In this document: in pieces, positions 1-26,984 of the stretch | Layout of the letters: each line of letters begins with the position of its first letter | Numbering within the stretch: position 1 is the stretch's first letter | NCBI GenBank assembly: GCA_036562265.1 | Contig: DATCKS010000024.1 | Span: forward strand, 1 to 26,984 | Direction of reading: 5' to 3' | Length of the DNA stretch: 26,984 nucleotides | Source: DASVDK01 sp036562265 [NCBI: Thermodesulfobacteriota bacterium] | GTDB lineage: Bacteria; DASVDK01 | The notes under the pieces: model-generated | What the model saw: only the letters and a program-made list of their open reading frames with translations | Database searches by the model: none | Told to the model about the DNA's origin: nothing | Position numbers and translations under genes: made by a program

Positions 1-1
1 G

Positions 2-130
2 TGGCGCGCGGCGCAGATGCGCGCCGAGCAGGCGGCCGCCGCGGCCTCCGCCCGGCGCCGCGGGGAGCCGCTCCCCCCGCGGCTCGACGCCCCGCTCGAC
101 GGCTCGGTCCTCCCGCCGCTCGATCGCTAG
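2..130 (+). CDS. C-terminal end of an unidentified protein (5' partial)
   Basis: The frame starting at base 2 is open to a TAG at 128-130 and gives 42 residues, ending in PLDGSVLPPLDR. Nearly every codon in this frame ends in G or C, as in the real genes of the window. The competing frame from base 1 does not show this pattern, so frame 2 is the likely coding frame. The visible part is rich in alanine and arginine and then proline and leucine. It has no motif that identifies a family. The start lies outside the window. It converges with the CGNR regulator, whose stop lies about 50 bases further on. Confidence 0.55.
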   Translation, partial: WRAAQMRAEQAAAAASARRRGEPLPPRLDAPLDGSVLPPLDR

Positions 131-179
131 GCGGCCGCGCGATGCGGGCCGCGCCCGCAGCTCGCAGCCTGTTCCAGCG

Positions 180-818
180 CTAGTCCTCCGCCCGGGCCTG
201 CCGTTGCCGGTGCCGCTCGCGGTGGCGCCGCACGCGCATCCGGGTCCCGCAGGTCCGCACGTCGCAGTAGCGGCGGCTGCCGTTTTTCGTCGTGTCCCTG
301 AAGAGCCACTCGCAGGGCGGGGCCTGGCACTGCCGCACGCTCGACAGGCCGGTCTCCGAGGCGAGCAGTTCGGCCGCCGAGCGGGCGATCGGCGCGAGCA
401 GGCGGTCGAGCCCGCCGTCCGGCTCGACGGCCTCGAGGACGAACCGGCCGCCGGCGGTCGCGAGCCGCAGGCGCGTCCGGTCGCCGAGGAGGACCTCGTT
501 CAGGATCGCCAGGTCCCCGGGATCGGGGGAGCGGCCGGCCACGGCGCCGCTGAGGAGGCGGAAGATGGCGCCGCGCAGTCGCCGCGCCGCCTCGAGGGCC
601 CGGGCCGCCTCCTCGGGGCGGCTCTCGGCCTCCTGGCTCAGACGCGCCGCCTCGCCGTCGTCGATGGCGCCCGCCTGCCGGGCGAAGGCGACGAGGTCCC
701 GGTACCCGGTCAGCCGCTCGGTCGCCGCGGTCGAGGGGGAGAGCAGCGTGTTCGCGAAGTCCAGGGCGAGCCACCCCCCCGACAGGTCGAAGCTCGGCTC
801 GGCCCCTGGTTGCGTCAT
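180..818 (-). CDS. CGNR zinc-finger (ABATE-domain) transcriptional regulator
   Basis: This is a 212-residue protein with the layout of the CGNR/ABATE family. The N-terminal stress-sensing-like domain begins with the typical GGWLALDFANT segment. The C-terminal treble-clef zinc finger has the cysteine pairs CQAPPC and CDVRTC followed by an arginine-rich helix. The family's CGNR signature reads CGTR here, a conservative variant. An in-frame ATG at 839 would add seven residues, but the ATG at 818 is chosen because a GGAGG lies four bases before it. It is divergent from a 79-residue protein, and the space between them holds four spaced GTAACG boxes (840-918), a natural binding site for this regulator. 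Family members are thought to be DNA-binding regulators; the ligand or signal is unknown. Confidence 0.88.
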   Translation of the reverse strand: MTQPGAEPSFDLSGGWLALDFANTLLSPSTAATERLTGYRDLVAFARQAGAIDDGEAARLSQEAESRPEEAARALEAARRLRGAIFRLLSGAVAGRSPDPGDLAILNEVLLGDRTRLRLATAGGRFVLEAVEPDGGLDRLLAPIARSAAELLASETGLSSVRQCQAPPCEWLFRDTTKNGSRRYCDVRTCGTRMRVRRHRERHRQRQARAED

Positions 819-839
819 CCTGCCTCCGGCCGGAATCAT

Positions 840-918
840 GTAACGATCAAAAATGCCATTGACACGTTACGGCCCGGTGCCGTAGCGTGTAACGCGCGAA
901 CCCAGTCTAGCGCGTTAC
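840..918. promoter_or_regulatory. Array of four alternating GTAACG/CGTTAC boxes (candidate operator)
   Basis: Four exact copies of one hexamer lie in alternating orientation: GTAACG 840-845, CGTTAC 865-870, GTAACG 889-894 and CGTTAC 913-918. The starts are 25, 24 and 24 bases apart. The last two form a longer inverted repeat, TAACGCG (890-896) with CGCGTTA (911-917). The array fills the space between the CGNR regulator and the divergent small gene and overlaps the candidate promoter of the latter. Binding by the adjacent regulator is inferred. Confidence 0.6.
859..888 (+). promoter_or_regulatory. Candidate sigma-70 promoter of the 79-residue protein gene
   Basis: A perfect TTGACA lies at 859-864, and TAGCGT at 883-888 follows after an 18-base spacer. 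The second GTAACG-type box lies inside the spacer, so a bound regulator would probably block polymerase. The -10 match is only moderate. Confidence 0.5.
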
Positions 919-932
919 GCGGGAGGCGAGCG

Positions 933-1172
933 ATGTTTCGCGATCCGTACCTCGAGCTGGTGGTGTCGGAGCGGCTGGCGGAGGTGGAGCGGATCGCCGA
1001 GCGGGCGCGGCGGCTGCGCGGGCTCGAGCGGCCCGCCGGCGGCGTGCGGGTGCGACTCGGGCGCCTCCTGATCGCGCTCGGAGAGCGGCTCCTCGCGGGA
1101 TCCGAGGGGAGGCCGCCGGGCGTCGCCACGTCCGGCGGCCTGTCGCTGACGGTTCGCCCCGGAGGCCGGTAG
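933..1172 (+). CDS. Small conserved-looking hypothetical protein, 79 residues
   Basis: The ATG at 933 is preceded by GGGAGG at the right distance, and the frame closes with TAG at 1170-1172. The protein opens with MFRDPYLELVVSERLAEVER and continues as a charged, probably helical segment rich in arginine and glutamate, followed by a hydrophobic stretch (LGRLLIALGERLL) and a flexible glycine-rich tail. Short proteins beginning with a DPYL-like motif and an amphipathic Arg/Glu helix recur as hypotheticals in other bacteria; this is from memory. It is divergent from the CGNR regulator and is its most likely target. It abuts the binding-protein gene tail to tail with no spacer. Function is not known. 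Confidence 0.7.
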   Translation: MFRDPYLELVVSERLAEVERIAERARRLRGLERPAGGVRVRLGRLLIALGERLLAGSEGRPPGVATSGGLSLTVRPGGR

Positions 1173-1179
1173 CTACCGG
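1166..1179. repeat. 14-bp perfect palindrome at abutting convergent stop codons
   Basis: CCGGTAGCTACCGG is its own reverse complement. Its centre is the TAG stop of the plus-strand small gene directly joined to the complement of the minus-strand binding-protein TAG. It could form a short hairpin in either transcript and act weakly in termination, but no T-run follows. Confidence 0.4.
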
Positions 1180-2183
1180 TACCCGATCCGCTGGGCGAGC
1201 GCGAGGCCGTCGTCCTGATACTCGGCGGCCAGCGCCACGCCGGTCTGATCGGCCTTGAAGGGCCCCCAGGCGGCGAGGATCGGGTGAGGGGTGACCTGCG
1301 AGTTCACCGGGAACTCGAAGTTCGCGTCGGCGAAGGCGCGCTGCGCCTCGGGCGTCGTCAGGAACTCGATGAGGCGGATGGCCTCGGCGCGGTGCCTGGC
1401 GTGCGTCGTGACGGCGGCGCCGGCCACGCCGACGTTGACCCCGGCCCCCTGCTGGTCGGGCCAGAAGACGCCCACCGGGAACTTCGGGTCGTTGGCCAGA
1501 AGGCGCGCCAGGTAGTAGGTGTGGGCGATGCCGACGTCGCAGCGGCCGGTGGCGATCGCCTTGAGCTGCGCCGTGTCGCCGTCGAAGACGTGCGGGTTGT
1601 TGGCCAGCCACCCCTTGACGACGGTCTCGGTCGCGGACTCGCCCATCCGGGCGATCCAGGTGCCGAGCATGTAGGTGTTGTACGGGCTCGTGCCGCTGCG
1701 CAGGCAGAGCCGCCCCTTCCACTTGGACTTCCCGAGCGCGGCGTAGGTCGACAGCTCCGATCGCTTCACCCGCTCGGTGCTGTACACGATCGCCCGCGTC
1801 CGGGCGGCGAGGCCGAACCAGTAGAGCTCGGGGTCGCGCAGGTAGGCCGGCACGTTCGCGGCGATCGTGCGCGATTCCACCTGCGAGAGGAGGCCGCGCT
1901 TCTTGAGGTCGGCGAGGTTCGCCACGTTGTTCGTGATGATGAGGTCCGCCCGCGTGGCGGGCCCCTCGGCCTTGATCGCCTCGTAGCCCTCGTTCTTCTC
2001 GCCCTTGATCGGGAAGGTCACCTTGATGCCGGTCGTCTTCGTGAAGTCGTCGAACGCGGTCCCGGGCCAGTAGGAGCCGCGCTCCCAGTAGACGGCCACC
2101 TCGGCGGCGACCCCTGCCGTCGCGCCGACGGCGATGGCGGCCGCCGCGGCGAGAGCGCTTGCCAGCCACGTGCGTGTACGCAT
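1173..2183 (-). CDS. ABC transporter substrate-binding protein, ferric iron (FbpA/FutA) type
   Basis: The 336-residue product has a signal peptide (about residues 1-27, basic start, alanine-rich core, mature end near EVAVYW) and the periplasmic binding fold of the iron(III) family. Family landmarks are FDDFTKTTGIKV near the start, LRDPELYWFGLAARTRAIVY at 115-134, the KWKGRLCLRSGTSPYN segment, and the adjacent tyrosines Y223-Y224 in AHTYYLARLL. These match the tyrosine pair that binds ferric iron in FbpA. The ATG has a GGGAGGG ribosome site upstream. No permease or ATPase gene lies beside it, so the transporter, if any, is encoded elsewhere. It diverges from a chemoreceptor gene, so a sensory role through that receptor is possible but unproven. 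The substrate may be iron or another anion complex. Confidence 0.85.
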   Translation of the reverse strand: MRTRTWLASALAAAAAIAVGATAGVAAEVAVYWERGSYWPGTAFDDFTKTTGIKVTFPIKGEKNEGYEAIKAEGPATRADLIITNNVANLADLKKRGLLSQVESRTIAANVPAYLRDPELYWFGLAARTRAIVYSTERVKRSELSTYAALGKSKWKGRLCLRSGTSPYNTYMLGTWIARMGESATETVVKGWLANNPHVFDGDTAQLKAIATGRCDVGIAHTYYLARLLANDPKFPVGVFWPDQQGAGVNVGVAGAAVTTHARHRAEAIRLIEFLTTPEAQRAFADANFEFPVNSQVTPHPILAAWGPFKADQTGVALAAEYQDDGLALAQRIGYR

Positions 2184-2201
2184 CGACGTTCCCTCCCAGC
2201 G

Positions 2202-2222
2202 CGGTGACGCGGAGCGTCACCG
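2202..2222. promoter_or_regulatory. 9-bp inverted repeat between the binding protein and chemoreceptor genes
   Basis: CGGTGACGC and GCGTCACCG are perfect inverted copies separated by GGA. The repeat lies 19 bases upstream of the binding-protein ATG and about 114 bases before the chemoreceptor ATG. It could be an operator for either gene or a hairpin in the chemoreceptor leader. The rest of the 152-base spacer shows no clear promoter. Confidence 0.4.
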
Positions 2223-2335
2223 TACGCCGCCACTTTCGTCACCCTCGTGCACTTCGGGCGTCGCCGGGACGTGCCACCAGGGGTTTCGGGCGTGGCGTTC
2301 TCACACCGGTCCGGTAGTTGCATCGATCGAGCCAC

Positions 2336-4441
2336 ATGCGTTTCACGACGATCGCGGCCGCGGGTGCCGGACCTCCGGGGGAGCACACCCGGATTCGCTT
2401 CGGGCTCGCGGGCAAGCTCGCCCTGGTCATCTGCGCAACGCTCCTCGTCGTGGCGGCGGGGACCGTCTTCTCGGTTCAGCGCCACCTGGAGCGGGTGTTG
2501 CGGGCGGAGTTCCGATCGAAGGGTCAGGCGATCACGGCGAGCCTGGCGGCGGCGGGGCCGGCCATCCTCGACCGCGAGAGCGTCACCGTGGACGCCATGC
2601 TCTACGAGTTCCGCCGCATACCCGGCGTCGCCTACGTGGTCGTCACCGACGCCTCGCAGACGCGTGGCGTCGTCAGCACGTTCGGCGAGGACCTGCCGCC
2701 CGGCTTCCTCGCGGCCATCCGCGTCGAGAACCCGTCGGTCGCCGCCGTGCGCGACCTCTCGGTGCCGGCGGTCGGCGGCGTCCTCGACGTCGTCCAACCG
2801 GTCATCACCGACGAGCCGCTGGTGCTCCACGTCGGCATGGCCCACGCGCTCATCGACGCCGCGATCCGCCGCGCCGCGCGCGAGACGCTCGAGGTCTTCG
2901 GCGCCGGCGCCGTCGTCTCGATCCTCGTCACCGCCCTGCTCGCCCGGCTCGTCGTGCGGCCGGTGGGGCAGCTCGCCGCCACCGCCGACGCCGTCGGCCG
3001 GGGGGACCTCCGCGTCCGGCCCAGGGTCCGCGGCCGGGACGAACTGACGCTGCTCGGGCGGAGCCTGGCGGCCATGGCCGATCGCCTGTCGGCGATGATC
3101 GGCCGGATCGCCGGCTCGGCCGAGACGGTCGGCGCCGCGTCGGGCGAGATCCGCGAGACGCTCGACGAGGTCGTCGCCGGCTCGGAGAGCCAGGTCCGTC
3201 TGACCGACGCCACGGCCGCCTCGATGCGAGGCGTCGAGGCGTCGCTCGAGGCGGTGAGGGCGAAGGTGGAGCGGGTGCTCGCGTCGGCGCAGAGTTCGGC
3301 GGTCTCGGTCGCCGCCCTCAGCGCGCGCACCGAAGAGGTGGCCGGGGCGGCCGAGCGGCTCCTCGGGGCGTCCCAGGAGACCTCGACCTTCGCGGCGCAG
3401 ATCGCCGCGGCCAGCGCCGCCCTCGACGACACGGCCGGGACCTTCCGGGAGATCGTCGGCCGCACCTCCGAGGCGGTCGCCGCCATGGAGCGGGCGCTCG
3501 AGGGCGTGGCCGCCCAGGCCCGGCGCACCGCCGAGGTCTCGGCGCGCACGGTCGCGGACGCCGACGAGGGGCAGGCGGCCGTCGCCACGCTCGCGGCCCA
3601 CGTGGAGGAGAGCCGCGGGGGCGGGCTCAAGGCGGTCGACGCGATGAGCCGGCTCAGGTCCCGCATGTCGGAGATCAGCCGCATCCTCGCCCTGATCGAC
3701 GAGGTCGCCGATCAGACGAACCTCCTCGCGCTGAACGCCGCCATCCTCGCCGCGCAGGCGGGCGAGCGGGGGCGCGGCTTCGCCGTGGTCGCCGACGAGA
3801 TCAAGGCGCTCGCCGAGCGCACCGGCGCATCGGTGAAGGAGGTCACCGACGCCATCGCGGCGATCGAGGCCGACGCCGCCGCCACGGTCGAGGCCGTCCG
3901 GGCCAGCTCGGCGCAGAGCGACGCCGGGGCTGCGGCGGCCGGCCGCGCGCGGGCGGCCCTCGACCAGATCCGGGCGAGCGCCGCCGCGTCGGGGGACGAG
4001 GTGCGCCGGATCGTTGCCGCGGCCGACGCCCACGCGCGCAGCCGGGAGGCGATCCGGTCCGCCATGGAGCAGCTCGAGGCGGTGGCCGGCGCGATCGGCC
4101 GGGCCACGTCGGAGCAGCGCGGCGGCGCCGCCCGGCTGCGGGAGGTGGCCGAGCAGCTCTCGACCATCGCGCGTGCCGTGAACGCGGCCACACAGGACCA
4201 GGCCGAACAGGGGCGGGGGCTGGCCGACGCGATGGACAGCGTGGCCGACATGGTCCGGGAGATCAGGGACGCGGCGGCCGACGACGAGCGGCAGGCGCGC
4301 GAGGTGGTCCGCGCGCTCGGCGAGATCGACACCATCGCCCGGACGACGCGCGACCGCGTGGGCCGCCTCGAGCAGGTCGTCGATCGGCTCCGCGAGAGAG
4401 CCGACGACCTGGAGGCCGAGGTCGGCCGCTTCACGCGCTAG
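2336..4441 (+). CDS. Methyl-accepting chemotaxis protein (transmembrane chemoreceptor)
   Basis: This 701-residue receptor has transmembrane helix 1 at about 27-47, a periplasmic sensor region of about 140 residues (50-185), transmembrane helix 2 at about 187-207, a HAMP linker beginning [20 protein letters not shown], and a long alanine-rich coiled-coil signalling domain. The conserved hairpin tip is clear: [20 protein letters not shown], then [15 protein letters not shown]. It signals through CheA/CheW, whose genes are not in the window. The sensor domain is short and has no motif I can name. The ATG at 2336 is chosen over an in-frame TTG at 2318; there is no strong ribosome site. It diverges from the ferric-type binding protein, so that protein may present its ligand, which is inference. 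No C-terminal pentapeptide for CheR tethering is seen; the chain ends RFTR. Confidence 0.93.
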
Positions 4442-4458
4442 CGGCCTCCCCGGCCGCT
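4440..4458 (+). terminator. GC-rich hairpin after the chemoreceptor gene
   Basis: AGCGGCC and GGCCGCT pair perfectly over seven bases around a TCCCC loop, starting inside the chemoreceptor stop codon. There is no T-run after it, so it is only a weak terminator candidate or an RNA-stabilising stem. Confidence 0.3.
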
Positions 4459-4476
4459 CGACCGCGGCGCGGAAAA

Positions 4477-4504
4477 TGGAAAGGCCTGACCCCCGTGCTA
4501 CAGT
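4477..4504 (+). promoter_or_regulatory. Extended -10 promoter of the HMG-CoA lyase gene
   Basis: TACAGT at 4499-4504 is preceded by TG one base upstream (4496-4497), giving an extended -10. TGGAAA at 4477-4482 is a 4-of-6 match to a -35 after a 16-base spacer. The ATG begins seven bases after the -10, so transcription should start at or next to the start codon and the mRNA may be leaderless. Confidence 0.55.
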
Positions 4505-4511
4505 CCGGGGT

Positions 4512-5444
4512 ATGAGTCGGTATCCTTCACGCGTCACCGTCACGGACGTGGGGCCGCGAGACGGCCTGCAGAACGAGGCCGTCGCGCTGTCGACCGACGA
4601 CAAGCTCCGGCTGATCGAGGCGTTGCTCGACGCGGGCGTCTCGCACATCGAGGCCACGTCGTTCGTCCACCCGAAGTGGATCCCGCAGCTCGAGGACGCC
4701 GATCGGCTCTTCCCGCGCCTGCCGCGTCGTCCGGGGGTCGTCTACAGCGCCCTCGTGCCGAACGAGCGCGGCTACGAGCGGGCGCGTGCCGTCGGCTGCG
4801 ACCGCATCGTGGTCTTCCTGTCGGCCTCCGACAGCCACAACAAGGCGAACGTGAACCGCACCACCGAGCAGTCGCTCGAGGCGCTCGAGCCGCTCGTCCG
4901 GCGCGCGAAGGCCGACGGCGTCCACGTCGAGGCGGCCGTTTCCACCTCCTTCGGCTGCCCGTTCGAGGGGCGCGTGCCCGCCGACCGGGTGCTCGGGGTC
5001 GCGAGCCGGCTCGCCGCGGCGGGGGTCGACGCGGTGGGGCTCGCCGACACGGTGGGCCACGGCAACCCCGCGCAGGTCCGCGACCTCTTCGAGCGCGCCC
5101 GCGAGGTGCTGCCGGCCGACGTGGAGCTGGTGGCGCACTTCCACGACACGCGCGGCCTCGGGCTCGCCAACGCGCTGGCCGCCCTCGAGGCGGGCGTCAC
5201 CCACTTCGACGCCTCCATCGCGGGGCTCGGCGGCTGCCCGTACGCGCCGGGGGCGACGGGAAATATCGCCACCGAGGAGCTCGTCTACATGCTCGGCGAG
5301 ATGGGCATCGAGACGGGTATCGACCTTCCGGCGCTCCTTACGGCCGCCGATCTGGCCGACCGGCTTCTCGGGCGTCAGGCGCAAGGCCGGCTGCGGCGCG
5401 CCCTGCGGGCGGCCCGCAGCGTACCCCACGCGACGGCGTCCTGA
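4512..5444 (+). CDS. mvaB: Hydroxymethylglutaryl-CoA lyase
   Basis: This 310-residue enzyme of the HMGL-like TIM-barrel family cleaves 3-hydroxy-3-methylglutaryl-CoA to acetoacetate and acetyl-CoA, the last step of leucine breakdown. The N-terminal strand carries the catalytic VGPRDGLQN (R16, D17). H209 and H211 in HFHDTRGLG bind the divalent metal. The flexible loop AGLGGCPYAPGATGN holds the reactive cysteine (C242), the hallmark that separates this enzyme from homocitrate or isopropylmalate synthases. Length is typical for the bacterial form. The start is fixed by the promoter immediately upstream and by the family-typical beginning of the first barrel strand. No other leucine-pathway gene is adjacent. 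A related lyase acting on a similar substrate cannot be excluded. Confidence 0.93.
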   Translation: MSRYPSRVTVTDVGPRDGLQNEAVALSTDDKLRLIEALLDAGVSHIEATSFVHPKWIPQLEDADRLFPRLPRRPGVVYSALVPNERGYERARAVGCDRIVVFLSASDSHNKANVNRTTEQSLEALEPLVRRAKADGVHVEAAVSTSFGCPFEGRVPADRVLGVASRLAAAGVDAVGLADTVGHGNPAQVRDLFERAREVLPADVELVAHFHDTRGLGLANALAALEAGVTHFDASIAGLGGCPYAPGATGNIATEELVYMLGEMGIETGIDLPALLTAADLADRLLGRQAQGRLRRALRAARSVPHATAS

Positions 5445-5458
5445 TCCCCATCATCGGA

Positions 5459-5488
5459 TTGACACGCGCGCGGCGCCGGGGATATAGT
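5459..5488 (+). promoter_or_regulatory. Sigma-70 promoter of the LOG-family gene
   Basis: TTGACA at 5459-5464 is a perfect -35, and TATAGT at 5483-5488 follows after 18 bases. It is the best-matched promoter in the window. It lies just past the HMG-CoA lyase stop and shows that the next gene is transcribed on its own. Confidence 0.7.
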
Positions 5489-5575
5489 CCCGCGCCCTCG
5501 CCGGCCATGGCCTCTGCCGCCTTCGAGCCAGCAGGGCCATACGTGGCCGGCACACGACCGAACGGAAAGCGACAG

Positions 5576-6181
5576 GTGACCATTCGAAGCGTCTGTGTGT
5601 TCTGCGGATCCATGCCGGGGGGCGATCCGGCCTTCGGCGAGGCGATCGCCGACTTCGGCCGCGAGCTGGCGCGGCGCGGCCTGCGTCTCGTCTACGGCGG
5701 CGGCAAGGTGGGGCTCATGGGGCGCGTGGCCGACGCGGCCCTCCAGGCGGGGGGAGAAGTCCTGGGCGTCATCCCCGACGCGCTCCTCCAGCGAGAGATC
5801 GGCCACGGCGGCGTCACCGAGCTGCGCGTGGTGGGGACGATGCACGAGCGCAAGGCGCTCATGTTCGAGCAGAGCGACGCCTTTGTCGTCTTCCCCGGCG
5901 GCTACGGTACGCTCGACGAGCTGTTCGAGATCACCACGTGGCGGCAGCTCGGGCTGCACGCGAAGCCGATCGTCCTCGTCAACGTGAAGGGCGCGTTCGA
6001 CCCGCTGGTGACGCTCGTCGACCGGATGGCGGAGAACGGGTTCGTGCGGCCGCAGCACCGGCGGCTCGTCGAGGTCGTACCCGACGTGCCGAGCTGCTTC
6101 GCCTACCTCGAGCGCTACCGCCCGGAGCCGATCGCGCCGATCAGCTGGGTGGTGCCGAGCCGCAACGGCGTCGGATCCTGA
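5576..6181 (+). CDS. LOG family protein (cytokinin riboside 5'-monophosphate phosphoribohydrolase-like)
   Basis: The 201-residue protein is a Rossmann-fold member of the lysine-decarboxylase-like LOG family. It starts with the typical strand SVCVFCGS, continues with LVYGGGKVGLMG, and has the signature PGGYGTLDE at 107-115 plus the MHERKALM segment. LOG enzymes hydrolyse nucleoside 5'-monophosphates to a free base and ribose 5-phosphate. In bacteria they may act in nucleotide salvage or clean-up rather than hormone synthesis. The GTG at 5576 is preferred because the family begins close to this point. An in-frame ATG at 5507 would add 23 residues without recognisable homology and is a real alternative because the promoter lies just before it. 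Confidence 0.9.
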   Translation: MTIRSVCVFCGSMPGGDPAFGEAIADFGRELARRGLRLVYGGGKVGLMGRVADAALQAGGEVLGVIPDALLQREIGHGGVTELRVVGTMHERKALMFEQSDAFVVFPGGYGTLDELFEITTWRQLGLHAKPIVLVNVKGAFDPLVTLVDRMAENGFVRPQHRRLVEVVPDVPSCFAYLERYRPEPIAPISWVVPSRNGVGS

Positions 6182-6200
6182 CCGAACGGGAACTTCGAGG

Positions 6201-6599
6201 TCATTCCGGCAGGCCGCGCCGTTCCTCCTCGACGACGAGGTGCCGCACGAGGAGCCGGTCCACCTCGAGGTCGCCCACCCTGAGCTGGCCCACCGAGAGC
6301 CGCCGCACGCGCGCCCGGCCGACCGCGAGGGCGCCGATCGCCACCGCCCCGAACGCCAGGGCGCCGAGCGCGACGACGGCGGCCGCCACGGCGCCGACGC
6401 CGACGGCCCCGGTGCCGGCAAGCCCCAGGGCCTGCGCCGGCACGACCTCGGCCGGCCGCGAGGGGGGACGCCACCCTTCCGGTACCGGCCCGTAACCCTC
6501 CGCGCCCAGCACCACGACCTCCCCGCCCTCACGCTCCTCGGCCCGCGAGCCCATCCGGCCGACGAGGCGGTTCCAGAGCCGGTTCCCGGTATCCGTCAC
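6201..6599 (-). CDS. Small membrane protein with a five-residue-repeat C-terminal tail
   Basis: The frame from GTG 6599 gives 132 residues. It has a charged N-terminus, a proline-rich stretch, a long Ala/Gly/Val hydrophobic segment (about 60-95), and then a tail in which a leucine, isoleucine or valine recurs every second to fifth residue, reading like ALAVG-RARVR-RLSVG-QLRVG-DLEVD-RLLVR-HLVVE. This resembles pentapeptide-type right-handed beta-helix packing growing out of the membrane segment. The start lies one base beyond the stop of the YyaL-like gene, so translation is probably coupled. It ends 19 bases from the convergent LOG gene. I recognise no named family, and the function is unknown; the coupling suggests work beside the thioredoxin-domain protein. 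Confidence 0.6.
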   Translation of the reverse strand: MTDTGNRLWNRLVGRMGSRAEEREGGEVVVLGAEGYGPVPEGWRPPSRPAEVVPAQALGLAGTGAVGVGAVAAAVVALGALAFGAVAIGALAVGRARVRRLSVGQLRVGDLEVDRLLVRHLVVEEERRGLPE

Positions 6600-6600
6600 G

Positions 6601-8721
6601 TCACGATCTCCCGAAGCGTTCGATGAGTTCCGGCAGCGCCGCCGGGTCGGTGACCGGCGGCGCGCACTGCACACCGGCGCAGACGAAGGCCGTCGGCCCG
6701 GTTGCGGTCGCCACCATGCCCTGCACGGCCGCGGGGAGCCGGCCGATCTCGCCGGCGCCGCCCCCCGGGTGTACCACGGTCACCACCGTGCCGGGCCGGG
6801 TGGCGCCGAGCGCCGCGAGGTGGAGTTGCTCGGTCGCCGCGCCGCGGGGCCCGACGATCACCACGTGCGCCGGCTCGTCGAGCCATTCGTCGACGGCCAG
6901 GACGTAGGTGGCCGCCATGAGGCCGTGGCTGCGCGCCGACCCGGCGAAGGCGGCGAGCGTCCGCTCGGCCTTCTCCCGGTAGCCGGGCGCGCTCGTGTGG
7001 TGCCCGAGCCTGACCAGGACGCGGGCGAGCACGGCGTTGGCCGCGGCGCTCGGCGCGTCGTCGTACGGCTTGGCGGCGAGCCCGGCGACCCCGGGTCTCG
7101 GCGACGCCGCGGCCGAGGGGCCCGCGTCGCGCGCCACGTCGTAGCACCCGCCGCCGGCCTCGTCCCAGTACCTGGCCAGGACGTGGCCGACGAGCGCCTC
7201 GGCGGCCGCGAGGAATCGCGCCTCGCCGGTGGTCTCGTACGCCCGCACCGCCGCCCAGGCAACCTGCACCTGGTCGTCGAGGAATCCCGCGTGCAGGCCC
7301 CCCTCGGGCGTCAGCAGATGGTAGAGGCCGCCGTCCGGCGCGCGGCCCTCGGTGAGGAGGCGGTCGAGCGTCCTCACGGCGAAGTCGCGGCAGTCGCGGA
7401 GGCCGAGGTGCGCCCAGGCGTCGAGGTAGGCGGCGACCATCATGCCGTTCCAGGAGACGATGATCGACGTGTCGATGTAGGGCGCCGTGCGGGCCTGCCT
7501 GGCGGCGAAGAGCTTGCGCGTCCCCGCGTCGAGGAGCCGGCGCACCTCCTCCTCGGGTCTTCCGAGGCGGGCCGCGATGTCGGCCGGCTCCATGGCGAGG
7601 AAGAGGACGTTGCGCGACGGGTCGAGGTGCATCTCGCCGCGCGGCTGGATGTCGTAGCGGAGCTGGCAGACGGCGAACTCCTCGGGCGTGAGCGCCGCCT
7701 GCGCCTCCTCGACCGTCCAGGTGAAGTAGTCGCCGTCGTCGTCCATGCCGACGTCGGCGTCCTGGCTCGCGTAGAAGCCGCCGCGGCTCCGGTCGCTCCC
7801 CTCGCGATCGTAGTAGCCGACGATCGACTCGGCCACCTGGCGGAAGAAGGGCTCCCCCGTGAGGTGCGCGGCCTCCGCGTAGACCGACAGGAGCGAGGCG
7901 TTGTCGTAGAGCATCTTCTCGAAGTGCGGCACGATCCACCGCTCGTCGACCGAGTACCGGTGGAAGCCGCCGCCGAGCTGGTCGTAGACGCCGCCGCGCG
8001 CCATCTTCTCGAGCGTCGACGTGACGACGGTCCGCATCCAGGGCTCCCCGGTGAGCGCGAAGCGGCGCAGGTAGAGCGCGAGGGCGCCGGGGTGGAAGAA
8101 CTTGGGCGCGCGGCCGAACCCGCCGTAGGCCACGTCGTAGAGGTAGCGGATGTCGTCGACCACGCCGCTCACGAGGTCCGCCGAGAGCGTGCCCGGCTGC
8201 TCGGCGCTGCGGAGATGCTCGTCGATGGCGCGGAAGACCTCGTCGGCCTGCGCCTCGGCGCGGGCGCGCTGGGTGCGGTAGAAGTCCGCCACCGCCTTGA
8301 GGACGGTGCGGAACCCGGGGCGGCCGTACCGGTCGGTGGGCGGAAAGTAGGTGCCCCCGTAGAACACCTTGCCGTCGGGGGTGAGGAACGCCGTGAGCGG
8401 CCACCCGCCTTGCTGCGCGATCGCCTGGACGGCCACCTGGTAGCGGCTGTCGATGTCGGGGCGCTCGTCGCGGTCGACCTTGATGGCGACGAAGTGCTCG
8501 TTGATGAGGCGGGCGGTCTCGGGGTCGTCGTACGACTCGCGGTCGATGACGTGGCACCAGTGGCACCAGACGGCGCCGATGTCGAGGAGGACCGGGCGGT
8601 CCTCGGCCTTCGCCCGGGCGAAGGCTTCCTCGCCCCACGGGTACCAGTCGACCGGCTGGTGGGCGGCCGACCTGAGGTAGGGGCTCGTCTGCGTCGCGAG
8701 GCGGTTCGTCGTCTGGGACAT
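6601..8721 (-). CDS. YyaL/SSP411-type thioredoxin-domain protein (DUF255)
   Basis: This 706-residue protein matches the full length of the DUF255/spermatogenesis-associated protein 20 family. The N-terminal thioredoxin-like domain (about 1-165) opens with TSPYLRSAAHQPVDWYPWG and carries the redox motif C53-H-W-C56, then the family stretches VDRDERPDID and GGWPLTAFLTPDGKVFYGG. The rest is an alpha/alpha-barrel like those of sugar-modifying enzymes, with YDQLGGGFHRYSVDERW and PHFEKMLYDNASLL as landmarks. The reaction is not established in bacteria. The ATG has GGCGAGGAG upstream. It is first in a two-gene minus-strand operon and diverges from an SDR gene across a 70-base spacer. Confidence 0.93.
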   Translation of the reverse strand: MSQTTNRLATQTSPYLRSAAHQPVDWYPWGEEAFARAKAEDRPVLLDIGAVWCHWCHVIDRESYDDPETARLINEHFVAIKVDRDERPDIDSRYQVAVQAIAQQGGWPLTAFLTPDGKVFYGGTYFPPTDRYGRPGFRTVLKAVADFYRTQRARAEAQADEVFRAIDEHLRSAEQPGTLSADLVSGVVDDIRYLYDVAYGGFGRAPKFFHPGALALYLRRFALTGEPWMRTVVTSTLEKMARGGVYDQLGGGFHRYSVDERWIVPHFEKMLYDNASLLSVYAEAAHLTGEPFFRQVAESIVGYYDREGSDRSRGGFYASQDADVGMDDDGDYFTWTVEEAQAALTPEEFAVCQLRYDIQPRGEMHLDPSRNVLFLAMEPADIAARLGRPEEEVRRLLDAGTRKLFAARQARTAPYIDTSIIVSWNGMMVAAYLDAWAHLGLRDCRDFAVRTLDRLLTEGRAPDGGLYHLLTPEGGLHAGFLDDQVQVAWAAVRAYETTGEARFLAAAEALVGHVLARYWDEAGGGCYDVARDAGPSAAASPRPGVAGLAAKPYDDAPSAAANAVLARVLVRLGHHTSAPGYREKAERTLAAFAGSARSHGLMAATYVLAVDEWLDEPAHVVIVGPRGAATEQLHLAALGATRPGTVVTVVHPGGGAGEIGRLPAAVQGMVATATGPTAFVCAGVQCAPPVTDPAALPELIERFGRS

Positions 8722-8746
8722 GGGGGGCTCCTCGCCAAAGCGTGCA

Positions 8747-8767
8747 TGCTAGCACGCGTGTTAGGAT
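8747..8767. promoter_or_regulatory. Overlapping divergent -10 boxes with imperfect palindrome
   Basis: On the minus strand TAGCAT (8752-8747) with TG one base upstream makes an extended -10 for the thioredoxin-domain gene. On the plus strand TAGGAT (8762-8767) could serve the SDR gene. Between and over them lies CTAGCACGCGTGTTAG (8749-8764), a 16-bp palindrome with one mismatched pair. No clear -35 is seen on either side. The layout suggests shared control of the two genes. Confidence 0.4.
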
Positions 8768-8791
8768 GGCCCGCGATCGGGAGGGGGACGG

Positions 8792-9583
8792 ATGGACCTC
8801 GGACTCAAGGGCAAGGTGGCCGTGGTGGCCGGCGCGTCGAAGGGGATGGGGCGGGCGATCGCTCGGGGGCTCGCCGCCGAAGGGGCGGCGGTCGCCCTCC
8901 TCGCGCGCGACCGGGCCACGCTCGAGCGTGCCGCCTCGGACATCGCTGAGGCCACCGGGTCGAGCACGCTCGCCGTGCCGACCGACGTGACGCGGCGCGA
9001 TCAGATCGAGCGCGCCATCGCTGCCACGGTCGAGCGCTTCGGTCGCCTCGACATCCTCGTCACCAACGGCGGCGGACCGCCCCCCGGCACGTTCGAGACC
9101 GCGACGGACGAGCAGTGGCAGGCCGCCTTCGAGCTGAACCTGCTCTCGACGGTCCGGATGATCCGCGCGGCGCTGCCGCACCTCGCGCGCTCCGGCGCGG
9201 GCCGGATCGTCAACGTGCAGTCCACCTCCATCAAGCAGCCGATCCCCGGCCTCATGCTCTCGAACGGAATCCGCCCCGGCGTACAGGGGCTCGCGCGCAC
9301 GCTCGCCGAGGAGATCGCCCGCAAGGGCATCACGATCAACACCGTCTGCCCGGGGCGCATCAAGACCGACCGCTTCGAGTCGCTCCTCGCGAACCGGATG
9401 AAGGCCTGGGGCGTCTCGCGCGAGGAGGCGCTGCGGCGGGAAGAGGAGACGATCCCGATGGGCTACGCCGGCGAGCCCGAGGACGTCGCGCACGTGGTCG
9501 TCTTCCTCTGCTCGGAGAAGGCGCGCTACGTGACCGGCCAGTCCATCGCCGTGGACGGCGGCATCACCCGGGGCTCCTATTGA
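8792..9583 (+). CDS. SDR-family protein, atypical (no YxxxK)
   Basis: The 263-residue chain has the short-chain dehydrogenase/reductase fold. The dinucleotide motif GASKGMG is at 14-20, NGGG replaces the usual NNAG, IVNVQS carries the usual serine at about 144, and the C-terminus has the FabG-like VTGQSIAVDGG. However, the place where the catalytic YxxxK should be (157-161) reads S-N-G-I-R, so both tyrosine and lysine are missing. A subgroup of 3-oxoacyl-ACP-reductase-like SDRs is known to lack a full match to the catalytic tetrad, and this fits it. It may use other residues or have a binding role. The start is supported by GGGAGGGGG just upstream. Substrate unknown; do not read it as FabG. 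Confidence 0.88.
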   Translation: MDLGLKGKVAVVAGASKGMGRAIARGLAAEGAAVALLARDRATLERAASDIAEATGSSTLAVPTDVTRRDQIERAIAATVERFGRLDILVTNGGGPPPGTFETATDEQWQAAFELNLLSTVRMIRAALPHLARSGAGRIVNVQSTSIKQPIPGLMLSNGIRPGVQGLARTLAEEIARKGITINTVCPGRIKTDRFESLLANRMKAWGVSREEALRREEETIPMGYAGEPEDVAHVVVFLCSEKARYVTGQSIAVDGGITRGSY

Positions 9584-9689
9584 TCCCCCGGCCGCGCGCC
9601 GTCCGCCCCGCCGCGGCCGACCCGCGGCTCCGCTCCCCAGGGGCGACGCCCCGGACGCCGGCCACCGGAGCGCGGCCGGGGTTCGCGAG

Positions 9690-10298
9690 GTGACCAGGCT
9701 CATGCTCGTGCGGCACGGTCAGGTGCCGGGCCCGGCGGGGGCGTTCCCGGCGGCCGGTGCGCGGCTTGCGGCCGAGGGGCGGGCGGCGGTGTCGGCCCTC
9801 GCGGCCGCGCTGGCCGCGGCCGACGTGCGCCCGGCCGCGCTCTGGACGAGCGACCTGCCGCGCGCCGTCGAGACCGCCGAGATCCTCGGGGCCGCCCTCG
9901 GCGCGCGGCCGCGGCTCGAGCCGCGGCTGCGCGAGGCCAACCCGGGCGCCTGGAGCGGGCGGACGTCGGCCGACCTGGCCGCCGAGCGACCGGCGGAGGT
10001 GGAAGCCTGGCTCGCGAACCTGGCCGGCTACGCGCCGCCCGGAGGGGAGTCGCTGGCCGAGGCGGCCGCGCGCGTGCGCGAGGCGGTCGCCGCGCTCCTC
10101 GAGGCGCCGGTGGGGGAGGGGCCCCGCCTGGTCGTGACGCACTCCTGGGCCGTGCGGGTCCTCCTCGCCGACGCGCTCGGCCTGCCGCTCCCTCGCGCGC
10201 TCGCGATCCGCATCGAGCCGGCGTCGCTCACCCTGCTCGACCGCTACGACGACGGCGTCTGGGCCGTCGGTCCCGTCGGCTGGCGGCCGTGTCTGTGA
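9690..10298 (+). CDS. cobC: Histidine phosphatase, probable alpha-ribazole phosphatase
   Basis: The 202-residue protein belongs to the phosphoglycerate-mutase-like histidine phosphatases. LVRHGQ near the start holds the phosphorylated H9, TSDLPRAVETA carries the second arginine, and THSWAVRV holds the second histidine (H151). The fold alone does not give the substrate. The gene overlaps cobS, so removal of the phosphate from alpha-ribazole phosphate, or from adenosylcobalamin phosphate, in cobalamin lower-loop assembly is the best reading. The GTG at 9690 follows a GCGAGG site. The 106 bases upstream hold a GGGGC-GAC-GCCCC stem (9640-9652) and no cobalamin riboswitch that I can recognise. Confidence 0.8.
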   Translation: MTRLMLVRHGQVPGPAGAFPAAGARLAAEGRAAVSALAAALAAADVRPAALWTSDLPRAVETAEILGAALGARPRLEPRLREANPGAWSGRTSADLAAERPAEVEAWLANLAGYAPPGGESLAEAAARVREAVAALLEAPVGEGPRLVVTHSWAVRVLLADALGLPLPRALAIRIEPASLTLLDRYDDGVWAVGPVGWRPCL

Positions 10299-11065
10299 GT
10301 GAGCTTCCCGATCCCTTGCCCGCCTGGCGGCGTCCCCTGGTGGCGCTGCACGTTCTCACGCGCTTCCCGTACCCGCGCGACCTGCGTCCGTCCGCCGTCG
10401 ACCTCGGCCGCTCGATGGCCTGGTTCCCGGCGGTCGGAGCCCTCCTCGGCGCCGGCCTCGCGGCGGCGCACGCGCTGCTCGCCCCCTTTCTGCCGCCGCT
10501 CGCCCTCGCGCCGCTGCTCCTCGCCGGCCTGGCGTTCGCGACCAACGCCTTCCACCTCGACGGCGTCGCCGATGCGGCCGACGGTCTGGGCGGCGGGTTC
10601 ACGCGGGAGGACGCGCTTCGCATCATGCGGGACAGCCGCATCGGCGCGTTCGGGGCGATCGCCGTGACGCTGCTCCTCCTCGTCCAGGCGGGGGCGATCG
10701 CCGCGCTGCCGCCCGAGCGCGCCCTGGGCGCCCTCGTCGCCGGACCGGCCGTGGGCCGGCTCGCGGCCGTGGGGCTGGCGCACGCGCTCCCCTACGCGCG
10801 CGACGGCGGCGGCCTCGGGTCCCCGTTCGCGGCGCACGCCAGGCGGCGCGACCTCGTGCCGGCCGTGGGGGTCGGCGTGGGAACGGCGCTCCTCGCGATG
10901 GGGCCGGCGCGCGGGGCGGCGGCGCTCGCCGCCGCAGGGCTCGTGGCGGTCGTCGTGGGGCGCGTTGCGCGGCGGCGCCTCGGCGGCGTCACCGGCGACC
11001 TGCTCGGCTGCGCGACCGAGTGGGCGACCGCGGCCGTCTGGCTGCTCGCCGCCGCGCGAGGGTAG
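10289..11065 (+). CDS. cobS: Adenosylcobinamide-GDP ribazoletransferase (cobalamin synthase)
   Basis: This 258-residue membrane enzyme joins adenosylcobinamide-GDP to alpha-ribazole (or its phosphate) to make adenosylcobalamin (phosphate). The family motifs are complete: FHLDGVADAADGL at 88-100, IMRDSRIGAFG at 112-122 and, near the end, RRLGGVTGDLLGCATE. The aspartates of these motifs bind metal and substrate. Several hydrophobic helices lie between them. GTG 10289 gives a 10-base overlap with cobC. A second GTG at 10295 gives the classic GTGA stop/start overlap and is an equally good start. Other genes of the nucleotide-loop pathway (cobU, cobT) are not in the window. Confidence 0.93.
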   Translation: MSVSELPDPLPAWRRPLVALHVLTRFPYPRDLRPSAVDLGRSMAWFPAVGALLGAGLAAAHALLAPFLPPLALAPLLLAGLAFATNAFHLDGVADAADGLGGGFTREDALRIMRDSRIGAFGAIAVTLLLLVQAGAIAALPPERALGALVAGPAVGRLAAVGLAHALPYARDGGGLGSPFAAHARRRDLVPAVGVGVGTALLAMGPARGAAALAAAGLVAVVVGRVARRRLGGVTGDLLGCATEWATAAVWLLAAARG

Positions 11066-11074
11066 GAGGGGACG

Positions 11075-11686
11075 ATGCTCCGTCGCTTGACAGCCGCGCT
11101 CGCGCCCGGTAGCGTCCGCAGCCCCATGTCCGGGTCGACCTGCCAGCGCTGCCACCAGAGCCTCGGGCCCGAACTGCCCGCGTGGCGCGACGATCGCGGC
11201 GAGCCGCTCTGCGTGCCGTGCGCCATGGGGCTCGGCTTGCCCGACCGTTCCGCGGGCGCCGACGCTCCCGCGTCGCCGCGCTTCTCGCTGCCGCCCGCGG
11301 TGGCGAGCGCGATCAGCGCCGAGATCGACCTCGGCACCGGCCGCACCTGGCCGGTCACCATCGCGGAGTTCAGCGTGGAGGGGATGCGGCTCGACACGCC
11401 CGTTCCCTTCGCCGTCGGGACGCCGGCCGTGGTGGTGCTGCGCGACCGGGCGGATCAGGTCGCGCCTGCCGTCTTCGCCGTGGAGGTGCGCTGGGTGCGG
11501 CCGTCACCGGCGGGCCGAAGCCAGGTCGGCGTGCGCGTCATCGCCGCCGTCGACGGTCACCACGCGGCGTTCCTCTCGACGCTCCTCGAGCGGACGGCGA
11601 CCCAGACGACGGCGACCCAGACGACGGCGACCGAGACGAAACGGCGCGCAGGCAGGAAACGGTCCCCGGCGCGGGATCGCACGTGA
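11075..11686 (+). CDS. Zinc-ribbon plus PilZ-like domain protein
   Basis: The 203-residue product has an N-terminal zinc ribbon made of CQRC and CVPC (about residues 23-50), a short linker, and a beta-rich domain (about 70-170) that resembles PilZ: the segment EFSVEGMRLDTPVPFAVGT corresponds to the NxSxxGxxl core and RSQVGVRVI to a late strand. The first PilZ signature, RxxxR, is not evident, so cyclic di-GMP binding is doubtful. The tail carries three copies of TATQT/E followed by a basic end. The start at 11075 has GGAGGGG nine bases upstream and follows cobS by nine bases, so it is probably co-transcribed with the cobalamin genes, although its role there is not obvious. An internal ATG at 11126 is the alternative start. 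Confidence 0.7.
   Translation: MLRRLTAALAPGSVRSPMSGSTCQRCHQSLGPELPAWRDDRGEPLCVPCAMGLGLPDRSAGADAPASPRFSLPPAVASAISAEIDLGTGRTWPVTIAEFSVEGMRLDTPVPFAVGTPAVVVLRDRADQVAPAVFAVEVRWVRPSPAGRSQVGVRVIAAVDGHHAAFLSTLLERTATQTTATQTTATETKRRAGRKRSPARDRT
11594..11638 (+). repeat. Three tandem 15-bp repeats inside the PilZ-like gene
   Basis: ACGGCGACCCAGACG occurs twice in a row at 11594-11623, and a third copy with one change follows to 11638. The unit is in frame and encodes TATQT, TATQT, TATET. Copy number could change by slippage without breaking the frame. Confidence 0.75.
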
Positions 11687-11773
11687 CGCTGCGGGCGATC
11701 CGGGAGGCGGAGCGCCGGTCTGCGGGACACGCCAAGCGCCCGAAATCGCGCGGGAAACGGCACCGAGGCTTCG

Positions 11774-11801
11774 TTGCGACCCCCGGCGGTTGCGGTAGGA
11801 T
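11774..11801 (+). promoter_or_regulatory. Promoter of the methyltransferase gene
   Basis: TTGCGA at 11774-11779 and TAGGAT at 11796-11801 are separated by 16 bases. Only five bases lie between the -10 and the ATG, so the transcript would begin at the start codon. The rest of the 120-base spacer after the PilZ-like gene shows nothing I can identify. Confidence 0.5.
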
Positions 11802-11806
11802 GACGC

Positions 11807-12562
11807 ATGGTGCCGGCCTGGGTCTACGAGCAGGCGGAGTGTCGTGTCACGAGCCGTCCGGGGGCGGGCGGCGCGCCGGCCGCGGACGATCACGACGCGC
11901 TCTCGCGCCTGCTCCTGCGGGCCATGGCGGGAATCCCCCTGCAGGGCGCCCTGGCGCTCGACGTGGGCACGGGGCGCGGCCGTCTCGCCTTCGTCCTGGC
12001 GGCGCGGGCGGGGCGCGTGGTCGGCGCCGACCGGGACGCGGCGGCGCTGGCCGCGGCGAGGGCCGAGGCGGCGGCCCGGGGCCTCGACCACGTCACGTTC
12101 GTCGAGGCCGACGTGGAGGCCGAGGCGACCGACTACCGCGTCCTCGCGGGCGGCGCGCCCGACGTCGTGGCGGCGCACCTCTGCCTCTCGGACGTGATCC
12201 TCGTGAAGGCGGCGAGGGCGCTCGCGCCGGGAGGCCTGGTGGCGGTGGCCGGTTTCCACGCCGACCAGTGGCGGGAGACCGGCGTTCGCTCGCGATTCGC
12301 CTACGACGAGCGGGGACTCGAGGCGGCCCTCGAGGCGGCCGGTCTCGAGGCGCGGTTCCTCGGCGTCGAGCGCACGGTGCTCGACTTCGGCGACGACCCG
12401 ATGGCGCCGCGCGACTACCTCGCCGCCACCGGTCTGGCCGAACGCTTCGCGGCGAGCGGCCGGCTCGAGGGCTTCGAGGCGTACCTGGCCTCCGGAGGCC
12501 GGCGCCTGACGACGCAGGCCCGCGTGGTGGCCGTTGCCGCCCCGCGGGCACGGAACCGGTAG
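11807..12562 (+). CDS. SAM-dependent class I methyltransferase
   Basis: The 251-residue chain has the Rossmann methyltransferase pattern: motif I ALDVGTGRGRLAFVLA at about 49-64, an acidic residue ending the next strand (VVGADRD), then DHVTFVEADVE, a DVVAAHLCLSD strand and the post-motif ALAPGGLVAVAGF. These bind S-adenosylmethionine. The acceptor cannot be told from the sequence. It has its own promoter and probably a leaderless start. It is followed after 33 bases by fmdB, so it may be the first gene of that operon. Confidence 0.85.
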   Translation: MVPAWVYEQAECRVTSRPGAGGAPAADDHDALSRLLLRAMAGIPLQGALALDVGTGRGRLAFVLAARAGRVVGADRDAAALAAARAEAAARGLDHVTFVEADVEAEATDYRVLAGGAPDVVAAHLCLSDVILVKAARALAPGGLVAVAGFHADQWRETGVRSRFAYDERGLEAALEAAGLEARFLGVERTVLDFGDDPMAPRDYLAATGLAERFAASGRLEGFEAYLASGGRRLTTQARVVAVAAPRARNR

Positions 12563-12595
12563 CGCAACGATCGAGAACGGAGAGGACGACGCGAG

Positions 12596-12874
12596 ATGCC
12601 CATCTTCGAGTACCGCTGTCACCAGTGCGGTCGTCGCTTCGAGACGTTGCTGTCGCGGGCGGAGGCGGAGGCCGCCCAGCCCTGCCCCGCGTGCGGCGCC
12701 GCGGTGGGGGGCAAGGACCGCCCGCAAGACCGCCTGCTCTCGGTGTTCGCCGCCACGGGCGGCGCCGAGCGCGAGTGCGCGGCGCCGCTGCCGATGGCCG
12801 GCGGCTGCGGGCAGGGGGCCTGCTGCGCCACGGGGCCGGGCGGCGGTTTCGGCGGCGGGTGCGCGACCTCGTAG
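12596..12874 (+). CDS. FmdB-family zinc-ribbon protein
   Basis: This 92-residue protein begins with the family signature MPIFEYRCHQCGRRFETL and has a second pair in PCPACG, so four cysteines form a zinc ribbon in the first 40 residues. The tail is unusually rich in glycine and cysteine (GGCGQGACCATG and GGGCATS), which could bind metal. FmdB proteins are small putative regulators first seen near formamidase and amidase genes; their true role is not settled. It precedes the Sec-DsbA gene by 40 bases on the same strand, and the GAGAGGACG stretch upstream can serve as the ribosome site. Confidence 0.85.
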   Translation: MPIFEYRCHQCGRRFETLLSRAEAEAAQPCPACGAAVGGKDRPQDRLLSVFAATGGAERECAAPLPMAGGCGQGACCATGPGGGFGGGCATS

Positions 12875-12914
12875 CCGGCGCCCCGCGCCGGCTCGAGGCG
12901 ACCGGGAGAGCGCG

Positions 12915-13580
12915 ATGAGCCTCGCATCGGCAACGACGCCGGTGACGGTGACCGTCTTCTCCGACTACGTCTGACCCTGGTGCTATGTCGCGGCGGTCCG
13001 CCTGCGACGGATCGAGGCGCGCTTCGGCGACGCCGTGCGGGTCGCCTGGAAGGCGTTCATCCTGCGCGACGAGGACCCGACCGCGGCGTTCAACGACTAC
13101 CGCCGCGCCCACTGGGCCCGCGCCAACGCGTACGAACCCGAGGCGCGCTTCGTCCCCTGGCGCGGCACGGCGCGGTTCCCCACCTGGGGCGTCCCGGCGC
13201 TGCTCGGCTCGAAGGCGGCCGAGCGGCAGGGACGCTTCGACGCCTTCCACATGGCCTGCTTCAAGGCGATGTTCACCGACAGCCGCGACATCTCCGACCC
13301 CGAGGTGCTGGCCGCCGTCGCGCGCGAGGCCGGCCTCGACGCCGCTCGCTTCGCCGCCGACCTGGCCGACCCGGAGTTGCGGCGCGCGGTCCTGGCCGAC
13401 CACAGGGAGGCGGTCGAGCGCTACGGTGTGAGGGCGATCCCGACGGTGGTCATCGGGGAGCGAGTGATCGAGGGAGCGGTGCCCGAGGAGGTCTACGCGC
13501 GGGCCATCGAGGAGACCGCGCGCGGCGGCGCGTCCGTTCCGGACAGGTCCGGGCCGGCCGATCGGCCCGGGGAGGTGTGA
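12915..13580 (+). CDS. DsbA/FrnE-like oxidoreductase, probable selenoprotein (UGA = Sec20)
   Basis: From ATG 12915 the frame reads 19 residues ending FSDYV, meets TGA at 12972-12974, and continues as PWCYVAAVRLRRIEARFG to a TGA at 13578-13580. The FrnE/DsbA family has CPWC at exactly this place, so the TGA replaces the first, attacking cysteine: U20-P-W-C23. The rest is a complete DsbA-like thioredoxin fold: a helical insertion (about 60-140), the cis-proline segment VRAIPTVVIG, and the final helix, for 221 residues in all. A stem-loop at 12987-13008 fits a bacterial SECIS. TGA is a normal stop elsewhere, so global recoding is excluded. A nonsense mutation or sequencing error is the alternative, but the rest of the gene is intact. 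No signal peptide is seen, so the protein is likely cytoplasmic. Naive calling would start it at 13035. Confidence 0.88.
12987..13008 (+). promoter_or_regulatory. Candidate bacterial SECIS element of the DsbA-like gene
   Basis: GTCGC (12987-12991) pairs with GCGAC (13004-13008) and GGC (12992-12994) with GCC (13000-13002), with T13003 bulged, leaving the loop GGTCC (12995-12999). The loop begins 20 bases after the UGA. Bacterial SECIS hairpins lie inside the coding region at about this distance and carry a G in the first loop positions. The loop resembles the GGUC-containing loop of E. coli fdhF. SelB would bind it to deliver Sec-tRNA. Confidence 0.75.
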
Positions 13581-13582
13581 GC

Positions 13583-14116
13583 ATGCGCGTGCTGATCCTG
13601 GTCGAGAAGATCTACGAGGACCTCGAACTCTGGTATCCCAAGCTCAGGCTCGAGGAGGCGGGTCACGAGGCGGTCCTCTGCGGCCCGGAGGCAGGCGTCG
13701 AGTACCCGAGCAAGCACGGGTATCCGGCGAGGAGCGACGTGGCGGCCGCGGACGTGAAGGCGTCCGACTACGACGCGCTCGTCGTGCCCGGCGGCTACTC
13801 GCCCGATCACATGCGCCGCTCGCCGGCCATGGTGGCGCTCGTCAAGGCGTTCGACCGCGAGCGCAAGCCGATCGCCGCCATCTGTCACGGCCCCTGGATG
13901 CTCTGCTCGGCGCGCGTCGTCCAGGGCCGGCGCGTCACGTCGTTCTCGTCCATCAAGGACGACCTCGAGAACGCCGGCGCGCGGTGGGAGGACGCCCCGG
14001 TGGTCGTCGACGGGCACATCATCACGAGTCGGACGCCGAAGGACCTGCCGGTCTTCACCAAGGCGCTCCTCGACGCGCTCGCGAAGGCCCCGGCCCGCGC
14101 CGCGGCGGCAGGGTAG
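13583..14116 (+). CDS. DJ-1/PfpI family protein
   Basis: The 177-residue product is a class I glutamine-amidotransferase-like protein of the DJ-1/PfpI group. The reactive cysteine C101 lies in the nucleophile elbow AAICHGPWML, an acidic residue (about E12) sits near the N-terminus, and YDALVVPGGYSPDHMR matches the conserved central strand and loop. Such proteins act as stress hydrolases, glyoxalase- or deglycase-like enzymes, or intracellular proteases; the exact activity cannot be told. ATG 13583 is preferred because GGGGAGG lies seven bases upstream. A GTG at 13577 overlaps the Sec-DsbA stop but leaves almost no room for the ribosome site. It sits between Sec-DsbA and aspartase in one operon. 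Confidence 0.9.
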   Translation: MRVLILVEKIYEDLELWYPKLRLEEAGHEAVLCGPEAGVEYPSKHGYPARSDVAAADVKASDYDALVVPGGYSPDHMRRSPAMVALVKAFDRERKPIAAICHGPWMLCSARVVQGRRVTSFSSIKDDLENAGARWEDAPVVVDGHIITSRTPKDLPVFTKALLDALAKAPARAAAAG

Positions 14117-14119
14117 GCG

Positions 14120-15556
14120 ATGGCCTTCCGCGTCGAACGGGACCCGCTGGGGGAGGTCCGCGTCCCGGCCGACGCCTACTACGGCGTCCAGACGCAGCGC
14201 GCCCGCGAGAACTTCCCGGTGAGCGGGGTGACCGCGTCGCCCGCCTTCATCCTCGCCACCGTGCAGGTCAAGAAGGCGGCGGCCGAGGCCAACCGCGACA
14301 CCGGCCGCCTCGACGCGCGCCTGGCGGCGGCCATCATCCAGGCGGCCGACGAGGTGCTCGCCGGCCGCTTCCACGATCAGTTCGTCGTCGACGTCTTCCA
14401 GGCCGGCGCCGGCACCTCGCACAACATGAACACCAACGAGGTGCTGGCCAACCGGGCCATCGAGATCCTGGGCGGCGCGCGCGGCGACTACCGGATCGTC
14501 CACCCGAACGACCACGTGAACATGGCGCAGTCGACCAACGACGTCTTCCCGACCGCCATGCGCGTGGCCGCGCTGACGCTCGAGCGGGACCTCGTGGCGG
14601 CGCTCTCCCACCTGGCCGGGACGCTCGAGGCCAAGGGCCGCCAGTTCGATCACGTCCTCAAGAGCGGGCGGACGCACCTGCAGGACGCGGTGCCGATCCG
14701 CCTCGGCCAGGAGTTCGCGGCGTGGGGGCTCGCCGTGCGCCGCGCGGCCGAGCGCATCGGGCGGAGCTTCCGGGCGATGGAGGAGCTGAACCTCGGCGCC
14801 ACGGCCGTCGGCACCGGGCTCAACGCCGAGCCGGAGTACATCCGCCGCGTGGTCGAGCGCCTGGCGGCCAACACGGGGCTCGCGCTCCGCCCGGCCGAGT
14901 CGCTCGTCATGTCGACGCAGTTCCTCTCGCCCTTCGTCGAGGCGTCGGGGGCGCTGCGCGCCTACGCCGTCGACCTCGGCAAGATCGCAAGCGACCTGCG
15001 CCTCATGTCGTCGGGCCCGCGCACGGGGCTCGCCGAGATCCGGCTGCCGGCGGTGCAGCCGGGCTCGTCGATCATGCCCGGGAAGGTCAACCCGGTGATC
15101 GCCGAGGCGACCAACATGGTCTGCTTCCAGGTGATCGGCAACGACGTGACCATCGCCATGGCGGCCGAGGCGGGGCAGCTCGAGCTGAACGTCATGATGC
15201 CGGTCGTGGCGCTGAACCTCCTCCAGTCGATCACGATCCTCACCTCGATGAGCCGCATCCTGGCCGACCGTTGCGTGGCCGGCATCGAGGCGAACGAGGC
15301 GCGCTGCCGCGAGCTGGCCGAGCGGAGCACGGGGCTTGCCACCGCGCTCGCGCCCACGATCGGCTACGAGGCCGCCGCGGCGATCGCCAAGGAGGCGGCG
15401 GCCACCGATCGGCCGGTGCCGGCGGTCGCGCGCGAGCGGAAGGTCCTCCCCGACGACCAGCTCGACGCCATCCTCGATCCGCACGCCATGACCGAGCCGG
15501 GCGTCCCGGGGCGCACGCGCAGGCGGGCGGCGAGGCCGCTCGAGGAGACGTCGTGA
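14120..15556 (+). CDS. aspA: Aspartate ammonia-lyase (aspartase)
   Basis: This 478-residue member of the fumarase/aspartase superfamily converts L-aspartate to fumarate and ammonia. Landmarks are DPLGEVRVPADAYYGVQTQR at the start, the substrate-binding TSHNMNTNEV and SGRTHLQDAVP, and the catalytic loop GSSIMPGKVNPVIAE at 315-329. The VNPVI ending of the loop and the GEVRVP start favour aspartase over class II fumarase, which usually has VNPTQ. After the normal end the protein has an Arg-rich tail (about 20 residues). It follows the DJ-1 gene by three bases and overlaps the next gene by four, so it belongs to the same transcript. A fumarase or related lyase remains a lesser possibility. Confidence 0.9.
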   Translation: MAFRVERDPLGEVRVPADAYYGVQTQRARENFPVSGVTASPAFILATVQVKKAAAEANRDTGRLDARLAAAIIQAADEVLAGRFHDQFVVDVFQAGAGTSHNMNTNEVLANRAIEILGGARGDYRIVHPNDHVNMAQSTNDVFPTAMRVAALTLERDLVAALSHLAGTLEAKGRQFDHVLKSGRTHLQDAVPIRLGQEFAAWGLAVRRAAERIGRSFRAMEELNLGATAVGTGLNAEPEYIRRVVERLAANTGLALRPAESLVMSTQFLSPFVEASGALRAYAVDLGKIASDLRLMSSGPRTGLAEIRLPAVQPGSSIMPGKVNPVIAEATNMVCFQVIGNDVTIAMAAEAGQLELNVMMPVVALNLLQSITILTSMSRILADRCVAGIEANEARCRELAERSTGLATALAPTIGYEAAAAIAKEAAATDRPVPAVARERKVLPDDQLDAILDPHAMTEPGVPGRTRRRAARPLEETS

Positions 15557-15987
15557 CGGAGCGCGTCGAGGCCCATGCGCCGCCCGACGCCGACCGGCGC
15601 ATCGAGGCGGCGATCCGGGCGAGCGTCCGCCGACACGCGACGGCGGACGACACCGCGGGCATCGAGGGCCGCCTGCGCGAACTCGACCGCGAGTGGGACG
15701 TCGAGCGGCTGCTCACGGCCAACGCGAGCCTGCTCTCCCTCGCCGGGCTCGTCATGGGGAAGTGGGTCGACCGCCGCTTCTACCTGCTGCCGGCGGTCGC
15801 GCAGGGCTTCCTCCTCCAGCACGCGCTTCGGGGCTGGTGCCCGCCGGTGAGCCTCCTGCGCAGGCTCGGGATCAGGACGCGGCAGGAGATCGACCGCGAG
15901 CGCTACGCGCTGAAGGCCGTCCGCGGCGACTTCACCGGCGTGCGCGCGAGGCACGCCGACGCGGCCCTCGAGGCGACGACGCGTTGA
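15553..15987 (+). CDS. DUF2892-like small membrane-associated protein
   Basis: The 144-residue product starts at a GTG that shares the GTGA overlap with the aspA stop. The first 50 residues are charged and probably helical. They are followed by a hydrophobic pair (about 58-70 and 77-92), then GWCPPVSLLRRLGIRT and a basic tail. The pattern of two short membrane segments followed by a WCP motif and LLRRLG resembles the DUF2892/YgaP membrane domain often linked to rhodaneses. No rhodanese domain is present here. The single cysteine in WCP could be functional. Role unknown; the tight coupling to aspartase suggests co-expression. Confidence 0.65.
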   Translation: MTERVEAHAPPDADRRIEAAIRASVRRHATADDTAGIEGRLRELDREWDVERLLTANASLLSLAGLVMGKWVDRRFYLLPAVAQGFLLQHALRGWCPPVSLLRRLGIRTRQEIDRERYALKAVRGDFTGVRARHADAALEATTR

Positions 15988-16018
15988 GGTGACCTCCGGT
16001 CCATGGCCCGATGACGTG

Positions 16019-16062
16019 TTGACCTGCACGCTCGGTTAGAGTAAGAATAGTTGGATTCTTAC
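16019..16062 (+). promoter_or_regulatory. vapBC promoter with inverted-repeat operator
   Basis: TTGACC (16019-16024) and TAAGAA (16042-16047) are 17 bases apart. The perfect inverted repeat GTAAGAAT (16041-16048) and ATTCTTAC (16055-16062), with AGTTGG between, covers the -10 and the likely start of transcription. This is the standard place for binding by the antitoxin, or by the toxin-antitoxin complex, to repress its own operon. Confidence 0.65.
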
Positions 16063-16077
16063 CGACCGAGGTTTGCC

Positions 16078-16308
16078 ATGCGAGTAACCGCCAAGGGCCA
16101 GGTGACGATCCCGCAGGCCATCCGGGAGCAGGTGGGGCTCCTGCCGGATACGGAGGTCCAGTTCGAGGTCGTCGGTGATGTCGTCCAGATCCGGAAGGTG
16201 AGGGGGGCTCGGACGCGTGGGCGGGCCATCGTCGACCGACTGCGTGGCAAGGCGACCGCGGGGCTGACTACCGACGAGATCATGGCGCTCACTCGCGGCG
16301 AACCGTGA
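16078..16308 (+). CDS. AbrB/SpoVT-type antitoxin (VapB-like)
   Basis: The 76-residue protein starts with the swapped-hairpin AbrB fold: RVTAKGQVTIPQAIREQVGL, then EVQFEVVGDVVQIRKV. The C-terminal part (about 50-76), ending GLTTDEIMALTRGEP, is the usual region that wraps the PIN toxin. It should neutralise the next gene's product and repress the operon through the inverted repeat upstream. The ATG at 16078 lies just before the conserved MRVTAKGQ. The toxin start overlaps its stop by four bases. Confidence 0.92.
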   Translation: MRVTAKGQVTIPQAIREQVGLLPDTEVQFEVVGDVVQIRKVRGARTRGRAIVDRLRGKATAGLTTDEIMALTRGEP

Positions 16309-16709
16309 ACGCCGTCCTCGTCGACAGCAACGTCCTCCTGGACGTCCTCACGCGGGACGTGCGCTGGTACGAATGGTCGTCCCAGGCGATTGCGCGCGTG
16401 GGGTCCGAGTCGATTCTCGTCATCAACCCCGTCGTCTACGCCGAGGTCTCCGTCGGGTTCCTGCGGATCGAAGAGGTGGACGACGCGCTCGCTCCCGAGG
16501 TCTTCCGTCGCGAGGCGCTCCCCTGGGACGCGGCGTTCCTCGCCGGCAAGGCCTTCGCCATGTATCGCCGGCGCGGAGGCCTTCGCACGTCGCCGCTCCC
16601 CGACTTCTTCATCGGCGCACACGCAGCCGTCCGGGGCATGACGCTGCTCACGCGCGACGCCACGCGCTATCGCACGTACTTTCCGAAGCTCTCCCTGCTC
16701 GCCCCCTGA
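16305..16709 (+). CDS. PIN-domain ribonuclease toxin (VapC-like)
   Basis: The 134-residue protein has the PIN nuclease pattern. Acidic residues D7 (VLVDSNVLLDVL), E47 (VVYAEVSVGF), D100 (SPLPDFFIGAHA) and D118 (LLTRDATRYRTYFP) would bind magnesium or manganese. Such toxins cut specific tRNA or rRNA when the antitoxin is degraded; the target here is unknown. GTG at 16305 overlaps the antitoxin stop (GTGA). Codon use is a little less GC-biased than in neighbours, which would fit transfer but is weak evidence. Its 3' end overlaps the convergent PilZ gene by 43 bases. Confidence 0.92.
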   Translation: MNAVLVDSNVLLDVLTRDVRWYEWSSQAIARVGSESILVINPVVYAEVSVGFLRIEEVDDALAPEVFRREALPWDAAFLAGKAFAMYRRRGGLRTSPLPDFFIGAHAAVRGMTLLTRDATRYRTYFPKLSLLAP

Positions 16710-17470
16710 CCGCCTCCACCGCCGGCCCTCGAGTCGGCCTCGTCGACCTCGGCCAGCCGCTCCTTGAGGAAGCGCTGGAGGGCGGCCCGCGCGTCGGGGC
16801 GCATCTGCAGGAACTGCATCCCCATCCCCTGGAAGTAGCGGCGCCGGTCGTCGGCCGAGTTCGTCCAGACGACCCGGCAGGTCGCCCTGAGCGGCTCGCC
16901 CGCCTCGGAGAGGACGACGCGGACGTTCACGGTCCGGTTCACGGGGAGGACCGGGGTGGCGGCGAGGAAGAGACCGGTCTCGCTGAGGTTGAGGACCCGG
17001 CCGTCGGCCGGCCCGTCGGGAGCGTCGAACGTCGCGCGCAGGTCGACCGGGACGCGGCGGTTCGGCCGGCCCGCCTGGGTCCGGTGGCCGAAGAGCGCCC
17101 CGTTCACCCGGAAGACCAGTTCCTGCGGGGTGGCGGTCGTCGCGACGATCCCCTCGAGGCCGAGGAGGCGCAGGCCGTCGGTCATCGCCGCCGCGCTCTC
17201 GAGCGAGCCGACGCCGAGGAGCGGGCAGCCGGCCTCGCGAAGGACCTCGATGGCGCCCATGACCTCCGCGAAGCCCCCTTCGAGGTTCGCGAGCGCGAGG
17301 TTCACGGCGTGCTCCCGGAGGACGAGGGAGGCCGTCTCGCCGCTCCGCGCGACGAGGGGGCGATGCCCGACCTCGTCGAGCACCGTCGCGATCCGGCCCG
17401 CCTCGTCCGGCCTGAAGCCGACGAGCAGGACGGTGCGCGTGTCGGCGTGCGGCGGCGACGTGACGGTCAA
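16667..17470 (-). CDS. Pseudo-receiver plus PilZ domain protein (TTG start)
   Basis: The chosen start is TTG at 17470 because AAGGAG lies seven bases upstream; an ATG far upstream at 17593 would add 41 low-complexity residues. The 267-residue chain has an N-terminal receiver-like domain (about 12-128: TVLLVGFRPDEAGRIATVL and a five-strand alternation) in which the phosphorylated aspartate position reads LANLEGG, so it is probably not phosphorylated. A PilZ domain follows, with R135xxxR139 (RPNRR) and N161-L-S-E-T-G166, the full cyclic di-GMP motif. The tail is glycine-rich. It should bind cyclic di-GMP and act through an unknown partner. The tail overlaps vapC on the opposite strand by 43 bases. 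Confidence 0.82.
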   Translation of the reverse strand: MTVTSPPHADTRTVLLVGFRPDEAGRIATVLDEVGHRPLVARSGETASLVLREHAVNLALANLEGGFAEVMGAIEVLREAGCPLLGVGSLESAAAMTDGLRLLGLEGIVATTATPQELVFRVNGALFGHRTQAGRPNRRVPVDLRATFDAPDGPADGRVLNLSETGLFLAATPVLPVNRTVNVRVVLSEAGEPLRATCRVVWTNSADDRRRYFQGMGMQFLQMRPDARAALQRFLKERLAEVDEADSRAGGGGGQGASRESFGKYVR

Positions 17471-17589
17471 CGCAGGGCTCCTTCCCGCGACCGCAGCGAG
17501 CAAGCGCCGTGCCGGGTTCGAAGCGCTCGGTGCGTAGGGCCGGTACGCCGGTCGAGGCGGGACGCGCGAGGCGGCGTTGCCGTACCCCG

Positions 17590-18315
17590 TCACCTCGGGT
17601 GCCGTCCGGTGCCTGAAGCATCCGTTGCAGCGACCGGTTCGCGCTCCGGAGCGGCCAGGGCGCGCTCGAGTCCTCGGCGCGCCTCGACGAGGTGCTCCGC
17701 CATGGCGGCGCGGGCGGCGGCGGCATCGCGGGCGGCGATGGCGGCGGCGATCCGCCGGTGGCCGCGAGCCGCCGCGCCGAGGCCCATGCGGAGGGTCGCC
17801 GCGCGCTCGGCGCGCAGCAGGTCGCCGAGCGGGGCGAGGATGAGCGCCACGACGCGGTTGTGAGACGCCCGCATCACCGCCTCGTGGAAGGCCAGGTCCG
17901 CCCCCACCGGGTCGGACGCCGTCTCGAGCGCCTCCGCCGCCCGGGCGATCGCGTCGACCTCCTCGGCGGTGGCCCGCTCGGCGGCGGCGGCGGCCACGGC
18001 CGGCTCGAGCATCATCCGCACGTCCCAGATGTCGCGCAGGACGCCCGCGTCGCTGCGGATGCGCGCGGCGAGCGCGTCGCCGAGGTTCGGATCGGGGGCG
18101 TCGCGCACGACGACCCCGACGCCGCGGCGCACCTCGACCAGTCCGCGCGCGGCGAGGATGCGGGTCGCCTCGCGCACGACCGACCGGCTCACGCCGAACC
18201 GCTCGACGAGCCGCGGCTCGGCCGGCAGGAAGGCGCCGGCCGAAAGCCGCCCCGCGCGGATCTCCTCGGCGAGGACCGAGGCCACCTCCTCGGGCAGCGG
18301 TCTGCGCGCCACCAT
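17590..18315 (-). CDS. GntR-family transcriptional regulator, FCD (FadR) subfamily
   Basis: The 241-residue protein has an N-terminal winged helix (about 6-70: LPEEVASVLAEEIRAGRL, FLPAEPRLVERFGVSRSVV) and a C-terminal FCD ligand domain (about 95-220: RDIWDVRMMLEPAVAAAAAE, ADLAFHEAVMRASHN) whose histidines would bind a metal that holds a small organic acid. FCD regulators such as GlcC and LldR sense glycolate, lactate and similar compounds. It diverges from the Sec-ArsC/glcDEF operon and is its likely controller, with tandem GACGTCT repeats between them as the site. The ATG at 18315 lies one base after GGAGG; the GTG at 18312 is a slightly better spaced alternative. The 119 bases between it and the PilZ gene hold nothing I can identify. 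Confidence 0.9.
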   Translation of the reverse strand: MVARRPLPEEVASVLAEEIRAGRLSAGAFLPAEPRLVERFGVSRSVVREATRILAARGLVEVRRGVGVVVRDAPDPNLGDALAARIRSDAGVLRDIWDVRMMLEPAVAAAAAERATAEEVDAIARAAEALETASDPVGADLAFHEAVMRASHNRVVALILAPLGDLLRAERAATLRMGLGAAARGHRRIAAAIAARDAAAARAAMAEHLVEARRGLERALAAPEREPVAATDASGTGRHPR

Positions 18316-18321
18316 CCCTCC

Positions 18322-18350
18322 TTGACAGCCCCTCCGGCGGGCCCTACGCT
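18322..18350 (+). promoter_or_regulatory. Promoter of the Sec-ArsC/glcDEF operon
   Basis: TTGACA (18322-18327) and TACGCT (18345-18350) are separated by 17 bases. Transcription should start near 18357, inside the first GACGTCT repeat, leaving a leader of about 50 bases. On the other strand TATAGT (18381-18376) could be the -10 of the gntR gene, so the two promoters face each other across the repeats. Confidence 0.6.
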
Positions 18351-18353
18351 TGA

Positions 18354-18373
18354 GACGTCTGACGTCTGATGTC
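18354..18373. promoter_or_regulatory. Tandem GACGTCT repeats (candidate GntR operator)
   Basis: GACGTCT occurs at 18354-18360 and again at 18361-18367, and a degenerate third copy, GATGTC, follows at 18368-18373. The first copy with the preceding A forms the palindrome AGACGTCT. The site covers the expected start of transcription of the glc operon, a good place for a repressor. Binding by the adjacent FCD regulator is inferred. Confidence 0.5.
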
Positions 18374-18406
18374 GCACTATAGCTCGACGACGGCGGGAGG
18401 GGAGCC

Positions 18407-18769
18407 GTGGCGCGCATGACGTTCTACTGGAAGCCGGGCTGAACCGGCTGCCGGAACGCGAAGGAGTTTCTTTCGCAGGTCAAAGCGGACGTCGAGGTGC
18501 GGGACCTCTTCAAGGCCCCGCTCACGCTCGAGGAGATCAAGGACCTCTCCGCGCGCGTCGTCGAGGGAGACCTCCTGTCGCGCCGCACGGCGGAGCTCAA
18601 GACGTACGGCATCGACCCGAACGCGCCGGTCACGGCGAAGACGATGGCGCTCATGGCGAAGGAGCCGCGGCTTCTGCGCCGCCCGATCCTCGACACGGGG
18701 CGCGAGGTGATCGTCGGTTTCGATCGGGCCCGCTACGCGGCGCTCTTCGAGAAGAAGAAGAAAGGGTAA
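18407..18769 (+). CDS. ArsC/Spx-like thioredoxin-fold protein, probable selenoprotein (UGA = Sec12)
   Basis: From GTG 18407 (GGAGG six bases upstream; ATG 18416 is the alternative) the frame reads VARMTFYWKPG, then TGA at 18440-18442, then TGCRNAKEFLSQVKADVEV and on to TAA at 18767-18769. The ArsC/Spx family has a catalytic cysteine at this point, often CxxC, so the TGA gives U12-T-G-C15. The rest is intact: RDLFKAPLTLEEIKDL, the lysine-rich middle, and the MAKEPRLLRRPIL and VGFD segments near the end that family members share. A stem-loop at 18458-18476 fits a SECIS. The product of 120 residues has normal family length and is probably a cytoplasmic redox enzyme. Being first in the glcDEF operon suggests a role with that oxidase. 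Naive calling would start it at 18497 and lose the active site. Confidence 0.88.
18458..18476 (+). promoter_or_regulatory. Candidate bacterial SECIS element of the ArsC-like gene
   Basis: GCGAAGG (18458-18464) pairs with CTTTCGC (18470-18476) over seven bases, one of them G-U, leaving the loop AGTTT (18465-18469). The loop starts 22 bases after the UGA and has a G in its first two positions, as bacterial SECIS elements usually do. It lies wholly in the coding frame. Confidence 0.7.
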
Positions 18770-18773
18770 CGTC

Positions 18774-20231
18774 ATGGACGTGCGGCGTATCGCCGGCCGG
18801 CTCGCCGCCATCGTGGGGCCGGACGCCGTCATCGTCGACCCGGACGAACTCACGGCCTACGAGTGCGACGGCCTCACCGGCTTCAAGCACCCGCCCGACC
18901 TCGTCGTGCTGCCGGGAACGGCCGAAGAGGTCCAGGCGGTCGTGCGCCTCTGCAAGGAGGAGGGGATCGTCTTCATCCCCCGCGGCGCCGGCACCGGGCT
19001 CTCCGGCGGCTGCCTGCCGGTCGAGGGGGGCATCATGATCGGCCTCTCGCGCATGATGTCCATCGTGGAGATCGACATCCCCAACCAGCGCGCCGTCGTC
19101 CAGCCGGGCGTCGTGAACCTCTGGCTCTCGGAAGCGCTCGCCCCCTACGGCTACTACTACGCGCCCGACCCCGCCTCGCAGAAGGCCTGCACCATCGGCG
19201 GCAACGTCGCCGAGAACTCGGGCGGCCCCCACTGCCTGAAGTACGGGGTCACGACGAACCACGTCCTGGGTCTCGAGGTGGTCCTGCCCGACGGCGAGCG
19301 CCTCCACCTCGGCGGCCGGGCCAGCGACGCGCTCGGCTACGACCTGGTGGGCGCCTTCGTCGGGTCCGAGGGGACCTTCGGCGTGGTGGTCGAGGTCGAG
19401 GTCCGCATCCTCAAGAAGCCCGAGGCGGTGAAGACGGTGCTGGCGGTGTTCGACGAGATGGACGACGCCTCGCGCGCCGTCTCGGGGATCATCGCCGCCG
19501 GGATCATCCCGGCCGCCATCGAGATGATGGACAACCTCTCCATCCAGGCGGTGGAGGCGGCCGTGAACGCCGGCTACCCGACCGACGCCGGCGCGGTGCT
19601 GCTCGTCGAGCTCGACGGGCTCGCCGCCGGACTCGGCGCGCAGACGGCGGTCATCGAGCGGGTCCTGCGCGACTGCCGCGTCCGCGAGATCCGGGTCGCG
19701 CGGGACGAGGCCGAGCGGGCCCTCCTCTGGAAGGGGCGCAAGAACGCCTTCGGCGCGATGGGGCGCATCAGCCCGGACTACTACGTGCAGGACGCCGTGA
19801 TCCCGCGGACCCGGCTCTTGCCGATCCTGCGCGTCGTCGAGGAGGCGGCCGCGCGGCAGGGGCTCAGGGTCGCCAACGTCTTCCACGCCGGCGACGGCAA
19901 CCTGCACCCGCTCGTCCTCTACGACAACAGCCAGCCGGGCCAGCTCGAGCGCGCCGTCGCCGCCGGCGCCGACATGATGCGCGCCTGCATCGAGGCCGGC
20001 GGCAGCATCACCGGCGAGCACGGCGTCGGCATCGAGAAGATGGACTTCATGCCGCTCATGTTCAGCGAGGCCGACCTCGACGCCATGCGCAAGCTCCGGG
20101 CGGTCTTCAACCCGGACGGCCGGATGAACCCGGGCAAGATCTTCCCCACCTCGCGCGCCTGCGGCGAGGTGGCCTCGTCCCACCGCGCGCCGCACCCGAT
20201 CGAGGCGGCGGGCCTGGCGCAGCGGTTCTAG
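18774..20231 (+). CDS. glcD: Glycolate oxidase, FAD-binding subunit GlcD
   Basis: This 485-residue flavoprotein of the FAD-linked oxidase family oxidises glycolate or a related 2-hydroxyacid (for example D-lactate) and passes electrons to the iron-sulfur subunit. The FAD-binding domain (about 40-215) has PDLVVLPGTAEEVQAVVRLC, the pyrophosphate loop PRGAGTGLSGG at 69-79, and ASQKACTIGGNVAENSGGPH. The C-terminal cap has HAGDGNLHP (about 370) and GEHGVGIEK (about 415-423), then FNPDGRMNPGKIFPT. It starts four bases after the selenoprotein stop, so the two are co-translated. Glycolate is favoured by the three-gene glcDEF arrangement and the FCD regulator; lactate is possible. Confidence 0.93.
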   Translation: MDVRRIAGRLAAIVGPDAVIVDPDELTAYECDGLTGFKHPPDLVVLPGTAEEVQAVVRLCKEEGIVFIPRGAGTGLSGGCLPVEGGIMIGLSRMMSIVEIDIPNQRAVVQPGVVNLWLSEALAPYGYYYAPDPASQKACTIGGNVAENSGGPHCLKYGVTTNHVLGLEVVLPDGERLHLGGRASDALGYDLVGAFVGSEGTFGVVVEVEVRILKKPEAVKTVLAVFDEMDDASRAVSGIIAAGIIPAAIEMMDNLSIQAVEAAVNAGYPTDAGAVLLVELDGLAAGLGAQTAVIERVLRDCRVREIRVARDEAERALLWKGRKNAFGAMGRISPDYYVQDAVIPRTRLLPILRVVEEAAARQGLRVANVFHAGDGNLHPLVLYDNSQPGQLERAVAAGADMMRACIEAGGSITGEHGVGIEKMDFMPLMFSEADLDAMRKLRAVFNPDGRMNPGKIFPTSRACGEVASSHRAPHPIEAAGLAQRF

Positions 20232-20243
20232 AGGAGCGATTCC

Positions 20244-21632
20244 GTGTCCACGGCAGCGGCTGGACGTGAGACGCAGGCGCCCGATCCGGCGCGCCTCGAG
20301 GCCCGTGTGGCGGAGGTCCTCGGCCGCGACGCGGTGGCGCCGCGGGCCGATCGGCCCCGGTACGCCGTCGACGGCGTCGTGCCGGCGGTGGTGGCGCGGC
20401 CGGCGACGATCGAGGAGCTGTCGGCCCTCCTGCGGGTGGCGACCGAGATGAAGGCCGTCGTGGCGCCCTTCGGCGGCGGCACGAAGCAGTCGCTCGGCGC
20501 GACTCCGGCGCGGGTCGACCTCGTGGCGAGCGTCGAGCGGATGAACCGGGTGCTCGAGCACGAACCGGCCGACCTCACGGCGACGTTCGAGGCCGGCATC
20601 CGCCTGGCCGACGCGAACGCCCACCTCGGGCGGGCGGGCCAGTGGCTCGCCCTCGACCCGCCGCACGGCGACCGGGCGACGCTCGGCGGCGTGCTCGCCA
20701 CCAACGCGAGCGGCCCCTCGCGGCTCCGGTACGGCACGGCGCGCGACCACGTGATCGGCATCCGCGTCGTGCACGCCGACGGGACGATCACCAAGGGCGG
20801 GGCGAAGGTCGTCAAGAACGTCACCGGGTACGACATGAACAAGCTCTACATCGGGTCGCTCGGCACGCTCGCGGTGATCGCCGAGGCGACGGTCAAGCTC
20901 CACCCGAGGCCGGCCGAGGAGCGGACCTGGGTGGTCGACATGCCGAGCCTCGAGGTGGCCGGCAGCCTCGTCGCCAGGGTGCTCGACGCCTCCCATCTCC
21001 TGCCGACCGCGATGGAGATCGTCTCGGGAGGGGCGGCCCGCGCGCTGCCGGACTTCTCGGCGTTGCCGGATGGCCGGGTCCTCGTCGCCATGGCCTTCGG
21101 CGGGATCGCCGACGAGGTCGCCTCGCAGGTCGTCGCCGTCCGCGACGCGGCCGCGGGGCTCGGCGTGCGGCACGACCGGCTGCTCGACGGCGAGCCGCAG
21201 GCCGCCTTCTGGGAGGCCGTGCGCAACGCGCCGGCGCGTCTGGCCGCCGACGGCCGGACCTGGGCGATCGCCAGGGCCGCGCTCGTCATCACGGCGGTGC
21301 CGTCCTTCCTCGCGGCCGCCGAGTCGATGCGCACGGCGCACGGCCTCGCCGACGTGGTCGCGACGGCCGAGGCGGGCAGCGGCTCGGCTCGCGTGGCGCT
21401 CTGCGGCGAGCCGGCGGCGCTCGTCGCGGCGCTCGGCGAGCTGCGCGAGGTGGCGCGATCGGGCGGCAGGAACGCCGGCCACCTCGTGGTCGAGTCGGCG
21501 CCGCCGGCCGTGAAGGGGGCCGTCGACGTCTGGGGCCCCGTGGGGCCGTCGCTCAGGCTCATGCGAGCGCTCAAGGCGCAGTTCGATCCCGACGGGCGGC
21601 TCAACCCGGGGCGCTTCGTGGGAGGGATCTAG
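20244..21632 (+). CDS. glcE: Glycolate oxidase, FAD-binding subunit GlcE
   Basis: The second FAD-linked oxidase subunit has 462 residues, somewhat longer than usual for GlcE. The FAD site includes APFGGGTKQSLG (about 72-83) and DPPHGDRATLGGVLATNASG, with KVVKNVTGYDMNKLYIGSLG after it, a stretch typical of GlcE. The C-terminus ends with the family phrase FDPDGRLNPGRF. In known systems GlcD, GlcE and GlcF are all needed for activity. GTG 20244 has GAGGAG upstream and lies 12 bases after glcD. Its stop shares one base with the glcF start. Confidence 0.92.
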   Translation: MSTAAAGRETQAPDPARLEARVAEVLGRDAVAPRADRPRYAVDGVVPAVVARPATIEELSALLRVATEMKAVVAPFGGGTKQSLGATPARVDLVASVERMNRVLEHEPADLTATFEAGIRLADANAHLGRAGQWLALDPPHGDRATLGGVLATNASGPSRLRYGTARDHVIGIRVVHADGTITKGGAKVVKNVTGYDMNKLYIGSLGTLAVIAEATVKLHPRPAEERTWVVDMPSLEVAGSLVARVLDASHLLPTAMEIVSGGAARALPDFSALPDGRVLVAMAFGGIADEVASQVVAVRDAAAGLGVRHDRLLDGEPQAAFWEAVRNAPARLAADGRTWAIARAALVITAVPSFLAAAESMRTAHGLADVVATAEAGSGSARVALCGEPAALVAALGELREVARSGGRNAGHLVVESAPPAVKGAVDVWGPVGPSLRLMRALKAQFDPDGRLNPGRFVGGI

Positions 21633-22990
21633 TGGCCACCGCCGAGACGACACGACCCGCCAGGCCCGGCTTCGACGAGATCGACCCCCCCTCGCGCGAG
21701 AAGATCCTCGACTGCGTCCACTGCGGCCTCTGCCTGCCGACCTGCCCGACCTACGTCGCGCTGGGCACGGAGATGGACTCGCCGCGCGGCCGCATCTACC
21801 TGATCCGGCAGGTCCAGGAGGGCAAGCTCGGCATCACCGACAGCTTCGTCAAGCACATGTACACGTGCCTCGTCTGCCGCGCCTGCGAGACCGCCTGCCC
21901 CTCGGGCGTGCAGTTCGGCTCGCTCATGGAGCGGGCGCGCGGTCAGATCGAGCGTCACTACCGGCGGCCGCTTCCCTCGCGGCTCGCGCGCTGGTTCGGC
22001 TACGCCGTCGTGCTGCCCAACCCGAGGGTCCTCGGCGCGCTCGTCACGCTGATCGGCCTCTACCAGCGGAGCGGCCTTCGGGCGCTCGTCCGCAAGACCG
22101 GGCTCGTCAAGCTCTTCGGCGCGAAGAACGCCCAGCGGGAGGCGCTCCTGCCCGACGTGCCGCCCCCGGCCGACCGGCGGCCGCTGCCGGAGTTCACGGC
22201 CGCGAAGGGGGAGCGGCGCGGAAAGGTGGCGCTCCTGGCCGGCTGCGTCATGCGGGAGGTCTTCCAGGCCACCAATCGCGCCACGATCCGGGTCCTCTCC
22301 GAGAACGGGTGGGACGTGGTCGTGCCGCGCGACCAGGGGTGCTGCGGCGCCCTCCACGTCCACGAAGGCGAGCTCGAGCGGGGCAAGGCGCTCGCCCGGC
22401 GCGACATCGCGGCCTTCGAGGCGGCCGACGTCGACTACGTGGTGACCAACGTCGCGGGTTGCGGCTCCGTCATGAAGGAATGGGGGGAGCTCTTCGAGCA
22501 CGACCCCGAGTGGGCGGAGCGGGCCAAGCGCGTCGCGGCCCGGGTGCGCGACGTCACGGAACTCCTCGCGGCCTTTGGCCCGCTCAGGGGCCGGCTCGGC
22601 CGGCTCGATCTCACCGTCGCCTACCACGAGCCGTGCCACCTCGCCCACGCCCAGAAGGTCCGGCAGGAGCCGCGCGAGGTCCTCAGGCAGATCCCGGGTG
22701 TCACGCTCACCGAGATCCGCGAGAGCGACTGGTGCTGCGGCTCGGCCGGCGTGTACAACGTCGTTCACCCCGACCTCTCCATGCGGATCCTCGACCGGAA
22801 GATGTCGCGCGTCGGCGAGGTGAAGGCCGACGTCCTGGCCACCGGCAACCCGGGCTGCCTCATCCAGATCGGCAAGGGGATGGCCCGGGTCGGGCTTCGG
22901 ATGCCGGTCGTGCACCCGGTCGACCTCCTGGCGCGCGCCTACGAGGCGGGCGACGGCGCGGCGGCAGCAGGGGCGCGCTTCGACGCCTAG
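21632..22990 (+). CDS. glcF: Glycolate oxidase, iron-sulfur subunit GlcF
   Basis: This 452-residue subunit carries two 4Fe-4S clusters of the ferredoxin type, C28-x2-C31-x2-C34-x3-C38 and C79-x2-C82-x2-C85-x3-C89, each followed by proline. Two CCG domains follow: GCVMREVF with QGCCGALHVHEG (about 204-245), and YHEPCHLAH with WCCGSAGVYN and GNPGCLIQIG (about 330-410). The CCG cysteines probably bind further iron-sulfur clusters. It takes electrons from the flavin subunits, probably to the quinone pool. GTG 21632 overlaps the last base of the glcE stop, and GGAGGG lies upstream. Confidence 0.94.
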   Translation: MATAETTRPARPGFDEIDPPSREKILDCVHCGLCLPTCPTYVALGTEMDSPRGRIYLIRQVQEGKLGITDSFVKHMYTCLVCRACETACPSGVQFGSLMERARGQIERHYRRPLPSRLARWFGYAVVLPNPRVLGALVTLIGLYQRSGLRALVRKTGLVKLFGAKNAQREALLPDVPPPADRRPLPEFTAAKGERRGKVALLAGCVMREVFQATNRATIRVLSENGWDVVVPRDQGCCGALHVHEGELERGKALARRDIAAFEAADVDYVVTNVAGCGSVMKEWGELFEHDPEWAERAKRVAARVRDVTELLAAFGPLRGRLGRLDLTVAYHEPCHLAHAQKVRQEPREVLRQIPGVTLTEIRESDWCCGSAGVYNVVHPDLSMRILDRKMSRVGEVKADVLATGNPGCLIQIGKGMARVGLRMPVVHPVDLLARAYEAGDGAAAAGARFDA

Positions 22991-23034
22991 TCGGCAGCCG
23001 ACCGCTATTTCGCTGGACAGCCTGGCGCTTTTCT
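22990..23034 (+). terminator. Possible terminator region after glcF
   Basis: A short perfect stem GTCGG-CAG-CCGAC-like element (22990-23002) overlaps the glcF stop. About 10 bases on, a weaker stem with G-U pairs (CGCTGG with CCTGGCG) precedes CTTTTC. The AT-richer sequence to 23126 also holds TCTGT and ACAGA as a small inverted repeat and a TATAGC (23080-23085) that could be a -10 for the next gene; no convincing -35 is seen. Confidence 0.3.
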
Positions 23035-23126
23035 GCGAATCTGTGACCCCAATTACAGAACAGTGCCCGGTTCGTGGCGTATAGCACAGCGCGCCTGACC
23101 CCAACCTGACCGAGGAGCCCGACTCG

Positions 23127-23657
23127 ATGCGCCTCCCGACCGTGCTCGCCGCCATGCTGCTCGTCGCCTGCATGCCGGCGACCGCCCGGTCCGAGGACGG
23201 GCCGGTGGGCGTGGTCGCCCGGGCCGTGGAGGCGATGGCGCCGGAGGCGGTGGCGGTCCCGGGCGGCTTCCGGTTCGCCGTCGACGACGTGGTCGTCTCC
23301 GTCCTGACCGACGACGACGCCGGCCTCCTGCGCGTGGTCGCGTGGGACAGCGACCTCGGCGACCCGGACGTCCGGCTCGTCGCCAAGGCCCTCTCCTCGG
23401 ACATGCTGCCCGACCTCGGCGCTCGCCTGGTGTCCGTGCGGGGGCTCCTCTGCGCCGCCGTGCTCGCCCCGCTACGGGGGCTCACCGACGCGCGCTTCCG
23501 CGGCACCGTCGACGGGGTGGTCCGGATGGCGCGCGAGGCGGCGGCCCAGATGTCGGTCCAGGCGGCAGCCGTCGGGGCGCCCCTGCTCGATCGAGGGACG
23601 CCCGGACTCGCGATTCCGGTCAACTTGCCGGTCCACTCGAGGCCCGCTTCGCGCTAG
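23127..23657 (+). CDS. Exported hypothetical protein (possible lipoprotein), 176 residues
   Basis: The protein has an N-terminal export signal: one arginine, then LPTVLAAMLLVAC, where L-V-A-C15 matches a lipobox. Without lipidation, cleavage could fall after ATARS. The mature part is a mixed alpha/beta chain rich in valine and aspartate (DDVVVSVLTDDDAGLLRVVA), then a helical section with MAREAAAQMSVQAAAVG. It ends in a basic tail. I recognise no family. ATG 23127 has GAGGAG 11 bases upstream. It may be co-expressed with the small membrane protein 10 bases downstream, though that has its own -10 box. Confidence 0.7.
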   Translation: MRLPTVLAAMLLVACMPATARSEDGPVGVVARAVEAMAPEAVAVPGGFRFAVDDVVVSVLTDDDAGLLRVVAWDSDLGDPDVRLVAKALSSDMLPDLGARLVSVRGLLCAAVLAPLRGLTDARFRGTVDGVVRMAREAAAQMSVQAAAVGAPLLDRGTPGLAIPVNLPVHSRPASR

Positions 23658-23660
23658 AAT
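23655..23660 (+). promoter_or_regulatory. -10 box for the 72-residue membrane protein
   Basis: TAGAAT overlaps the stop of the previous gene and lies seven bases before the next ATG, so the transcript would be leaderless. No good -35 is found at 16-18 bases; TTGCCG at 23625-23630 is too far upstream. Confidence 0.35.
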
Positions 23661-23667
23661 TGCGTAT

Positions 23668-23886
23668 ATGGCCGAGCACACCGCACCGACCGACTGGCAG
23701 AACCCCTGGGTCTGGACCGTCGCCGCGCTCCTGATCGGCGGGCTCCTCTTCGCGAACTTCGCCCGCACGAGCGCCACGGACACGAAGGCCACCGGTTGGG
23801 TGTTGAACTACGGCCGAACCGGTGCCGGCGACGGCGTGCCGAGCAGCACCGCCGTGCCGGACGCACTCAAGGGTAAGTACCGCTAG
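23668..23886 (+). CDS. Small single-pass membrane protein, 72 residues
   Basis: The frame from ATG 23668 has a polar start (MAEHTAPTDWQNPW), one transmembrane helix (about VWTVAALLIGGLLFANFA, 15-32), and a polar tail ending DALKGKYR. GC at codon third positions is high, as in real genes here. No ribosome site is seen, but a -10 box lies seven bases upstream. No family is recognised. It might be a small accessory protein of a membrane complex. Confidence 0.6.
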   Translation: MAEHTAPTDWQNPWVWTVAALLIGGLLFANFARTSATDTKATGWVLNYGRTGAGDGVPSSTAVPDALKGKYR

Positions 23887-24032
23887 TCGCCGGCTTTCCG
23901 GCGCGCGCCCACTCTCGACGCGGCGCCCGGCGGCCGCGCGGGGGCTCGCCCGCGTGCGAGCGCCAGACCCCCGCGCCAGGGCCATCCGTACCGATCGGAC
24001 GAGCCCCCTAGCGTGTTAGCAAGGTGAACTGT
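23887..24032. other. Intergenic spacer with two GC-rich stems
   Basis: CGCCGG-CTTT-CCGGCG (23888-23903) and CGCGGG/CCCGCG (23937-23954, loop GGCTCG) are perfect six-base stems, neither followed by a T-run. TAGCGT (24009-24014) or TAGCAA (24017-24022) could be a -10 for the poly(A) polymerase gene; no clear -35 is visible. Confidence 0.35.
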
Positions 24033-25805
24033 ATGACAGAACTCCAGCGCCCCGGCGGCCCGGAGCCCGAGGCTCCCGCCGACCAGGTGGCCGACCGTCC
24101 GTCCGTGTCCGAGGGCGAGTCGCCCCCGGCGCCTTCTGCCGACGCGCCCCCGGTCGCCGCCAGGACCGCGATCCTCCCCGAAAGCGGCGACGGGGCTGGC
24201 GACGACCTCGACTCCTGGGGCAACCCCGACGGCGTCATCCCCCGTTTCCTCCTCGACACCGATGCGGTCAAGATCCTCCGGCGCCTCAGGCGGCACGGCT
24301 ACGAGGCCTACCTCGTCGGCGGCGGCGTACGCGACCTCCTCCTCGGCCGCACGCCGAAGGACTTCGACATCGCGACCTCGGCGCGGCCCGAGGAAGTGAA
24401 GCGTCTCTTTCGCAACTGCCGGATCATCGGACGCCGCTTCCGCCTGGCGCACGTCTTCTTCCGCGAGAAGATCATCGAGGTCTCGACCTTCCGGGCGATG
24501 ATCGACCCGGTCGAGAACGGCAACGGCGACGACCTCCTCATCCGCAACGACAACGTCTTCGGCACGGCCGAGCAGGACGCCGTCCGCCGCGACTTCACGA
24601 TCAACGGGCTCTTCTACGACGTCGAGCGAGGCGAGGTCATCGACTACGTCGGCGGCCGCGAGGACCTCGAGCGGCGGATCATCCGCACCATCGGCGACCC
24701 GGACATCCGGTTCCGCGAGGACCCCATCCGGATGCTCAGGGCGATCAAGTTCGCCGCCCGCCTCGGCTTCCAGCTCGATCCGGTCACCGAGGCGGCCATC
24801 CGCCGCCACCGCGCCGACATCCTCCGGAGCGCGCCGCCGCGCATCATGGAGGAGGTCCTCAGGCTCCTCGGCGGCGGCGCGGCGCGCGCCTCGCTCCGCC
24901 TGCTCGCCGAGACGGGGGCCCTCGGCGTCCTCCTCCCCGAGCTGCAGAACCTCTGGGCGCTCAAGCACGAGGGCAACCCCATCGCGGCCTACCTCTGGGA
25001 CGACATCGAGGCGCACCTCGCCGCCCTCGACGCCTTCGACAAGGGGCGGCGCAGCGTGTCGAACGCGGTGCTCGTCGGCACCCTCGCGATGCCGCTCCTC
25101 CTCGACCGGCCCGAGGGGCTCCCCGCCTGGTCGCCCCCCGCCGATCTCCTGGTCGCGGGCGACGACGACGAGGACGAGCCCGACGCGCACGGCCCGTCGG
25201 ACGACGGTGGCCGTCCGGCCCGTCACCGCGCGCGCCACGGCGTGGCGGCCGACATCGACGGCATCGCGAGCGCGCTCGCGCTCAGGCTGGCGCTCTCGCG
25301 GCGCGACACGGAGGCGCTGCGGGGCGCGCTCTTCATCCTCTGGCGCATGGTCGGGCAGCCCGACACGCGCCGCGCCTCGGTGCTGGCCAGGCGGCCGGCC
25401 TTTCCCGACGCCCTCACGCTCCTGCGCATCCGCGACCTCGCCTGCCGCGGCGAGCTGGTCGACGACCTGGCCGAGTGGGAGCGGGCCGCCGCGGCGGCCG
25501 GGCAGATGGGGGCGGCCGGCGAGGTCGAGCCGCGACGCCGCCGTCGCCGCCGCGGAGGCGGCGCGGTGCAGCCCGCGCCGCCGCGCGACCCCGACGCCGA
25601 GTGGGTGGCGCGCCGCAGCGCCGCGGCGGAGCAGCCGATCCCGACCCTCCTGATCGGCGGGCCGGCCGCGGCCCGCGCGTCGATCGAGCCTCTGCCGTTC
25701 ACCGCGGGCGGCGCCGACGACCTCCGGGGCGGCGGACCGGGCCGGAAGCGCCGCCGTCGCCGTCGCGGTCGCCGCGGGCCTGGCGGAATCCATGGTTCCG
25801 CCTAA
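24033..25805 (+). CDS. pcnB: Poly(A) polymerase (polynucleotide adenylyltransferase)
   Basis: The 590-residue enzyme adds poly(A) tails to RNA 3' ends. It is a class II nucleotidyltransferase: GYEAYLVGGGVRDLLLGRTP at about 88-107, the metal-binding DFD in PKDFDIATSARPEEVKRLF, then EQDAVRRDFTINGLFYDVE (about 179-197) and DPIRMLRAIKFAARLGFQ. The PcnB-like phrase VFFREKIIEVSTFRA distinguishes it from the CCA-adding enzyme, though the substrate cannot be proved by sequence. It has an unusual acidic N-terminal region of about 70 residues, a disordered acidic/basic insert near 375-410, and a very Arg-rich tail (from about 485), making it longer than E. coli PcnB. ATG 24033 has AAGG eight bases before it; a GTG at 24024 is in frame. 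Confidence 0.9.
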   Translation: MTELQRPGGPEPEAPADQVADRPSVSEGESPPAPSADAPPVAARTAILPESGDGAGDDLDSWGNPDGVIPRFLLDTDAVKILRRLRRHGYEAYLVGGGVRDLLLGRTPKDFDIATSARPEEVKRLFRNCRIIGRRFRLAHVFFREKIIEVSTFRAMIDPVENGNGDDLLIRNDNVFGTAEQDAVRRDFTINGLFYDVERGEVIDYVGGREDLERRIIRTIGDPDIRFREDPIRMLRAIKFAARLGFQLDPVTEAAIRRHRADILRSAPPRIMEEVLRLLGGGAARASLRLLAETGALGVLLPELQNLWALKHEGNPIAAYLWDDIEAHLAALDAFDKGRRSVSNAVLVGTLAMPLLLDRPEGLPAWSPPADLLVAGDDDEDEPDAHGPSDDGGRPARHRARHGVAADIDGIASALALRLALSRRDTEALRGALFILWRMVGQPDTRRASVLARRPAFPDALTLLRIRDLACRGELVDDLAEWERAAAAAGQMGAAGEVEPRRRRRRRGGGAVQPAPPRDPDAEWVARRSAAAEQPIPTLLIGGPAAARASIEPLPFTAGGADDLRGGGPGRKRRRRRRGRRGPGGIHGSA

Positions 25806-26984
25806 CCGGTACGTCGTCACCGAGGACCAGGCCGGCACGCGCCTCGATCTCTTCCTGGCCCGCCAGGACCCCGATCACTCGCGCAGCCTCTACCAGCGCG
25901 CCATCGCCGAGGGACGGGTCCGCCTGAACGGCCGCCGCGCGCGCAAGTGGGAGCGGCTCTCCCCGGGCGACACCATCGAGGTGGACCCGTTCGGACCGCC
26001 CGCGGTGGCGCCCGTGCCCGACCCGTCGGTGCCGTTCGTGGTCGTCCACGAGGACGACGCCGTCCTCGTCGTCGACAAGCCGGCCGGCGTGCCGGTGCAC
26101 CCGCACCGCCCGGAGGAGAAAGGCACGCTCGCCAACGGCCTCGTCGCGCGCTTCCCCGACCTCGTCGGCGTCGGGCCGCAGCCGCTCGAGCCGGGGCTCG
26201 TCCACCGCCTCGACACGCAGACCTCGGGGCTCCTCGTCGTGGCGCGGACGCCGGCCGCCTTCCGGTCGCTCGCGTCGCAGTTCGCCGCGCGGACCGTCGA
26301 GAAGGTCTACATCGCCCTCGTCCTCGGCAGCCCCCCGGCGCAGACGACCATCACGACCCCCATCGGCCACCACCCGACCGACCCGCGCCGCATGATCGTC
26401 GAGGGGGACCCGGCCGGACCGCCGCGCAGCCCGAGGCCGGCCGCCACCCACGTCGCCATCCGCCGGCGCTACGCCGGGTACGCCGAGGTGGAGGTCCGGA
26501 TCACGACCGGCCGGATGCACCAGATCCGCGCGCACCTGGCCTCCATCGGGCACCCGCTCGCCGGCGACGCGCTCTACCAGACCCCGTCGCAGTTCGCGAG
26601 GGACCGCCTCGGCCTCGCGCGCCCCTTCCTCCACGCCGCCCGTCTCGCCTTCGACCACCCGACCGACGGCCGGCGCATCGAGGTGAGCGCGCCCTTGCCG
26701 CCCGACCTCGTGGCGGTGCTCGCGCGCCTCGAGGAGGCGGGCACCGACGAGACCCCCGCCGAGCGCGAGCCTGCGGCGCCGCGTCCGGCCAGGCGCCGCA
26801 CGGCGCGCAAGCCGGCGGTCAAGCCGGAGGGGCCCCGCTTCATCAGGAGACCCGGGGGTGGGAAGGCGTCTCCCCCGGCCGACGAGGGGGCGGCACGGCC
26901 TTCGCCGGCCCAGGCGAAGGAGGCCGAAACGCCCCGTTCGTGGCTCGACCTCGAGGTGCCGTCCGACGAGGAGATCGAGGTCCG
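25792..26984 (+). CDS. RluA-family rRNA pseudouridine synthase (3' partial)
   Basis: The gene starts at ATG 25792, overlapping the pcnB stop by 14 bases, and is still open at the end of the window after 397 codons. An S4 RNA-binding domain (about 14-62: GTRLDLFLARQDPDHS, RVRLNGRRA) precedes the catalytic domain with LVVDKPAGVPVHPH, the signature GLVHRLDTQTSGLLVV (catalytic D141), and GRMHQIRAHLASIGHPLAGD. This is the layout of RluD-like enzymes that convert uridine to pseudouridine in 23S rRNA. After the normal end (about residue 310) it continues as an unusual Pro/Arg/Lys/Glu-rich extension of at least 85 residues, probably disordered. Which uridine it modifies cannot be told. Confidence 0.92.
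   Translation, partial: MVPPNRYVVTEDQAGTRLDLFLARQDPDHSRSLYQRAIAEGRVRLNGRRARKWERLSPGDTIEVDPFGPPAVAPVPDPSVPFVVVHEDDAVLVVDKPAGVPVHPHRPEEKGTLANGLVARFPDLVGVGPQPLEPGLVHRLDTQTSGLLVVARTPAAFRSLASQFAARTVEKVYIALVLGSPPAQTTITTPIGHHPTDPRRMIVEGDPAGPPRSPRPAATHVAIRRRYAGYAEVEVRITTGRMHQIRAHLASIGHPLAGDALYQTPSQFARDRLGLARPFLHAARLAFDHPTDGRRIEVSAPLPPDLVAVLARLEEAGTDETPAEREPAAPRPARRRTARKPAVKPEGPRFIRRPGGGKASPPADEGAARPSPAQAKEAETPRSWLDLEVPSDEEIEV

What the first reader, a model, noticed from the sequence alone, without database searches (positions are those of the whole stretch)
18407..18769. Second in-frame UGA: ArsC/Spx-like protein with UTGC active site, probable selenoprotein
TGA at 18440-18442 sits at the catalytic cysteine position (U12-T-G-C15), and the ArsC-like fold is complete downstream including the conserved RRPIL segment. 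A seven-pair stem-loop (18458-18476, loop AGTTT) lies 22 bases after the UGA. Two independent UGA codons both landing on redox cysteines with suitable hairpins make chance or sequencing error very unlikely.
Basis: partly seen in the sequence, partly recalled or inferred. Interest (0 to 1): 0.9.

Follow-up and report, generated by a model that had tools for sequence, protein, structure and literature searches.

The report
Selenocysteine version of ArsC/Spx-like protein

Summary
Frame 18407-18769 has one in-frame UGA (18440-18442) as the U of a U-T-G-C motif in an ArsC/Spx-type protein. All 3 genome contigs relatives (32-46% identity) have UGA at the same codon. So do 27 of 30 Chloroflexota loci read (one of them already among the 3) and 2 more from Methylomirabilota; the other 3 have Cys. 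The hairpin 18458-18476 is ordinary as a single fold (z -0.60) but covaries. A covariance model trained without the window scores it 47.1 bits (next best 14.7).

SelB passes its cut-off in 41 of 41 UGA-form Chloroflexota genomes. The window's own genome is not held, so its Sec machinery is untested. A second UGA redox gene (DsbA-like, UPWC) lies in the window.

Nearest solved relatives are Spx, then ArsC-family proteins. The protein passes no NCBIfam cut-off (ArsC, Spx or selenoprotein models). UxxC ArsC-type selenoproteins were reported in 2008. Most likely it is a thioredoxin-linked selenol reductase of unknown substrate. It lies 4 bases upstream of glcDEF-like genes; the nearest Methylomirabilota relatives also lie beside a glcDEF-like cluster, but apparently a paralogous one.

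The parts
18407..18769 (+). Selenoprotein gene: ArsC/Spx-like, 120 residues with Sec at codon 12, stop TAA at 18767-18769
   Evidence: Translation; Pfam ArsC 45.2 bits; homologues with UGA or Cys at the same codon
18440..18442 (+). In-frame UGA read as selenocysteine (U12 of U-T-G-C)
   Evidence: Same codon is UGA in the 3 genome contigs relatives, in 2 more Methylomirabilota loci and in 27 of 30 Chloroflexota loci read; Cys in the other 3
18458..18476 (+). Bacterial SECIS-type hairpin: 7-pair stem, loop AGTTT
   Evidence: Covariation; synonymous-codon control z 6.5 over 32 sequences; model built without the window gives 47.1 bits
18396..18400 (+). Probable ribosome-binding site GGAGG, 6 bases before GTG 18407
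   Evidence: Read from the sequence; inference
18774..20231 (+). Neighbour, glcD-like FAD-linked oxidase, 4 bases downstream; probably co-transcribed
   Evidence: Pfam; best NCBIfam models are GlcD but below their cut-offs; spacing
20244..21632 (+). Neighbour, glcE-like FAD-linked oxidase
   Evidence: Pfam; GlcD/GlcE models below cut-off
21629..22990 (+). Neighbour, glcF-like iron-sulfur protein with CCG domains
   Evidence: Pfam; GlcF model 322 bits, cut-off 333
17590..18315 (-). Divergent neighbour, GntR/FCD-type regulator
   Evidence: Pfam GntR and FCD

Best explanation
The gene encodes a genuine selenoprotein. Ribosomes starting at GTG 18407 meet UGA at codon 12; SelB carrying Sec-tRNA and bound to the hairpin at 18458-18476 decodes it as selenocysteine. 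The product is a 120-residue thioredoxin-superfamily protein of the ArsC/Spx type with a U12-x-x-C15 redox pair and the conserved R92-P93 of this family. Most likely it is a selenol reductase: Sec12 attacks an oxidised substrate, Cys15 resolves the adduct as a selenenyl-sulfide, and a thioredoxin/thioredoxin-reductase system regenerates it. Shown here: homology on both sides of the UGA, Sec or Cys at the site in relatives, a covarying hairpin, Sec machinery in relatives. Inferred: decoding in this organism, the chemistry, the partner and the substrate. The confidence given is for the selenoprotein identity; for the thioredoxin-linked reductase role I would say about 0.6.
For: UGA at the same codon in the 3 genome contigs relatives, in L011 and L012 and in 27 of 30 Chloroflexota loci read, Cys in the other 3. 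Columns 12, 15, 22, 92 and 93 invariant over 35 rows. Stem covaries: 25 cells with changes on both sides against 10.8 in shuffles over all 32 sequences, 22 against 6.9 in the 21 that use this stem. Pairing beyond what the protein requires: z 6.5. Model built without the window finds it first by a wide margin. SelB in 41 of 41 UGA-form Chloroflexota genomes against 24 of 34 genomes without a homologue; tRNA-Sec in 5 of 5 UGA-form genomes tested. Confident Trx-type model nearest to Spx and ArsC-family structures. Thioredoxin reductase gene 0.8-0.9 kb downstream in the three nearest Methylomirabilota relatives.
Against: Single-sequence folding is ordinary, and synonymous controls of total energy are weak (mean z -0.46, 21 of 32 negative). 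11 of 32 UGA sequences do not form this stem, and the 5 of these that were scored get only 15.8-21 bits from the model, no more than Cys forms. The 3 Cys sequences have as many stem pairs on average (4.67 of 7) as the 32 UGA ones (4.62), although their own protein-based expectation is higher (4.00 against 3.52). Two covariation measures do not beat shuffles clearly. In Methylomirabilota, 3 of the 35 genomes with a UGA-bearing match lack a SelB over cut-off, in draft assemblies. The window's own genome is not held. No thioredoxin reductase was identified in the window.
Confidence: 0.93

Rival explanations
1. The same selenoprotein acts as a Spx-like redox switch that binds RNA polymerase, with a selenenyl-sulfide in place of the disulfide, rather than as an enzyme.
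For: Best solved relatives by sequence are Spx and Foldseek ranks Spx chains first. U12 and C15 align with the CxxC of Spx. It lies beside a catabolic gene set and a GntR/FCD regulator.
Against: Below the cut-offs of TIGR01617 (58.1 against 75.05) and of the Spx models. An ArsC-family protein, 3gkx, has an equally high TM-score (0.82 against 0.81). No polymerase contact was tested. Spx function is established in Firmicutes (recalled).
Confidence: 0.12
2. The same selenoprotein is an arsenate reductase of the glutaredoxin-dependent ArsC type.
For: Pfam ArsC over cut-off; E. coli ArsC among the solved relatives by sequence and by fold.
Against: TIGR00014 30.8 bits, cut-off 106. Weaker match than Spx. 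No arsenic-resistance gene was recognised among the window genes annotated here, not an exhaustive annotation. The known ArsC selenoproteins listed under TIGR00014 are UxxS, not UxxC.
Confidence: 0.12
3. The UGA is a true stop, a sequencing error or a mutation in an ordinary CxxC gene or pseudogene, and the downstream frame is a remnant or a separate short gene.
For: Cys forms of the family exist. The mechanical ORF list gives a 90-residue frame from GTG 18497. The single-sequence fold is ordinary.
Against: The same UGA in relatives of 32-48% identity from at least two phyla, and a covarying hairpin.
Confidence: 0.03

Closest known systems
Spx/MgsR family (TIGR01617; Spx structures 1z3e, 6ghb, 3l78)
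   Same: Fold, a redox pair at the same place, nearest solved relatives by sequence; relatives L001, L003, L011, L045 and L054 pass TIGR01617
   Different: The window protein itself is below the cut-off (58.1 against 75.05); Sec replaces the first Cys; polymerase binding untested
NF041106, ArsC family (seleno)protein, UxxC
   Same: ArsC-type protein with UxxC; a member (L015) carries UGA at the aligned place and the same hairpin position
   Different: Window scores 33.2, cut-off 85; separate branch in the tree
'Arsenate reductase 2' of the Global Ocean Sampling survey (cd03032, UxxC, 42 Sec sequences; PMC2398784, passages seen)
   Same: UxxC ArsC-type selenoprotein; cd03032 is, as I recall, the Spx subfamily
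   Different: A later review (PMC13188914) lists an arsenate reductase-like UxxC protein credited to that survey under NF041106; which group its 42 sequences belong to was not tested here
Arsenate reductase selenoproteins with UxxS (TIGR00014; PMC1088965, PMC13188914)
   Same: ArsC family, Sec at the catalytic Cys
   Different: UxxS rather than UxxC; TIGR00014 cut-off not met (30.8 against 106)

Membership tests
Bacterial selenoprotein | In-frame UGA aligned with Cys or Sec of homologues | tested here: met
Bacterial selenoprotein | SECIS-type hairpin just downstream of the UGA | tested here: met
   Covariation and model; the single-sequence fold alone is not significant
Bacterial selenoprotein | SelB, tRNA-Sec, SelA and SelD in the same genome | not testable with these tools
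   No genome held for the window. SelB and tRNA-Sec tested only in relatives; SelA and SelD not searched
Bacterial selenoprotein | Selenium in the purified protein | not testable with these tools
   Bench experiment
Pfam ArsC family (PF03960) | Score over the gathering cut-off of 24 | tested here: met
   45.2 bits
TIGR01617 Spx/MgsR family | Score over 75.05 | tested here: not met
   58.1 bits; some relatives pass
NF041106 ArsC family (seleno)protein | Score over 85 | tested here: not met
   33.2 bits
TIGR00014 arsenate reductase (glutaredoxin) | Score over 106.05 | tested here: not met
   30.8 bits
Spx regulator | Binding to the RNA polymerase alpha C-terminal domain | not testable with these tools
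   Fold resemblance only

The most novel reading that the evidence does not exclude
A selenocysteine form of a Spx-like redox switch that couples the redox state of the cell to expression or activity of the glycolate/lactate-type oxidation genes beside it; the same kind of linkage, with apparently paralogous glc genes, is found in the nearest Methylomirabilota relatives.
Probability: 0.07. Interest if true: 0.65.

Novelty: new member of a known kind. Interest (0 to 1): 0.32.

Why it matters
Standard gene calling stops at the UGA and loses the active site: the mechanical list gives only a 90-residue frame from 18497. The four NCBIfam selenoprotein models that hit the protein (NF041106, NF041212, NF041211, NF045501) all stay below their cut-offs, so members of this Spx-like Sec group may well be mis-annotated. 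The group holds Sec and Cys forms in one alignment, which makes Sec-to-Cys exchange and its effect on the hairpin testable. If the neighbourhood matters, it would link selenium to 2-hydroxyacid oxidation.

Tried and rejected
Chance, true stop or sequencing error: rejected on homologues and covariation. Membership in NF041106: rejected on score, although that family has a hairpin at the same place. Folding energy as proof of a SECIS: gave little.

A conserved glcDEF operon: first looked conserved in G001, G065 and G066. One search shows that G065 and G066 hold another GlcD nearer to the window's (63%) than the ArsC-linked one (52%), and other genomes of the phylum reach 66%. For G001 only the linked copy (55%) was listed. 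So the linkage is apparently with a paralogue. In 21 Chloroflexota regions (L086-L106, 4.8-19 kb) no glcD, glcE or glcF match at 1e-8 was found.

Placing the window in a phylum: fumarase best 65% in 400 Chloroflexota genomes and 58% in 95 Methylomirabilota genomes. GlcD best 66% over its full length in Methylomirabilota, not searched in Chloroflexota. The tree puts the window beside the Cys forms L047 and L060 with support 91/80, which is not a starred branch, on a long branch. Unresolved. Viral contigs: 29 stretches, none confirmed. Rfam on the window: nothing over gathering scores. A composition scan for further UGA genes passed only 18440; it missed the DsbA-like gene, so it is not exhaustive.

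Rows dropped: alignment A3 keeps 21 of 32 UGA sequences. Eight closely related Chloroflexota rows (L054, L059, L062, L063, L065-L068) plus L002, L049 and L056 were left out after I saw that they lack this stem; the full set is. The eight carry AAGGCC-CGTGC-GGCCTT a few bases earlier (alignment); I did not test that for covariation. L040 repeats L003, and L010 repeats L001. Of the 41 Chloroflexota genomes with one TGA, 27 were read; for the other 14 the TGA is the tool's count. G328 and G353 (no stop inside the match) were not read. The tool scored at most 11 candidates per genome, so matches there are a lower bound.

Full report
OBSERVATION. The frame 18407-18769 (+) is open except for TGA at 18440-18442 and gives 120 residues with U at position 12, then TAA. 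With Cys for U it matches Pfam ArsC (45.2 bits, residues 7-112) and glutaredoxin (30.8 bits). In NCBIfam the best models are Spx/MgsR TIGR01617 (58.1 bits, cut-off 75.05), Spx PRK01655 (57.1, cut-off 123) and nitrogenase-associated TIGR01616 (55.9, cut-off 109). NF041106 gives 33.2 (cut-off 85) and TIGR00014 30.8 (cut-off 106.05). None of the 18 models listed passes its cut-off. The stem-loop is at the stated coordinates, but its energy is ordinary: z -0.60, 55 of 200 shuffles as good.

CONSERVATION. One scan of genome contigs gave 3 relatives, one Methylomirabilota and two Chloroflexota. All 3 have TGA at the same codon: PTUTSC, SRUSTC, PTUSTC. In 95 Methylomirabilota genomes 51 matched. The closest matches, in G001, G065 and G066 (44-48%), each contain one TGA, at the same codon. 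A more distant UGA group (YHRPGUKSC type) belongs to NF041106: its member L015 scores 138.4 bits. A third ArsC-like group has no TGA. By my count of the table, 35 of the 51 genomes have a TGA-bearing match of one group or another; not all were read. In 400 Chloroflexota genomes a six-sequence profile matched 46, 41 with one TGA and 5 with none. Of the 30 best loci read, 27 are UxxC and 3 are CxxC (L047, L050, L060); one of the 27 repeats L003. Over 35 rows, columns 12, 15, 22, 92 and 93 are invariant, U counted as C.

HAIRPIN. The stem formed by bases 16-22 and 28-34 after the UGA was tested on all 32 UGA sequences of the window's group. 71.4% of cells pair, against at most 57.1% with slid partners; 25 cells have changes on both sides, against 10.8 in shuffles. 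Two other measures do not stand out: 4 pairs with changes on both sides (333 of 500 shuffles reach this) and 11 further pair types (68 of 500). In the 21 sequences that use this stem, chosen after looking, the figures are 89.8%, at most 63.3%, and 22 against 6.9, with the same two measures weak (61 and 63 of 500). Against synonymous recoding that keeps every protein, mean pairs of 7 are 4.62 against 3.52 (z 6.5) in the 32, 6.14 against 5.29 (z 5.1) in 22 sequences of the more distant UGA groups, and 4.67 against 4.00 (z 1.1) in the 3 Cys sequences. The Cys mean is thus no lower than the UGA mean, and three sequences cannot settle whether Cys forms have lost the stem. The same kind of control on total folding energy is weak: mean z -0.46, -0.68 and +0.59.

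A covariance model from 20 sequences without the window finds 18440-18484 at 47.1 bits, next best 14.7 in the window. In 17 other loci it gives 31.7-44.7 bits for 9 of 9 members of the more distant UGA groups, 22.2, 21.9 and 9.4 for the Cys forms, and only 15.8-21.0 for the 5 tested UGA sequences that do not use this stem. A model of sequence alone gives 35.7 bits for the window, run with default filters, so shared coding sequence carries most of the score and pairing adds to it.

MACHINERY. No genome is held for the window. SelB passes its cut-off in G001, G002 and G003. In Methylomirabilota it passes in 83 of 95 genomes: by my count in 32 of the 35 with a UGA-bearing match and in 51 of the other 60, which is little contrast. 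Among the 35, G059 and G007 have no match at that threshold and G050 has a fragment below the cut-off. In Chloroflexota it passes in 41 of 41 UGA-form genomes, in 45 of 46 with any homologue (the exception is G282, a Cys form), and in 24 of 34 without one. Those 34 were the first handles in order, not a random draw. tRNA-Sec passes in the 5 UGA-form genomes tested and in one Cys-form genome (G326), and not in two others (G282, G398), where only 150 candidates each were scored. SelA and SelD were not searched. The window has a second UGA gene, DsbA-like with UPWC. Its relatives were found in 62 of 95 Methylomirabilota genomes, most rows with at least one TGA, positions not read.

WHAT IT IS. 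AlphaFold gives a good model (mean pLDDT 86.5, pTM 0.75). Foldseek ranks Spx chains first by E-value (1z3e, TM 0.81), with ArsC-family proteins next (3gkx, TM 0.82; E. coli ArsC about 0.71). By sequence the top six solved relatives are Spx. U12 and C15 fall on the CxxC of Spx. The best-supported reading is a thioredoxin-superfamily selenol reductase with a Sec-Cys pair. In the nearest Methylomirabilota relative a thioredoxin reductase gene (TIGR01292, 402.6 bits, cut-off 343.45) lies about 0.8 kb downstream, and matches to it (75.6% and 79.5%) lie 0.8-0.9 kb downstream in the other two. That fits a thioredoxin-linked cycle, but it is inference. Arsenate reduction and polymerase regulation are kept as rivals.

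CONTEXT. The gene ends 4 bases before glcD-, glcE- and glcF-like genes and is divergent from a GntR/FCD regulator. The glc names are the best NCBIfam models, all below their cut-offs. In L001, L084 and L085 the homologue also lies downstream of glcDEF-like genes and of lactate-utilisation-like genes. The glcD there is apparently a paralogue of the window's. No such linkage was seen in 21 Chloroflexota regions. The link is suggestive, not established.

KNOWN WORK. All from search listings and passages, no paper read whole. PMC1088965 lists arsenate reductase selenoproteins with UxxS. PMC1794560 lists ArsC-like selenoproteins. PMC2398784 lists 'Arsenate reductase 2', cd03032, UxxC, 42 sequences. 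PMC13188914 lists arsenate reductase UxxS (TIGR00014), an arsenate reductase-like UxxC protein under NF041106 and a DsbA-like UxxC protein, and mentions a Methylomirabilota assembly with 63 predicted selenoproteins. That cd03032 is the Spx subfamily is recalled. Whether the 2008 sequences belong to the window's group or to NF041106 was not tested. A full-text search for Spx with selenoprotein or selenocysteine showed no paper on a bacterial Spx selenoprotein among the 12 listed of 2,546. So the kind is known, and this is a new member, in a group that no NCBIfam selenoprotein model captures above cut-off for this protein.

VERDICT. A real selenoprotein, confidence 0.93; a known kind; substrate unknown.

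Noticed in passing
Its downstream fold is ordinary as a single sequence (z -0.55) and the ArsC-group model barely sees it (5.8 bits), but many Methylomirabilota relatives also contain TGA.
   Followed up: partly
12596-12874: FmdB-type zinc-ribbon protein (Pfam Zn_ribbon_8) with ordinary Cys codons, just before the DsbA-like gene; FmdB is listed among predicted selenoprotein families (PMC2398784).
   Followed up: no
18354-18373: Tandem GACGTCT GACGTCT GATGTC between the divergent GntR/FCD gene and the selenoprotein gene; possible operator, read from the sequence.
   Followed up: no
16051-16709: Two small overlapping frames that look by eye like an AbrB/MazE-type antitoxin and a PIN-domain toxin (translations; motifs recalled, no family search).
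   Followed up: no
23127-23657: Frame of 176 residues after the glcF-like gene with no Pfam match at 0.001.
   Followed up: no
L001:10025-10069 and NF041106-type loci such as L015:1516-1560: Two separate UGA groups of ArsC-like proteins (29-30% identity between the window and L014/L015) keep a hairpin at the same distance from the UGA; common descent or convergence was not tested.
   Followed up: partly
L054, L059, L062, L063, L065-L068, just after the UGA: Eight closely related Chloroflexota UGA sequences lack the common stem and carry AAGGCC-CGTGC-GGCCTT a few bases earlier, perhaps a shifted SECIS.
   Followed up: no
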